Of a DNA stretch of 64,000 bases, positions 1 to 64,000 are shown piece after piece. The DNA comes from Acidobacteriota bacterium (lineage in GTDB: Bacteria; Actinomycetota; Acidimicrobiia; Acidimicrobiales; RAAP-2): positions 1 through 64,000 of the forward strand of contig JAGXAY010000003.1 in assembly GCA_018971385.1 (NCBI GenBank), given 5' to 3'. How positions within the stretch are numbered: position 1 is the stretch's first letter; the number at the start of each line of letters is the position of its first letter. A program made the position numbers and the translations under genes. The notes under the pieces are model-generated. The model saw nothing but the letters and a program-made list of their open reading frames with translations, was not told the DNA's origin and did not search any database.

Positions 1-1
1 C

Positions 2-85
2 TTCACCGTGCTCGGTAACCTCGCGGCCGACGTGGCCCTCGGCATCGTCAATCCCCGCATTCGCCTCGAAAGGAGCGGCAAGTGA
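2..85 (+). CDS. ABC transporter permease, 3' end only (DppB/OppB-like by position)
   Basis: Open frame FTVLGNLAADVALGIVNPRIRLERSGK* ends in a GTGA overlap with the downstream permease; the VNPRIRL tail is typical of DppB-type permeases. Confidence 0.7.
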   Translation, partial: FTVLGNLAADVALGIVNPRIRLERSGK

Positions 86-984
86 CCACCGCTACTCTGA
101 CCGCCTCCAACTCCGAGGTGGAACTTCCCGTTCCGATGTGGCGCCAGCGTCTCAAGATTTTTACCCAGAACAAATTGGCCATCGTGTCGGTTCTGTACCT
201 CGTGGTGATTACTCTGTTCTGCTTCCTGTGGCCCCACCTTCACCCGACGAATCAGACCAACCAGAACCTCGCGATCAATAATCCGATTAACGCCTCGCCC
301 AGTTCCCACTTCTGGCTCGGAACGGACGGGTCGGGCTTCGACATTCTGGGTCGTATCGCCTACGGCGGCGAGTACTCCCTCACCCTGGGCTTTCTCGCCG
401 GCATCGTGACCATTGTCGTGGGGACCCTCTACGGCATGATCTCGGGCTTTCTCGGTGGCGTCGTCGACACGGTCATGATGCGCGTTCTCGACGCCTTCCT
501 GTCGATTCCCTACTTGTTCCTCCTCATCACCCTCGTGACCTTGTTCGCCCGTACGGCGACACTCCTCATTCTGACCATCGGACTCACCGGATGGTGGGGA
601 ACCGCTCGCATTATTCGTGCCGACGCCATGTTGATTCGTAATCTCGAATACTCCCAAGCCTCGGTCACCATGGGGGCGTCGAAGTGGCACATCATTCGTC
701 GCCACGTGTTTCCGAACTCCATCTCGAACATCGTGACCGTCGCGACCTTCTCCGTCGCGGACGCCATCTTGTTCCTCTCCACCCTCGGATTCCTCGGTCT
801 CGGACTGCAGGCCCCCCAAACGGACTGGGGAACGATGCTGCAGAACGGCGCCGAGCTCATTCCGAACGGCTACTGGTGGGAGGTCTACCCCCTCGCCGCC
901 ATCTTCATTCTGGTCGTCGTCGCCATCAACTACATCGGTGACGCGCTGCGAGACGCCTTCGAAGTTCGCCTCCTCGAGCGCTAG
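82..984 (+). CDS. Peptide/oligopeptide ABC transporter permease (DppC/OppC family)
   Basis: 300 aa, multi-TM, EAA-loop like region (VTMGASKWHIIRRHVFPNSISNI), terminal YIGDALRDAFEVR. Confidence 0.92.
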   Translation: MTTATLTASNSEVELPVPMWRQRLKIFTQNKLAIVSVLYLVVITLFCFLWPHLHPTNQTNQNLAINNPINASPSSHFWLGTDGSGFDILGRIAYGGEYSLTLGFLAGIVTIVVGTLYGMISGFLGGVVDTVMMRVLDAFLSIPYLFLLITLVTLFARTATLLILTIGLTGWWGTARIIRADAMLIRNLEYSQASVTMGASKWHIIRRHVFPNSISNIVTVATFSVADAILFLSTLGFLGLGLQAPQTDWGTMLQNGAELIPNGYWWEVYPLAAIFILVVVAINYIGDALRDAFEVRLLER

Positions 985-2348
985 GACGACGAGAAGTACC
1001 TCGGCGATAGGTAACTACTCGGCGTCCCGGGGACAATTTCGAAGTTCTGAGAGTTAGACGGATTGTTCACGACGGCCTGGTGACGGGCCGTTTGATCGAG
1101 GAGCGACTGCTCGGGGGTGGTCCAGAACCACCCGTAACGATAGAACTGGTGGACACTCTTGCCGAGTCCCGAAAAGAACGGCAGGACTCCGTGATGCGTC
1201 GTCACAATTCGCTGGAGCGATCGATTCCAAGCACCGAATCCCGCAGCGTTCGCCGCGAACGATACGGTCAGCAGGACCACAAGAGCTGACGCCAAAACGG
1301 ACGACCCTAGGGGCGCTCGAGCGTTCAGGTCGTCCGCTCCACCTCGACGGAGCAGCTTCGGGGCCGCGAGAGCGAGAGCGAGGGCAATCATCAGTCCCAC
1401 GTCCACGCGGGCGTAGTACGCCACGTTGGGTGGCTCCCAGAACCCCGGATCCACGAGAACGATAACCCCGAGTCCGGCGACCAGCAACGCACTTCGACGC
1501 ATCGTCCCCGAGGCGTAGAGCGACGTCGTGACAGCCACGATAACGAGACACCCCACCACCACGGCTCCCCCACCGAGGCTCAGAAAATGAAGAGACAGCG
1601 CGGACGACGGTCCCGCCGACTCCGCGTGGGAGCGGATGGTCACGAAACTCAACACGGTACCCGAGAAGAGGAGAGCGAGGGAGAGGACGACGGGGCTGAG
1701 AAGTGTCCACCGGGTCCGCAGCATCCCGGAGCGCCACCACCAACCGAGCAGGATGAATCCCAGCAGCGGGGCCATGACGAGAGTGATTTCGTAACTGGCG
1801 ATGAGCAGAGCACTGAGACCGCTCACCACCCACGCCGTCGACGGACGTGCCTCTCGCCCGTCCATCAGCAGTGAGGCGACGAGCGCAACGAGTCCGTAGG
1901 TCACGAGAGACTCCGACACTGCGTAGAACTGAGTGCAGAGAGTGAGGGCGTAAAGGGCCGCAAAGAACCAGAATCGCGGCGCCTCTCGTTGTCGATAGAT
2001 GGCCGTCATCCAGAGTGCGTTCGGCAGGACGAAGAGTCCCACGCCGTAGAGGGCCGTCAACCACGGGAGGGGGTAGAGGTGCAGAGCGAGCGCCAGCCGA
2101 ACGGGGGCCTGCGTCAGGACTTGGGACTCCGAACGCGATAGGAAGTGTTCGTAGGAGCTCCAGTAGAAGGTGCGCCGACGAAGAATCCAGTACAGGTAGT
2201 TGGACCCATCGGCGTAGAGCGCGACTCGTCCCCACAGGGCGCTCACGACGACCGTCAGTGCCGAGAGAGCGGGCACGGCACGCAGCAGAACCTCGCGACG
2301 GGATATGACGTCGTGAAGTCGAGTAGTCATCGTCGAGGTGGTCACCAC
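981..2348 (-). CDS. Multi-spanning membrane protein of unknown function
   Basis: 455 aa with many hydrophobic segments; compact convergent overlap with the permease stop; no family recognised. Confidence 0.65.
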   Translation of the reverse strand: MVTTSTMTTRLHDVISRREVLLRAVPALSALTVVVSALWGRVALYADGSNYLYWILRRRTFYWSSYEHFLSRSESQVLTQAPVRLALALHLYPLPWLTALYGVGLFVLPNALWMTAIYRQREAPRFWFFAALYALTLCTQFYAVSESLVTYGLVALVASLLMDGREARPSTAWVVSGLSALLIASYEITLVMAPLLGFILLGWWWRSGMLRTRWTLLSPVVLSLALLFSGTVLSFVTIRSHAESAGPSSALSLHFLSLGGGAVVVGCLVIVAVTTSLYASGTMRRSALLVAGLGVIVLVDPGFWEPPNVAYYARVDVGLMIALALALAAPKLLRRGGADDLNARAPLGSSVLASALVVLLTVSFAANAAGFGAWNRSLQRIVTTHHGVLPFFSGLGKSVHQFYRYGWFWTTPEQSLLDQTARHQAVVNNPSNSQNFEIVPGTPSSYLSPRYFSSS

Positions 2349-2382
2349 CCCATTGTCACCTACCGGAGGCCCGGAAGGGAAA

Positions 2383-4401
2383 CTACTTCGAGGAGAGCGA
2401 CACGGGAGTCTTCAAGGGGAAGTGGCACGCCGCCGATTGAGTCGGTCCGAACGCCTGGAACACCGGCTCCTCGTTGGCACACTTCTCCTGCGCGTACGGG
2501 CACCGGGTGCGGAATCGACACCCCGACGGTGGATTCACCGGCGAAGGAAGTTCTCCCGTGACCTGCCGGCCACGACGCTCCAGGTTGAGATCCGGGTCGG
2601 GAACCGGCACCGCGTTGAGCAAACCCTGCGTGTAGGGGTGAGCCGGAGTGCGGAATACCGATTCGGCGTCACCGACTTCGACCAACTTTCCGAGGTACAT
2701 GACACCGATCTTGTCGGCCATGTAGTACACGACGGCCAGGTCGTGGGACACGAAAATGTAGGACAAGTTCTTGTCGCGCTGCAGTTCCTTCATCAGGTTC
2801 AGAATCTGCGCCTGGATAGACACGTCCAGTGCGGAGACGGGCTCATCGGCCACAATCAAACGTGGCTCCAGAGCGAGGGCTCGCGCGAACCCAATACGTT
2901 GACGCTGTCCACCGGAGAACTCGTGCGGGTATCGGTCAGCGGCTCGAGAGTCCAACCCGACGGTGTCGAGAAGGGAGAGCACCTTCTGGCGGCGGTCCTT
3001 CGCCGAGCCCACCTTGTGGACATCCAACGGCTCGCCGAGAATGTCGCCCACCTTCATGCGCGGATTGAGCGACGAATAGGGGTCCTGGAACATCATTTGG
3101 CGCTCGCGTCGCTCCTGGCGAGTCGGACGGTGCTTCGGATCCGTGACGACTTTTCCGTCAAAGTACACCGCCCCGCCCGAGAGGGGTTCGAGGCCCACGA
3201 CCATACGTCCGATGGTGGTCTTGCCACAACCGGACTCCCCGACCAGTCCGAACGTTTCACCCTGGCCCACGGTGAAGCTCACGTTGGCGACCGCACTGAC
3301 CGTTCCAATCGTGTGGCGAATCAATCCGCCCTTGATGGGAAAGTCCTTCACCAGTCCTTCGACACGAAGAAGTTCTACCGACTCCTTCGTCTCAACAACA
3401 ACACTCTCCGCGGAGCGAATGGACACTGCGACCGGCCCGTCAACCGGGTGGAAGCACGCGAACACGCCCTCACCAACGCTCTCCAATGCGGGCTCCTCGG
3501 CCCGACACTGATCGCTCGCTCGACTGCAGCGGGGGGCAAAACGGCACCCCACAATCGGCTGAGTGAGATCCGGGGGTAGACCCGCGATGGAGGTCAGTTC
3601 CCTCTTCACGTCACCTTCGAGATTCGGCATCGAGGCGAGAAGGGCCTGCGTGTAAGGGTGACGCATGGACGAGAACAGTTGACGTGTCGGAGCTTCTTCC
3701 GCCTTCTTGCCGCCGTACATCACGACCACCCGATCAGTACGTCCCGCAATCACACCCATGTCGTGAGTAATGAGGAGAACGCCCATCTTCAGCTCTCGCC
3801 GTAGCGAATCAATAATGTCCAGGATTTGCGCCTGGATAGTGACGTCGAGGGCCGTCGTCGGCTCGTCCGCAATCAAGAGTTCCGGGCGACACACCAGTCC
3901 CATCGCGATAATGACGCGCTGGCGAAGTCCGCCGGAGAGTTCGAAGGGGTATTGGTCGAGTCGCTCCGCGGGGCGGGGCATCTCGACCATCTCCAGTACC
4001 TCGAGCGCCCGCTTACGGGCCTCTGCGTCCGAGGCCCCTTCGTGGATCCGTAGCCCCTCGCCGATTTGGGTCCCGATCTTCATCGTGGGATTGAGCGAAC
4101 TCATGGGGTCTTGCGGAATCAGCGCGATTGTCCGACCCCGCTGCTTCTCCATCTCTTTTTCGGAGAGTGACGCCAGGTCAACTCCGTTGAGCCGGACCTC
4201 TCCCCCGACAACCTTCCCGTTGTTCGGGAGGAGTCTCATAATCGCGAGCCCCGTCGTGGTTTTGCCACATCCGGACTCTCCCACGAGGCCGACACTTTCT
4301 CCGGCCGCGATACTCAAGGAGAAGTCGTCGACGGCGGTAGCGAACGTCTTACGAGTCGCGAACTGGACCTGTAAATTCTTGACCTCGAGCAAGTTGGACA
4401 T
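2383..4401 (-). CDS. Fused dual-ATPase peptide ABC transporter ATP-binding protein (DppD-DppF type)
   Basis: Two Walker A (GESGCGKTT x2), two ABC signatures (LSGGLRQR, FSGGQRQR), and the oligopeptide-transporter Cys motif (CRFAPRCSRASDQC, CRFRTRCPYAQEKC) after each domain. Confidence 0.95.
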   Translation of the reverse strand: MSNLLEVKNLQVQFATRKTFATAVDDFSLSIAAGESVGLVGESGCGKTTTGLAIMRLLPNNGKVVGGEVRLNGVDLASLSEKEMEKQRGRTIALIPQDPMSSLNPTMKIGTQIGEGLRIHEGASDAEARKRALEVLEMVEMPRPAERLDQYPFELSGGLRQRVIIAMGLVCRPELLIADEPTTALDVTIQAQILDIIDSLRRELKMGVLLITHDMGVIAGRTDRVVVMYGGKKAEEAPTRQLFSSMRHPYTQALLASMPNLEGDVKRELTSIAGLPPDLTQPIVGCRFAPRCSRASDQCRAEEPALESVGEGVFACFHPVDGPVAVSIRSAESVVVETKESVELLRVEGLVKDFPIKGGLIRHTIGTVSAVANVSFTVGQGETFGLVGESGCGKTTIGRMVVGLEPLSGGAVYFDGKVVTDPKHRPTRQERRERQMMFQDPYSSLNPRMKVGDILGEPLDVHKVGSAKDRRQKVLSLLDTVGLDSRAADRYPHEFSGGQRQRIGFARALALEPRLIVADEPVSALDVSIQAQILNLMKELQRDKNLSYIFVSHDLAVVYYMADKIGVMYLGKLVEVGDAESVFRTPAHPYTQGLLNAVPVPDPDLNLERRGRQVTGELPSPVNPPSGCRFRTRCPYAQEKCANEEPVFQAFGPTQSAACHFPLKTPVSLSSK

Positions 4402-4452
4402 TAAGTACAGAGTCTACTGGTCACGGCTCGTTTCTCGGGTGCGGCCACGGTC

Positions 4453-5136
4453 CTAGGACGGGGCGTCGTCGAGTCCGAGATTCCAGCTCTGCCGGTGAAA
4501 TAGGGTCGCGCCGTGGGTCCGCAGAGCGCTCCGGTGGGCCTCCGTACCGTATCCACGATTTGCGGCCCAGTCGTAGGCGGGAAAGGACGCCCCGAGGCGG
4601 TCCATAGCGCGGTCACGACACACCTTGGCGAGCACCGATGCGGCCGAAATGAGTGGGACAACTCGGTCGCCGCCCACGACGCACTCCACAGATGGCGCAT
4701 CGGCCCCTGACGAGGACTCCTCGGGATCGTCGTCCAGAAGATTCAAGGGTCCATCCATGATGACAATGCCCGGAGCCTGGCGCAGGCGAGATAGCGCTCG
4801 ACGAGAGGCGAGCTTCAGGGCTCCTCGCACACCGTGCTCATCAACCTCGCGGGCGCTCGCGGTGCCGAGTGACCACTCGTGGACCCAGTCGATCAGTGGT
4901 TTGCAGAGGGCCTCTCGCCGGCGAGCACTGAGAAGTTTCGAGTCAGTGAGACCCATCGGTGGAGACGACCAGGTGGCCAACGTCGTCACCCCCACCACGA
5001 GGGGACCAGCAAGCGCCCCTCGGCCCACCTCGTCCATTCCTGCCACGATGTGGTGAGAGGAGAGGGACAGTCGAACCAGATCCTCGCCCTCTTCTCGTGT
5101 GAGCACCGCGTCATGGTACACACCTCCTAGGCTCAC
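4453..5136 (-). CDS. rnhB: Ribonuclease HII
   Basis: AGMDEVGRGALAGPLVVGV, DSKLLSARRREAL, DGPLNLL, NRGYGTEAHRSAL motifs; start codon uncertain. Confidence 0.93.
   Translation of the reverse strand: MSLGGVYHDAVLTREEGEDLVRLSLSSHHIVAGMDEVGRGALAGPLVVGVTTLATWSSPPMGLTDSKLLSARRREALCKPLIDWVHEWSLGTASAREVDEHGVRGALKLASRRALSRLRQAPGIVIMDGPLNLLDDDPEESSSGADAPSVECVVGGDRVVPLISAASVLAKVCRDRAMDRLGASFPAYDWAANRGYGTEAHRSALRTHGATLFHRQSWNLGLDDAPS
5128..5133 (+). promoter_or_regulatory. Putative -10 (TAGGCT), leaderless start of cofC
   Basis: TAGGCT followed by 6 nt then GTG at 5140. Confidence 0.55.
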
Positions 5137-5139
5137 CCC

Positions 5140-5721
5140 GTGTCGAACATCTTGGTGGTAGTTCCGCTCAAATCATTTCGGACCGCCAAGCAACGCCTCC
5201 GAGCCGAGGGGGTCGCTCGTGCGGATGACTTGATGCGCGAACTCGCCGACGGCGTCATCACCGCAGTGCGTCCACGTCCGTGTCTTGTGGTCTGTGAGGA
5301 TCCGGAGGTGGCCCAGTGGTCACTCCGCCGCGGGACTGGCGTGTGGTTGCGAAACTCACTTGACCTCAACGACGCCGTGACGAGCGTACGAGAAGGGGTT
5401 CGTCATCGAGTTGACTTCGTACTGATCGTTCACGGAGACCTCCCGCACCCCGAGGGTCTCGCTGAGTTCGAACCCAGTAAAGCCGTGACGATTGTCCCCG
5501 ATCATCACGGGCGAGGCACCAACGTCCTAGGGCTACACCGAGACATTGACTTCACCTTCGAGTACGGAGAAGACTCCGCGTTGCGTCATCGAGAACAAGC
5601 TCAACGGCGCGGAGTGAGTGTCGACTGGCGAGAAGACACGACGTGGTCCTTCGACATCGACACGCTGGAGGATCTACACCGGACGCACAAGGAGGGGGGT
5701 CTTTCGACCCCCCTCCCCTAG
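5140..5721 (+). CDS. cofC: 2-phospho-L-lactate guanylyltransferase (CofC-like, F420 biosynthesis)
   Basis: VVPLKSFRTAKQRL, VLIVHGDLPHPEGL, IVPDHHGRGTNVLGL motifs. Confidence 0.85.
   Translation: MSNILVVVPLKSFRTAKQRLRAEGVARADDLMRELADGVITAVRPRPCLVVCEDPEVAQWSLRRGTGVWLRNSLDLNDAVTSVREGVRHRVDFVLIVHGDLPHPEGLAEFEPSKAVTIVPDHHGRGTNVLGLHRDIDFTFEYGEDSALRHREQAQRRGVSVDWREDTTWSFDIDTLEDLHRTHKEGGLSTPLP
5691..5716. terminator. Strong hairpin (11-bp stem, 4-nt loop) overlapping the last codons of cofC
   Basis: GGAGGGGGGTC-TTTC-GACCCCCCTCC; lies between convergent cofC and the K/A-rich gene; no T tract on the + side. Confidence 0.55.
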
Positions 5722-5736
5722 AACTGCACTGCGTCG

Positions 5737-5946
5737 TTACTTAGCTGCAGCCTTCTTGGCGACGGCCTTCTTCGCCGGAGCCTTCTTAGCGACGGCCTTC
5801 TTCGCCGGAGCCTTCTTGGCGACGGCCTTCTTCACAGCGGCCTTCTTCGCCGGAGCAGCCTTCTTCGCGGCGGCCTTCTTCGCCGGCGCGGCCTTCTTTA
5901 CTGCAGCCTTCTTGGCCGGCGCGGCCTTCTTCGCGGCTGTTGCCAC
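5737..5946 (-). CDS. Lys/Ala-repeat, histone H1-tail-like small basic protein (69 aa)
   Basis: (A/V)KKA(A/P/V)AKKA repeats throughout; GTG at 5946 preceded by AAGGAGG (5951-5957 complement). The 5997 start in the ORF track lacks comparable support. Confidence 0.7.
   Translation of the reverse strand: MATAAKKAAPAKKAAVKKAAPAKKAAAKKAAPAKKAAVKKAVAKKAPAKKAVAKKAPAKKAVAKKAAAK
5737..5946. repeat. Tandem degenerate repeats encoding AAKKAAPAKKA units
   Basis: Repeated gccttcttcgccggagc / gcgacggccttcttc blocks. Confidence 0.8.
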
Positions 5947-6019
5947 TTTCCCTCCTTGGGTATCACGATGGTCACTTACGGACCTCGTCGTCGCCACCTT
6001 GGAGACGCTGGGGAGGAAC

Positions 6020-6149
6020 CGGGTGACACCCGCGCACTCGATTCAACGACGTCCCGTTGTCACAACGGTGCGCCGTCCACTCGCAGAACGCGATCACCTA
6101 CTCCGTGACGCATCGTGTCACTGCACAATGCGTCACTTCGTGAAGTGAC
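6020..6149. repeat. Cluster of four inverted repeats upstream of the TraG/VirD4-like gene
   Basis: CGGGTG-A-CACCCG (6020-6032); CCGTTGT-C-ACAACGG (6054-6068); GTGACGCATcGTG-TCACTG-CACaATGCGTCAC (6105-6136); GTCACTTC-GT-GAAGTGAC (6132-6149). Confidence 0.75.
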
Positions 6150-6223
6150 TCTTTCAGTTCAGTGCCTCACCGATGAAGTGTCAAGCATTACCAGCATTTT
6201 TTTACGCGTGACCGTTGTGAGAT

Positions 6224-7564
6224 GTGAATGATTTCGGTGTCTATCTCGGACGTGGTCAACACGGCGACGTGACGAGTGGATCGGAACGTTCGACGTTGGT
6301 CATCGGACCAAGTCGAAGTGGCAAGACGAGCTCACTCATCATTCCGAATTTGTTGTCGACTCGTCGGGCTACCGTCGTGACGTCGACGAAGGATGATGTC
6401 GTTCGAACAATGGCCGAGTCCGCTCGTGCCGAACACACTCTGCTGTTTGATCCGTCGGGTACTGTCTCCACTCCACCGGGAGTTCGACGTGTCGGATATT
6501 CACCACTTCGCGCGGCGGCGTCGTGGGATCGTGCGGTCGTCGTAACTCGCACTCTCGTTGATTCGACTCACGGCCGGCCCTCGGACTCATCCACTCACTG
6601 GGTCGAGCGCGCGGGAGCTCTCGTTGCCCCGCTCCTTCACGCGTCATCCCTGATGAACGAGTCATTAGCTACTGCGGTGAGTCGAGTCGAACAACGTGCT
6701 GGTGACGATGCACTGGCCTTCTTGCTGGAGCGATACGGCGAACTTCATCCTTCGGTCTCCCTATTGCGCGGTGTGCTTCGCACTGACGCGCGAGAGTTAT
6801 CGGGTATCTGGTCGAGCGCAGCGGGACTCTTCGCCGGTCTACGTAGCGAAGCGGCCCGCGACAGTGCTCGCGAAGGTCTACTGGATCTCGACGCCTTCGT
6901 GTTCTCGAACCATCAGGTACACGTCGTCTCACCCAGTCACGTCCAACGGGTGAGTGCACCCCTCGTCACCGGCTTCATAGACGAGATTGTGCATCACACC
7001 TACCAGCACCATTACCGGGGCGCTCGCCTTCTCTTGGCGCTCGACGAACTCGCGAACGTTGCTCCGCTACCCCGACTCGCTTCCATCGTGTCCGAAGGTG
7101 GGGGTCAAGGAGTGGTCACACTCGCCTGCCTCCAAGATCTCTCTCAAGCGCGCGCTCGATGGGGCGAGACTGCGGAAGGCTTTCTCTCGCTCTTCGCCAC
7201 CACGGTGGTGCTACCCGGCGTCGCCGACATGAAGACTCTCGACGCTCTTCATCATTTGGCCGGTCGAGAACTCGTCGCAACACCGTCCCATCAACTCAGT
7301 TCCCGGGGTCGACCGCGAGGACGAACGGCGCAGTGGGTCGAGCGCGATCGCATGACTCGAGCCGACGTCGCCCGGGGTCGACCAGGCTTCGCCCTCGGTC
7401 TCGGAACCACCAAGGAACCGAGGTGGATTCGTCTCACGCCGGCTTACCGAGACTCTCGCTGGAGCTCGTCTCTCTCGAGAGCGACACCGCCCCTCTCCCG
7501 CATCTCGGCGCGAGAGGACGAATCGCGCGAAAGTCCCGACTCCCTCACGAGAACGCGAGACTGA
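6224..7564 (+). CDS. VirD4/TraG-like type IV coupling protein ATPase, no N-terminal TM region
   Basis: Walker A GPSRSGKTSSLIIPNLL, Walker B LLLALDELANVAPLPRL, followed by SEGGGQGVVTLACLQDLSQARARWG typical of TraG/VirD4. Confidence 0.85.
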   Translation: MNDFGVYLGRGQHGDVTSGSERSTLVIGPSRSGKTSSLIIPNLLSTRRATVVTSTKDDVVRTMAESARAEHTLLFDPSGTVSTPPGVRRVGYSPLRAAASWDRAVVVTRTLVDSTHGRPSDSSTHWVERAGALVAPLLHASSLMNESLATAVSRVEQRAGDDALAFLLERYGELHPSVSLLRGVLRTDARELSGIWSSAAGLFAGLRSEAARDSAREGLLDLDAFVFSNHQVHVVSPSHVQRVSAPLVTGFIDEIVHHTYQHHYRGARLLLALDELANVAPLPRLASIVSEGGGQGVVTLACLQDLSQARARWGETAEGFLSLFATTVVLPGVADMKTLDALHHLAGRELVATPSHQLSSRGRPRGRTAQWVERDRMTRADVARGRPGFALGLGTTKEPRWIRLTPAYRDSRWSSSLSRATPPLSRISAREDESRESPDSLTRTRD

Positions 7565-8535
7565 ATCGGGCCGCGCTCCCACGCCTCGTAGAGACTGATC
7601 GGGCGCTCGCGCAACCCGCGGTCGTGGCGAAGTTCAGGGAAGGATCTATCGACCACGGCGGCCACGTCGTCTCCCCGTATCCCGTCTCTCACCCCGTCGG
7701 CCACCGCCCGCACGATGTCACGACGAGTAGGCCAGCGGTCTCCGTAAAGGGAAGCCCGGTAGGGGTGGGGATCCACTCCGTCTCGAAGAGCGGGTGAGCG
7801 CATCTCACCGAAGAGTTCCACGGAGCGAGCCTGGTCCCGCCACCGTTCGCGAATCTCGTCGCGACGCCAGAGAACCTTCGAACCACGTTCGGACCAATGA
7901 CCGCCCCACAGAGCGAGCCAGCCCTCGTCCATTCCCTCCACGCCCTCGCGCCCCGATGGCGAGCGCCAGACCCGATAGCCCGCGTACGACTGAACGAGGG
8001 ACCGCAATGACGCCCGATAGACAGCGTCCGCGGTCAGCGCGTGAGCGAAGAGGCTCCGAGCATCGTTGATGCTCGTCTCGGCGCGTGCGACGGCCGGCAG
8101 AATGAGGTGATCGTGGAGGTGGGGCTCGCCGTGGCGATTAACGCCGTGAGTAAAACTCACGGCGTCATCCCAACTCGACGCCACCTCTTCTTCGTGTCCG
8201 GCGCGACGAGTCCGGATCACCGCCGCTCTCTCGTCCAGGTAGGACAAAGTGCTGCTCACCGCCTCCCGGTGCGCTCTCACCACATCAGGTGCTCGAGTCT
8301 CGTCGAGGGCGAGAAGGATGGAGACCGGTCGCGGTGCGGCAATGACCAGGTCGTAACCCACCACCCGTGACCGAGACGACGTCCGCAATCTTTCGTCAAG
8401 GCGGCGAAAATCGACCGACCCCCGACCGTCGGGGACCCACCACGCCGGACCCTCTCGAAGGTCCTCGAGTTCTCGCGCGGAGTCTCCGGTGAGATAGTCG
8501 AGGTTCGGATTACGCCGAACAAAGATACGAATCAT
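7444..8535 (-). CDS. TrwC/MobF-type relaxase domain protein, no helicase domain
   Basis: GYDLVIAAPRPVSILLAL...AHREAVSSTLSYLDERAAVIR plus HUH-type metal motif GEPHLHDHLILPA; 363 aa only. Confidence 0.83.
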   Translation of the reverse strand: MIRIFVRRNPNLDYLTGDSARELEDLREGPAWWVPDGRGSVDFRRLDERLRTSSRSRVVGYDLVIAAPRPVSILLALDETRAPDVVRAHREAVSSTLSYLDERAAVIRTRRAGHEEEVASSWDDAVSFTHGVNRHGEPHLHDHLILPAVARAETSINDARSLFAHALTADAVYRASLRSLVQSYAGYRVWRSPSGREGVEGMDEGWLALWGGHWSERGSKVLWRRDEIRERWRDQARSVELFGEMRSPALRDGVDPHPYRASLYGDRWPTRRDIVRAVADGVRDGIRGDDVAAVVDRSFPELRHDRGLRERPISLYEAWERGPIQSRVLVRESGLSRDSSSRAEMRERGGVALERDELQRESR

Positions 8536-8562
8536 CGGCCCTCCCGGGCCGCAACGGTCGCC

Positions 8563-10506
8563 CTAGAGCTGTCGGCGCCAGCGATCGGCCATCCGTCGAC
8601 CCGCGCCAGAGAGTTCGGTGGAGACCACCCGGGCTCCGGGCCCCGCCATGACCATCAGCCGGTCGAGGAAGGTCGGGTCGACGATGCGACAGCGCACGGC
8701 CACCTGCCCGTCGTCAAGAGGAACGACGTCGGCGTGGGGCAGAGACTCAAAGAGGTAACGGCGGAGGCGGTCGGCGACCACCACTACGTCCGTACCTTCG
8801 TCGACTCCCGCACTCACCCAATCCGAGACCGGATCTTCGGGAAGGTGTCCGGCGGAGGGGGAGGTCGCCAGCACGTCGCCCACGCGGTCGAGTCGAAAGG
8901 TTCTCCAGCCTTGTCGAAGGTGGCAGTACGCCCGAAAGAGGAGATGTCCATTCAGCGACTGGAGAGCGCGCGGCTCTACCGTCCGTTCCGTCATCTCGTC
9001 GGAGGACGCCGAGAGGTAAGTGATTTTGAGGGCGTGGGAGTCCGTAATCGCGTGAGCGACGAGGTCGGCGAGTCCGTCGAGTGGTTGCTCGTCCACTTCT
9101 ACGTACGCCCCCGCCACCTCCTCGATTTTCTGAACCGCGGAGTGCAGCGCCGGGTCGTGAACGAAGCGCCCGGCCTCGCGCAAGGCGACGTTCAGTTCGA
9201 AAAGATGCGCCCACGTCAGGGTGAGGGGTGCCGAGTCACCCGGCTCCCACGTGACCTGGTAGAGCGAGTCGTCGGTCTCCTCGTGATCCCAGTCATCGCA
9301 CTCCTTGATGACCCGGGCCGGGTAGACGAATCCTTCGGCGGAATCATAAATTTCGAATGTCGCGAGGCGACCCATCAGGTCTCTCACGTAGGCCGCGCTC
9401 ACGTCGAAGCGCTCGGCGAGTTCCGATATTCTCAGCCCTTCCGGGGAGTTGTGGACCGCGGAGAGCATCGCGAGAGTCTGTCCCAGGGACGACTTCTTGG
9501 CGGTCAGGGGAAAGTGAATCTCCGACACGTCGGGCGCCTCCATGGTGTTGACGTCCTTCAGCCACTCCTTTAACGCCTTCACGAGGCTCGCGGGGGACTC
9601 GAGTGTCACGCGCCCCCCACTCTCGAGAACGAATCGCAGCGCCTGGTAGTGATCGTCGAAGACCAGACCCACCTCCACTCGGCCTTTTTTGGCCGACCCC
9701 ACTTCGGCTCGCGGGTGCAGTCGCGTGATCAAGTGGGCGTAGGGAGGGGTCGTCGAGACCACGACGTCGACGGGCTTTTCACTTTTGGAGAATCCCGGTT
9801 GCCAGAGTCGAGCCCACTCACGCTCTTCCTCGCTGGCGCCAATGGGCCCTTCCCCGATGACCGGCATCGAGTGCATCCGCGAGAAGCGGTATCCCTTGAC
9901 TCGCCATCCGGTCTCGTCGTGTTCGCGCGCCACCAAGTAACTCACACCTTCGATGACTCGAATCACGAGGGGTTCGACATCGCGACGGCGTACTTTGGCC
10001 CGACTCACGTAGTCGAAACTCACGGGTGACTTCGTCTCAATGGCTCGCACGACGGGGGTGTAAAAGGCCGAGTACTGCAGTCCTCCCGGCGTGGGCGCTC
10101 CCCCGTCGAAGAGCGCGAGAGCCCCTTCCCGTCCGAAACCACAAAACCGAAGAGCGAGAGCTACGACGCGACGCTCCTCCTCCGTAAAGTCGAGTGGTGG
10201 AGCGAAGGTGTCGGCCGGATCGATGAAGTACCGGTAGAGCTGGTCGTCGCCCTGGACGCTACGCACTCGTAGACCGTTGTCGCGAATCTGGGCTTTGTCA
10301 CGTTCGAACTTCTGTCGTATCGCCACGTCGGAGCCCTGGTAGGCGGCCACTCGGCGGCCCCCACGCGGATCATCCACTTCGAGGGTGCGCACGATCTCGT
10401 CTTGAGTGAGGCTCCGGCCCGCGTCGTGAGCCTGAATGAGCAGCAACGTCAGGGACGCCACTCGCTCTCTCGCGGCGTCGGCTCGTTCGATCGAACTCTC
10501 AGTCAC
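8563..10506 (-). CDS. pafBC: Fused PafB-PafC WYL-domain transcriptional regulator
   Basis: 647 aa with two HTH+WYL halves (SYLVAREHDETGWRVKGYRFSRM; GHLLFRAYCHLRQGWRTFRLDRVGDV). Confidence 0.85.
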   Translation of the reverse strand: MTESSIERADAARERVASLTLLLIQAHDAGRSLTQDEIVRTLEVDDPRGGRRVAAYQGSDVAIRQKFERDKAQIRDNGLRVRSVQGDDQLYRYFIDPADTFAPPLDFTEEERRVVALALRFCGFGREGALALFDGGAPTPGGLQYSAFYTPVVRAIETKSPVSFDYVSRAKVRRRDVEPLVIRVIEGVSYLVAREHDETGWRVKGYRFSRMHSMPVIGEGPIGASEEEREWARLWQPGFSKSEKPVDVVVSTTPPYAHLITRLHPRAEVGSAKKGRVEVGLVFDDHYQALRFVLESGGRVTLESPASLVKALKEWLKDVNTMEAPDVSEIHFPLTAKKSSLGQTLAMLSAVHNSPEGLRISELAERFDVSAAYVRDLMGRLATFEIYDSAEGFVYPARVIKECDDWDHEETDDSLYQVTWEPGDSAPLTLTWAHLFELNVALREAGRFVHDPALHSAVQKIEEVAGAYVEVDEQPLDGLADLVAHAITDSHALKITYLSASSDEMTERTVEPRALQSLNGHLLFRAYCHLRQGWRTFRLDRVGDVLATSPSAGHLPEDPVSDWVSAGVDEGTDVVVVADRLRRYLFESLPHADVVPLDDGQVAVRCRIVDPTFLDRLMVMAGPGARVVSTELSGAGRRMADRWRRQL

Positions 10507-10513
10507 GCTGGTC

Positions 10514-10519
10514 AGGATA
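10514..10519 (-). promoter_or_regulatory. Putative -10 (TATCCT) of pafBC, leaderless
   Basis: TATCCT-GACCAGC-GTG on the minus strand. Confidence 0.55.
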
Positions 10520-10539
10520 GCCAGCCCGTCGTATCGGGG

Positions 10540-11025
10540 CTAACCGAGGTCGCTACGACGCCACGCTCCCGAGCGGCCCCCGGACTTTTCCCAGAGGGCG
10601 ATGTCCGAAATCGTCATCGTCCGGTCGCTCGACTTGCACATGTCGTAGATCGTGAGGGCGGCAACGCTGACAGCACTCAGGGCCTCCATCTCCACTCCGG
10701 TCCGGTCCACCGTGTCGACAGACACCTCAATGTCGATGTGGTCATCGGCGATGGTGAAGTTCACGAACACGTTTCCGACGAGGACTTGATGGGCCATCGG
10801 AATGAAGCTCGCCGCTTGCTTGGCTGCCTGGATTCCCGCCACCCGCGCCGTCGCGAGCACGTCCCCCTTGGCGGTCGTGTTCGCCGCTACGGCCGCCGTC
10901 GTCGCCGGAAGCATGTTGACGCGACCTCGCGCGAGCGCACGGCGGGCCGAGACCTCCGACGGGCTCCGGTCGAGCCCTAGTGAACCGCTCGGCGGCGTTG
11001 GTCGAAACTGGTGGAAATGGTCCAC
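10540..11025 (-). CDS. moaC: Cyclic pyranopterin monophosphate synthase MoaC
   Basis: KGDVLATARVAGIQAAKQ, TGVEMEALSAVSVAALTIYDMCKS, KSGGRSG motifs; LCHP region altered to MAHQ with His kept. Confidence 0.9.
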   Translation of the reverse strand: MDHFHQFRPTPPSGSLGLDRSPSEVSARRALARGRVNMLPATTAAVAANTTAKGDVLATARVAGIQAAKQAASFIPMAHQVLVGNVFVNFTIADDHIDIEVSVDTVDRTGVEMEALSAVSVAALTIYDMCKSSDRTMTISDIALWEKSGGRSGAWRRSDLG

Positions 11026-11031
11026 TCCGCC

Positions 11032-11037
11032 ACACTA
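11032..11037 (-). promoter_or_regulatory. Putative -10 (TAGTGT) of moaC, leaderless
   Basis: TAGTGT-GGCGGA-GTG on the minus strand. Confidence 0.5.
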
Positions 11038-11093
11038 CCCAGCGGACGAACCCGCTTCGGGCGCCGGTATCATGAGAGGAGAAGGAGGAGCGT

Positions 11094-11294
11094 ATGCCGA
11101 CCTACGAATACGAGTGCCAGCAGTGTCACCGACACATCGACGCCGTTCAAAAGTTCTCGGACGCCCCTTTAACCACGTGTGAGACCTGCGGGGGAAGCCT
11201 GCGCAAGGTGTTCTCGGGCGTGGGAATCGCCTTCAAGGGCAGCGGTTTCTACAAGACCGACTCCCGGGCGACGTCGGGCGCGAGTTCCGACTAA
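11094..11294 (+). CDS. FmdB-family zinc ribbon protein
   Basis: PTYEYECQQCHRHIDAVQKFSDAPLTTCETCGGSLRKVFSGVGIAFKGSGFYKTD; SD GGAGGAG upstream. Confidence 0.93.
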   Translation: MPTYEYECQQCHRHIDAVQKFSDAPLTTCETCGGSLRKVFSGVGIAFKGSGFYKTDSRATSGASSD

Positions 11295-11335
11295 CGACTC
11301 TCCTAAGTTCCTTTCGTTAGGGCTATTGCCAACGA

Positions 11336-11341
11336 TAGGCT
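11336..11341 (+). promoter_or_regulatory. Putative -10 (TAGGCT) of dxs, leaderless
   Basis: TAGGCT-GACCAGC-GTG. Confidence 0.55.
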
Positions 11342-11348
11342 GACCAGC

Positions 11349-13271
11349 GTGATTTTGCCCTCGATTGAGTCGCCCGCCGACCTCGAGACCCTCTCCTACG
11401 ACGAACTTCGCCAACTGGCCCAGGAGATTCGCGAGTTCATCATCTCCTCGGTCACGAGTTCCGGGGGGCACCTCGGATCCAACCTCGGCGTCGTCGAAAT
11501 TACCCTGGCCCTCCACCGGGTCTTTCACTCGCCCCACGACGCCCTCCTCTTCGACACCGGCCACCAGGCTTACGTACACAAGTTGCTAACGGGTCGTCGC
11601 TACGGGTTCCGGCAACTGAGAAAGCGGGGGGGCCTCTCGGGCTATCCGAGCCGCAGTGAGTCGCAGCACGACTGGATCGAGTCCTCCCACGCCTCGACAG
11701 CCTTAAGTTACGCCCACGGCCTCTCCGTCGCCTTTGAGGCACGACACGAACTGGCCGGACACGGTGGTGACCGTCACGTGGTCGCGCTGGTGGGAGACGG
11801 CTCTCTCACCGGGGGGATGGCCTACGAGGCGCTCAATAACTTCGGGGTCTCCGGGCAACGAGTGGTGATCATTCTCAACGACAACGGTCGAAGTTACGCC
11901 CCCACCATTACTCGACTCTCCCGTTCCCTCACGTCACTACGCATCAACAAGACCTACCTTTCGTGGCGGGACCGTCTGCGCCGTCTCGTCCCCCGACTGA
12001 CCTGGGTCGGCAAGACGGCCTACCGGGGAATCGACTCCTTCACCTCCGTCGTCCGCGAGATGGTGACTCCCCACACCTTCTTCGAAAACTTGGGTGTTCG
12101 CTATCTCGGACCGGTTGACGGTCACGACATCGAGGCCCTAGAGACGGTCCTCGCGTCCGCCAAGGAGTGGGACGGCCCCATCGTGGTGCACTGCCTGACC
12201 GAGAAGGGACGCGGCTACGAGCCCGCGACGTCGGACTATCAGCGGATGCACGACTACAAGCTGCCCCCGAAGTACAACGACGAAGACGTGCCACCCCTCT
12301 CCTTTACTCAGGTCTTCTCCGACGCCCTCATGAGCGAGGCACGACGGGACCACCGCATCGTGGCCATCACCGCGGCCATGGCCGGCCCGACTGGACTCCT
12401 GCCCTTCGAAGCGGAGTTTCCGCACCGCTTCTTCGACGTCGGGATCGCCGAACAACACGCCGTGACCGCGGCGGCCGGTATGGCCATGGGTGGTTTGAAG
12501 CCGGTCGTCGCCATCTACTCGACCTTCTTCTCACGCGCCTTCGACCAGGCCAACCTCGACGTCGGGCTACTCAATTTGCCCGTAGTCTTCGTCTTCGACC
12601 GGGCCGGCATCACCGGTGACGACGGACCGAGTCACCACGGGATTCTCGACATCGCTCTCTGCCTCGCCATTCCTCACATGACGGTGTTCGCTCCCTCCTC
12701 GGCCGCCGAAATTCCCGTCATGCTGAAGAGCGCGCTCGCCTTGTCGACCCCGAGCGCCATTCGATTCCCGAAGACCCCCCCACGGGCTCTCGACGGGCTC
12801 GTGGGAGACGGTCTCAAAGCCCGAGTCATCCAGCGCGGTGACGGACGACTGTGCGTTCTCGCGGTCGGCAAGATGGCCGTGAGCTCCTTCGAAGCTCTTA
12901 GCCAGTTGGCCGACGCCGGGGCCGTCACTCTCTACGACGTGCGGGTCCTCCCCCCCGATCCCGAGATGATTACTGACGCCCTCACCCACGAGCGCATCAT
13001 CACCGTCGAAGACGGAACTCGTCACGGGGGGGCCGGTACTCTGATGGTGTCCGCCCTGCGATCGCTCGCCCAGGAACAGGGCCGCGAGTTTCCGGCGACT
13101 CGGATCCTCGGCGTACCTCGCGCGTACCTCGAACACCACCACCCGGACGCCCTCTTACAGGAGTTGGGCCTCGACCCCGAGGGTCTGGCCGGGGCCTTCG
13201 CTCGCTTTCTCGGCGATCAACCAGAGTTCCCCCGTCACTGGCCCGAATCGCCTATCCCTCGTTACCTCTGA
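11349..13271 (+). CDS. dxs: 1-deoxy-D-xylulose-5-phosphate synthase
   Basis: GGHLGSNLGVVEITLALH, GDGSLTGGMAYEALNN, DVGIAEQHAVTAAAGMAMGG. Confidence 0.97.
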   Translation: MILPSIESPADLETLSYDELRQLAQEIREFIISSVTSSGGHLGSNLGVVEITLALHRVFHSPHDALLFDTGHQAYVHKLLTGRRYGFRQLRKRGGLSGYPSRSESQHDWIESSHASTALSYAHGLSVAFEARHELAGHGGDRHVVALVGDGSLTGGMAYEALNNFGVSGQRVVIILNDNGRSYAPTITRLSRSLTSLRINKTYLSWRDRLRRLVPRLTWVGKTAYRGIDSFTSVVREMVTPHTFFENLGVRYLGPVDGHDIEALETVLASAKEWDGPIVVHCLTEKGRGYEPATSDYQRMHDYKLPPKYNDEDVPPLSFTQVFSDALMSEARRDHRIVAITAAMAGPTGLLPFEAEFPHRFFDVGIAEQHAVTAAAGMAMGGLKPVVAIYSTFFSRAFDQANLDVGLLNLPVVFVFDRAGITGDDGPSHHGILDIALCLAIPHMTVFAPSSAAEIPVMLKSALALSTPSAIRFPKTPPRALDGLVGDGLKARVIQRGDGRLCVLAVGKMAVSSFEALSQLADAGAVTLYDVRVLPPDPEMITDALTHERIITVEDGTRHGGAGTLMVSALRSLAQEQGREFPATRILGVPRAYLEHHHPDALLQELGLDPEGLAGAFARFLGDQPEFPRHWPESPIPRYL

Positions 13272-13293
13272 ACGAGTGATAGGGAGTGGCCTT

Positions 13294-13299
13294 TAAAGT
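13294..13299 (+). promoter_or_regulatory. Putative -10 (TAAAGT) of msrB, leaderless
   Basis: TAAAGT-CCACTCC-ATG. Confidence 0.5.
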
Positions 13300-13306
13300 C
13301 CACTCC

Positions 13307-13702
13307 ATGGACTTTCCCGTAACTCTTCCCGACTCCGAGTGGCGCCAGAAGCTCTCACTCGAACGCTTCGAAGTTCTTCGCCAGGCCGCCACCGAGCCCC
13401 CCTTTACCGGGGAACTTCTCCACGTTGATGAGGCCGGAAGATTCACCTGCGCCGGATGCGGGGCGGAGCTCTTTACTCATGAACAGAAGTTCGACTCCGG
13501 GTGCGGGTGGCCCAGTTTTGACGCCTGCGCTCCCGGATCCATCATCGAACGACTCGACACGTCCCACGGCATGCGCCGCACGGAGATACTTTGCGCGGCC
13601 TGCGGGGGTCACCTGGGTCACGTGTTCAACGACGGGCCCACGGCGACGGGCCTTCGCTACTGCGTGAACTCCCTCTCGATGGAGTTCACTCCCGAGTCGT
13701 AA
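13307..13702 (+). CDS. msrB: Peptide-methionine (R)-S-oxide reductase
   Basis: CAGCGAELF, FDSGCGWPSF, CAACGGHLGHVFNDGP, GLRYCVNSLSMEF. Confidence 0.95.
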   Translation: MDFPVTLPDSEWRQKLSLERFEVLRQAATEPPFTGELLHVDEAGRFTCAGCGAELFTHEQKFDSGCGWPSFDACAPGSIIERLDTSHGMRRTEILCAACGGHLGHVFNDGPTATGLRYCVNSLSMEFTPES

Positions 13703-13717
13703 CGCGGCGTCTCCGAC

Positions 13718-14572
13718 TCAGACGTCGAGGAAACGTCGAATGGCGATTCCTGATCCCACCGATCCCACGACCACGCCCACGAGCAACACAACGATATTGG
13801 TGCCCCACATCGCCGAGTTACCGATGGTGAACTCGTTGTGGAGGGGATACCAGGTCTTAAGAGCCCAGACCGCCCCCATGGCGACGGCCGAGCCGAGGAG
13901 ACCCTGCACGAATCCCTCCGTGATATAGGGAACACGGATAAACCAGTTGGTCGCCCCCACGAGCTTCATCACCGACACCTCTCGCCGTCGAGAGAAGATG
14001 GCCATGCGAATGGTGTTCAAGATGAGAACCGTCGCCGAGATCATCAGGACGATGGCGAGCACGATGAAGACCACCTGGACGATTCGGATGGTGTGGTTCA
14101 TCTGTCGAATCTGCTGTTCGGGTGCCGTCACCGTATAGACACCCGGTTCGTGCTGAAAGGTCGCCTGAATAGTGAAGGCGTCCGTCGGCACCGTCGGCGT
14201 GCAGCGAAATGACGAGGGGACGTCGACGGGCTTCAAGATGGTCCACTCGGAGGCCGGTAGCACCGACTTCGACTCGAGGTAGTCCTGGTACTGGCTACGG
14301 AATACGCAGCTCTTGACGATGGGTAACTGGTTCAACTGGGTGCGCACCGTATTGATCTCACCCGAGGTGGCCGACGGCGACATCCACACCGTGACTCGCG
14401 TCCCTTGCTGCCACTGCGCGGAAGCCTGGGCGGCGCTCTGGCGAAGGAGAAGAGCGGAGCCGACGAGCGAGAGGGACACCGCCACGGTGAGCACCGCGGC
14501 GATGGTCATCATCCGGTTGCGCCACAAGTTAGTGAGCGTCTCGCGTAGGGCGTAACGGAGGTAGTTAGCCAC
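13718..14572 (-). CDS. ftsX: Cell division protein FtsX
   Basis: 284 aa with 4 TM, SRRREVSVMKLVGATNWFIRVPYITEGFVQGLLG; overlaps ftsE stop. Confidence 0.94.
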   Translation of the reverse strand: MANYLRYALRETLTNLWRNRMMTIAAVLTVAVSLSLVGSALLLRQSAAQASAQWQQGTRVTVWMSPSATSGEINTVRTQLNQLPIVKSCVFRSQYQDYLESKSVLPASEWTILKPVDVPSSFRCTPTVPTDAFTIQATFQHEPGVYTVTAPEQQIRQMNHTIRIVQVVFIVLAIVLMISATVLILNTIRMAIFSRRREVSVMKLVGATNWFIRVPYITEGFVQGLLGSAVAMGAVWALKTWYPLHNEFTIGNSAMWGTNIVVLLVGVVVGSVGSGIAIRRFLDV

Positions 14573-15267
14573 TAGAGGACCCCCTCGGGCACGCCGTACA
14601 CGCCGCGGACCTGGTCGCGCACAATCTCTCCGTGATCAAGTTCAATAACGCGTCGACGCATCCGGTTCACCAAGTTCTGATCGTGCGTCGCCATGACGAC
14701 TGTTGTTCCCGTCCGATTGATTCGTTCCAGCAGAGCCATGATGGTCTCGGAGTTGGTGGGATCGAGGTTTCCCGTCGGCTCGTCGGCGAGCAGAATAAGG
14801 GGGCGGTTGACGAACGCCCGAGCCACCGCCACGCGCTGTTGTTCACCACCGGACAACTCATTTGGCAGACGACCGCCTTTTTCGCCCAGGCCCACGAGTT
14901 CGAGAATCTGGGGAACTTGATTCTGAACGGTCGAGGCCGGACGCCCAATCACCTCGAGGGCGAACGCCACGTTCTCGTACACGGTCTTGTTCGGAAGCAG
15001 GCGGAAGTCCTGAAAGACGCAGCCGATGTTCCGACGCAGGTACGGCACTCGCCACTTCGGCAGGGACGCAATGTCTCGGCCGGCCTCGAGAATACGGCCC
15101 TGATCCGGCGTCTCTTCGCGCAGGAGTAGGCGGAGGAACGTGGTCTTACCCGATCCGGAAGCTCCGACGAGAAAGACAAACTCGCCTTTTTCAATATTGA
15201 CCGACACGTGGGATAGCGCCGGTGTTCCGTTCTTGTACGTCTTCGAGACGTTCTCGAAACGAATCAT
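14572..15267 (-). CDS. ftsE: Cell division ATP-binding protein FtsE
   Basis: [63 protein letters not shown]. Confidence 0.96.
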
Positions 15268-15426
15268 CGCAACACCTCTGAGAGAGAACTGGTGGGCACG
15301 ACGTGCACCGCTGTTCTCATTCTACGTGCCCCCTCTCGCCTATTCGGGACGGCGACGAACGAAGTTTTATACCTTCCTCACTCAGCGGGGCCCACCAGGG
15401 TAGTCATCGTGACCGCTCCCGAGGAG

Positions 15427-16564
15427 CTAGCGAGTCGAGTGCGCGGCCCGTTGACGACGCAGTTCCGCTTCCATGAAATCGTCGAGGTCGCCGTCGAGCA
15501 CCGCGTCCACGTTGCCTGTTTCGGTGTCGGTGCGCAGGTCCTTCACCAACTGATACGGCGCCTGGACGTAGGAGCGAATTTGTGAGCCCCACGAGTTGTC
15601 GCTGCGCGTGCCCGAGAGTGCGTCCAACTCGGCCTGACGTTCGAGGCGAGCCCGCTCGGCCAACTTGGCGGCGAGAATCTGCATGGCGCGGGCCCGGTTT
15701 TGGTGTTGGGATCGTTCATTTTGACAACTCACCACGATGCCCGTCGGCAGGTGGGTGATACGAATCGCCGAGTCGGTCTTGTTGACGTGCTGGCCCCCCG
15801 CGCCCGAGGAACGATAAGTATCCACTCGCAAATCCTTCTCGTCGATATCCACCTCGGCGTCCTCGTCGAGCAGTGGGGTGACTTCGAGGGAGGCGAAACT
15901 AGTTTGGCGGCGAGCCTGCGAATCGAAGGGGCTCATGCGAACCAGGCGGTGCACACCTCGCTCCGCGGAGAGCCACCCGTAGGCGTAACGGCCCTTCACG
16001 ATGAAGGTGGCGGACAAGATGCCGGCTTCTTGTCCTTCGGTGACTTCGTCAATCTCCACGGAGAATCCCCGACGCTCCGCCCATCGGCTGTACATCCGCA
16101 CCATCATCTCCGCCCAGTCCTGCGCGTCAGTTCCACCCGCTCCCGCGTGAACGTCCACGATGGCGTCGTTCTCGTCGTAGGGACCCGAGAGCAGGCTCTG
16201 GGTTTCGAGTTCGTTCAGTCGTCGGTCCAGTTCCTGAGTGGACTCGACCAGTTCCGTGACGAGAGACCAGTCCCCCTCACCCCCGGCGAGGGTTTCACGA
16301 CACAGATCCACGAGCACCGCCAGGTCTTCGAGGGTCGCCCCGAGGGCGTCGAAGGACTCGAGGTCCGCCCCGAGTCGCCCGAGTTCAGTCGTCACCGTTC
16401 GCGCCCGGTCCTGGTCGTTCCAGAGATCCGGGTCTTGCGCGAGAACCTCTAACTCCCGGTGGCGCTCTCGACGGGCGTCAATCGTGAGATAGTCTCGCGC
16501 CGCCTCCCAGCGTCCCCGCAGGGCGCCGAGCGAGTTCTCCGCGTCGCGGACCGCGTTCTCCGCC

Positions 16565-16578
<14 letters not shown>
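15427..16578 (-). CDS. prfB: Peptide chain release factor 2
   Basis: [48 protein letters not shown]; continuous frame, start MADPK chosen over the 16608 start. Confidence 0.95.
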
Positions 16579-19306
<2,728 letters not shown>

Positions 19307-19315
19307 GGACTCTCC

Positions 19316-19321
19316 AGCCTA
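19316..19321 (-). promoter_or_regulatory. Putative -10 (TAGGCT) of secA
   Basis: TAGGCT-GGAGAGTCC-ATG on the minus strand. Confidence 0.45.
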
Positions 19322-19360
19322 CCGGGGCCTCCCGATGAGTGATGGGGCTGCGGGCGCTGA

Positions 19361-19424
19361 CCTGGTCTTTGACCCCACACCCGCCTCGCCACCGATCGGG
19401 GCACCGTGCCCCGGGGTGACCAGG
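19361..19424. repeat. Nested inverted repeats upstream of secA
   Basis: Outer CCTGGTC (19361-19367)/GACCAGG (19418-19424); inner CGGGGCAC-C-GTGCCCCG (19397-19413). Confidence 0.6.
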
Positions 19425-19534
19425 ACTTACTCCTAAACCGCGCCATGCTCAGCGCTCGCGCGCCTTACGTGGGTCGTTTCGCCCGCGGCTGGCATCGACT
19501 TTCAACCACAGCCGCCCGCAGTCCCGTGTTCAGT

Positions 19535-20359
19535 CTAGGACCCCCGGGCGAGGACGGCCACGAGCCGCAGGCTGAGTACGAGGGCCGCGACGGGGAGAAA
19601 CGCCCGACGCCAGCCCCGCGAGGTCTGGGCTTCGAATCGAAAGGCGCTGACGTGGTGGGCGACGACCATGCGCCGCCCGACGCTCGCCCTCGAGACACCC
19701 TCCACGTGCGTCACCTCGGCGGAGTCCACCGCCCGAACCCGCCACCCCGCTTCGCGCAAACTCCAGCAGAGCGCCATGTCCTCGGCGAACATGAAGTAGC
19801 GCTCGTCGAATCCCCCGACCTGCTCGAAGGCCTCTCGACGCACGATGAAGAAGGCTCCGGAGACCCAGTCGCCCGTTCCGTCGGGGCGGGGGGATCGATA
19901 GCGACGCGTGGCGGGATTGGCGGGCCACACGGGAGCAAGAAGGGCGTGGGCTCCGGCGAGCCATACGGACGGAAACACCCGCTGGGAGGGGTAGACCGTG
20001 CCGTCGGAGCGACGGATGAGGGGTCCCACGATACCGGTCGTCGAGTCCTCGTCGAGGACCCGACACAGCTCCGCGATCGCCCCGGAGTGCACCACGACGT
20101 CGGGATTGGACACGATGAGGTAGGTCGTTGCTACCAGGGCCGCCCCCCGGTTCACTCCTCGCCCGTACCCCACGTTCAGTCCGGGTTCGACCACCCGCAC
20201 GCCGAGACGGGCCGCCCCGGGCGTCGCGGCCGGATCGTTCTCCACCACGACAATGTCCTCGACGCCCTCGTCCCGCAAGGACGCCACGCACTGAGCGAGA
20301 GCCTCGCCCGAGCGAAAGTCGACGATCACCGCCGCGGTGGAGGGGACGCGAGAACTCAC
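19535..20359 (-). CDS. Family 2 glycosyltransferase (rhamnosyltransferase-like)
   Basis: AAVIVDFRSGEALAQCVASL, VENDPAA, GYGRGVNRGA, GDWVSGAFFIVRREAFEQVGGFDERYFMFAEDMALCWSLREAGW. Confidence 0.9.
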   Translation of the reverse strand: MSSRVPSTAAVIVDFRSGEALAQCVASLRDEGVEDIVVVENDPAATPGAARLGVRVVEPGLNVGYGRGVNRGAALVATTYLIVSNPDVVVHSGAIAELCRVLDEDSTTGIVGPLIRRSDGTVYPSQRVFPSVWLAGAHALLAPVWPANPATRRYRSPRPDGTGDWVSGAFFIVRREAFEQVGGFDERYFMFAEDMALCWSLREAGWRVRAVDSAEVTHVEGVSRASVGRRMVVAHHVSAFRFEAQTSRGWRRAFLPVAALVLSLRLVAVLARGS

Positions 20360-21276
20360 GAAGGGCGGAGATCCCGGTCTCGCACCAGCCTCGCCACCGC
20401 GTCTCGCCAGTCGGGCAGAGCAGCGTAGGCCGCGTGAAACTTCCCCGTGTCGAGGTCCGAGCGGGGCGGTCGGGTCGCGAGGGGTGCCGGCGACAACTCA
20501 CTGGTCGCAATGGGCTCGGCAAACTCCGCGTCCCGCCCGAGAATCTCTCCGATGTAGGCGGCAATCTCGAACCAGGTCGTGGTTCCGGAGTTCGCGACGT
20601 GCCACACTCCCCCGGGCCGAGTCCGGGTGAGCGCCACCAGGCAACGCGCCAGGTCAGCGGCGGAGGTCACCGTACCCGTCTGGTCGTTCACGAAGCGAAC
20701 GCTCTGACCACTGCGGGCCCGGTCGGCGATGATGTGGGCGACGTTCTTGCCCCGTACCCCCATCACCCAACTCGTGCGCACGATGGTGTCCGAAGGGCGA
20801 CAGAGTCGTTCTCCGTCCCGTTTTGTCGCGCCGTACACGCTCTGGGGATTCGTCTCGTCCCCCTCGACGTAGGCCGATCCCTTCAAACCATCGAACACGT
20901 AGTCCGTTGACACCGCAATGAGGTGAGCCCCGTAGCGCTCGGCGGCGTCCGACAACAGTCCCGTACCCCGAGCATTGACCGCGTGAGCCGCCTCCGGCTC
21001 CGTTTCGGCCCGGTCCACCGCGGTGTAGGCCGCGAGGTGGACCACCACGTCCGGTCGCGTCGCGGCGAGGGCGCGGTCTACCTGACCAGCGTCGGACACG
21101 TCGAGATCGTGATGACTTAATCCCATCACCTCAAACTCGGCCGAGTCGAGGTCCCGTCCGTCGGGTCGAAAATCCTCGCGGCCACCGAGAGGCACTCGCC
21201 CCTCGAAGTAGTCCACCAGGTCCACGCCGACCTGGCCACTCGCTCCGGTCACCATCACCCGTTGGGGTCGATTCAT
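20356..21276 (-). CDS. rmlD: dTDP-4-dehydrorhamnose reductase
   Basis: MVTGASGQVGVDL, AVDRAETEPEAAHAVNARGTGLLSDAA, STDYVFDGLKG, SVYGATKRDGE; start MNRPQR. Confidence 0.92.
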   Translation of the reverse strand: MNRPQRVMVTGASGQVGVDLVDYFEGRVPLGGREDFRPDGRDLDSAEFEVMGLSHHDLDVSDAGQVDRALAATRPDVVVHLAAYTAVDRAETEPEAAHAVNARGTGLLSDAAERYGAHLIAVSTDYVFDGLKGSAYVEGDETNPQSVYGATKRDGERLCRPSDTIVRTSWVMGVRGKNVAHIIADRARSGQSVRFVNDQTGTVTSAADLARCLVALTRTRPGGVWHVANSGTTTWFEIAAYIGEILGRDAEFAEPIATSELSPAPLATRPPRSDLDTGKFHAAYAALPDWRDAVARLVRDRDLRPS

Positions 21277-21995
21277 TCCGCGTCTCCTCTTAAGTGCACA
21301 ACGTCCGCCGCCGAAAGGGTCCACGTGGCGTCGCCCACGACCACGAGTCGTCCCCACTGGTCGACGTCACGGGCCACGCCCGAAATTATGTCGTTCTCGA
21401 GGTAGCCCCGTACTCGGCGACCCAGAGTAGCGAGCGCATCCCGGTACTCCTCGCGGAGCTGCGCTCTCCCCTCCGCCGTCAGGAGTCTCTCGGCTCGCGG
21501 AGTCAACTCCGCCAACACCCGTTCGAGAACCTCGTCGCGACCGAGGCACACTCCCCAGGCCCCGGCCACACTGGTGGCTTCCACCAGGTCCTCACCCGGA
21601 GCCGCGAGATTAAGTCCCAGTCCCACGACCACCCGCTCACCCACCACCTGGGCGAGGAGTCCGCCGAGCTTCTTGTCCTCGATCAAGAGGTCGTTCGGCC
21701 ATTTGAGGTCCACTCGTCCCCAGGGTTCGAGCGCCGAACGCGCACTGAGGGCGAGAGCGACGAGCGCCCAGGGGTACTGGTCGGGCTCTCCACCGGGGCG
21801 CAGCAGCACGCTCATCAACAAGGCGGACCCCCGCGGGGCCACCCAGGAACGATCCCGCCGCCCGCGGCCGGCCTCTTGAAAGTCCGCCGCGATGACGAGA
21901 CCCTCCGACTCACCCGCCCGCGCGCGCGCAACGAGAAGATCGTTCGTGGAGCCGACGGAGCCTTCTCGCTCAATGCGCCACTCGGTCTCGCTCAC
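21273..21995 (-). CDS. birA: Biotin--[acetyl-CoA-carboxylase] ligase
   Basis: GSTNDLL, ADFQEAGRGRRDRSWVAPRGSALLMSVLLRP, LKWPNDLLIEDKKLGGLLAQV. Confidence 0.94.
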   Translation of the reverse strand: MSETEWRIEREGSVGSTNDLLVARARAGESEGLVIAADFQEAGRGRRDRSWVAPRGSALLMSVLLRPGGEPDQYPWALVALALSARSALEPWGRVDLKWPNDLLIEDKKLGGLLAQVVGERVVVGLGLNLAAPGEDLVEATSVAGAWGVCLGRDEVLERVLAELTPRAERLLTAEGRAQLREEYRDALATLGRRVRGYLENDIISGVARDVDQWGRLVVVGDATWTLSAADVVHLRGDAE

Positions 21996-22001
21996 CGGTA
22001 C

Positions 22002-22007
22002 AGATTA
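22002..22007 (-). promoter_or_regulatory. Putative -10 (TAATCT) of birA, leaderless
   Basis: TAATCT-GTACCG-GTG on the minus strand. Confidence 0.5.
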
Positions 22008-22053
22008 GGGTTGATACAGCCGTCGAACAGGGCGGTGGGGTGAGTGCGCGAGG

Positions 22054-23796
22054 GTGAGACCGTTGAAGAAAGTCTTGATTGCCAACCGCGGCGAGATTGC
22101 CGTTCGAGTCATTCGTACGTGTCGAGAGCTCGGGATTGGGACCGTCGCGGTCTACTCCGAACTCGACCGAGACGCCCTCCACGTTCGACTCGCCGACGAG
22201 GCCTTCGCGCTCGGTGGACAGACGGCCGCCGAAAGTTACCTCAACACTGAGGCGATTCTCCGCGCCATCGAACTCTCCGGGGCGGACGCCGTTCACCCCG
22301 GCTACGGATTCTTCTCGGAGAACACTGACTTCGCGCGAGCCATCACGTCCCGGGGCGTGACCTTTATCGGACCTCCGCCCGAAGCTATCGAGGTCATGGG
22401 GGACAAGATCTCCTCCCGCTTGGCGGCCGAAGCCGCGGGAGTGAGTGGGGTGCCGGGGCGCAGTGAAGTCCTGACGAGCGCCGATGAGGTGGTCGCGTTC
22501 GGTAACGAGGTGGGATGGCCCGTCGCCATCAAGGCCGCCTACGGCGGTGGCGGACGGGGAATGAAGGTGGTCTCTCGGCCCGAGGAGGCCACCGAGGCGC
22601 TGGAGAGCGCCCAGCGAGAGTCGCTCGCGTCCTTCGGACGTAGCGAGTGTTACGTGGAACGCTACCTGACGTGGCCGCGCCACATCGAGATGCAGATCAT
22701 GGCCGACACCCACGGGAACGTGGTCTGGCTCGGTGAGCGTGACTGCTCCGCTCAGCGCCGGCACCAGAAGTTGGTCGAAGAGTCCCCGGCTCCCAACTTT
22801 CCCGACGAGGTGCGTCGCCGAATGGGTGAGGCGGCGGTGCGCGTGTCGCGGGCCTGCGGGTACGTCAACGCCGGCACGGTCGAATTCCTCTACCAGGACG
22901 GGGAGTTCTACTTCCTCGAGATGAACACACGACTCCAGGTGGAGCACCCCGTTACCGAACTCGTCACCGGCCTCGACCTCGTCGAGTGGCAGATCCGCGT
23001 CGCGTCCGGTGAATCTCTCGGTTTCACCCAGGACACGATTCGTCACGACGGTCACGCCATTGAAGTTCGCATTAACGCGGAAGACCCGGCCGGGGGTCGC
23101 TTTAGCCCGAGTCCGGGCACCATCACGACGTTGCGCGCGCCCGCGGGACCGGGAGTTCGACTCGACGCCGGGTACGAGACCGGAGATACGGTCTCGCAGT
23201 ACTACGACAACCTGATCGCCAAACTCATCGTGTGGGGTCCCGACCGGGAGCGGGCGCGCCGTCGCCTCCTCCGGGCCATTGAGGAGACCCGCCTCGAGGG
23301 AGTGGCCAGTACGCTCCCGGCCGACACCATCATCTTGAACGACCCTCACTTCGTCGAGGGCACGCACTCCACTCGATGGGTCGAGGAGTCACTCGACTTC
23401 TCCTCCGTCGTCAGTCCGGCTCTTTCGGCGCCGTCCGAGAGCGACCTCGTTCGTCGCGACGTGACGGCGGAAGTGAACGGGCGCCGAGTCGCCGTTGCCG
23501 TGTGGCTTCCCGAGAGTGGAGCCACCGGACCCGCCAGTGCCCCCAAGCGACGGAATCACCACGCGAGCATCGCCAGCAGTGGGTCGGGCACCGTCGCCGC
23601 GCCCATGCAGGGAACCATCGTGAAGGTGTCGGTGACCGAGGGGGCGAGTGTCGCCGTCGGCGACACCATCGTCGTCCTCGAGGCGATGAAAATGGAGAAC
23701 GCCCTCGTGGCCGAACGGGCCGGTACGGTCAAAAGCATTGCGGTGACGGCGGGTGACTCGGTGAACGCCGGCGATGTCGTGGCGGTGATCGAATGA
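22054..23796 (+). CDS. Acyl-CoA (acetyl/propionyl) carboxylase alpha subunit: biotin carboxylase + BCCP
   Basis: [55 protein letters not shown], biotinylation site [13 protein letters not shown]. Confidence 0.96.
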
Positions 23797-24938
23797 GCGG
23801 CGAAGTTTCGCTTGAGCCCTACGTCGAGCGCCTCGTCGCGCTCAGTGAATTTGTGCACGCTCACCCCGAGTTGGGCTACGAAGAAAGAGAGAGTTCGGCC
23901 GCCGTCGCCGACCTGCTGGAGTCCAGTGGCTTTACGGTCACTCGCGGAGTGGGGGGCCTGCCCACCGCCTTTCGCGCCACCGCGGGGCAAGGTTCTCTCC
24001 ACGTCGTAGTGTGTTGCGAGTACGACGCCCTCCCCGACGTCGGCCACGCCTGCGGACACAATCTCATCGCCGCCTCCTCGGCCGGAGCGGGACTCGCCCT
24101 CCTCGAACATCTCGACGAGGCTGACTTGCGGGTGACCGTTCTCGGAACCCCCTCCGAGGAAGGTGGGGGAGGAAAGATCGACCTCATTCACGCGGGCGAG
24201 TTCGACGACGCCCACTTCGCCATGATGGTTCACCCCTGGCCCGACGAACGCCTCGAGGCCCAGTGCCTCGCCGTCGACCATTTCGACGTGATCTACGAGG
24301 GGCGAGAAGCCCACGCCTCGGCCGCACCGTGGGAGGGAATCAACGCACTCGACGCCCAAACCATCGCCCAAGTAGCCGTCGGCCTCTTGCGCCAACACCT
24401 GCGACCCGGTGATCAAGTCCATTCCATCATCTCTGACGGCGGGGTCGCGGCGAATATCGTGCCCCAGCGAACCGTCGCTCGGTACATGGCCCGATCCGTT
24501 GACCTCGACCGCTTAGACGCCCTGCGCCAACGGCTGACCCGGTGCTTTGAGGCTGGCGCCCTCGCGACTGGTTCTCGCCTCGAACAAGTGGAGATCGGGA
24601 GTCGGTTCTCCCACATGGTGAGCCATCCCGGCATCCTCGCTCACTACCGTCAGGCCGCCGAGGCCCTCGGTCGCCGCTTCGACGCCGACGACGAGGGTCG
24701 CCCCCGTCCGACACTGTCGACCGATATGGCCAACGTGTCGTTAGTTGTCCCCTCTATTCACCCCTTGATTCGCCTCGAAACTCACGGAGCCGTCAACCAC
24801 CAGCCGGAGTTCACCGCGTCGTGCCTCGGCGAGAACGCCGAAGCGACGCTCCGTGACGGTGCTCTGGCGCTCGCCGCTACCGCTCTCACGGTCGCTCGTG
24901 ATGAGAATCTTCGCACCCAACTACTTGGAGGTCACTGA
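23793..24938 (+). CDS. M20-family amidohydrolase/peptidase (AbgB/AbgA-like)
   Basis: [58 protein letters not shown]. Confidence 0.88.
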
Positions 24939-25234
24939 TGGTCCTAGAGCACGCCTGGATTCAGGTTCACCCCGACGGAGCCGACGCCTACGCGGAGGCC
25001 GTCGCTGCCGCCCGCCCCTTCATCGAGGGGGCCCCGGGGTGCCACGGCATTGAACTTCGCCAGCAAATCGAGGACCCGACGTACTTCGTCCTCCTCGTTC
25101 GCTGGGACTCCGTCGAGGCGCACATGGAGTTTCGCGACTCGCCGGCCTTCGAGGGCTGGCGCGGTCTGACCCACTCCCACTACGCCTCACCGGTCGAAGT
25201 CACGCACTTCAACGAACCTCTGTCGCTGTCGTGA
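24938..25234 (+). CDS. Antibiotic biosynthesis monooxygenase (ABM) domain protein
   Basis: Small ferredoxin-like ABM pattern (CHGIELRQQIEDPTYFVLLVRWDSVEAHMEFRDSPAFEGW). Confidence 0.8.
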   Translation: MVLEHAWIQVHPDGADAYAEAVAAARPFIEGAPGCHGIELRQQIEDPTYFVLLVRWDSVEAHMEFRDSPAFEGWRGLTHSHYASPVEVTHFNEPLSLS

Positions 25235-26187
25235 GCGACTGGACGCTCGACCCGGACACCCTGAGTGGTCTCGAGGGTCCCGACACGAGCGACCTCTGGA
25301 ACGTGGACGGATCACGGCGGCTCGACCGGCTGTTGGCGGCGGCGTCGATAGCGACCCGCAAGGACGATCCCCTCGTTCGGTGGCGCGACATCACCATTGA
25401 GGTCGACCAGAGGGCGATCTCGGCGCGTCTCTACGAGCCGTCCGAGAGTTCCGGCCCGCGCGGCGGAGTCCTCTTCTTCCACGGTGGCGCCTTCGTGTTC
25501 GGAACCCTCGAGAGTGAGCACGACCGCTGCGTCGCGTGGTGCCGGGCGAGCGGGGCCCTCGTTCTCTCCGTGGACTACCGACTCGCCCCCGAGTTCCCCT
25601 TTCCCGCCGCCGTCGACGACTGTCGAGCGGCCGCGAGATGGATGACCGAGCACGCGGAGGAACTCCGTCTCGATCTCGCGCGCTGGTGCGTCGCGGGGGC
25701 GAGCGCGGGTGGGGCCCTCGCGGCGGGAGTGGCCCAGTGGGCGCGCGGGACTCTGGGGACTCCGCCCTGCGCCCAAATCCTCATCTACCCGGTTCTCGAT
25801 GATCGCGCGACCGACGGTTCGGCCGCCACCTACTTTGAGGGACTGAGCTGGGACGGGCGGCGCGGCGCCAAGATGTGGGAGATCTACCTCAGTGATCACC
25901 TGCCGAACGCCGACGCCGCGCCCGCGCGAGCGGAGGATCTCCGGGGCCTCGCCCCGGCGTACTTCATGGTCTGCGAGCACGACCCCTTGCGGGACGAGGC
26001 GCTCGACTACGCGCGCCGCCTCCTCGACTCCGGCGTCGAAGTGGAGCTACACCTCTGGCCCCGCGCCTATCACGCCGTCGACGTTATTGCGCCGGACTCC
26101 CGACTCGCCCGACGAGCGATGCGGGAGCAGGGCGAGGTTCTTCGTCGGGTCGTGGGCCCATCCGACGAGTCCACCTCGTCGGACTAG
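25231..26187 (+). CDS. Alpha/beta hydrolase, HSL-like (GDXG) lipase/esterase family
   Basis: [10 protein letters not shown] oxyanion motif, [31 protein letters not shown]. Confidence 0.9.
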
Positions 26188-27740
26188 TACTCACCCCAGA
26201 CGCCTCGTAGGACGTCTGATACTTCGCCCACCGTGGCCCCCACGCGGTGCGCATCGCGCAGGGCGTAGACGACGTTGGCGCTGCCTTTCGCGGCCCCTTC
26301 GAGTTCGCTGAGCGCGTGACGAAGGGCGACCTCATCCCGCGACGCCCGAAACTCCGCGAGACGGGAACACTGACGACGTTCCTCGTCGGGGTCGTGGGGA
26401 AAGACTTCCGTCGTCGTCTCGTGCTCGTCGACGAACTTGTTGACCCCGACGACCACACGCTCGCCCCGCTCCACCGCCAGGGCCGCCTCGTAGGCGGCCC
26501 GTTCAATCTCCCCCGCCACGTACCCCGACTCCACCGCCGCCACGGCACCACCACGTGCGTCGATCTCCGCGAGGTACTCCCGCGCTCGACGCTCGACCTC
26601 ATCCGTCAGGTGTTCCACGTAGTAGGAACCGGCGAGAGGATCCACCGTCGCCGTCACGCCCGACTCGTAGCCGATGACTTGCTGCGTGCGCAGGGCCAAC
26701 TTGGCCGCGGACTCGGTAGGCAGCCCGAGGGCTTCGTCGTATCCGTTGGTGTGCAGACTCTGCGTACCGCCGAGCACCGCTCCGAGGGCCTGGAGCGTCA
26801 CCCGCGCGACGTTGGTGAGGGGCTGTTGGGCCGTCAGGGTGGAACCCGCCGTTTGGGTGTGAAATCTCATCATCTGGCTCTTCGGATTGTCCGAACCGTA
26901 GCGCTCTTTGACGATGGTGGCCCAGAGACGACGGGCGGCGCGGAACTTCGCGACCTCCTCGAAGAGATCGTCGTGGGAGTTAAAGAAGAAGGACAGTCGA
27001 GGCGCCACGTCATCGACCTCGAGTCCGGCGAGACGGGCGGCGTCGAGATAGGCCATCGCGTTCGCGACGGTGAAGGCCACCTCTTGAACCGCCGTGGAAC
27101 CTGCTTCACGGATGTGGTAGCCCGAGACGGAGATGGAGTTCCATTGGGGTACTTCGGCGGCGCAGTAGGCGAACGTGTCTACGACGAGTCGCATGGACGG
27201 ACGGGGTGGGTAGACGTAGGTTCCCCGTGCCACGTACTCCTTCAAAATGTCGTTCTGGATGGTTCCGCGAATCTGATCGCCCCGCACTCCCTGCTCCTCC
27301 GCGACGAGCTGGTAGAGGACGAGCAGTGACGCCGCGGTGGCGTTAATCGTCATCGACGTCGAGACCGAGTCGAGGGGTAGCCCTCGCAACAAGCGGCGCA
27401 TGTCGTCGAGGGACGAAATAGCGACGCCCACGCGACCCACCTCCCCGAGGGCTCGGGGGTGATCGGAGTCCAAGCCCATCTGGGTCGGGAGATCGAACGC
27501 GCAACTGAGACCGGTTTGGCCCGCCCCGAGGAGAAAGCGAAACCGCTCGTTGGTCGAATCGGCGCTACCAAAGCCGGCGTACTGACGCATCGTCCACAAG
27601 CGCTCGCGGTACATCTGCGGATGAATGCCGCGGGTGAAGGGAAACTCGCCCGGTTGACCCAGGCGTTCGGGAACCGGGCCCGCTTCGGGGCCGTAGGTCA
27701 CCTCGACGGAGGGGGCGGAGTCGCGCGGGTCGTCGTTCAC
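26184..27740 (-). CDS. Acyl-CoA mutase large subunit (methylmalonyl-CoA mutase family), no B12-binding domain
   Basis: [45 protein letters not shown]; 518 aa ending before a cobalamin-binding domain. Confidence 0.93.
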
Positions 27741-27769
27741 GACCTCATGCTACGACCACCGCAAAAGGC

Positions 27770-27801
27770 GAGTGCCCCCGGACCAGAGTCCGGGGGCACT
27801 C
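27770..27801 (-). terminator. Intrinsic terminator downstream of the rhodanese-MoeB gene
   Basis: 14-bp stem GAGTGCCCCCGGAC/GTCCGGGGGCACTC, loop of 4, followed on the minus strand by GCCTTTTGCG. Confidence 0.8.
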
Positions 27802-27807
27802 CTGTCG

Positions 27808-28977
27808 TTAGTGGGCCGGAGCCACCGCGTGCGGCATGCACAGGTCGTCGTACTCGGCGATGATGATCTCGCCGGCGTTCTCGCCGCAGGCCGGGCACTG
27901 GGGGTCACGGCGGACCTTAAAGTTCCGGAACGTTTGGTCCATCGAGTCGTAGGTCAACAGACGCCCCACCAGGGGGTCGCCGAGACCGAGGATCAACTTG
28001 ATGGCCTCGAGCGCCTGAATCGACCCGATGATCCCGGGCAGAACTCCGAGTACACCCGCTTCAGCGCAACTCGGCGCCAACTCCGCGGGTGGCGGTTCGG
28101 GGATCATGCAGCGGTAGCACGGTCCCTCGTAGGGGGCGAACACCGTGGCCTGTCCTTCGAAACGGAAGATAGAGCCGTGAACCACCGGGATCTTCTTCAG
28201 CAGCGCCGCGTCGTTCACGAGGTAGCGGGTGGGGAAGTTATCCGTCCCGTCCACGATGACGTCGTACCCGTCGATGATGTCGAGGATGTTGTCCGCTCCG
28301 AGACGGGTGTCGTACATATTGACGACGAGGTCGGGATTGAGCGCGGTGAGCGTCATCTTCGCGCTCTCCACCTTGCGCAGTCCGACGCGGTCGAGATTGT
28401 GAAGAATCTGACGCTGAATGTTCGAGGCGTCCACCACGTCCATGTCGATGATGCCGAGCGTTCCCACTCCCGCGGCGGCCAGGTAGAGCGCGGCCGGGGA
28501 ACCGAGGCCACCCGCTCCGAGCAGGAGCACCTTCGCGTCCATCAATTTCAGTTGGCCCTTTTCGCCCACCTCCGGCAGGAGGAGGTGACGCTGGTAGCGA
28601 TTGCGCTGGTCGGGAGTGAGGGCGCGGGGCGTCGACCAGGGCAGGCCCTCGTCCTTCCACTTGTTAAAACCCCCAATGATGGAGACCACGTCGGTGTAGC
28701 CGAGGTCCTGGAGGGTCTTCGTGGCGAAGGCGCTACGAACACCACCCGCGCAGTACACGGCGATCGGTTTGGTCTTGTCGGGGAGGCGCCCCTCGACGTT
28801 GAACTCCAGGTGACCACGGGGGATGTGGGTCGCGCCGGGCAGGGCTCCCTGCTCGTACTCGTCGGGTTCACGCACGTCAAGAATCTCGTAATGGGAGAGA
28901 TTCGTGGCGACGTCGTGCGGATCGATTTCGCGAATTTCGGCCTTGGCGGCGTTTAGTAGTTCACGGGGTGATGACAT
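27808..28977 (-). CDS. Rhodanese-ThiF/MoeB fusion (sulfurtransferase/adenylyltransferase, MoeZ-like, rhodanese N-terminal)
   Basis: N-terminal rhodanese (LDVREPDEYEQGALPGATHIPRG, YCAGGVRS) then E1-like GAGGLGSPAALYLAAAGVG, GTDNFPTRYLVND, zinc cysteines CYRC/CPAC. Confidence 0.92.
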   Translation of the reverse strand: MSSPRELLNAAKAEIREIDPHDVATNLSHYEILDVREPDEYEQGALPGATHIPRGHLEFNVEGRLPDKTKPIAVYCAGGVRSAFATKTLQDLGYTDVVSIIGGFNKWKDEGLPWSTPRALTPDQRNRYQRHLLLPEVGEKGQLKLMDAKVLLLGAGGLGSPAALYLAAAGVGTLGIIDMDVVDASNIQRQILHNLDRVGLRKVESAKMTLTALNPDLVVNMYDTRLGADNILDIIDGYDVIVDGTDNFPTRYLVNDAALLKKIPVVHGSIFRFEGQATVFAPYEGPCYRCMIPEPPPAELAPSCAEAGVLGVLPGIIGSIQALEAIKLILGLGDPLVGRLLTYDSMDQTFRNFKVRRDPQCPACGENAGEIIIAEYDDLCMPHAVAPAH

Positions 28978-29047
28978 GACACTCCTTCCGGACGAAATAT
29001 TAGTGGTTTAGTCAACAATTGATGACGGCCCGTGATAGACCACACCC

Positions 29048-29641
29048 GTGGAGTTCGACGACGTCTGGCGCCGGCGCCGAATGCGACGCAGTTTCACTGG
29101 AGAACCGCTCGACCTCGATCGACTGGAGCACCTCGTGGAAGAGTCTCTTCGAGCCCCCACCGCCGGCAACTGCGGAGGGGTACGAGCGACCATTCTCGGT
29201 CCCCGTCTCGTCTCGACCTTCATCCTCGCCGCCACGGACGAGGGTTGGCGAGCCCACTCACGCCGTCGAGAAGGACTCGAGCGAGCGGGTGCGGTGGTGA
29301 TCTACTCGTCTCGCCCGGAGGACTACGCCGCGCGATACCGAGAGGCGGACAAGGCACGTTCCGACCTCGGAGACCTCGCGAACTGGCCCGTCCCCTACTG
29401 GCACACCGACGCCGCGATGGCGGCCCTCGGCTGCGTGCTGCTCTGCGAGAACGAGGGGTGGGGTGCCGCCCTGTGGGGCGCCTTTCGACACCACGCCGAC
29501 ATCGCCACCCTGGCCGGCCTCGGCGACGAAGACATCTTCGCGAGCCTCTTCATCGGGGTGCCGGACTTTCGCGATCCGCCCTCTCGTTCCCTCTCTCGGC
29601 CCACCCCGAGTCGCGCCGAGCGGGTGCGACGCCGGGAGTAG
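29048..29641 (+). CDS. Nitroreductase-family protein
   Basis: RRRRMRRSFTGEPLDLDRLEHLVEESLRAPTAGNCGG; GTG start at 29048. Confidence 0.85.
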   Translation: MEFDDVWRRRRMRRSFTGEPLDLDRLEHLVEESLRAPTAGNCGGVRATILGPRLVSTFILAATDEGWRAHSRRREGLERAGAVVIYSSRPEDYAARYREADKARSDLGDLANWPVPYWHTDAAMAALGCVLLCENEGWGAALWGAFRHHADIATLAGLGDEDIFASLFIGVPDFRDPPSRSLSRPTPSRAERVRRRE

Positions 29642-29650
29642 AACCCGGCC

Positions 29651-30550
29651 CTAGACGCTGGCCGCGATGACTGCGGCCGCGTCTCTCGACTCGAAGGTGA
29701 AGCCCGCTTCCGTGAGGGCGCGAGGGACCACGCGCTGGGAAGCGAGAACCGTGCCCTCTGCCATCTCCGTACCGAGTACCAGGCGAAGAGCGAACGCCGG
29801 GACTCGAGCCAGCGTCGGGCGACGCAGAGCCCGACCGAGAAGAGTCGTGAACTCGGCGTTCGTACACGCGTCGGGAGCCACCAGGTTGACCGGACCCTCG
29901 AGAGAAGAGGTGAGGAGAAACAGGAGGGCGCGAACCTCGTCACGGCGCGTAATGAGCGACATCCACTGACGCCCCGTACCGAGTCGTCCCCCGAGGCCGA
30001 GTCGAAAGAGGGGACGCACTCGAGCGAGTAGTCCACCCGCCGGGTCCATCACCAGACCGGTGCGCGCCGTGACTACCGAAGTCCCCGCACTCGCGAGGTC
30101 CCGGGCCGCGGCCTCCCACTCCCGACAGACTTCCGCCAGAAAGTCACTCCCGACGGAGGATGACTCGTCGAGAACTTCGTCCCCACGTGGGCCGTAAATG
30201 CCGATGGCGGACGCGTTGATCACCCGACCCACTCCACCGGCGGCGTCCATCACACCACGCAGTGCCCGGGTCGTCGACAAGCGGGACTGGAGGATCTCCT
30301 CCCGGTAGTGCGCGCTCCATCGTCGATCGGCCACACCGGCTCCGGCCAGGTTAACGATGGCGTCCACACCACCACTCGCGCGCACCCGCTCCACGTCGAC
30401 CTCCCCGGTCGAGGGGTCCCAGCGAATGTCGTCAACGCCGAGAGATCCGCCGGGACGCACGAGTCGAACCACCGAGTGACCGGCCTCATCGAGCGCAGCA
30501 CTCAACGCCGAACCAATAAATCCGCTCGAGCCCGCGATGATGACCCTCAC
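29651..30550 (-). CDS. TIGR01777-type NAD-dependent epimerase (SDR39U1/YfcH-like)
   Basis: MRVIIAGSSGFIGSALSAAL, NLAGAGVADRRWSAHYREEILQSRLSTTRAL, NASAIGIYGPRGDEVLDESS. Confidence 0.92.
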   Translation of the reverse strand: MRVIIAGSSGFIGSALSAALDEAGHSVVRLVRPGGSLGVDDIRWDPSTGEVDVERVRASGGVDAIVNLAGAGVADRRWSAHYREEILQSRLSTTRALRGVMDAAGGVGRVINASAIGIYGPRGDEVLDESSSVGSDFLAEVCREWEAAARDLASAGTSVVTARTGLVMDPAGGLLARVRPLFRLGLGGRLGTGRQWMSLITRRDEVRALLFLLTSSLEGPVNLVAPDACTNAEFTTLLGRALRRPTLARVPAFALRLVLGTEMAEGTVLASQRVVPRALTEAGFTFESRDAAAVIAASV

Positions 30551-32055
30551 GAGACGGACTGTCTCGCGAGCGACTCGAGGTACCGCGCGAGAGTTCGGGC
30601 CCCGAAGGCCGTCGCTCCCTTGGTCACGTACCCCCGGGTCTGATCACTTCGACCGGGCCCCGCAATATCGAGGTGGGCCCAGGGCCGCGTTCCCACGAAG
30701 CGCTGGAGGAAGAGGGCGGCGGTGATGGAGCCGGCACCGCCGCCCTTCGCAATATTGCGTAGGTCGGCGACGTCCGATTCGAGAAGTCGGGCGTAGGACT
30801 CGACGAGCGGCAGACGCCACAGGGATTCACCCGCATCGCGCCCCGCCTCTTCCAGTTGACGGGCCACTTCGTCCGAGGACGAGAACAGCCCTCCCACTTC
30901 GTCGCCGAGAGCGACCCGCTGGGCGCCGGTCAACGTGGCGACATCGATGATGACGTCGGGATTCGCCTCCACCGCCAAGCTCAGGGCGTCGGCGAGAATC
31001 ACCCGACCTTCCGCGTCGGTGTTCAGAATTTCGATCGTCGTACCGTTACGGGCCGTGACCACATCCCCCGGCTTCGTAGCGCGATCGCCCGTGAGGTTCT
31101 CCGTCAGCGCCGCGATAGCGGTGACCCGCAGGGGCACCCGTAGCCGCGCGACCATCGAGAGGGCCGCCATCACGATGGCGGCGCCCGACATGTCCGTCTT
31201 CATCGCCATCATCGACTCGGCCGGCTTCAACGAGAGTCCACCCGAGTCGAAGGTCACGCCCTTACCGACGAGGACGACGTGAGCTCGCGCGTCACTCGGG
31301 CGGTAGCGCGCGTAGACGAGTCGAGTGGGTTCCGCCGATCCGGCACCCACGGCGAGTAGTCCTCCGAGGCCCTCCTCACGAATGGTCGACTCCGTCCAAA
31401 TCTCGACGCCGGTGTCGGGGTCCGAACCGAGGCGGTGGGCGAACTTCTTCGCTAACTCTTTGGGCGTGGCGTGACCGGCCGGAGTATCGATCAGCCGCTT
31501 CGCCCAGTTCGTCGCGTCGGCCACCACCACGGCACGCTGCAAACCCCTCGACACCGCATCGTGATCGGCGACACTCGGCAGTGGGGAGCCCACGGGTGCG
31601 ACAAGGAGTTCCCCGCTCGCGTCGGGAGTCTTGTAGTCGTACGCCGCGAGAAGCGCTCCCGTCACGAGAGCCTCCCCCGTGAGCTCAAGATCCACCGAGT
31701 ACTCGGTCGGAACGAGAATGGCCACGTCGGATCCGACCGCGCGAGCGCGAGGGGCGAGTTGCGCACCGACCTGGCGCCACGCCTCGGGGGACGCGACAGA
31801 CTCCGCTGAGCCGAGGCTAACGAGCACCACGAGCGCACCACTGACGGTCGAGAGAACGACACTCGATCCGGCGACGCTACTTAGTCCCCGGCGTCGACAC
31901 CACTCGGCGTCGAGAGTGCGGGGAATGTCGACATCACCGACGCGCTGGGCCAAGGAGGCTTCGAGGCGGGCGCCCTCCTCGTCCACCGTCAGTGGCAGCG
32001 CCACCACCGGGGCCGACAACGCTTCGGCGAGAGGCACGACACGGGCATTGTTCAC
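30547..32055 (-). CDS. pepA: Leucyl aminopeptidase (M17)
   Basis: GKGVTFDSGGLSLKPAESMMAMKTDMSGAA, NTDAEGRVILADAL; start placed at GTG 32055 (GTGA overlap with upstream stop). Confidence 0.94.
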   Translation of the reverse strand: MNNARVVPLAEALSAPVVALPLTVDEEGARLEASLAQRVGDVDIPRTLDAEWCRRRGLSSVAGSSVVLSTVSGALVVLVSLGSAESVASPEAWRQVGAQLAPRARAVGSDVAILVPTEYSVDLELTGEALVTGALLAAYDYKTPDASGELLVAPVGSPLPSVADHDAVSRGLQRAVVVADATNWAKRLIDTPAGHATPKELAKKFAHRLGSDPDTGVEIWTESTIREEGLGGLLAVGAGSAEPTRLVYARYRPSDARAHVVLVGKGVTFDSGGLSLKPAESMMAMKTDMSGAAIVMAALSMVARLRVPLRVTAIAALTENLTGDRATKPGDVVTARNGTTIEILNTDAEGRVILADALSLAVEANPDVIIDVATLTGAQRVALGDEVGGLFSSSDEVARQLEEAGRDAGESLWRLPLVESYARLLESDVADLRNIAKGGGAGSITAALFLQRFVGTRPWAHLDIAGPGRSDQTRGYVTKGATAFGARTLARYLESLARQSVS

Positions 32056-32603
32056 GTTGACTCCTTCGTCGACACGTTTCGTACTACGCGATGGGAGGGT
32101 CCCTCGGCAACCCGCGCGAGAGTCCACACGAGATCGCTCAGCCGGTTGAGGTAGTTCACTGCCAAGCTCTCCTCGAACTGGCACCGAACGACCGCCCGCT
32201 CCGCGCGGCGCACCACGGTTCGCGCCACGTCGAGCGCGGCCGACAACTGAGTCTCACCGGGAACGACGAACTCGTCGGGCATGACCACCACATCAGACCA
32301 CCGGTCGATCGCATTCTCGAGTCGCTGGACCATGTCCGGGCTCACTCGAGTGCGACCTTCCTCCAGGCGATCGCGGTGATTCGGTGCGGAGGCCACTTCA
32401 GCCATCAATATCCAGAGGTCTCGCTGACACTCAACGATCTGAGCGGCGATCTCGCCGTCGGCCAGGCTGCGCGCCCAGCCCAGCGAAGCCTGGGCTTCGT
32501 CGACGCATCCGTTGGCCTCAATAACGTCGGAGGCCTTCTCTACTCGCCCGCCAAAGAGGAGTCCCGTCGTCCCGTCGTCGCCCCGCTTGGTGTAGATCTT
32601 CAC
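32052..32603 (-). CDS. ATP:cob(I)alamin adenosyltransferase (PduO type)
   Basis: KIYTKRGDDGTTGLLFGGRVEKASDVIEANGCVDEAQASLGWARSL, RTVVRRAERAVV, NRLSDLVWTLAR. Confidence 0.94.
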   Translation of the reverse strand: MKIYTKRGDDGTTGLLFGGRVEKASDVIEANGCVDEAQASLGWARSLADGEIAAQIVECQRDLWILMAEVASAPNHRDRLEEGRTRVSPDMVQRLENAIDRWSDVVVMPDEFVVPGETQLSAALDVARTVVRRAERAVVRCQFEESLAVNYLNRLSDLVWTLARVAEGPSHRVVRNVSTKEST

Positions 32604-32610
32604 CCTGATA

Positions 32611-32616
32611 AGCGTA
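32611..32616 (-). promoter_or_regulatory. Putative -10 (TACGCT) of the adenosyltransferase gene, leaderless
   Basis: TACGCT-TATCAGG-GTG on the minus strand. Confidence 0.45.
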
Positions 32617-32635
32617 GTGAGTGGAGTCGGACCGG

Positions 32636-32641
32636 TAGCCT
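32636..32641 (+). promoter_or_regulatory. Putative -10 (TAGCCT) of metH, near-leaderless
   Basis: TAGCCT-GTCGAAGCG-ATG. Confidence 0.45.
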
Positions 32642-32650
32642 GTCGAAGCG

Positions 32651-35600
32651 ATGACCGCTTCTTCGCCCGGCCCGGGCTCCGACTTCTCTTCCCACGACCC
32701 CTACCTGAAGGCTCTCTCGTCCGGAGTCCTCATCTACGACGGGGCGATGGGCACCAACCTGCAGGTGCAGGGACTCAGTGCCGACGACTTCGGCGGGGCC
32801 GCCTTGGAGGGGTGCAACGAAATCCTCGTCGTGACGAAGCCTTCCGCCATTGAAACGGTTCACCGCTCCTTCTTGGACGTGGGGGTCGACGTCATCGAGA
32901 CCGACTCATTTGGTTCGTTTTCCGTGGTGCTGAACGAATACGGCATCGCCGACCGCGCCTTCGAGTTGTCGCACCAGTCGGCCGTCCTGGCCCGGCGTGT
33001 CGCCGACGAGTACTCGAGCGCTACTCAGCCTCGATTCGTCGCCGGGTCCATTGGCCCCGGGACGAAGTTCCCAACACTCGGCCAGATCAGCTACGACGAG
33101 TTGAGTGCCAGTTACGAGGAGATGGCCTACGGACTCCTCGAAGGTGGGGTGGACGTTCTGCTCGTCGAAACAATGTTCGACCTCCTCTCCGGTAAGGCGG
33201 CCATTAACGCCTGTAAACGAGCGATGGCCCGTCACGGCCGTCGCGTGCCCATTCAGGCCCAGGTCACCATCGAGTTGACGGGACGGATGTTGCCCGGGAC
33301 CGAAATCGCCGCCGCCATCACCTCTCTCAGCGCCCTCGGGATTGACGCCCTCGGGATTAACTGCGCCACCGGTCCGGTCGAAATGTACGAACCTCTGCGC
33401 ACCTTGTCGGAGAGCTCCGGTATCCCCGTGACCGTCCTGCCGAACGCGGGGCTACCTAGCGTGGTCGATGGGCACATGCACTACGACCTCGGACCCGAGG
33501 CCCTGGCCGAACACCTGTCTCACTTCGTCAGTGACTACGGCGTCTCGGTCGTGGGCGGTTGCTGCGGTACGACGCCGGAACACCTGGCCGCCGTCGTCAA
33601 CGCGGTGCGCCCCCTCGAGCGCGCCTCTCGCCACCCGGTCATTGAACCGGCCGTGGCGTCGATCTACTCAGTCACCACCTACGACCAGGACCGTTCCGTC
33701 TTGCTCGTGGGTGAGCGCACCAACGCCAACGGTTCGAAGAAGTTCCGCGAGGCCATGCTCGCGGGTGACTGGGACACCTGCGTGGCCATTGGTCGAGCCC
33801 AGATCGCCGAAGGAGCCCACCTTCTCGACGTGTGCGTGGACTACACCGGCGCGGACGGGGTGTCGGACATGAACGAAGTGATGTCCCGGTTGGCGACCCA
33901 GTCTTCCGTACCCATCATGGTCGACACGACCGAGGCCCCGGTCGCTCGAGCGGCGCTCACCTGGCTCGGGGGAAAGGCCATTCTCAACTCGGTCAACCTC
34001 GAGGAGGGTGACGCTCCCGGAACTCGCCTCGACTCCTTTCTCTCCCTCGCCGCCGAGTTCGGAGCGGGCGTGGTGGCGACCTGCATCGACGAGGAGGGCC
34101 AGGCCCGAACCGCCGACTGGAAGGTCCGCGCGGCCCGAGCGATTACCGACATCGCGGTCGATCGATACGGACTCGACGCTCGCGATATTTTCATCGACCC
34201 CCTCGCCCTTCCGCTCTCGACCGGTATGGAGGAGTCCCGTCGCGACGGTATCGAAACTATTGAGGCGATTCGCCGTATTAAGAGTGAGTTGCCGGGCGTT
34301 CGGACGATTCTCGGTCTCTCCAACATCTCCTTCGGATTGAACGCAGCGGCCCGTCAGGTCCTGAACTCCGTCTTTCTTCACGAGTGCGCCGAAGCCGGGC
34401 TCGACGCGGCCATCGTCCACGCCTCGAAGATTCTCCCACTCGCCAAGGTGGACCCGCACGCGCGAGAACTCTGCCTCGACCTCATCTACGACCGGCGCCG
34501 GGAGGGTTACGACCCCCTCTCCGACCTCCTCGTTCACTTCGAGGGGGCCACGACCGCCCAGTCGAGCGGCCCGGCCCTCGACGATCTGGCCCTCGAGGAG
34601 CGACTACGTCGTCGCATCATTGACGGTGTCCGCGTTGGTCTCGAGGCCGACCTCGACGAGGCCATGGCCGAGGGGCGCGCCCCTCTCGACATTGTGAACG
34701 ACATCCTGCTCGACGGCATGCGCGAGGTGGGAGCGCTGTTCGCGAGCGGGGAGATGCAACTCCCCTTTGTACTCCAGAGCGCCGAAACGATGAAGGCGGC
34801 GGTCGCCCACCTCGAGCCCCACATGGAACGCAGTGACCAGGGGGGACGCGGCACCGTGGTACTGGCCACGGTGAAGGGTGACGTCCACGACATCGGTAAG
34901 AACCTGGTGGACATCATCTTGACCAACAACGGCTACCAGGTGGTGAATCTCGGTATCAAAGTCGGTATTAACGAGATGATCAACGCCGTCGAGGAGCACC
35001 GGGCCGACGCTCTCGGCATGAGCGGGCTTCTCGTGAAGTCCACTCTCATCATGCGCGAGAACTTGGAGCTGATGAACGACCGGGGCCTCAGTCACGTGCC
35101 GGTCTTGCTCGGAGGGGCGGCCCTCACGCGGACCTACGTTGAACGGGACCTGCGCTCCGTCTACGACGGCCGTGTCTTCTACGGCAAGGACGCCTTCGAG
35201 GGGCTCGCCGTACTCGACCGCCTATCCGAAATTCGACGCGGGCAGCTCGAGGACGACCAGTTCGGTCGGGTGATTTCGACCTCCACGGTGCAGCGTCGAT
35301 TCCGCGAAGAGCCCCGAGAGGTGGAGGGTCTCCCCCGGCGCGCTCCGTCAGTGTCCGCGGATACGGAGTTGTTCGACCCCCCCTTCATCGGTTCTCGCGT
35401 GGCGAAGGGTATTTCGCTCGACGACATCGCCGACTACCTCAACCTCACCGCCCTCTTTCGTAACCAGTGGGGTTACCGGCCCGAAGAGGGCGAGAACGAC
35501 GCCGCGTTCAAGGAGAGGGTCAGCGCCATCCTGCGGGAGCAACTGGCCCTCGCCAAGGCGGAGAACCTTCTCGTGCCCCAAGTGGTCTGGGGCCACTTTC

Positions 35601-36154
35601 CCGTCGCCGCCGACGGAAACGACCTTGTCGTCTTCGAGGACGACTCGCGGACCTCCGAGCGAGCTCGCTTCCACTTCCCCCGTCAGATCACCGATCCGTA
35701 TCTCTGTATCGCCGACTTCTTTCGACCGCGGGAGAGTTCCGACCGGGACTACGCCAGCTTCATGCTGGTCACCATGGGCGAAAGAGTCTCGGAACGCACC
35801 CGCGAACTCTTCGAGGCTAACCACTACCGGGACTACCTCTTGCTCCACGGACTCGGCGTGGAGATGGCCGAGGCCCTGGCCGAACTCTGGCACCGGCGCA
35901 TTCGCGAAGAGCGCGGATTTGGCGACGAGGACGGACCGACGCTCTTCGGCCTCTTTCGTCAGCAGTACCGGGGCGGACGCTACTCCTGGGGATATCCGGC
36001 CTGTCCCGATTTGTCGGACAATCAGACGGTTGCTGAACTTCTCGGCGCGGACCGCATTGGGGTGACGGTGTCGGAAGGCTTCCAACTGCACCCGGAACAG
36101 ACGACCGACGCCATTATCTGTCACCACCCCATGGCCAAGTACTTCGTCGCCTAG
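32651..36154 (+). CDS. metH: Cobalamin-dependent methionine synthase
   Basis: 1167 aa: YDGAMGTNLQ, GGCCGTTPEHL, B12 motif DVHDIGKNLVDIILTNNGYQVVNLG, activation domain YPACPDLSDN. Confidence 0.97.
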   Translation: MTASSPGPGSDFSSHDPYLKALSSGVLIYDGAMGTNLQVQGLSADDFGGAALEGCNEILVVTKPSAIETVHRSFLDVGVDVIETDSFGSFSVVLNEYGIADRAFELSHQSAVLARRVADEYSSATQPRFVAGSIGPGTKFPTLGQISYDELSASYEEMAYGLLEGGVDVLLVETMFDLLSGKAAINACKRAMARHGRRVPIQAQVTIELTGRMLPGTEIAAAITSLSALGIDALGINCATGPVEMYEPLRTLSESSGIPVTVLPNAGLPSVVDGHMHYDLGPEALAEHLSHFVSDYGVSVVGGCCGTTPEHLAAVVNAVRPLERASRHPVIEPAVASIYSVTTYDQDRSVLLVGERTNANGSKKFREAMLAGDWDTCVAIGRAQIAEGAHLLDVCVDYTGADGVSDMNEVMSRLATQSSVPIMVDTTEAPVARAALTWLGGKAILNSVNLEEGDAPGTRLDSFLSLAAEFGAGVVATCIDEEGQARTADWKVRAARAITDIAVDRYGLDARDIFIDPLALPLSTGMEESRRDGIETIEAIRRIKSELPGVRTILGLSNISFGLNAAARQVLNSVFLHECAEAGLDAAIVHASKILPLAKVDPHARELCLDLIYDRRREGYDPLSDLLVHFEGATTAQSSGPALDDLALEERLRRRIIDGVRVGLEADLDEAMAEGRAPLDIVNDILLDGMREVGALFASGEMQLPFVLQSAETMKAAVAHLEPHMERSDQGGRGTVVLATVKGDVHDIGKNLVDIILTNNGYQVVNLGIKVGINEMINAVEEHRADALGMSGLLVKSTLIMRENLELMNDRGLSHVPVLLGGAALTRTYVERDLRSVYDGRVFYGKDAFEGLAVLDRLSEIRRGQLEDDQFGRVISTSTVQRRFREEPREVEGLPRRAPSVSADTELFDPPFIGSRVAKGISLDDIADYLNLTALFRNQWGYRPEEGENDAAFKERVSAILREQLALAKAENLLVPQVVWGHFPVAADGNDLVVFEDDSRTSERARFHFPRQITDPYLCIADFFRPRESSDRDYASFMLVTMGERVSERTRELFEANHYRDYLLLHGLGVEMAEALAELWHRRIREERGFGDEDGPTLFGLFRQQYRGGRYSWGYPACPDLSDNQTVAELLGADRIGVTVSEGFQLHPEQTTDAIICHHPMAKYFVA

Positions 36155-37149
36155 AACTCTCCAGCTTCGGCCGCCGCCACCAGACGTTGCTCCGTCGTCG
36201 GCCGCAGACCCGCCCGCCGTTCACGCCACAGACCCCGGGCCACCTCGTCGTCGACGACGTCGCGCACGGTTTCGGCGAGTCGGCGCACGTCGAGCCCAGC
36301 GTCAAAGGCCGCCGAGATGTCCCGGCGAGCAAAACCCTCGTACTCGCCCCCCTCGGGCAGCCACAGGGGAATCGAGTCCGGTCCGGACCACGCCGAGACT
36401 CCGTGGGCGCTCAAGACGGACTCGGGGACCGGAAGGAAGTCACCCGCAAATCCGCAGACGTCAGCCACCGATTCGAGTACTTCGACGAGGGGTGTCGAGG
36501 GACCACCGACGTTATGGACGCCCACGAGCCCCTCGTCGGCACTGCGGAGCACCCACTCCGCGACGTCGCGCACGTCCACTAACTGCACCACGCTGTCGGG
36601 GGAGTCGGGAACGACAACCGGCGCGTCGACGTCACGCGACAATCGCGCCGGCCAGTAGCCGAATCGGTCACTCGGGTCACCGGGCCCCACGAGCAGACCC
36701 GGGCGAAGGACGTGGAGCCGGTCCCCGACTCGCTCCCGACAGATCGCTTCCGATCGTGACTTCAGCCCCGGGTACGCCTCATCCCCGGCGCCTTCCGTGA
36801 GCGGGGCGCTCAGCTCCGCCGTTTCGTCGGCCCAGGGCTGATCGTGACGCGCGTAGACCGAACACGAGGAGACGTACGTCCAGTGTCCCGCCCGAGCTCC
36901 CAACTCCCGGAGCGCTTCGTCGACGAAACTGGGCTGAGTCGCCACCTCGACGACGAAGTCAAAGGTGCCCTCGAGCGCGCGATAGACCACCGGGCCCCAG
37001 CGCCGATCGGCCACCACGGAGGTGACCCCCAGGGGAAATCCCCCGGAGTCACCCCGGGCGAGACACACCACCTCGTCACCCGCGTCGAGCGCGAGTTCGG
37101 CGATTGCGGCCGACAGAAACGTCGTGCCGCCGAGGACGAGAACGCGCAC
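36151..37149 (-). CDS. NAD-dependent epimerase/reductase
   Basis: MRVLVLGGTTFLSAAIAELAL, YVSSCSVYARHDQPWADE, LRPGLLVGPGDPSDRFGYW. Confidence 0.85.
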   Translation of the reverse strand: MRVLVLGGTTFLSAAIAELALDAGDEVVCLARGDSGGFPLGVTSVVADRRWGPVVYRALEGTFDFVVEVATQPSFVDEALRELGARAGHWTYVSSCSVYARHDQPWADETAELSAPLTEGAGDEAYPGLKSRSEAICRERVGDRLHVLRPGLLVGPGDPSDRFGYWPARLSRDVDAPVVVPDSPDSVVQLVDVRDVAEWVLRSADEGLVGVHNVGGPSTPLVEVLESVADVCGFAGDFLPVPESVLSAHGVSAWSGPDSIPLWLPEGGEYEGFARRDISAAFDAGLDVRRLAETVRDVVDDEVARGLWRERRAGLRPTTEQRLVAAAEAGEF

Positions 37150-37150
37150 C

Positions 37151-38773
37151 CTAGCGTCGCGTGGACAACGCGACCGGAGTGTGATCGAGCGCTTCGCGAG
37201 CGTGGTAGCTCGAGCGCGTCAGGGGAGAGGACTGCACGTGGGACAGTCCCACCGAGCGACCGTACTCGGCGAGTCGATCGAACTCCGCCGGCTCCCAGTA
37301 GCGCGACACTGGAATGTGGCGGGCGCTGGGGCGCAAATACTGCCCGATGGTGGCGATCTGGACCCCGACGGCCGCGAGGTCGCTCAAGGTCACCTGGACC
37401 TCGTCTTCGGTCTCACCCAAACCCACCATCAAGCCCGACTTGGTCACCAGACCGGCCGCGGCACCCCGGGCGAGAACGGTGAGACTCCGGTGGTAGGCCG
37501 CGGAGGGCCGCACGGCGTGTTGGAGGCGAGCCACCGTCTCAATGTTGTGGTTGAGTACGTCGGGACGCGCGTCAATAATCAGCTGAAGGTCCCGGGGAGA
37601 ACCTTTCAGGTCCGAAATGAGAACTTCCACCGCGGTCTCCGGCGACACTTCGCGAATAGCCCGAATCGTGTCGGCGATTGCTCCCGCTCCCCCGTCATCG
37701 AGATCGTCGCGCGCGACGCACGTCACGACCGCGTGGCGTAGCCCGAGCCGTACGACGGCTTCGGCCACTCGTGCGGGTTCCGTCGGATCGAGCGGGAGAG
37801 GTTTTCTCGTGTCAATGAGGCAGAACCCGCAGTTACGAGTGCACCGCTCACCGTTCACCATGAACGTCGCCGTACCGTCTCGCCAACACTCGAAGATGTT
37901 GGGGCACCCCGCCTCTTCGCATACCGTCACCAAGCGAAGGTCCTCCGTGAGAGTACGGAGACTCTGATACTCCGACCCCATGTGGGCTTCGATGCGGAGC
38001 CACTCGGGCTTTCTCGTCGCGAGGGGGAGCGCCGTCTCGAGATCAACGCCCGCCTTACGGAGACGACGAATGAGGGGCCGCTCCTCGCTCACTTCCGCGC
38101 GAGCACGCTCCACGCGAGCGACGCGCTCTGAGCCACCCAAGTGAGCCACCAGAGCCCGTCCGAGACGCTCCTCGACGACCTCGTCGCTGACGTCGAGGCC
38201 GAGCGACTGGAGCGATCCCACCGGCTTATCGGGGATCCCGCAGGGCACGATAAGCCGAAACGCGTCGAGATCGACACTCACGTTGAGGGCCACTCCGTGA
38301 AGAGTGCGACGACGACCGTCCTCCGTGCGGATGGTGCGCGCCCCCACGGCGGCGATCTTGTGGGGCCGTGAGTCGAGCCGAGCCCACACTCCCGGATACC
38401 CGTCGAGGCGACCCACGAGACCAAGGACACCCTCGGCGTCGAGGTCTCGTACCGCCTCAATCACGGCGTCTTCCATTCGTCCGACGTGCTCACGCCCCGC
38501 TCCCGGGTGGTCGGCAACGGTCACGACGGGCCACGCAACCACTTGGCCGGGGCCGTGAAAGGTGATGTCGCCCCCCCGATCGGTTTGCACCACTTCCGCG
38601 TTGAGCAGCGCCGGAGCGACGAGGAAATGTTCCTCCTTCGCTCGGACCCCCTTGGTGTACACGGGCCAGTGCTGAAACAACAACACGTAGTCCCGGGGTC
38701 CCCGCGCGAGAGCGCGCTGCAGGTCGTCCGCCTCCCCAAAACTGATCCGGCCGAGGTGGCGTCGCTCAATCAC
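37151..38773 (-). CDS. LipB-LipA fusion: octanoyltransferase (N-term) + lipoyl synthase (C-term)
   Basis: LipB: TDRGGDITFHGPGQVVAWPV, HKIAAVGARTIR, VPCGIPDKPVGSL; LipA: CEEAGCPNIFECW, CTRNCGFC, LKGSPRDL, HNIETVARL, MVGLGETEDEV, RSSYHA; one 540-aa frame. Confidence 0.93.
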   Translation of the reverse strand: MIERRHLGRISFGEADDLQRALARGPRDYVLLFQHWPVYTKGVRAKEEHFLVAPALLNAEVVQTDRGGDITFHGPGQVVAWPVVTVADHPGAGREHVGRMEDAVIEAVRDLDAEGVLGLVGRLDGYPGVWARLDSRPHKIAAVGARTIRTEDGRRRTLHGVALNVSVDLDAFRLIVPCGIPDKPVGSLQSLGLDVSDEVVEERLGRALVAHLGGSERVARVERARAEVSEERPLIRRLRKAGVDLETALPLATRKPEWLRIEAHMGSEYQSLRTLTEDLRLVTVCEEAGCPNIFECWRDGTATFMVNGERCTRNCGFCLIDTRKPLPLDPTEPARVAEAVVRLGLRHAVVTCVARDDLDDGGAGAIADTIRAIREVSPETAVEVLISDLKGSPRDLQLIIDARPDVLNHNIETVARLQHAVRPSAAYHRSLTVLARGAAAGLVTKSGLMVGLGETEDEVQVTLSDLAAVGVQIATIGQYLRPSARHIPVSRYWEPAEFDRLAEYGRSVGLSHVQSSPLTRSSYHAREALDHTPVALSTRR

Positions 38774-39915
38774 CGCGACCCCTTCAGACCCTGGCCCACT
38801 CGTTCGAGGAACTGCGCTGCGATCAGGGGATCACAGACCCGGTGATCAAAGGAGAGTCCGAGCGTCACGACGTCACGAGGAACGACCGCACCCGACTCGT
38901 CGAACGCCGGGACAACGCGCGGAGTTCCCACGCTCAGTGCGGCGACTTGGGGAGCGATGATGAGGGGTGTCACCACCACCGTGTGGGGGCTCGGCGAACT
39001 CATGAGAGTAAAAGTTCCTCCGAGAAGATCGTCTGCTCCCAATTGGCGCGCTTCGCGAAGTGTGTCCAACTCGCGGAGCCGGCGTTCAATGGCGTCAACC
39101 TCCAGATGGGTCGCCGCGTGCACGACGGGAATCACCATTCCTTCGGGTGACCCGTGCCGTACGACACCGATGTTGAGACTGCGCTGAACGGTGAGGGTGT
39201 CACCCATCCAGGTGGCGTTCAACTCTTCAAACTCCTCGAGGGCGTCGACGAGGGCGCGCACCACGGCAGCTTCACCGGACACCGGGAGACCGTCGAGGTC
39301 GCGAGGTTGACGCCGAAGCGCTCCGAGAAGTCCGGCATCGACCTCCACCGAGACGAATCCGTGGGGGATAGAAAAAGCCGACAGCATCATGTGCTGCCCC
39401 ATGCGCCGACGCTGCGAACTGAGGCTCACCACGACTTCTTCAGTCGGACCGAGGGCCACCGCACGCTCGGCGTCGCGACGCGTGATCTGACCACCGGGCC
39501 CAGTCCCCACCACCGTCGAGGCTTCGACCCGTCCGTCGCTCAGAATGCGCCGTACGACTGGCGACACGACAATTCCCGCTGAGCCCGACGGAGCAGACGT
39601 CGTGGGAGTTGATCGAGGGCCGGCGCTCGCCGTGGCCGTCGGGGTCGGAGTAGTCGGGGCGACCACGCTTCCCGGTTCGGCATTTTCGTCGATGACCGCG
39701 ACACGAGCTCCCGTTTCCACGGTGTCCCCGTCGCCGGCCAGAATCTGGACCAGCACACCCGCCGCGGGCGAGGGCATCTCCGAGTCGACCTTGTCCGTCG
39801 ACACCTCGAAGAGTGGCTCATCCCGATTGACGTACTCCCCCACCTTCTTGAACCATCTCGTGATGATTCCCTCGGTGACCGACTCACCGAGCGACGGAAG
39901 CGTGACCTCAACCAA
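38770..39915 (-). CDS. Dihydrolipoamide acyltransferase (E2)
   Basis: Lipoyl domain EVSTDKVDSEMPSPAAGVL, peripheral-subunit-binding region (VVRRILSDGRVEASTVVGTGPGGQITRRD), catalytic domain LSFDHRVCDP. Confidence 0.92.
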   Translation of the reverse strand: MVEVTLPSLGESVTEGIITRWFKKVGEYVNRDEPLFEVSTDKVDSEMPSPAAGVLVQILAGDGDTVETGARVAVIDENAEPGSVVAPTTPTPTATASAGPRSTPTTSAPSGSAGIVVSPVVRRILSDGRVEASTVVGTGPGGQITRRDAERAVALGPTEEVVVSLSSQRRRMGQHMMLSAFSIPHGFVSVEVDAGLLGALRRQPRDLDGLPVSGEAAVVRALVDALEEFEELNATWMGDTLTVQRSLNIGVVRHGSPEGMVIPVVHAATHLEVDAIERRLRELDTLREARQLGADDLLGGTFTLMSSPSPHTVVVTPLIIAPQVAALSVGTPRVVPAFDESGAVVPRDVVTLGLSFDHRVCDPLIAAQFLERVGQGLKGSR

Positions 39916-41323
39916 CGTGGATGCCCCGACCCGCCAAGGCGAGCAGCGTCTCGCCGAAGGTCTCGGACAGCGACGGGTGCGGCTGGATGAGGGCGGCCGC
40001 CTCCTCCGCCGTCGCCTCCCAGTTGACGGCGTAGTACCCCGCGCCCAACTGCTCGGTCACCCACGGACCCGCCATGTGCACGCCGAGGATCTGACCCGCC
40101 GTTCCGTCAGGTCGCTTTTCGGCGATGACTTTGACGACCCCGTCCGTCTCGCCGATGATCTGGGCGCGACTGTTTCCTCCGAAGGGGTCCTTCTTCACCA
40201 CGACCTCGTATCCACGCTCCTTAGCGGCGGCCTCGGTGAGTCCGACGAAGGCAACTTCGGGGTTGGAGTAAATCGCCCAGGGAACCCGGTCGTAGTCCAC
40301 CGGCATGACGGGCTCACCGAGAATCGTCTTAATCGCCACTACCGCCTCAGCGAAACCGACGTGCGCGAGCTGGGGGGTTCCGGCGACGACGTCGCCGACG
40401 GCGAACACCTGAGGGTTGGCCGTACGCATGCGCGAGTCGGCGACGACGAAGCCACGCTCGTTAATCTCGACACCCGTGCCCTCGCCGAGAAGACCCTCGG
40501 TCCGCGGACGACGACCGACCGACACGACAACGACGTCGACGCTGACCGCGTCTCGACCCTCCAAGGAGATGGTGGTGCCCTTCTTCGTCGGTTGGTGACC
40601 CGTGATGGTCACGCCCGTCAGAATTTCGATGCCCCGCTTCTTAAAGGCCCGCTGCACGACACTCGCGACCTCCGTGTCGCATCCGGCGAGGATGGACGGG
40701 AGGCTCTCCAGAATCGTCACCTGCGTGCCCATGTCGGCCAACACCGACGCGAACTCACACCCGATGGCGCCCCCACCGATAACCGCCGCCGACTTCGGCA
40801 GGGTCGAGAGGTTCAAGAACTCGTCGGAGGTCATCACGATCGACCCATCTACGTCGAAGCCCGGAAGGGTCCGCGGCACCGACCCCGCCGCGAGAATCAC
40901 GTGAGTGCCCTGGGCCACGACACCGGCGTCGGCGCCGTCGAGAACGGTGACCATCTGGTCCTTATCGAGGCGCGCCGTTCCTTCGAAGAGGGTGATCTTG
41001 CGCCCCTTGATGAGACCACTCAGACCCTTGTGCAAACGGTCCACGACTTCGTTCTTGCGAGCTTGGCTGACGGCGAAGTCCACCGACACGCTCTTCGCGG
41101 TGATACCGAAGTCACTGGCGTGCTCGAGGGTGCGACGGACATGGGCGGTCTCGAGGAACTCCTTCGCGGGCACGCATCCACGGTGCAGGCAGGTCCCACC
41201 GACCTTGTCCCTTTCCACCAGGGCCACGTTCAGCCCTCCGGCCGCTCCGTAGAGCGCGGCCGCGTAACCACCGGGGCCTCCACCAATTACGACGACATCG
41301 AACTTCTGGACCTCTGGTGCCAC
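39908..41323 (-). CDS. lpdA: Dihydrolipoyl dehydrogenase
   Basis: VVIGGGPGGYAAALYGAAGG, GGTCLHRGCVPAKEFLETA, VIGGGAIGCEFASVLADMG, AVGDVVAGTPQLAHVGFAE, HPSLSETFGE. Confidence 0.97.
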   Translation of the reverse strand: MAPEVQKFDVVVIGGGPGGYAAALYGAAGGLNVALVERDKVGGTCLHRGCVPAKEFLETAHVRRTLEHASDFGITAKSVSVDFAVSQARKNEVVDRLHKGLSGLIKGRKITLFEGTARLDKDQMVTVLDGADAGVVAQGTHVILAAGSVPRTLPGFDVDGSIVMTSDEFLNLSTLPKSAAVIGGGAIGCEFASVLADMGTQVTILESLPSILAGCDTEVASVVQRAFKKRGIEILTGVTITGHQPTKKGTTISLEGRDAVSVDVVVVSVGRRPRTEGLLGEGTGVEINERGFVVADSRMRTANPQVFAVGDVVAGTPQLAHVGFAEAVVAIKTILGEPVMPVDYDRVPWAIYSNPEVAFVGLTEAAAKERGYEVVVKKDPFGGNSRAQIIGETDGVVKVIAEKRPDGTAGQILGVHMAGPWVTEQLGAGYYAVNWEATAEEAAALIQPHPSLSETFGETLLALAGRGIHVG

Positions 41324-41368
41324 GGTGTTCCCCTTTTGACGCTCCGGTTCTGAGCCCCCCGTGCGAGT

Positions 41369-41839
41369 CTACGACGTGTGGCCCGACCCTCTCGCGCCAC
41401 TCTGACGATCGGCCGCGGTCGTAGCGAGTCGGTCGACGAGGTCGTTCATGGCGTCACCGCTGTGACCCTTCACCCAACGAAACTCCACCCGCCGAGTGGC
41501 CGTCAGCGCCAGGGAAAAGAGGTCCTCCCACAGGTCACGATTAGCGACCGGCTTGTTCTGAGAGTTACGCCACCCGCGACGACGCCATCCGTCGTACCAC
41601 CGCTGATGAAAACAGTTCACCACGTACGTGGAGTCGGAGACGATCTCGACGTCCTCGTCGGGATGTTCCCGAAGAGCCTCGATGACGGCGAGGATCTCCA
41701 TTCGTTGATTCGTGGTGTGGGCTTCCGCTCCGCTGGCAAAGTGGGACTCACCCTCGGCCCAGGCCCAGCCCCCCGGACCGGGATTCCCGCGGCAGGCCCC
41801 GTCGGTGTAGAGCCGTCTCACCGGCGCCGCGTGATCCAC
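41369..41839 (-). CDS. rnhA: Ribonuclease HI
   Basis: LYTDGACRGNPGPGGWAWA, NQRMEILAVIEAL, SDSTYVVNC, WVKGHSGDAMNDLVDRLA. Confidence 0.95.
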   Translation of the reverse strand: MDHAAPVRRLYTDGACRGNPGPGGWAWAEGESHFASGAEAHTTNQRMEILAVIEALREHPDEDVEIVSDSTYVVNCFHQRWYDGWRRRGWRNSQNKPVANRDLWEDLFSLALTATRRVEFRWVKGHSGDAMNDLVDRLATTAADRQSGARGSGHTS

Positions 41840-42276
41840 GCGTCGGGATCGTCGGTAAAGCGGGTCACCGCGGCGGGCAGCGAACCTCGCAAGACCTCAC
41901 CGAGCGTGACGTGTTCCAGCACTTCGCGCAGGGCGCCCCGCACGGCCACCCAGACGTCACGGAGGTGCTCGGCCTCCCCCTCGTAGGCGAGGGTCTCCGG
42001 TCGCATACCGCGAACTCCCGCCATCGGTCCAGAAACCACTCTCAACACGTCCGCGATAGTGATCGTGTCGGGGTCTCTCGCGAGGCGAAACCCTCCTTCG
42101 GGACCGCGCTGGGAGGTGACGAGACCCCCCTTGCGAAGGTCAGAAAGAATCGCCCCGAGGAACTTCGCGGGCAACTCCTGACGCTGCGCCAGGTGTTCCG
42201 CCGAAACGGAGGTGTCACTCGCCGCCAACGTGAGCAGAGCTCGGATGGCGTATTCGGCCTTGGCGGGAATCTGCAC
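41818..42276 (-). CDS. Rrf2-family transcriptional regulator without cysteines
   Basis: AEYAIRALLTLA, HLAQRQELPAKFLGAILSDLRKGGLVTSQRGPEGGFRLARDPDTITIADVLRVV; no Cys in the translation. Confidence 0.88.
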   Translation of the reverse strand: MQIPAKAEYAIRALLTLAASDTSVSAEHLAQRQELPAKFLGAILSDLRKGGLVTSQRGPEGGFRLARDPDTITIADVLRVVSGPMAGVRGMRPETLAYEGEAEHLRDVWVAVRGALREVLEHVTLGEVLRGSLPAAVTRFTDDPDAWITRRR

Positions 42277-42330
42277 GCCTCCATTGTGCCCCAGGGACGC
42301 CCCGGGGTCGGACCAGACAGACCGGAGCCG

Positions 42331-43077
42331 TTAGCGCTGTCGATCGAGCCAACCGAGCAACGTCGCCACCATGCGGGGATCGGCCCGCAGTTGGTGACCC
42401 GCCCCGTTAATGAACCGAATCTCCGCTCGCCCGTCGGCGCTACTCAAAAGGTCTCGGGCGTCACTCGCCGGGACATCCGCGTCATCGGATCCGTGAATGA
42501 TGATGAGGCGGCGCGGGGCGAAGTCGGCGATGGCCCCCAGGGGGTCAATACCGAGCACGCCGTCGTAGAGCACGCCGGCTGGCTCCAATTCCGCCGGATC
42601 AGCAACGACCCCCGCCGCGATGACGGAGTGATACAAATCGTCGGGAGAACCCGCCCACCGGTCGAGGTGAGCGGGTGTAGCGAGGGTCGCGATGGCGCGA
42701 ACTCGATCATCAGTCACCCCGTGACGAAGAGCGAGCGCTCCGCCGAACCCGAAACCGGCCAACGCGAGACGGCCCTCCGACGGCGCGACGGCGCCGACCA
42801 CACAGGTGAGGTCGGCGAGCCAACGCGATGCGGAAAAAGTCCCCGTGCTCGAGCCCACCCCGGACAACGTGGCCGTCGCCACCCGCCATCCCGACTCGTT
42901 CGCCAGATTCTCCGCCATTTGGGGCAACAAGCCCGCCGCGAGGCGGCCCATTCCGACAGCTCGGGGCAGCCCGTGCAGGAGGAGCAGGACGTTCGACGAC
43001 GTCGGACCGGAGTCGGCGAGGGCTACGCGCAGGTCCAGTTGGGAGTCGCCACTGGAGAGAACGTGGTGCTCAATCAT
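42331..43077 (-). CDS. Alpha/beta hydrolase
   Basis: LLLLHGLPRAV, LALAGFGFGGALAL, IIHGSDDADVPAS, GAGHQLRADPR. Confidence 0.82.
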   Translation of the reverse strand: MIEHHVLSSGDSQLDLRVALADSGPTSSNVLLLLHGLPRAVGMGRLAAGLLPQMAENLANESGWRVATATLSGVGSSTGTFSASRWLADLTCVVGAVAPSEGRLALAGFGFGGALALRHGVTDDRVRAIATLATPAHLDRWAGSPDDLYHSVIAAGVVADPAELEPAGVLYDGVLGIDPLGAIADFAPRRLIIIHGSDDADVPASDARDLLSSADGRAEIRFINGAGHQLRADPRMVATLLGWLDRQR

Positions 43078-43085
43078 GCGTCTGG

Positions 43086-43091
43086 AGCCTA
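43086..43091 (-). promoter_or_regulatory. Putative -10 (TAGGCT) of the hydrolase gene
   Basis: TAGGCT-CCAGACGC-ATG on the minus strand. Confidence 0.5.
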
Positions 43092-43120
43092 CGACACGAC
43101 TGCCCCGAAGGGGGTCCCGT

Positions 43121-43126
43121 TAGGCT
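43121..43126 (+). promoter_or_regulatory. Putative -10 (TAGGCT) of sufC (copy 1), leaderless
   Basis: TAGGCT-GGCGCC-GTG. Confidence 0.55.
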
Positions 43127-43132
43127 GGCGCC

Positions 43133-43894
43133 GTGAGTACTCCGGTTCTGCAGCTCGTTGACGTCCACGCCCACGCCGAGGGCTCCGAAATCTTGCGGGG
43201 AGTCTCGCTCGAGGTTCACCCGGGCGAAGTTCACGCCCTAATGGGGCCGAATGGTGCGGGTAAGTCGACTCTCACCAACGTCATCATGGGTCACCCGGGG
43301 TACACGCTCAGTTCGGGGCAGATCTTGTTGCACGGCGAGGACATCACGGGCTGGAGTACGGACGAGCGGGCGCGGGCCGGCGTCTTTCTCGCCTTTCAGT
43401 ATCCCGAGGCCATCAGTGGCGTCTCGGTGGTGCAGTTTCTCCGCCAAGCCATCGCCGCCCGCCGGGGCTTGAGCGAGTTGAGCGTCCTCGAGGTTCGCCT
43501 CGACCTGATGGACTGGATGTCGCGACTCGGCATGGATCCGGCCTTCGCCGAACGTCACCTCAACGAAGGATTTTCCGGGGGTGAGCGTAAGCGCAACGAG
43601 ATTCTGCAAATGGCTCTCCTCACTCCCGCCATTGCGCTTCTCGACGAGACCGACTCCGGCCTCGATATCGACGCCCTGCGTGTCGTGGCCCGAGGCGTCC
43701 GAACGGTGAGAGAGCAGCACCCCGACATGGGGACCCTGCTCGTCACCCACTACGTGAAGTTGCTCGACGAGATTGTCCCCGACGTCGTCCACGTTCTCCT
43801 CGACGGACGCATCATTCACACGGGTGACGCCACGGTGGCTCGAGACATTGAAGTAGGAGGGTACGACGCTCTGCGGGCTCGGGTGAACTCGTGA
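43133..43894 (+). CDS. sufC: Fe-S cluster assembly ATPase SufC, copy 1
   Basis: GEVHALMGPNGAGKSTLTNVIMGHPGY, NEGFSGGERKRNEILQMALL, LDETDSGLDIDALRVVARGV. Confidence 0.94.
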   Translation: MSTPVLQLVDVHAHAEGSEILRGVSLEVHPGEVHALMGPNGAGKSTLTNVIMGHPGYTLSSGQILLHGEDITGWSTDERARAGVFLAFQYPEAISGVSVVQFLRQAIAARRGLSELSVLEVRLDLMDWMSRLGMDPAFAERHLNEGFSGGERKRNEILQMALLTPAIALLDETDSGLDIDALRVVARGVRTVREQHPDMGTLLVTHYVKLLDEIVPDVVHVLLDGRIIHTGDATVARDIEVGGYDALRARVNS

Positions 43895-45120
43895 GTTACG
43901 ACGTTCGCGTCCTGCGCAGTGACTTTCCCCTCCTGCGACGAGTCGTGAACGGTCATCCCCTCACCTACCTCGACTCCGGCGCTACTTCACTCACTCCGCG
44001 CACCGTTCTCGAGGCGATGGACGTCTACTACTCCCGCCACCACTCCAACGTGCACCGCGGGGTCTACCAAACGGCCGCGGAAGCCACCGAGGCCTACGAG
44101 GGGGCGCGCGCCGACGTGGCTCGCTTCATCGGAGCCGCGTCGCCCGACGAGGTGGTCTTCACGAAGAACGCGACGGAGAGCTTCAACCTCCTCGCCCGGG
44201 CGTGGGGGACGGCTCACCTCAAGGAGGGCGACGTCGTCGTCCTCTCCGAGATGGATCACCACGCCAACCTGGTTCCCTGGTTCCAACTACGCGACTCCCA
44301 CGGAATCACCCTTCGTTTCTTACGCGTCAACGACGAGTACCGACTCGACCTCAGCAATCTCGACGAGTTGCTCGACGGGGCTCGCCTCCTCAGCGTGACC
44401 GCGATGAGTAACGTCCTCGGCACCGTGACGCCGATCGCTCAGCTGGCCGAGCGCGCTCACGCCGCCGGAGCCCTGCTCGCCGTGGACGGAGCCCAGTCCG
44501 TCGCCCACCTGCCGACGAACGTCGCAACTCTCGGAGCCGATTTCCTCGCGTTCTCCGGCCACAAGATGCTCGGTCCCACCGGTATCGGAGTTCTGTGGGC
44601 GAAGAGTGAACACTGGGCCGAAACGCCCCCGTTTCTCGGGGGCGGCGGGATGATTTCCGACGTCACACTCGACGGATTCACTCCGGCCTCGGGACCGGCA
44701 CGCTACGAGGCGGGTACGCCCCCTATCGCCGAAGCGGTCGGACTCGGGGCGGCCGTGCGCTACCTCTCCTCGATCGGAATGGACGCCGTCGCCGCTCACG
44801 AGCTCGACCTCACCGCCTACGCCCTCGAACGACTCGCTCACTCCTTCGACGAACGGGTCCGCATCATCGGTCCGTCGACCACGCTGGACCGGGGTGGCGT
44901 CATCTCTCTCGACGTTGAGGGGGTCCACCCCCACGACGTCTCCCAGGTTCTGGACCAGCACGGGGTGTGCGTTCGCCCGGGGCACCACTGCGCGAAGCCC
45001 CTCATGCGCCGATTCGGTCTCGCGGCGACGGCGCGTGCGTCGTTTGGCCCCTACTCCATCCCCGCCGAGGTCGACACCCTCGTCGACGCCCTCCGAGACG
45101 CGCTGGAGATGTTCACGTGA
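43891..45120 (+). CDS. sufS: Cysteine desulfurase SufS
   Basis: YLDSGATSLTPRTVLEAMDVYY, FTKNATESFNLLA, SGHKMLGPTGIGVLWAK, RPGHHCAKPLMRRFG. Confidence 0.96.
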   Translation: MSYDVRVLRSDFPLLRRVVNGHPLTYLDSGATSLTPRTVLEAMDVYYSRHHSNVHRGVYQTAAEATEAYEGARADVARFIGAASPDEVVFTKNATESFNLLARAWGTAHLKEGDVVVLSEMDHHANLVPWFQLRDSHGITLRFLRVNDEYRLDLSNLDELLDGARLLSVTAMSNVLGTVTPIAQLAERAHAAGALLAVDGAQSVAHLPTNVATLGADFLAFSGHKMLGPTGIGVLWAKSEHWAETPPFLGGGGMISDVTLDGFTPASGPARYEAGTPPIAEAVGLGAAVRYLSSIGMDAVAAHELDLTAYALERLAHSFDERVRIIGPSTTLDRGGVISLDVEGVHPHDVSQVLDQHGVCVRPGHHCAKPLMRRFGLAATARASFGPYSIPAEVDTLVDALRDALEMFT

Positions 45121-45578
45121 CCCAGATGCCTCCCCTCAACGATCTCTACCGCGAGATCGTGATGGACCACTACCGCACTCCTCGTAATCGTGGCGAGCTA
45201 CCCACTCCCCCCGCGCAGCGTGCCGACGGCCACAATCCGTTGTGCGGAGACGAGATCTCCGTCTACGTTCTCATCAACGGGGACGTGATCGAGGACATCA
45301 AGTTGACCGGACACGGGTGCTCCATCTCCCAGGCCTCCTCGTCCATGATGAGTGCCGCCGTCAAGGGGCGAAGCCTCGAACAGACCCGGGAACTCGTCGC
45401 CCGCTTCAAAGAGCTCATGACGAGCGAGACCGCCGACTCCTCCGACCAGGCCCTGCGGGAGTTGGGGGAGATTGCCGCCCTCTCGGGAGTCTCTAAGTTT
45501 CCCGTTCGCATCAAGTGCGCGACCCTGGCCTGGAATACATTGACCCAGGCCCTGGACGACGCTCCTCAGCAGGGGTAG
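45117..45578 (+). CDS. sufU: Fe-S scaffold/sulfur-transfer protein SufU
   Basis: LYREIVMDHYRTPRNRGEL, NPLCGDEI, GHGCSISQASSSMM, IKCATLAWNTL; GTG in overlap with sufS stop. Confidence 0.95.
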   Translation: MTQMPPLNDLYREIVMDHYRTPRNRGELPTPPAQRADGHNPLCGDEISVYVLINGDVIEDIKLTGHGCSISQASSSMMSAAVKGRSLEQTRELVARFKELMTSETADSSDQALRELGEIAALSGVSKFPVRIKCATLAWNTLTQALDDAPQQG

Positions 45579-46927
45579 GGGTCGAAGTACTGGTCACCTT
45601 CGTAGGTCGTGGTGGTCACCGGCGCCGACGTGGCCGCCGCGAGGCTCACCGAGAGCGAGGATGAGGAGTGAGCGGGGTTCGTCACCGCGGCGGCCGTGGC
45701 CCCAATCACCGGCGGGGCCACCACCTGAAACTGAGCATTCGGGGGCGGGTTGGTCGGTCGCATCAGTTGTGAGCCGAAAATTTTGACGAGCTGCTGCTCG
45801 GCTCCGGGTTCGACGACGGTCAGAATCGAACCGAGAGCCGCGTTTTGCGACGGCGTCGTGTCCAGGGTGTACGTCGAGAGCGCCCCGATGTTGATCGAGT
45901 GGAACTTAATCGCCAGGCCGATGAGTTCGGAGTAGGAGAAGGTCGAGTCCAGCGTGATGCCCTGGGGCAACTTCGAAAGGAACGAGGCGATGGTCACGGG
46001 GTTGTAGAGAGTCTTCGCCCGGTTGACCATGGCCTTGATGTACTCGTTCTGACGGTAAATCCGTCCGTAGTCCGACGTGACGTCGTAGTTCCACTGGCCG
46101 TTCTGGTACCACTGGTAGTGGCGCGAACGCACGAGAGCCAGGGCTTGGGTGTTGGAGATGGTCACGCACCCGGCGTGGGGAACGAAGAGCCCCGACATCG
46201 TGTCTTTGGCCGGGTAGGGGAAGTACATCTTCACACCCCCGATGGCGTCGGTGGCGTTGATGATGCCGGCAAAACTCACCACAATCGTGTGGTTAATGGG
46301 AATCCCGAAATTCGCGGTGATGGTTTGGGCCAGGAGCGAAGGGTTGTCGGTGAAGAGTGTCGTATTGAGACGATTGAACTGCCCGAAACCGTGGGCGACG
46401 GACGCTCCGAGCATGGACACAATCGTGTCGCGAGGAATGGAGAGCACCGTAATCGTTCCCGCCGTCGGATCAACGTGCATGATCTTGATGACGTCACTAC
46501 GCTGACCCGCCACCGATCCACTGGAGGCACCGGTCTGGGCTGCGACGGCCCCGGACAGTCCCGCGCGAGAGTCGGAACCAACCTCCAAGATATTGAACGG
46601 TTGTCCCGGAACGCGAGCGACTTCACCCGTCACGGTGACTTTATGAATCTTCGAGAACAGGTAGTAACCGTAGAAGTAGCTTCCGCCGAGTACGCCGGCG
46701 ATGAGTAACACCACCGCCACACCCGTAATGATGAGCCCCCGGTAACGACGCCACCCGGAGCGAGGTCCGGAGGTCCGCCGACGACCCCCCGATCGAGACG
46801 TTGATCCACTCGGGCGTCCGTCAATGGCCTGCCCGAGCGCTTCGAGGCGACGCGCATTCGCTACTCCATCACGTCGTCCGTGAGCGGGCGGGCGGGCGCC
46901 AGAACCGTCGTGAGAGCCGGTTGACAT
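45566..46927 (-). CDS. LytR-CpsA-Psr (LCP) family cell-wall polymer ligase
   Basis: N-terminal basic cytosolic segment + TM, GSDSRAG, RSDVIKIMHVDPTAGTITVLSIPRDT, ALVRSRHYQW, DYGRIYRQNEYIKAM; start MSTGSHD. Confidence 0.93.
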   Translation of the reverse strand: MSTGSHDGSGARPPAHGRRDGVANARRLEALGQAIDGRPSGSTSRSGGRRRTSGPRSGWRRYRGLIITGVAVVLLIAGVLGGSYFYGYYLFSKIHKVTVTGEVARVPGQPFNILEVGSDSRAGLSGAVAAQTGASSGSVAGQRSDVIKIMHVDPTAGTITVLSIPRDTIVSMLGASVAHGFGQFNRLNTTLFTDNPSLLAQTITANFGIPINHTIVVSFAGIINATDAIGGVKMYFPYPAKDTMSGLFVPHAGCVTISNTQALALVRSRHYQWYQNGQWNYDVTSDYGRIYRQNEYIKAMVNRAKTLYNPVTIASFLSKLPQGITLDSTFSYSELIGLAIKFHSINIGALSTYTLDTTPSQNAALGSILTVVEPGAEQQLVKIFGSQLMRPTNPPPNAQFQVVAPPVIGATAAAVTNPAHSSSSLSVSLAAATSAPVTTTTYEGDQYFDPYPC

Positions 46928-46934
46928 GGGGTCC

Positions 46935-46940
46935 AGCCTA
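46935..46940 (-). promoter_or_regulatory. Putative -10 (TAGGCT) of the LCP gene, leaderless
   Basis: TAGGCT-GGACCCC-ATG on the minus strand. Confidence 0.55.
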
Positions 46941-46961
46941 CTAGCGGGTGGTAAGAATTCT

Positions 46962-47684
46962 TTAACTCTCGAGGGCGCTGAAGGGCTCGTACCCCTCGGC
47001 CTCCAGTTTTTCAGCGAGTTCGGGTCCACCCGACGCGACGACTCGCCCGGAACTGACGACGTGGATGACGTCCGGGGTCATTTCCTGAAGGAGTCGCCGG
47101 AAGTGGGTAATGGCGAGGACGCCACACGACCACTCGGCCGTCGCCTGGGCGAGGCGGCGCGCCACGGCACCGAGCGCGTCAACGTCCAGACCTGAGTCGA
47201 TTTCGTCAAGAATCGCGAAACGAGGCCTCAGAACGCCAAACTGCACCATCTCGGCTCGTTTGCGTTCTCCTCCCGAGAGGTCGACGTTCATGAATCGATC
47301 GAGGAGTTCGTCGCGGAGTCCCACGCGGGCCGCCTCTTCGCTCATGCGCTCGCGCACCTCACCAAGTTCGCCCGCCGCAGCGAGCGCGTCGACGAGACGG
47401 ACGCCCGGCACATCAAGAGGGTGCTGCAGGGCGAGGAAGAGCCCCGCGGAGACTCGCTCCGCCGGAGCGAGGGTCAAAAGATCGACTCCATCAATCGTCG
47501 CGCGTCCGCCCGTCACTCGATACCCCGGGTGTCCCGCTAACGCGTGCGCCAGAGTCGACTTACCCGAGCCGTTCGGCCCCATAATGACGTGAACTTCACC
47601 GGAGGACATCTCCAGGCTCAAACCACGCAGAACCTCTTTCCCGGCAACCTCGACGCGTAACTCGTCAATAACGAAGTGGCTCAT
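46962..47684 (-). CDS. sufC: Fe-S cluster assembly ATPase SufC, copy 2
   Basis: GEVHVIMGPNGSGKSTLAHALAGHPGY, DLSGGERKRAEMVQFGVL, LDEIDSGLDVDALGAVARRL; start MSHFVID. Confidence 0.94.
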   Translation of the reverse strand: MSHFVIDELRVEVAGKEVLRGLSLEMSSGEVHVIMGPNGSGKSTLAHALAGHPGYRVTGGRATIDGVDLLTLAPAERVSAGLFLALQHPLDVPGVRLVDALAAAGELGEVRERMSEEAARVGLRDELLDRFMNVDLSGGERKRAEMVQFGVLRPRFAILDEIDSGLDVDALGAVARRLAQATAEWSCGVLAITHFRRLLQEMTPDVIHVVSSGRVVASGGPELAEKLEAEGYEPFSALES

Positions 47685-47992
47685 TGGCCCACCACCTTCA
47701 CTCGACCCTCTTCTACGACGGCGTCCCAGCGCTCCACGGGGTGAGTCGCCGGAAGCGACTGCGGTTCGCCCGTATCGAGGGCGAAGGTGGCTCCGTGTCG
47801 CGCACACTCGATCGTCCGGTCGACCACGTCGACCTCCCCTTCGGAGAGGGGAAAATCCTCGTGAGAGCAGCGATCAGAAAGTACGTAGACCTGATCGTCG
47901 AGGCGAACGAGAACCAGCCGACGTCCCGGCACGTCCACGGGATACGCCCGTCCCGACTCAAAGTCGTCGAGCGCTCCGAGGTCGATGGTCAT
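47681..47992 (-). CDS. Rieske-type ferredoxin (NirD-like) in suf operon
   Basis: CSHEDFPLSEGEVDVVDRTIECARHGATF = CxH...CxxH. Confidence 0.93.
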   Translation of the reverse strand: MTIDLGALDDFESGRAYPVDVPGRRLVLVRLDDQVYVLSDRCSHEDFPLSEGEVDVVDRTIECARHGATFALDTGEPQSLPATHPVERWDAVVEEGRVKVVGQ

Positions 47993-49194
47993 GCTCCCAC
48001 CACGGCGGACAACTCAGTGGCCAACGCCGACTCAATAACTCCCGACACACTGTCGGGTAGGGCGGCGACCATCTCGTAGAGGAATCCCTGAATCATGAGG
48101 CGCTCGGCGTCGCGGCGGGGGACGCCCCGAGACTCGAGGTACCAGCGCTGGAGCTCGTCGAGAGGTCCCACACTGGACGCGTGAGCACACACGACGTCGT
48201 TTTCACGAATGTCCAGATTCGGCACCGAGTCGGCGTGGGCGTGGGGTGACAGCAGGAGGTTGTGATTGGTCTGGCGCGCGTCGGTCTTCTTCGCACCCTT
48301 TTCGATTTCAATGAGTCCGGTGTAGATACTTCGCGACTCGCCGGCGACAGCCCCCTTCGAGAGCAAGACCGAGGAGGTGCGAGGTGCTCGGTGGTACTGC
48401 CGCGTGCGGTAGTCGTGCACCTGGGCGTCCCGACCGAGGTACGTCGTGCGCAGCTCGTTGCGTGCACCCGGGGCAACCAGATCAGCGTCATTGCGTGAGC
48501 GGTTGTATCCCGCCCCGAGGGAGATCACTGCTTGGGCCAGGTGGGAATCACGTTCGAGTGTCGCGAGGGACCGCGCAATGTGCCACCCATCGAAGGGCAG
48601 GTATTGATACGTGCCGAGACGAAGGTTCGACGACTCCGCCACCGCGTAGTGAGACACGGGAACAACGAACGCTCCGGACTCCCCACTCAGGTGTTCCACG
48701 ACGCTCAGCGAGCTTCTCGCCCCCACCACGAGGGAGGTCAAGGGGAAGCTGGCACCGCGACTCACCGTGGACTCGACGACCACCGGTTCCTCGAGGACCG
48801 TGCCGGGCTCCACGGTGATCTCGACCACTCCCGGGCTGAGGGCGAACGCCAGTTGACTAAAGGCGTCCTGGGCGAATCGTTCGTCCGTCTCCACCGGTCG
48901 CTGGCGAACACTCACTCCGGGGGCCTCACCCCTGACCTCAATCAGCTCTCCGTTATGCACTCGAATCAGAAGGGCGGCGCGCGTCGAGAGACCCTGCGCC
49001 ACCGACGACGACGACGGCGCAAGTCCTTGGGCTAGCGAGAAGGTATCCAGGTCGAGCTCACGAAGGGGGGCGTAGCGCCACACCTCATCGGAGGTCGTGG
49101 GAAGCCCGAGGGCCTCGAAGGCCTCGAGTGCGAGTGTACGGGGGGCCTGTTGGGCGTCGCGGACGACGATGCGGGCCTGGTCAAGGAAGGTCAT
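47989..49194 (-). CDS. sufD: Fe-S cluster assembly protein SufD
   Basis: SufB/D family beta-helix pattern; KGAKKTDARQTNHNLLLSPHAHADSVPNLDIRENDVVCAHASSVGPLDELQRWYLESRGV. Confidence 0.94.
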   Translation of the reverse strand: MTFLDQARIVVRDAQQAPRTLALEAFEALGLPTTSDEVWRYAPLRELDLDTFSLAQGLAPSSSSVAQGLSTRAALLIRVHNGELIEVRGEAPGVSVRQRPVETDERFAQDAFSQLAFALSPGVVEITVEPGTVLEEPVVVESTVSRGASFPLTSLVVGARSSLSVVEHLSGESGAFVVPVSHYAVAESSNLRLGTYQYLPFDGWHIARSLATLERDSHLAQAVISLGAGYNRSRNDADLVAPGARNELRTTYLGRDAQVHDYRTRQYHRAPRTSSVLLSKGAVAGESRSIYTGLIEIEKGAKKTDARQTNHNLLLSPHAHADSVPNLDIRENDVVCAHASSVGPLDELQRWYLESRGVPRRDAERLMIQGFLYEMVAALPDSVSGVIESALATELSAVVGA

Positions 49195-49218
49195 AGAACT
49201 CCGGCAGTGTAATAGGCG

Positions 49219-49635
49219 CTAGGGGCGCTTCCAGAACTTCCAGCCCCGGCGGGGCTCGTGCTGACGATCAAGCTCACGACGGCGCTCCTCAATGAGGTCG
49301 GGGGCGACCGCCTCGATAATCTCGTCCGCCGCGTTCAAAATGTCTCGACGCTCCTCGAGGGGAATGGAGCCCGCCGGCTCCGGCTCCACTTGGGGACGGC
49401 GAGCGAGGGACCCGTGCACCCAGCCGGCGTCAGCCAAACGGGGCTCGAAGGTCACACAGCCCTCCGGACACGCCCACGGCTGATCGGGGGCGTTGCCGAG
49501 CGAGCAGAATCTCGCCACCTCACCGGACGCGTAGGTCCGACTCTGGTAGTGCTTGCACTCTTCACGCATCGCCATGGTGAGCCCCATTGTGGCACCGCAA
49601 CCAGTCAGAGTGGCCGGGTCGAAAGTCCCCGCCAC
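49219..49635 (-). CDS. Uncharacterised Cys-rich protein between sufB and sufD
   Basis: CKHYQSRTYASGEVARFCSLGNAPDQPWACPEGC; operonic spacing with sufB; start may be internal (49587 or later). Confidence 0.75.
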   Translation of the reverse strand: MAGTFDPATLTGCGATMGLTMAMREECKHYQSRTYASGEVARFCSLGNAPDQPWACPEGCVTFEPRLADAGWVHGSLARRPQVEPEPAGSIPLEERRDILNAADEIIEAVAPDLIEERRRELDRQHEPRRGWKFWKRP

Positions 49636-51036
49636 TCACCCGATGGATCCCTCCATCTGAAGTTCGATGAGCCGGGACCACTCCACCGCGTACTCCATGG
49701 GGAGCGTCCGCGTGACCGGCTCGATAAAGCCGTTCACGATCATGCCCATCGCCTGGGACTCGGTGAGTCCCCGACTCATCAAGTAGTAGAGCTGGTCGTC
49801 ACCAATCTTGGACACGGTCGCCTCGTGGCCGATGGAGGCGTCTTGTTCTCCCACTTCCATGTAGGGCCGAGTCTCCGAGACCGATATTTCGTCGAGCAAG
49901 AGTGCGTCGCAGCGCACGAAGCTCTTGGCGCCTCGCGCGCCCTCCTCCACCTTCACCAGACCCCGGTAGGCGGTCGTCCCCCCGTCCTTCGAAATCGACT
50001 TCGACACGATGGTTGACGTCGTCTCGGGGGCACAGTGCACCATCTTCGCCCCGGCGTCTTGCACCTGGCCCGGTCCGGCGTAGGCGACGGAGAGCACCTC
50101 ACCGGAGGCCTTCGGGCCCATCAGGTAGACCGCGGGGTACTTCATGGTGAGTCGAGATCCGATGTTGCCGTCGATCCATTCGACGTGAGCTTCTTCCTCC
50201 GCCCGCGCCCGCTTCGTCACCAAGTTGTACACGTTATTGGACCAGTTCTGAATGGTCGTGTAGGTGATGCGAGCGCCCTTCAGGGCAATAAGTTCCACCA
50301 CGGCCGAGTGCAACGAGTCGGTGGAGTAGACCGGGGCGGAACATCCCTCGACGTAGTGAACCTGGGACCCCTCGTCCGCGATGATGAGAGTGCGCTCGAA
50401 CTGACCCATGTTTTCCGTGTTGATACGGAAGTAGGCCTGGAGGGGCTGGTCCACCTTGACTCCCGGGGGGACGTAGATGAAGGATCCTCCACTCCACACG
50501 GCCGAGTTGAGCGCGGCGAACTTGTTGTCATTCGGAGGGATCACCGTTCCGAAGTACTTCTTCACGAGGTCCGGATATTCGCGCACCGCGGTATCCATGT
50601 CGCAAAAGAGGACACCGAGACGCTCGAGGTCCTCCCGGTTGCGATGAAAAACGACCTCCGATTCGTACTGGGCCGTTACTCCCGCGAGGTACTTGCGCTC
50701 CGCCTCGGGAATACCCAATTTTTCGTAGGTGTTCTTGATGACGTCGGGCAAGTCCTCCCACCGCTCCACACGGTCCTCCGTGGGCTTGATGTAGTAGTAG
50801 ATGTCGTTGAAATCGAGGTCGGGCATTCGGGTGGCGAACCAGGGCAACATGGGCTTGCGTTCGAAGCGCTTCAGGGCGTTGAGGCGAAACTCCAACATCC
50901 AGGGCTCTTCGCTCTTAATGGAGGACATCTCCCGTACGATCGCTTCGTTGATGCCCTTCTTCGGCTTAAAAACGGGGATTTGCTCGTCGGACCACCCCAG
51001 CTGGTATCTACTGAAGTCCAAGTTGTCGATCGCCAT
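49636..51036 (-). CDS. sufB: Fe-S cluster assembly protein SufB
   Basis: [100 protein letters not shown]. Confidence 0.97.
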
Positions 51037-51121
51037 GACACCTCTCCCGGGGAGTTTTTCCTACGGCCATGTTAGTAACTCCCCCGACACGCCACACCCC
51101 TAATCCTGGCAGAGTGGAACG

Positions 51122-53278
51122 ATGCCCACCGCGCCCCGACCCACCGCTCGACCCACCGAGATCACCCGCCACGACCACACCCGGGTGGACCCCTACCTCT
51201 GGCTCCGTGATCGGGACAATACCGAGGTCCACGCTCACCTCGAAGCGGAGAACGCCTTTCTCTCCGACTCCCTACGCCACCTCGAACCGCTCGCGGGGGA
51301 GATTTTCGACGAAATTCGCCAGCGCATTGAGGAGACCGATACCTCCGTGCCGGTGCGAAAAGGCGCGTGGTGGTACTTCGAACGCACTCGAGAGGGCTTG
51401 AGTTATCCCTTAAGTTGTCGCGTGCCCGTGCGGGGCGACGATTGGACCCCTCCCACCGTCGACCCCGCGACGAGTCTCGAGGGGGAGCAGGTCCTCCTCG
51501 ACGAGAACGTTGAAGCCGAGGGGCACGACTTTCTCTCCGTGGGAGTGTTCGCCGTGAGCCCCGACGACTCCCTGGTCGCCGTCGGAGTCGACTTCGAGGG
51601 TGACGAACGTCACCGCGTGGACTTTCGAAGCCTCGTGGGCGGTGTCTCGCCCACCGAAGTTCTGGAGGACGTGTACTACGGACTGGCGTGGGCGAACGAC
51701 TCGCGCCACGTCTTCTACACCCGAGTGGACGACGCTATGAGGCCCTACCAAGTGTGGCGCCACGAGCTCGGCACCCCGCCCGAGAACGACGTCCTGGTCT
51801 TCGAGGAAGATGACGCCCTCTACAACGTCTCCGTCGGTCGCTCCCGAGACGAGCGAACCCTCGTCATCGCCGTCGGATCATCGACGACGTCCGAGTACTG
51901 GTGGCTCGACGCGGATACTCCCCTCGGCACCTGGACAGTTGTCGAGGCTCGCCGCAGCGGAGTCGAGTACTCCCTCGAACACGCGCTCGACTCCTCGGGT
52001 GACGCCTGGTGGCTCATGGTCACCAACGACGACGCGACCGACTTTCGCCTCCTCGCGCGTCGGCGCGACGGTGGCGCGTGGCGAGAAATCATCGCGCATC
52101 GAGAGGGAGTGCGCCTCGAGGGCGTGGACGCGTTTCGCGACGTGTGGGCTGTCTCGGAGCGTCGAGACGGAACGGCCGCGGTACGCCTCATCCCTCTCGC
52201 CGGCGTCGACCTCAACCGGGCCGACCTCACCGACGACGGTGATCTCGTGGGAAGCGAGTCGGGGCCGACGACCGTAGTCCTCGCCGCCAACGCGTCGTTC
52301 AACACTCCGGTCGTCCGCCTGCTCACCACCTCTCTTCGCCAACCTCGTCGAGTCATCGACGTGGAGATCGCCACCGGCGAGCACTTCGTACGAAAGGAAC
52401 AGCGCGTTCTCGGAGGATTTGACGCCGACGAGTACGTGACCGGCCGCGTGTGGGTGACGGCGAGTGACGGCGTCAACATTCCCGTGTCCGTGCTCGCGCG
52501 ACGGGGGGTCCTCGTCGAGACCTCCGACGGCGAGCTGGTTGCCCCCGTACCGGCGCCGCTTCTCCTCTACGGGTACGGCGCCTACGAAATCTCTATCGAT
52601 CCAGCCTTCTCTTCCCTCCGGCTCTCCCTCGTCGATCGGGGCGTCATCTTCGCCATCGCTCACGTCCGCGGAGGGGGCGAGATGGGTCGCTCGTGGTACG
52701 AAATGGGTCGACTCGCCCAGAAGCCGACCACGTTCTCCGATTTCGTACGGGTTGCTCGCCATCTCGTGGAGTCCCGCTGGACGACTCCCGGCCAGCTAGC
52801 CGCCCGGGGAGGATCCGCCGGGGGCCTGCTCATGGGTGCCGCCATGAACCTCGCCCCTGAACTCTTCAGGGCCGTCGTCGCCGAAGTTCCCTTCGTCGAC
52901 GTCGTGACCACCATGCTCGACGCGTCACTGCCGCTCACGGTAGGCGAGTGGGAAGAGTGGGGTAATCCCGACGCGGATCCGGTCGCCTACCGAACGATGC
53001 TGAGCTACTCCCCCTACGACAATCTGCGTCCCGAGGACGAGGTCACCCCCACGTATCCTCGCCTCTTCGCCACGGGTGGATTGAACGACTCGCGAGTGGG
53101 ATTTTGGGAACCCGCGAAGTGGGTGGCGCGACTGCGCGACCTTCGCCCCTCCATCGAGGCGTACCTCAAGATGGAGATGGGTGCCGGACACGGGGGAGCG
53201 TCGGGGCGTTACGACGCGTGGCGAGATGAAGCCCAGGTCATGGCCTTCATCCTCGACGCCCTTACCACGCCGAAATAA
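51122..53278 (+). CDS. Prolyl oligopeptidase family serine peptidase (S9A, oligopeptidase B-like)
   Basis: HDHTRVDPYLWLRDRDN, GGEMGRSWYEMGRLAQKPTTFSDFVRVARHL, GGSAGGLLMGAAMN, GAGHGGASGRYD. Confidence 0.95.
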   Translation: MPTAPRPTARPTEITRHDHTRVDPYLWLRDRDNTEVHAHLEAENAFLSDSLRHLEPLAGEIFDEIRQRIEETDTSVPVRKGAWWYFERTREGLSYPLSCRVPVRGDDWTPPTVDPATSLEGEQVLLDENVEAEGHDFLSVGVFAVSPDDSLVAVGVDFEGDERHRVDFRSLVGGVSPTEVLEDVYYGLAWANDSRHVFYTRVDDAMRPYQVWRHELGTPPENDVLVFEEDDALYNVSVGRSRDERTLVIAVGSSTTSEYWWLDADTPLGTWTVVEARRSGVEYSLEHALDSSGDAWWLMVTNDDATDFRLLARRRDGGAWREIIAHREGVRLEGVDAFRDVWAVSERRDGTAAVRLIPLAGVDLNRADLTDDGDLVGSESGPTTVVLAANASFNTPVVRLLTTSLRQPRRVIDVEIATGEHFVRKEQRVLGGFDADEYVTGRVWVTASDGVNIPVSVLARRGVLVETSDGELVAPVPAPLLLYGYGAYEISIDPAFSSLRLSLVDRGVIFAIAHVRGGGEMGRSWYEMGRLAQKPTTFSDFVRVARHLVESRWTTPGQLAARGGSAGGLLMGAAMNLAPELFRAVVAEVPFVDVVTTMLDASLPLTVGEWEEWGNPDADPVAYRTMLSYSPYDNLRPEDEVTPTYPRLFATGGLNDSRVGFWEPAKWVARLRDLRPSIEAYLKMEMGAGHGGASGRYDAWRDEAQVMAFILDALTTPK

Positions 53279-53711
53279 GTCCGAGTGGGGCGTGGGTGGT
53301 CACTGGCCACCACCACCAGGTCACCACGGCGATGACCGCCAACGCCAGTGCCACGACGAGGGTCAGACGGCGACGACGGCGGCGCGAACGGGGATGAGTG
53401 GTCTTACGCAGCGAGCGAGCGAGCGCCCACGACTCGTCGTGGCGAACTGACGGTGGACTCGTCACGTGATCGACGGTGAGGGGATGATCACCGATGAGGT
53501 GATCCGGCGGAACTATTCGCGGGAGTTCAATGCGGTGAGGTTCCTCGGGCTCGCTACCGTCCAGCACACGAAAACCTCGCACCGGTCGGAGTGGAGCCGG
53601 GGGCAGCACACTTCCCGAGGAAGGTAAGTCACGGGTCCGGCGGCGCCAGACGATCGCCAGGGTGACGAGCGCAACGACGACGAGTGCTCCGAGCACCTGC
53701 ACCACGCTCAC
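53262..53711 (-). CDS. Small membrane-anchored protein, unknown function
   Basis: N-terminal TM (VVQVLGALVVVALVTLAIVW) and C-terminal TM (LTLVVALALAVIAVVTWWWW). Confidence 0.6.
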   Translation of the reverse strand: MSVVQVLGALVVVALVTLAIVWRRRTRDLPSSGSVLPPAPLRPVRGFRVLDGSEPEEPHRIELPRIVPPDHLIGDHPLTVDHVTSPPSVRHDESWALARSLRKTTHPRSRRRRRRLTLVVALALAVIAVVTWWWWPVTTHAPLGLISAW

Positions 53712-53752
53712 CCGGCCTCCTTCGCTCTAGGCCCAGCGTAGCCAGCGCGACG

Positions 53753-54223
53753 CTACGACTCCAGTGAGCGGAAGCCGCGACGGTGGTAGATGAGGGGTTC
53801 ACCCTCGCCGTACTCGACGTGAGCGGCGCTTAACACGACGACGTCGTGGTCCCCGTAACGACTCTCCGCCACCCGTTCACCCTCGAGCCACGCCAGCGCA
53901 CCCTCGAGAAAGGGGGAGCCGTCCGGTCCGGGTCGCCAGGAGACGCCCTCGTACTTATCGATGCCCGACGTGGCGAACTGAACCGCGAGTTCGGCTTGAT
54001 CCGCCCGTAGAACGTTGACGCCGAAGTAAGTGGCGTCACGCATCGTCGCCCACGACTTGCCCTCACTCGCGACAGCGAAGGACACGAGCGGAGGTTCGAG
54101 GGAGAGAGAGACGAAAGTCTGGGCGGTAAAACCGGCTGGTCCGTGCGGGCCGTGGGCGGTAATCACCACGACGCCCGTCGGGTAGCGACTGGCCATTTCC
54201 TTTAATTCGTCCGCGTGAGCCAC
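53753..54223 (-). CDS. Flavin reductase-like FMN-binding protein
   Basis: MASRYPTGVVVITAHGPHGPAGFTAQTFVSLSLEPPLVSFAVA...SWATMRDATYFGVNVL. Confidence 0.92.
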   Translation of the reverse strand: MAHADELKEMASRYPTGVVVITAHGPHGPAGFTAQTFVSLSLEPPLVSFAVASEGKSWATMRDATYFGVNVLRADQAELAVQFATSGIDKYEGVSWRPGPDGSPFLEGALAWLEGERVAESRYGDHDVVVLSAAHVEYGEGEPLIYHRRGFRSLES

Positions 54224-54229
54224 CGTCGA

Positions 54230-54235
54230 AGGCTA
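54230..54235 (-). promoter_or_regulatory. Putative -10 (TAGCCT) of the flavin reductase gene, leaderless
   Basis: TAGCCT-TCGACG-GTG on the minus strand. Confidence 0.5.
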
Positions 54236-55156
54236 CCGGCTGCGCTCCGTGGGCCAGGCCACCCCGTCCTCACCCAAGGTGCAGAAGCCCTCCCTCACGA
54301 GAGCGCCGACCACTCTCTCCAGATCGGATCGTTGGAGCCCGGTCCGTTGGGCGAGCAGCTCGAACGAGAGAGGGGCTGACTCGAGACTCCCTAGTACGAG
54401 GCCCCGGCGCTGTCGCTCGGAACCCTCGAATCGCGCCTGGGGACGACTCACGAAGGCCGACGTGGTCGCCGGATCGTCGCCTCCCGCTTCTCGCCACGCA
54501 CACACCCGGCGCACCGGACACTCCTCACACCGTGGCTGAGGTCGACACCACTGCGCGCCGAGGTCGAGCAGTGACTGATTGAAGGCCCCAACATCGTCGC
54601 GCGGGAGGAGGCGACTCGCCTCGAGGCGGGCCTCGGCCGGGCGAAGCGATCGATTAGCGAGGGCCCTCGCGAGGACTCGCCCCACGTTGGTGTCGATGAC
54701 GGGCACCCGTCGTGAGAAGGCAAAACTCGCCACGGCGGACGCCGTGTACTCCCCGACGCCCGGGAGGCGCCGAAGGCTCTCGAGCGAGTCGGGGACCCGC
54801 CCCCCGTACTCATCAACCATGATGGTCGCCGCTTCTCGCAGGCGCAACGCACGTCGGGGGTACCCCAAACCGCGCCATCCTTCGAGGATCTCTCCTACCG
54901 GAGCCCGGGCGGCGTCGCTCGGAGACGGGTACGCGGTAACGAAAGACTCCCAGTACCGGATCACGCGAGAGACGGGGGTCTGTTGGAGCATCGTCTCGGA
55001 GACGAAGACTCCCCACGGACTCGACCCCGTCCAGGGCAAGTCCCGAGCCATCACCCCGCGGGCTCGACGCAGCGCGCCGCGGAGGCGAACGTACTGTTCA
55101 CCGGTGGGGTTAGTCAGCGACAACCTCGTCGAGGGGGCGGACGGAGAACGACGCAA
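54233..55156 (-). CDS. mutY: A/G-specific adenine glycosylase
   Basis: LPWTGSSPWGVFVSETMLQQTPVSRVIRYWE, RRLPGVGEYTASAVASFAF, VIDTNVGRV, 4Fe-4S CRPQPRCEECPVRRVC. Confidence 0.93.
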   Translation of the reverse strand: MRRSPSAPSTRLSLTNPTGEQYVRLRGALRRARGVMARDLPWTGSSPWGVFVSETMLQQTPVSRVIRYWESFVTAYPSPSDAARAPVGEILEGWRGLGYPRRALRLREAATIMVDEYGGRVPDSLESLRRLPGVGEYTASAVASFAFSRRVPVIDTNVGRVLARALANRSLRPAEARLEASRLLPRDDVGAFNQSLLDLGAQWCRPQPRCEECPVRRVCAWREAGGDDPATTSAFVSRPQARFEGSERQRRGLVLGSLESAPLSFELLAQRTGLQRSDLERVVGALVREGFCTLGEDGVAWPTERSR

Positions 55157-55547
55157 TGGAACCGGGTAGGGACTCTCCGTTGATCACGAAGCGCCAACTA
55201 AAACGGCCGCCCGGCGGCAGCGGCACGGGACCGAGATTGATCGCGAGGGGGACGTCCACTGACGTTCCAGCGGGAACTCCCTGCGGCTGCACAGCGGTGA
55301 AATCGCCGCGGATCTCCAGACTCTGGGGCCCCTCCGGTGTATCGAAGTGGACGAGATTCCCGTCGGCGTCTTCGAGGAACAACTCCCAGTGGTGGTCGAG
55401 GTCAAACTCGTGGACGTCCACCGACACTTTGATGGCCACCGCCGTCGGAGTGGGTTGGGGCCCACAGACCGACCACCCTCCACCGAGGATGTAGAGCTTG
55501 CCGTCCGCCACCTGGGCCGAGTCCGCCAACAACATAGTCACGTTCAT
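55110..55547 (-). CDS. Conserved hypothetical (DUF6941-like)
   Basis: MNVTMLLADSAQVADGKLYILGGGWS...; start MNVTM supported by TAGTCT-GGTCGGT-ATG. Confidence 0.7.
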   Translation of the reverse strand: MNVTMLLADSAQVADGKLYILGGGWSVCGPQPTPTAVAIKVSVDVHEFDLDHHWELFLEDADGNLVHFDTPEGPQSLEIRGDFTAVQPQGVPAGTSVDVPLAINLGPVPLPPGGRFSWRFVINGESLPGSIASFSVRPLDEVVAD

Positions 55548-55554
55548 ACCGACC

Positions 55555-55560
55555 AGACTA
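55555..55560 (-). promoter_or_regulatory. Putative -10 (TAGTCT), leaderless
   Basis: TAGTCT-GGTCGGT-ATG on the minus strand. Confidence 0.5.
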
Positions 55561-55672
55561 AGCGATGATCGACCACCGACTCGCCGGCGCTCCTCCCCAC
55601 TCAGACACCTTTTCACCAGGTGATACGTCTCACGCACCCACGCCGCTGGGGCCCCGCACCCACGCCTCGGTC

Positions 55673-55678
55673 TAGAAT
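55673..55678 (+). promoter_or_regulatory. Putative -10 (TAGAAT) of the NlpC/P60 gene
   Basis: TAGAAT-CTTCACCT-ATG. Confidence 0.5.
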
Positions 55679-55686
55679 CTTCACCT

Positions 55687-56790
55687 ATGACTCAGGTCGC
55701 GCGCCTCCGGCGTTCTCCGATGTCGCCCTCGGTGAAGACGCGGTGGGGACGCTTTCTCGCGAGCCTCCTGGCGAGTTCCGGAGCACTAAGTGGAACCCTC
55801 GCCTTGTCGTCGAACGCCGGGGCATCGTCGATCTCCCAGGAGAAGGCTCAGGCCGCGAGCCTCTACAACCAGATCCAGCAAATCAACTCCCAGGTGAGTT
55901 ACCTCGGTCAGCAGTACGACCTCGCCCACCTGAAGTTGGAGGGGCTCGTCAATCAGATCGCTAACACGAAATCCATTGTCCAGGCCATTCAGAACAAGGT
56001 GGCGAAGAACTACTCCCAACTGCGTAACGACGCGGTTCTCGCCTACGTGACGAACGGGGCGGCCCAGGCCACCAACCCCCTCTTTTCAACGAACGCTCAA
56101 AACATCGGCGCGACGAACGTCTACACCCAACTGGCCCTCGGCGACATCGGGACCGCCATCTCCTCGCTCAAGACCTCGAAGATCCGGTTAACGCAAGAGC
56201 GCGCCCTTCTCGTCCAGCAGGAGTCCGCCGCTCAGGCCGAGAACAACGCGGCGGCGAACGCCCTCCACCAGGCGCAGGTGCTGCAGGCCAATCTCAACGG
56301 AGCTCTCGCCCAAGTGCGCGGACAGATTCAGTCCTACTACAACGCGCTCCAGGCGGCCGCTCAGGCGCAATCGGCGCAGGCGCTCACCACTGCGGCCCAG
56401 TCTCCCCCCTCGACGGTGACGCCGCCGCCCAACACCCTGGGTGGCGCGGCGGTTCGGGCGGCGGAGAGTTTCCTCGGCGTTCCCTACGTGTGGGGTGGGG
56501 CCTCGCGCTCGGGGGTGGACTGCTCGGGGCTCGTCATGTTGGCGTACCAAGCGGTCGGCGTGTCTCTCCCGCACTACTCGGGAGCCCAGTACGCCGATAC
56601 CACGCCCGTCTCGGTGGCGGCCATGCAGCCGGGGGACCTGCTCTTCTACGGTCCCGGCGGCGACCAACACGTGGCGATGTACGTCGGTGGCGGCATGATG
56701 ATTGAGGCGCCGGACGTCGGCTACACCGTGCACATCACGCCCGTTCGACTCGGTTACGGCTTCGTGGGCGTCGGTCGCGTTAACGCGTAG
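55687..56790 (+). CDS. Secreted coiled-coil NlpC/P60 peptidoglycan hydrolase (RipA-like architecture)
   Basis: Signal-like N-terminus, long coiled coil, C-terminal FLGVPYVWGGASRSGVDCSGLVMLAYQAVG, GDLLFYGPGGDQHVAMYVGGG. Confidence 0.93.
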   Translation: MTQVARLRRSPMSPSVKTRWGRFLASLLASSGALSGTLALSSNAGASSISQEKAQAASLYNQIQQINSQVSYLGQQYDLAHLKLEGLVNQIANTKSIVQAIQNKVAKNYSQLRNDAVLAYVTNGAAQATNPLFSTNAQNIGATNVYTQLALGDIGTAISSLKTSKIRLTQERALLVQQESAAQAENNAAANALHQAQVLQANLNGALAQVRGQIQSYYNALQAAAQAQSAQALTTAAQSPPSTVTPPPNTLGGAAVRAAESFLGVPYVWGGASRSGVDCSGLVMLAYQAVGVSLPHYSGAQYADTTPVSVAAMQPGDLLFYGPGGDQHVAMYVGGGMMIEAPDVGYTVHITPVRLGYGFVGVGRVNA

Positions 56791-56792
56791 AC

Positions 56793-57596
56793 GTGTCGGG
56801 CGTTCCCACCACAATTCACCTGGGTCCGCTCACCTTTCACCTCTACGGATTCGGCCTGGCGATTGCCGGCTACGTCGCCTACCTTTACGCGCGCCGGCGC
56901 CTGAGAGAATCCGGCGTCGCCGAGCAGCCCTTCGGAAGGTTCACGGCAACCCTGCTCGTCGCCGCTCTCCTCGGGGGTCGCGGCGCCAATATCGCCACTA
57001 ACTGGTCCTACTACTCTGGCCACCCCGGACGATGGATCGCCACCTGGCAGGGTGGGCTCGCGAGTTTCGGGGCCATCGGTGTCGCGCTGCCCGTGGGAAT
57101 CTGGGGGATTCGACACTGGTGGCCCGAGGTGTCCCTCGGGGCGTTCGCCGACACCCTCCTCCCCGCCCTCGTGGCGGGCTGGGCGCTCGGGCGGGTGCTC
57201 GGTCCCCAGTTCATGGTGGCCGGTGGCGGACACGAGACCACCTCGTGGATCGGACTTCACTACTCCGGACAAGTGGGAAAGCGAGTGCCGGTCCCCCTCA
57301 TTCAAGGCGCCGAAGACGGCACTCTGTGGTTGATTCTGCTCTACCTCGAGGGCCACTGGCGACGACGACGCGTGGGTTCTCTCGCAGGCGTAGCGATGGT
57401 GGTGTGGGGACTGGCCCGCGCCTACGACGAGCACTTCCTGCTCGACCAGAACTCCCACAGCGGCTCGCTCGGCGTTCAGGGGGCCGCTCTCCTACTCGCG
57501 CTCGGCGGCGTGGCCGTCCTCGCGCTCGCTCGGCGACCCCTCCCCGGGTCCGGAGACCTCGTGCACGCCGCGGGACAGTCGGGCGAGGACGGGTAG
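56793..57596 (+). CDS. Divergent prolipoprotein diacylglyceryl transferase (Lgt)-like membrane protein
   Basis: IHLGPLTFHLYGFGLAIAGYVAYLYARRRL, GGLASFGAIG, FADTLLPALVAGWALGR; canonical NQE and HPxxxYE elements absent. Confidence 0.7.
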   Translation: MSGVPTTIHLGPLTFHLYGFGLAIAGYVAYLYARRRLRESGVAEQPFGRFTATLLVAALLGGRGANIATNWSYYSGHPGRWIATWQGGLASFGAIGVALPVGIWGIRHWWPEVSLGAFADTLLPALVAGWALGRVLGPQFMVAGGGHETTSWIGLHYSGQVGKRVPVPLIQGAEDGTLWLILLYLEGHWRRRRVGSLAGVAMVVWGLARAYDEHFLLDQNSHSGSLGVQGAALLLALGGVAVLALARRPLPGSGDLVHAAGQSGEDG

Positions 57597-58766
57597 ACCG
57601 ACGACGAGGGACACTCCCGTCGCCACCCCGCCACTCCACCAGTACACGGTGCGCGGAGCGATCAAACTGAGAACGGCCCCACCCGCTACCGTCGCTCCCA
57701 CCTGAGCCACCTGACTCGTCGCCATGAAGGCCGACATCATCCGACCCCGCACCGCGTCCGGGGTTCGAGCAAAGAACACGGTTGTGCCGCAGACGTTCGC
57801 CACCCCGACGGCGGCGCCCGCCACGACCATCAGCGGATAGATCTGGTACACGGCATTGACCGCCCCCACCAGAGCCACGGCGACGCCGATGACCATAACT
57901 CCGAGAATGGTTCGTCGGGTCAAGGTGACCGTCTCGCTGCCCCACCGTGACGACATCACCGACCCCAGAATCATGCCCACCCCGAAGCTCGCTCCGAGGG
58001 CTCCGTAGGCGAACGCCGAACCGTGAAAGGTCTGGGTGACGTAGAACACCTCGGCCACGTTGGACACACCTACCGCCAACATGAACACGAAGATGAGCAC
58101 CGTGAGATCTCGTAGGAGCGAATCTCCCACGAGGAGTCGCACACCGTCCCAGGCTGAATCCTTCTCTCCGGGCGCGCGACGCTCGGGGCGACGGTCCGCG
58201 CGCAGGAGAGCCGTTCCCAGCGCCCCGATAGCGAAGGAAGCCCCGTCCACGTAGAGGGGAATACTCTGCCCGAAGGCGCCCACGAGAAGACCGCCGAGAA
58301 TGGGGCCGAGTACCGTCGAAATACCCTGGACCGACTGGAAGATACCTTGCGCCGCCGCCACGTTCGACTCCCCCGCCACACTCGGTAGGAGAGCCGCGTA
58401 TCCCGGCATCGAGAACGCCACGACGCAGTTCAACAGAACGACCAACACGAGAGTGGCCCCGACGGAGTGCCAGACGCCCAGAGCCGTTCCGACGACGGTC
58501 TCACCGACACCGAGGGCGACCAGGTAGGGCTTGGCTCGCACCCGATCAGCCACGAGCCCCGAGAGCGGAGCGAAGATGATGAACGGGATCATCGCGGCGA
58601 GTCCCAGTCCGGCGACCGCCCACGCGTGGCCCCGGGGGGCCACTCTCAGATAGAGCGCGACGAGCGCCAGACCATCTCCGAGAAAAGACAGTCCCCGAAA
58701 CACCGCGAGGACGAGAACGTCCCGGCGTTGTGTCGCCGTAAATCCTGGTGGTGCGTCACTGGTCAC
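57492..58766 (-). CDS. MFS transporter
   Basis: 424 aa, 12-TM-like, LSGLVADRVRAKPYLVALG, MPGYAALLPSVAGESNVAAAQGIFQSVQGISTVLGPILGG. Confidence 0.9.
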   Translation of the reverse strand: MTSDAPPGFTATQRRDVLVLAVFRGLSFLGDGLALVALYLRVAPRGHAWAVAGLGLAAMIPFIIFAPLSGLVADRVRAKPYLVALGVGETVVGTALGVWHSVGATLVLVVLLNCVVAFSMPGYAALLPSVAGESNVAAAQGIFQSVQGISTVLGPILGGLLVGAFGQSIPLYVDGASFAIGALGTALLRADRRPERRAPGEKDSAWDGVRLLVGDSLLRDLTVLIFVFMLAVGVSNVAEVFYVTQTFHGSAFAYGALGASFGVGMILGSVMSSRWGSETVTLTRRTILGVMVIGVAVALVGAVNAVYQIYPLMVVAGAAVGVANVCGTTVFFARTPDAVRGRMMSAFMATSQVAQVGATVAGGAVLSLIAPRTVYWWSGGVATGVSLVVGLPVLARLSRGVHEVSGPGEGSPSEREDGHAAERE

Positions 58767-58787
58767 GCCACCTCCTTATGGTTGTCG

Positions 58788-59777
58788 TTACAGCAGAAGA
58801 GAGTTCCACTCCTCGTCACCGAGCGGAGCGAGCTTGGTGGCACCCCCACGCTCGACGACGACCGAGGCCGAGTCCAGGTAGGACACGTGGTCGAGGCCGA
58901 CTTTTCGCCACGGTCCGAAGAGGACCCGACCGGGTCCGTCGTGCGAGTAGATGGCCCTCACAAGAAGTTCACTCTCCGAACCCGCGAGGACGACGGCCGG
59001 TCGCACCTTGGACGTCAACTCGACAACCGCCGTCTCGAGAGAGTCGAACGGAACCTCGGCGGTCACCACCCACCCCGCGAGCGGGTCCAGGGTGGAGTAA
59101 CGGGCCGACTGGGCGGGAGTCAAGCGAGCCGGCCGGCGCGTGACCTCGAGATCGAGTGGGGTGAGAGGCGCTGGCGTAGGTTCCAGTCTGGTGACGGGAC
59201 TGGCCTTTTTCTTGTGGGGCTTCGCCGTCACGGGTGCCCGCTTTTTCTTCGCCTTCAGCGCTTCCTTCCGGGCGCGTCGCTGCTCACGCACCTCTTCGGA
59301 GGTCTCCTTCGGACGAAGTAACGACGTCGTACCGGCTGTCACGGTCAACTCGGGGAGAGTGAGGTCCGAGTCCTCCTCGAGGAGGCGCCGACAGTGAGCG
59401 GCCGCCGGAAACTCTTGACCCACCGCGTAGGCCAAGACAGCCACGGTGCTATTGACATCCAATCCATTCTCCCGCACGGTCGCGATGGCGTCTCGCAACT
59501 GTTCGTACGACGGACTGTCCGCGTGGTCACCGAGAGCCTCGATGACCTTTTCCAGAGGATCCACGGCCAGAACTTCGAGAAGTCCCGCCACCGCGTCGAG
59601 TGGGGCACCCGCCGCGAAGGCGGCGACGTCACGCTTGACCTGCAGTTGACGCAGGGGAACGACGACAACGGCCGACAGACGAACATTCGAGAGATTAAAG
59701 CTGTCCACCACGTTCAAAATGGCGTCGGCGTCAATCTTGACGAGTGCTCGGCGCATGATGTCGTGGGATGTGGACAC
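58788..59777 (-). CDS. Hypothetical protein with central Lys/Arg-rich linker
   Basis: 329 aa; helical N-terminal region, RRARKEALKAKKKRAPVTAKPHKKK linker, C-terminal globular region. Confidence 0.65.
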   Translation of the reverse strand: MSTSHDIMRRALVKIDADAILNVVDSFNLSNVRLSAVVVVPLRQLQVKRDVAAFAAGAPLDAVAGLLEVLAVDPLEKVIEALGDHADSPSYEQLRDAIATVRENGLDVNSTVAVLAYAVGQEFPAAAHCRRLLEEDSDLTLPELTVTAGTTSLLRPKETSEEVREQRRARKEALKAKKKRAPVTAKPHKKKASPVTRLEPTPAPLTPLDLEVTRRPARLTPAQSARYSTLDPLAGWVVTAEVPFDSLETAVVELTSKVRPAVVLAGSESELLVRAIYSHDGPGRVLFGPWRKVGLDHVSYLDSASVVVERGGATKLAPLGDEEWNSLLL

Positions 59778-59878
59778 GTCACTTCTCCTCAGTCGTTTCC
59801 CTCGCGGGACTTCCCAGGGTACTCGTCGACGCTCACTCCCAGCGGGCAGAGCCCTAAGCCAGCCCTCGCTGACGGGGC

Positions 59879-61021
59879 CTAACCGAGAAGATGCTTAGCG
59901 ATTACGATTCGCTGGATTTGATTGGTCCCCTCGTAGATCTGGGTAATCTTCGCGTCACGCATGAACCGCTCGACCGGAAAGTCCGTGGTGTAGCCGTATC
60001 CGCCAAAGAGCTGGACCGCGTCGGTCGTCACGCTCATCGCCACGTCGGAGGCGAACGCCTTGGCCGCCGCCGACAGATAGGAGAGATTCCGATCGGGGTC
60101 TCCCTCGTCCACCGCCGAGCAGGCTCGGTAGACGAGAGTCCTCGCCGCCTCGGTCTTCATGGCCATGTCCGCGAGCATGAAGCGAAGCCCCTGAAAGTCC
60201 GCAATCGGATGTCCGAACGCTCTCCGTTCACCCATGTAGCGCTGGGCCGCGTCGATGGCCGCCTGAGCAATGCCGACGGCCTGGGCGCCGATGGTCGAGC
60301 GACTCCGATCAAGAGTGTGCATGGCGATCGCGAAACCCTGCCCCTCCTCCCCAATGCGGTGAGTCGCGGGAACGCGCACGTGGTCGAATCGCACCTCTCC
60401 TGTCGGAGACCCCCGCAGACCGAGTTTGTCCTCCTTCTTCGGAAACTCCAGCCCCCAGTCTTTGTCCACGAGGAAGCAGGAGATGCCGTGGGCGCCCGCC
60501 CCCGGATTGGTCACCGCGAAGATGGTGTAGGTCTGGGAGACGCCGGCGTTGGTGATCCAGTACTTCGAACCGGTGAGGACGTACTCGTCACCGTCTCGTT
60601 CGGCCCGCGAGGTCATCGCCGCGACATCACTACCGGCGTCGGCTTCGGACAGGCAGTAACTCGCCTGAATCTCTCCCGACGCAATAAGGGGCAGATACGT
60701 ACGACGCAGATCGTCGGAGCCGAAATTCATCACGGGCAACATGCCCAGTTTGGAGATCAGAACAGTGACGGACGTGGACGCGCACCCGCGCGCCAACTCC
60801 TCCGCACAGACGGCCTGAGTGACCATGTCGGCGCCCTGACCGCCGTACTCTTCGGGAACCCACAGTGAGGTGAGCCCCATCTCGACGCACGCGTCAAAAC
60901 TGGCCCGGGGAAAGGACTGCTCCCGGTCGTAGTGGGCGGCATGCGGGGCCACCTTCGCGTCCACGAAATCGTGAAGAACGTCGCGAAATGCTCGCTGCTC
61001 CTCGCTCAGGCCAAGACTCAC
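59879..61021 (-). CDS. Acyl-CoA dehydrogenase
   Basis: YCLSEADAGSDVAAMTSRAERDGDEYVLTGSKYWITNAG, QLFGGYGYTTDFPVERFMRDAKITQIYEGTNQIQRIVIAKHLLG. Confidence 0.97.
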   Translation of the reverse strand: MSLGLSEEQRAFRDVLHDFVDAKVAPHAAHYDREQSFPRASFDACVEMGLTSLWVPEEYGGQGADMVTQAVCAEELARGCASTSVTVLISKLGMLPVMNFGSDDLRRTYLPLIASGEIQASYCLSEADAGSDVAAMTSRAERDGDEYVLTGSKYWITNAGVSQTYTIFAVTNPGAGAHGISCFLVDKDWGLEFPKKEDKLGLRGSPTGEVRFDHVRVPATHRIGEEGQGFAIAMHTLDRSRSTIGAQAVGIAQAAIDAAQRYMGERRAFGHPIADFQGLRFMLADMAMKTEAARTLVYRACSAVDEGDPDRNLSYLSAAAKAFASDVAMSVTTDAVQLFGGYGYTTDFPVERFMRDAKITQIYEGTNQIQRIVIAKHLLG

Positions 61022-61036
61022 TCCCCCACCTTTCGA

Positions 61037-61456
61037 CTACGTCGTGACGGTTCCCTCGAGGTCCACGGAGTCCACGAAGCGACGTTGAGCCGGGTAGCTG
61101 TGCCCGACTCCGGCCAACTCCGACATACGTGACGTGGCCACCGCCTTCGCCCAGGCCACGTCACTCGGACTCGGCGCTCGTCGGTCCGCCCCGGCCCGCT
61201 TCGCGGCGAGTACGGCCACCGCGGTCACGAGATCGTGGTGGGACGCGGGTGGGGTCACCTCGACACCCTCGAGCGCCCGGCGCGCCATCACGAAGGCGTA
61301 GCCCTCGTTGGGAGCCGGGGTACCACGTAGCGGCCCCGCTCCGGGGTGTCGAGTGAGACCCGGCTTCGCCAGTCGGGTACCGTCCGGACTCGCCGGGCGC
61401 TGCGTCGCTCGAACCTGCGCGGTGCGCGAGGCGGGACTAAAGAAGGGCTGGGTCAC
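61037..61456 (-). CDS. Hypothetical protein (139 aa)
   Basis: Leaderless-type promoter TAGGCT-CGCGAC-GTG directly upstream; operon-like spacing to the acyl-CoA dehydrogenase gene. Confidence 0.6.
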   Translation of the reverse strand: MTQPFFSPASRTAQVRATQRPASPDGTRLAKPGLTRHPGAGPLRGTPAPNEGYAFVMARRALEGVEVTPPASHHDLVTAVAVLAAKRAGADRRAPSPSDVAWAKAVATSRMSELAGVGHSYPAQRRFVDSVDLEGTVTT

Positions 61457-61462
61457 GTCGCG

Positions 61463-61468
61463 AGCCTA
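61463..61468 (-). promoter_or_regulatory. Putative -10 (TAGGCT), leaderless
   Basis: TAGGCT-CGCGAC-GTG on the minus strand. Confidence 0.5.
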
Positions 61469-61469
61469 C

Positions 61470-62399
61470 TCAGACGCAGTAGGTCAGCCAGTTCTCGTAG
61501 CGAGGTTCCGTACCGCGCACGGCGGCGAAGTACGTCGCCTGGACGGCCTTGGTCACGGGACCGGGCTGGCCCGCCCCCACCACGCGGTCGTCGACGGAGG
61601 CGATGGGCACTACTTCGGCCGCCGTGCCCGTGAGGAACGCCTCGTCGGCGGCGTAGAGGTCGTCACGCCGAAGAGCCTCGAAGCTCACCTCGTAGCCGAG
61701 GTCCCGGGCAATGGTGGTGATGGAGTTCTGGGTGATTCCGCGCAGAGCACCGGCCTCCGACGGGGGCGGCGTCACGATGGACGAGCCGTAGACGACGAAG
61801 AGGTTCTCCCCCGTGCACTCGGAAACGTGACCATCGTGACCGAGGAGGATCGCCTCGTCGTAACCGGCCTTCACCGCTTCGACCTTGGCGAGAGAGGAGT
61901 TGACGTATCCACCGACCGTCTTCGACGCGGTCGGCATCGCGACCGGGGAGTGACGGATCCACGACGAGATCTTCATCCGCACCCCGTTCGCCACTCCCTC
62001 GTCACCGAGGTAGGCCCCCCACGGCCAGGCGGCAATCGCCGTGTTGACCGGCGAGTTGAGGTGGTAGATCCCCATCTCGCCGTAACCCAAATACACCAGA
62101 GGTCGGAGGTAACACCCGTTCACGAGGTCGTTCACCTTCACCACCTCGACCGCGGCGTCACAGAGTTCGTCGACGGAGTAGGGCAGGTCGATCATCAAGA
62201 TCTTGCAGGAGAGGTGGAGTCGCTCCATGTGCTCGCGCAAGCGAAAAATCGCCGGACCCTTCGGGGTCGGGTACGCCCGGATGCCTTCGAACGCCCCCGT
62301 GCCGTAGTGCAGAGTGTGACTCAACACGTGAGTCGTCGCTTGCTCCCAGTCGACGAGCTGACCGTCGAACCAGATCTTCTTGGTGGGCGTGATGGGCAT
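61470..62399 (-). CDS. ilvE: Branched-chain amino acid aminotransferase
   Basis: IWFDGQLVDWEQATTHVLSHTLHYGTGAFEGIRAY, KVEAVKAGYDEAILLGHDGHVSECTGENLFVV. Confidence 0.96.
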   Translation of the reverse strand: MPITPTKKIWFDGQLVDWEQATTHVLSHTLHYGTGAFEGIRAYPTPKGPAIFRLREHMERLHLSCKILMIDLPYSVDELCDAAVEVVKVNDLVNGCYLRPLVYLGYGEMGIYHLNSPVNTAIAAWPWGAYLGDEGVANGVRMKISSWIRHSPVAMPTASKTVGGYVNSSLAKVEAVKAGYDEAILLGHDGHVSECTGENLFVVYGSSIVTPPPSEAGALRGITQNSITTIARDLGYEVSFEALRRDDLYAADEAFLTGTAAEVVPIASVDDRVVGAGQPGPVTKAVQATYFAAVRGTEPRYENWLTYCV

Positions 62400-63415
62400 T
62401 ACAACCTCTCTAACAAGTTCTCGAGAATCCCTGACGTGCCGAGCGCGACAGGGTCTCCGTCAAAGTCTCTCACGGCGTGCGACACTCGGCGCGCCGCGTC
62501 CTCCTCGCCCAGGTGTTCCAACATCAACACGGCCGACGACACCGCCGCCAGGGGGTTAGCCATATTGCGACCCACGATGTCGTGGGCGGCCCCGTGCACG
62601 GGCTCGAAGAGGGAGGCTCCGGTGCGGTCCGGGTTCAAGTTGGCACTCGCGGCGTAGCCGATTCCCCCGCTCACCGCTCCCGCCAGGTCGGAAAGAATGT
62701 CGCCGAAGAGGTTGTCGGTGACGATGACGTTGTATCGACGGGGATCTTCGACGAGGTAGATGCAGGCGGCGTCCACGTGCTGGTAGTCCACGTCGACCCC
62801 GGGAAACTCCCCCGCCACCTCGTTCACGACTCGACTCCACAAATCACCAGCGAACGTCAGCACGTTCGTCTTGTGGACGAGGGTGACCTTCGGGGCGGCG
62901 GAGCGCTCCGCCCGCTGGAAGGCGTAGCGCACGCAACGCTCCACGCCGAATCGGGAGTTCACCGAGCCTTGAGTGGCAATCTCGTGGGGAGTCCCTCGGC
63001 GAAGGAAACCACCCTCTCCGGCGTAGGGACCCTCCGTGTTCTCCCGCACGATGGCGAACTCGCAGCCCTCCGCGAGCGAGCCCGCCACCCCGCGAAAGGG
63101 GCGGTAGTTCACGTAGAGATCGAGACCGAATCGCATCTTCAGCAACAGTCCGCGCTCGAGGGTACCCCCCGGAATCCGAGTGTCCCCAATGGCCGGGCCG
63201 ACGGCTCCGAGCATGATGGCGTCAAATCCGCGCAGCGTCTCGAGAGTGGCGTCATCCAGCACGAAACCGTCGCGGAGGAAACGAGCCGCCCCGAGGTCGA
63301 AAGAGGTCTCCTCCACCGCCACCCCAGCTGCTCGGACGACGGCGAGGGCCGCGGCCGTCACCTCCGGTCCAATGCCGTCGCCCCCGATGACCGCGATACG
63401 GTAGGTCTGAGTCAC
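62399..63415 (-). CDS. leuB: 3-isopropylmalate dehydrogenase
   Basis: [79 protein letters not shown] with SD GGAGG. Confidence 0.92.
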
Positions 63416-63522
63416 GTTGCCTCCTCGTTCCGCCTCTATTCTGCAGACTCGGCGGGAGACGAGGCAAAACCAACAACCCGACCCCCGGTAAACTTCCCCT
63501 CTCATAGAGACAGGACGGCGCC

Positions 63523-63999
63523 ATGTCGCAGGACATTCACCGCATCACCCAAGCCACCCTCGATAAGTTGCGCGAGGAGTACCACCATCTGACGACGGTG
63601 GGTCGCACCGAGATTGCGCGCGTCATCGAAGCTGCTCGATCCCTCGGGGACCTCTCTGAGAATGGGGACTATCACGCCGCGAAGGATGAACAGGGCAAGA
63701 TGGAAGCCCGGATTCGCCAGATTGATCAGGTGATTCGTAACCACGAAATTGTCGAACGCGACGAGGAGTCTGGTGAAGTGCGCCACGCCTCCGTCGTCGC
63801 CGTGATCTACGACGGAGACAGCGCCGACGACGCCCAGGAGTTCTTCATTGGATCCATCGAGGAGAAGCCCGACGGCATCCTGGTCGCCTCGCCGGCCTCG
63901 CCCCTCGGGTCGGCCCTACTCGGACATCGAGTGGGTGACACGGTGGAGTACGAAGCGCCCAACGGGGCGATGCGAGTGACGATTGTGGGGTTGCGCTAA
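63523..63999 (+). CDS. greA: Transcription elongation factor GreA
   Basis: [62 protein letters not shown]. Confidence 0.97.
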
Positions 64000-64000
64000 T

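Follow-up and report, generated by a model that had tools for sequence, protein, structure and literature searches.

Conjugation genes are normally plasmid- and ICE-borne. What, then, are a relaxase and a coupling ATPase doing side by side on a bacterial chromosome: are they mobile cargo, a decaying remnant, or machinery that the host has made its own? The pair lies in a 64,000-nucleotide stretch (hereafter the window) of a 2.1-Mb draft genome in 221 contigs. The initial annotation of this stretch had placed the two reading frames in a compact putative DNA-processing module, and their strands and coordinates are as it gave them. The features of the locus are as follows.

5140..5721, plus strand: CofC-like guanylyltransferase, syntenic flank (Pfam CofC E=7e-14, synteny).
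5737..5946, minus strand: Lys/Ala-rich histone H1-like protein (KA), start revised to the most likely GTG 5946 (conserved SD and start).
5949..6155, minus strand, end points approximate: putative structured leader RNA of the KA gene, including the "palindrome array" (covariation, genus-wide presence).
6156..6184, minus strand: putative sigma-A promoter of the leader, TTGACA (6184-6179), 17 nt, TGAACT (6161-6156) (conserved sequence).
6224..7564, plus strand: soluble VirD4/TraG-like coupling ATPase, 446 aa (Pfam, invariant Walker residues, predicted fold, genus-wide presence).
7444..7564, no strand assigned: tail-to-tail overlap encoding the Arg/Ser-rich C-termini of both proteins (overlap in 77/78 loci).
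7444..8535, minus strand: helicase-less MobF-like relaxase, 363 aa (Pfam TrwC, conserved catalytic residues, predicted fold, genus-wide presence).
8563..10506, minus strand: fused PafBC-like WYL regulator, sharing its strand with the relaxase and lying upstream of it (Pfam WYL).

The relaxase is, as initially described, a catalytic core: in a Pfam search of its 363 residues the TrwC domain (PF08751; E=2e-28, 100 bits against a cut-off of 25) is the sole match, no helicase domain is found, and the PHLHDH motif is present. His130, His139, His141, and His143 are kept in 77/77 sequences of the genus alignment and Tyr14 in 76/77, the latter aligning with the tyrosine motif of full-length relaxases. 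The protein scores below the NCBI MobF equivalog cut-off (NF041492, 92 bits vs 100); relatives from other families pass. Structure prediction, suggested at the outset for both proteins, was carried out with AF2 models built from genus sequences only. The relaxase model (pLDDT 87.5) has its best PDB matches in the TraI and TrwC relaxase domains, with E down to 6e-10 and TM-scores on the target mostly of 0.5-0.7. The TrwC domain, the HUH histidines, the N-terminal catalytic tyrosine, and the fold are thus common to this protein and the MOBF relaxases (TrwC of R388, TraI of F), from which it differs in having no helicase, in its fixed chromosomal position, and in the YY motif, which is YF or YL in the genus.

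The ATPase carries the NTPase domain of coupling proteins, with PF12696 and PF02534 both above cut-off (TraG-D_C E=1.9e-16; T4SS-DNA_transf E=2e-14). Its Walker A (GPSRSGKT) occupies residues 28-35, and inspection of the sequence ahead of residue 28 reveals nothing hydrophobic that could serve as a membrane anchor, in agreement with the proposal that this protein too is reduced to its core. The Walker A and B residues are invariant in the genus alignments used, and the AF2 model (pLDDT 80) best matches Cag-beta and TrwB-dN70 in the PDB (TM-score on target 0.57-0.70). Walker motifs, TraG-D_C, and the TrwB-dN70 fold are shared with the type IV coupling proteins (VirD4/TraG/TrwB); the membrane anchor is theirs alone. 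The plasmid coupling proteins nearest to the ATPase (about 30% identity, about 607 aa) have some 144 or more residues ahead of the matched part, which the ATPase lacks. Just ahead of the GTG start (about 6185-6223 of the window) stands a conserved CGAC-N3-TGT-like motif, with no obvious SD; it is possibly the promoter of a leaderless transcript.

The two genes converge, and their 3′ ends overlap by 121 bp in the window and mostly by 40-67 bp in the 77 of 78 loci that have an overlap; Arg and Ser make up about 40% of the last 25 residues in both of the C-termini that it encodes. We predict with good confidence that relaxase and ATPase are an active nickase and motor.

Whether such a pair is mobile can be judged from its distribution. 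The relatives compared are Acidimicrobiaceae/Acidimicrobiales MAGs, many with bog, palsa, or fen labels, and nearly all are drafts. Both genes occur in 61/61 genomes of the genus (60/60 sampled plus the source genome), at 49-81% identity for the ATPase and 35-69% for the relaxase. Across the window and 80 further loci, the order OppDF-RNaseHII-CofC-ATPase-relaxase-PafBC-DXS is kept as far as contigs reach, with a few rearrangements of OppC, OppDF, or RNaseHII. The relaxase frame is convergent with the ATPase in 78/78 loci that have one, and the remaining three loci end near the ATPase. Many relatives' contigs end about 300-550 bp upstream of the ATPase (e.g., G024, G033, G037, G053), breaks that are probably due to the repetitive KA gene. 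Both genes are under purifying selection, with dN/dS well below 1: among the closest pairs (Nei-Gojobori) the ATPase has values of 0.05-0.33 and the relaxase of 0.13-0.30, next to 0.11-0.15 for PafBC. Stop codons inside some ATPase matches were considered as signs of broken genes and rejected as such; they seem to be natural stops where alignments overran the C-terminus, and the listed frames are intact.

These results weigh against two of the possibilities raised initially, a minimal mobilizable element and a remnant of one. Both proteins do derive from conjugative systems, with plasmid relatives at about 30% identity. The site, however, is fixed in all genus loci examined; neither integrase (PF00589) nor resolvase (PF00239) occurs on the window's whole contig, as had been noted of integrases for the window, and no tRNA was found in the window. 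Frames and active-site residues are intact. Moreover, ATPase and relaxase pairwise distances track those of their neighbors (Spearman 0.44-0.85, vs 0.36-0.81 for the neighbors among themselves). An element or its remnant is extremely improbable here. Nor is there a case for a known defense system or a phage origin, PADLOC having returned only a weak mad8 match and PHROGs none. Further relaxases, in long frames and of the kind that mobile elements carry, turn up sporadically in some genus genomes, which would suit a pair that serves the plasmids or ICEs of these bacteria in trans as a source of relaxase and coupling activity. Yet the pair is present also in genomes that have none of these additional relaxases, and selection that has long been purifying on the host chromosome presupposes a benefit to the host; we consider this helper role decidedly unlikely.

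Domestication, the third possibility raised, is the sole reading that fits, because position is fixed, presence universal, and selection purifying. Synteny with pafBC across many species together with purifying selection had been named in advance as its expected support, and both were found, the synteny throughout the genus. The pair is very probably domesticated, vertically inherited conjugation machinery that resides on the chromosome as fixed genes.

Beyond the genus, the ATPase is matched at E <= 1e-30 in 94/298 genomes of the order, at least one of the weak matches resembling generic VirD4; outside the order, matches reach only about 25-32% identity, and we read them as generic VirD4 proteins. 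Two further families have the ATPase near-universally (25/25 genomes in 16 genera; 29/30 in 8 genera). In the ATPase tree, the genus and the families f21, f31, and f45 each form a single clade with strong support, while two or three changes are required for f16 and for the remaining f1 genera, so that not every family is clean. The tree mostly follows the families, which indicates that the ATPase is vertically inherited. The block CofC-KA-ATPase-relaxase-PafBC is whole or mostly kept in several families, and in f22, f38, and f45 its relaxase bears an AAA_30 helicase; the helicase-less relaxase is for this reason probably a derived form.

Family f32 departs from this arrangement, the two loci seen having the ATPase amid unrelated genes without an adjoining relaxase; no relaxase match was found in the complete f32 genome G091. 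The survival of the ATPase alone in this family suggests that it can work without the relaxase, for which G091 is a natural test case. That genome has retained both the soluble ATPase and a locus with VirB4 and VirD4 (L077, L236).

If the relaxase is active, where would it cut? Neither a nick site or oriT for it nor a second relaxase in the source genome was found. The palindromes at 6020-6149, proposed initially as an array and as the substrate for a nicking assay, are real and exceed chance (fold z = -4.2), and they might be the relaxase's origin of transfer, with DNA hairpins beside the nick site: inverted repeats abound in the region, and the locus has no other sizeable non-coding stretch. 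Several lines of evidence point instead to RNA. Across the genus, the roughly 280 bp that separate KA from the ATPase are strongly conserved, and their minus strand can adopt 30 pairs in 3 helices, with 93.4% of cells paired in 58 sequences vs 37-46% when slid. In this structure, derived from the same alignment as tested, which favors it somewhat, 23 pairs have changed on both sides vs 8-13 slid, above all 500 shuffles; RNAalifold missed helix 1 on a first alignment and recovered it on a deeper one. G.U cells number 248 vs 29 A.C, which fixes the minus strand and favors RNA over DNA hairpins. The palindromic stretch also spans the interval from the TTGACA promoter to the KA ribosome-binding site. 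A covariance model finds the leader in 61/61 genomes of the genus; 39 genomes from other families yield one borderline match (E=0.006) and none convincing, and the structure is absent from other families that keep the pair.

G033, G003, and G058 each have a further copy of the leader, from promoter to ribosome-binding site, ahead of another KA gene that has neither ATPase nor relaxase close to it; in one of these cases the copy is at the end of a contig.

L242:6811-6878: second leader copy.
L243:228-295: second leader copy.
L244:5311-5378: second leader copy.

Because these copies accompany other KA genes without the pair, we read the palindromic region as part of a new, structured RNA leader that belongs to the KA gene, 6020-6149 is probably the wrong DNA for a nicking assay, and an origin of transfer there is highly improbable. 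In Rfam, the leader region of the window has no match over the gathering threshold and a relative's intergenic region no significant match. For the KA mini-protein of the initial annotation, the start is most likely GTG 5946 (SD AAGGAGGG), not 5997; its histone H1-like matches are weak and below cut-offs. That the basic protein autoregulates its gene via the leader is a guess. Elsewhere in the window, a raiA structured RNA was recognized at 19348-19521 on the minus strand (Rfam RF03072, 121.5 bits, E=2.6e-29).

The initial annotation remarked that the window holds no other T4SS gene; such genes do exist, at a second chromosomal locus outside it, on a different contig from the pair.

L062 (G000 contig 71) 6983-11328: second chromosomal locus beside phoRB with reduced T4SS parts (SCO6881/VirB6-, SCO6880-, VirB4-, and VirD4-like).

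The sole other VirD4-like gene found in the genome lies here, between a glucokinase-like gene and phoRB, adjoined by a VirB4-type ATPase, an SCO6880-like protein, and an SCO6881/TrbL-like membrane protein, the SCO6880 and SCO6881 matches scoring below curated cut-offs. This VirD4 also begins almost directly with its Walker A, whereas hydrophobic segments stand at the N-terminus of the protein in an f31 relative (L238). Synteny holds in those genus loci that were retrieved, and in f28, f31, f32, and f38 the locus is found close to phoR or phoRB. Its VirB4 occurs in 56/61 genus genomes and its VirD4 in 52/61; the 5/61 without a VirB4 match, one of them 97% complete, yet keep the ATPase-relaxase pair. 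Judging by this co-conservation, we infer that the second locus is the natural candidate channel for the pair.

As most genomes retain a relaxase, coupling ATPases, and parts of a channel, we tentatively favor the view that the pair moves chromosomal DNA between cells. The relaxase would nick chromosomal DNA at a site and stay on the 5′ end; the anchor-less ATPase would pull or unwind the strand, replacing the lost helicase, and pass it to the reduced T4SS channel of the second locus (SCO6881/VirB6-like, SCO6880-like, VirB4-like, VirD4-like). Chromosomal DNA would thereby move between cells, possibly after DNA damage. To the broadest reading, that the order carries a chromosomal, vertically inherited conjugation system, complete in this genus through a dedicated relaxase, and that the cell's own DNA is thereby moved between cells, perhaps after damage, we give a probability of roughly 0.35.

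The suggestion of damage comes from the neighboring regulator. PafBC is the activator of the mycobacterial DNA-damage response (PMC6789036), and the fused PafBC of PDB 6sj9 shares its two-WYL layout with the protein adjoining the relaxase, though the match is a distant one (E=2e-17) and the locus has no PafBC motif above chance. The gap from pafBC stop to relaxase start is 25-35 bp in 74/76 loci, so relaxase and pafBC form a probable operon. Scored with a consensus, the PafBC (RecA-NDp) motif is about as frequent in the window as chance predicts (33 matches vs 38 expected); it occurs upstream of the ATPase in 5/81 cases and upstream of pafBC in 20/70 vs 55/380 random stretches, a weak excess that we do not credit.

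The same operon, together with the survival of the ATPase without relaxase in f32, makes an intracellular role the main rival: the pair would process or move chromosomal DNA within one cell, during repair, replication, or segregation, and none would pass to another cell. A precedent is the Streptomyces cmdABCDEF cluster, whose related chromosomal T4SS-like genes affect sporulation, a chromosome-segregation defect being discussed (PMC2782261). On the other side, strand export is what a coupling protein and a relaxase with intact Tyr and His are built for, and most of these genomes also conserve parts of a channel. We rate the intracellular role as possible, if doubtful. The two alternatives, bacteria adopting conjugation for their own chromosomes vs a plasmid-derived nickase and motor serving repair or segregation, are testable now.

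On either account, a bacterial genus counts a relaxase and a coupling ATPase among its core genes, with the ATPase near-universal in further families of the order, and the locus also yields what appears to be a new structured leader RNA ahead of a histone-like protein. A search of the open-access literature yielded no paper on a conserved relaxase or VirD4 in Acidimicrobiia or Acidimicrobiales. The closest actinobacterial likeness is that of the second locus to Streptomyces cmdABCDEF (SCO4126-4131) and SCO6871-6884, chromosomal T4SS-like clusters with SCO6880/SCO6881-type genes; as far as the available part of PMC2782261 goes, their role is in differentiation and a relaxase is not reported, unlike the pair described here. 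Chromosomal T4SSs of Patescibacteria are likewise clade-wide, with the coupling protein often far from virB4, as here; a relaxase is absent from most of them, however, and they are read as co-opted for other roles (PMC12102498). The archaeal Ced and Ted systems import DNA, are without a relaxase, and in Sulfolobales are induced by DNA damage (PMC9905601). Like them, the source genome has chromosomal, vertically inherited VirB4- and VirB6-like parts, found at the second locus with the below-cut-off SCO6880/SCO6881 scores given above. Where Ced/Ted are damage-induced, the present locus offers a PafBC-like neighbor, and where they have no relaxase, one is invariant in this genus. If the transfer reading is true, the system would be a bacterial counterpart of archaeal Ced, equipped with a relaxase.

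Follow-up and report, generated by a model that had tools for sequence, protein, structure and literature searches.

The window, the whole 64,000-nucleotide stretch of DNA that was analysed, carries a gene in which the octanoyltransferase LipB and the lipoyl synthase LipA are joined in a single chain. This LipB-LipA fusion is found across the class Acidimicrobiia, to which the window belongs, and the two genes are separate in every other lineage examined. We consider it highly probable that the gene makes one bifunctional enzyme of endogenous lipoylation, with the LipB step followed by the LipA step, and that it has a single origin from a tandem pair of genes. The enzymes are familiar and the class-wide arrangement is apparently undescribed, giving a natural single-chain version of the two-step lipoyl pathway that has been retained across a bacterial class.

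The fused gene and its two domains

The initial annotation had proposed a single-chain fusion of LipB and LipA, and closer analysis bears this out. The frame has 0 internal stops and its translation runs from a LipB half into a LipA half; the product passes the cut-offs of both families, and the motifs that had been quoted, HGPGQ, HKIAAVG (containing K139), VPCG (containing C178) and RSSYHA, are all present in it. With NCBIfam, it scores 118.6 bits against lipB TIGR00214 (cut-off 83.55) and 339.8 bits against lipA TIGR00510 (cut-off 310.25), and the stricter LipB model NF010925 is narrowly missed at 142 versus 155. Pfam places LplA-B_cat (PF21948) at residues 24-207 with 83.2 bits against a cut-off of 27 and the Radical_SAM domain at residues 309-465. 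The match to LIAS_N at residues 253-290 is weak, its score of 26.7 falling just short of the cut-off of 27. The layout of the gene and of its upstream neighbors is given in Table 1.

Table 1. Positions in the window of the fused gene, its parts, and the adjacent E2 and E3 genes
Feature	Coordinates	Strand	Details or basis
Fused lipB-lipA gene	37151..38773	minus	540 aa, GTG start, stop 37151-37153
LipB (octanoyltransferase) domain, residues 1 to about 220	38114..38773	minus	PF21948, TIGR00214, M. tuberculosis LipB 1w66
LipB catalytic dyad	K139 38357-38359; C178 38240-38242	minus	Invariant, 27 homologues
Interdomain linker, about residues 221-253	38015..38113	minus	Predicted helix 233-240
LipA (lipoyl synthase) domain, residues 254-540	37154..38014	minus	TIGR00510, M. 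tuberculosis LipA 5exi/5exk
CX4CX5C auxiliary-cluster motif, C285/C290/C296	37886..37921	minus	Invariant
CX3CX2C radical-SAM motif, C311/C315/C318	37820..37843	minus	Invariant
RSSYHA motif, residues 520-525; S522 is the counterpart of the auxiliary-cluster serine ligand	37199..37216	minus	Alignment and PMC13232139
E2 acyltransferase gene (one lipoyl domain, E3-binding, 2-oxoacid_dh), likely acceptor	38770..39915	minus	Pfam
Dihydrolipoyl dehydrogenase (E3) gene, upstream in the same gene run	39908..41323	minus	TIGR01350

To judge the residues we aligned 27 fusion proteins that match end to end, with 44-73% identity to the window protein. K139, C178 and the substrate motif RGGxxTxHGPGQ at R66-Q77 are invariant in all 27, as are C285/C290/C296, C311/C315/C318 and R520/S521/S522, and both halves of the protein appear non-degenerate by this measure. 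The roles of the LipB Cys/Lys dyad have been described (PMC9307952), and so have those of the LipA motifs, in which the auxiliary cluster is ligated by the second Ser of RSSY (PMC13232139).

A sequence search of solved structures aligns the LipB half with M. tuberculosis LipB 1w66 (E = 3e-30) and the LipA half with M. tuberculosis LipA 5exi (E = 1e-92), and returns no solved chain that spans the two. The fold search again pairs LipB with 1w66 and matches LipA to 5exi/5exk at E = 3e-32. The AlphaFold model of the window protein has a mean pLDDT of 89.9 and a pTM score of 0.91, and that of an OCS155 homologue, 41% identical to it, has 87.3 and 0.87; these are two models only, built from 23-27 sequences, with the arrangement judged by pTM. 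Since such pTM values would be unexpected if domains of ~220 and ~290 residues had an undefined placement, the models suggest that the LipB and LipA halves likely have a preferred arrangement.

Distribution and origin of the fusion

Searches at the order, class and phylum levels return full-length matches throughout the window's class, and outside the class, among the matches listed, coverage is essentially of LipA only. Because the first search reads through stops, a strict test was applied in which the LipB and LipA domains have to lie in one stop-to-stop ORF. By that test 64/64 of the class loci fetched first are fused. The fused loci come to 132 in total, some of them being one genome present in two collections, and they range from the window's genus to the tiny-genome marine cells of OCS155. 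Named records with the fusion include Acidimicrobiaceae, Ilumatobacteraceae, Ca. Microthrix, Ferrithrix, Acidimicrobium and OCS155, which point to Acidimicrobiia as the class. A fusion limited to one genus is rejected by this presence across the class. Among the Actinomycetota inspected outside the class, the genes are separate in 38/38 (8/8 and 30/30 in two sets). Several of the 30 had looked fused when judged by a same-length frame, and the strict test found every one of them separate. All loci returned from other phyla (Chloroflexota, Bacillota, Acidobacteriota, Verrucomicrobiota and others) have separate genes as well.

The LipA tree, drawn with L080, L082 and L155 left out, contains one change between the fused and unfused states, with an SH-aLRT of 86. 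The LipB tree contains two, the extra one involving a very long SAR86 branch (L161) that falls among fused rows. In a first tree, L080, L082 and L155 had fallen within the fused clade although their LipA was scored as 'separate'. Those three are rejected as true separate LipA genes since they look like fragments: L080 and L155 are at contig starts, and the genome of L082 has a LipB fragment at the edge of another contig. The trees are unrooted and the direction of change rests on the outgroups, all of which are separate; read in that way, one origin in the ancestor of the Acidimicrobiia is most likely.

As to how the genes were joined, many of the unfused outgroups have lipB and lipA in tandem, in some cases in one frame and parted by only one stop codon, although in-frame cases of this kind are favored by the search method. 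The tandem pairs L066, L069, L151 and L153 share the gene order of the fusion, are often adjacent or overlapping and are sometimes in the same frame, but a stop codon stands between the genes and the fusion has none. Loss of the stop is the simplest route. A tandem lipB-lipA pair in the Acidimicrobiia ancestor would have lost its intervening stop once, and the fusion would have been retained thereafter.

The class also has its exceptions and odd loci. In some members the fusion is seen only as fragments at contig edges. In genome G271, which is 85% complete, the LipB ORF ends once its domain is complete, and LipA is found neither after it nor elsewhere in the genome; loss, fission and an assembly problem are candidate explanations. 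The class genomes G168, G244, G247, G122, G153, G319 and G341, which are 91-96% complete, have no LipB or LipA match, and G168 belongs to the window's own genus. Hence, the fusion system is not universal in the class. Genome G239 has the fusion and, at locus L093, a separate lipB/lipA pair, which groups in the trees with unfused sequences from other lineages, suggesting that the pair was acquired by transfer. Fusion frames are interrupted at L138, by a stop in LipB, and at L156 (Ca. Microthrix UBA881), by a frameshift, both of which are probably assembly errors or pseudogenes.

Assemblies titled 'Bifidobacterium breve' (L125, L136 and L139) bear an Acidimicrobiia-type fusion. Because L125 and L139 are placed among the Acidimicrobiia in both the LipA and the LipB trees, these record names are probably wrong.

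Proposed function and alternative readings

In the known pathway, LipB moves octanoate from acyl carrier protein to a lipoyl-domain lysine by way of an acyl-Cys, and LipA then inserts sulfur (PMC9307952, PMC13232139). By family knowledge, the fusion very likely transfers the octanoyl group to a lipoyl domain and then inserts sulfur at that same domain. C178 of the LipB domain, with K139 assisting, would accept octanoate from acyl carrier protein and would pass the octanoyl group to a lipoyl-domain lysine; the foremost acceptor would be the E2 whose gene lies immediately upstream. Sulfur insertion would follow at the LipA domain, which would draw on SAM and a pair of [4Fe-4S] clusters to add two sulfur atoms to the octanoyl chain. 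As for the benefit, we infer that two enzymes working one after the other on one carrier domain would, by being fused, always be present in equal number and at the same place.

The gene order in the window is E3, E2, the fusion, a sugar-epimerase-like gene and then a convergent metH, and the ORF coordinates agree with a 4-nt overlap between the E2 and fusion genes that had been remarked on initially. An E2 or E3 gene is found upstream on the same strand in 111/111 of the fused loci whose available upstream sequence reaches 700 nt or more. The whole genome, a 96%-complete assembly, contains one PF21948 (LplA/LipB-type) domain, the fusion's own, and the same domain search detects no lipoate ligase. 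Since no other domain of this type was detected, the fusion is probably the genome's sole means of lipoylation; the acceptors encoded there include the E2 and a GcvH. Hassan and Cronan, in 2011, reportedly found that LipA and LipB of E. coli co-purify with 2-oxoacid dehydrogenases, as if assembly took place 'on site', and a fusion gene adjacent to E2 would fit that picture.

The initial annotation went a step further and suggested direct hand-over, that is, a processive enzyme that keeps hold of the lipoyl domain as it moves from the LipB site to that of LipA. In favor of this, the two domains act successively on one carrier, the genes for E2 and the fusion overlap in a conserved E2/E3 neighborhood, and two-domain models of high confidence point to a fixed geometry. 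On the other hand, separate LipA and LipB are enough in most bacteria, and co-expression with fixed stoichiometry accounts for the same facts. The linker, measured between fixed reference points in the 132 fused loci, is poorly conserved and varies from 5 to 88 residues with a median of 40, which argues against a finely tuned relay. LipA is also probably rate-limiting regardless, because every turnover uses up its auxiliary cluster (PMC13232139). We hold the putative hand-over to be possible and, on balance, unlikely. A rigid 'lipoyl assembly' enzyme in the Acidimicrobiia, with the domain visiting both sites and processive lipoylation coupled to translation of E2, is a speculation that we regard as rather doubtful.

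A bifunctional enzyme working as one chain, which is our preferred reading, has also to be weighed against the making of two proteins from the continuous frame, through proteolysis or through translation that starts inside the linker, in which case the fusion would be catalytically meaningless. In-frame start codons do lie near the linker in 127/132 loci, but GTG is common in high-GC DNA, and a Shine-Dalgarno core precedes such a codon in only 13/132, at varying positions. No conserved internal start for a free LipA was found among the 132 fused loci, and the high pTM suggests that the LipB and LipA domains pack together in the predicted structure. The production of two proteins seems to us quite improbable. 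A sequencing or assembly error that joined two genes, a danger raised in the initial annotation and one to which a fragmented genome of 221 contigs might be open, is rejected with near certainty because the same continuous frame and junction recur in >100 loci from other assemblies, including single-contig genomes (L054, L058) and an OCS155 record (L149) not labelled as a metagenome bin.

Relation to known lipoylation systems

The separate LipB and LipA of E. coli and M. tuberculosis belong to the same families as the halves of the fusion and have the same catalytic dyad, cluster motifs and RSSY motif, but they are two proteins where the Acidimicrobiia have one chain. The nearest curated architecture is NF053790, the bifunctional lipoate--protein ligase/lipoyl synthase, in which LipA is likewise preceded, on the same chain, by an attachment enzyme. 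Its N-terminal half, however, is the ATP-dependent ligase LplA and that of the window protein is LipB. The window protein scores 352.7 bits against this model, whose cut-off is 800, and only the LipA half aligns.

The initial annotation had allowed that the fusion might prove to be one of many already known. Identical loci are indeed many, but none is described in the literature searched (on lipoylation, and on Acidimicrobiia with lipoyl synthase), where an earlier mention is possible, and no NCBIfam model for a LipB-LipA architecture appeared. Ligase-domain fusions are mentioned in a large study of how lipoate assembly evolved, which has no match for 'Acidimicrob' (PMC10332631). Proteins of the LipB-LipA kind may already carry a multifunctional label in automatic databases.

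The fusion is a ready construct for probing whether octanoyl transfer and sulfur insertion are coupled, which is hard with separate enzymes, and a possible tool for the heterologous production of lipoylated proteins. It may also be useful as a genomic marker of the Acidimicrobiia, and an annotation that names one half of it would make a genome seem to lack LipB.

LipA depends on a supply of Fe-S clusters. At 43133-45578, on the opposite strand and within ~5 kb of the fusion, candidate genes recognized by sequence resemblance would encode an ATPase like SufC, a cysteine desulfurase like SufS and a scaffold like SufU/IscU.
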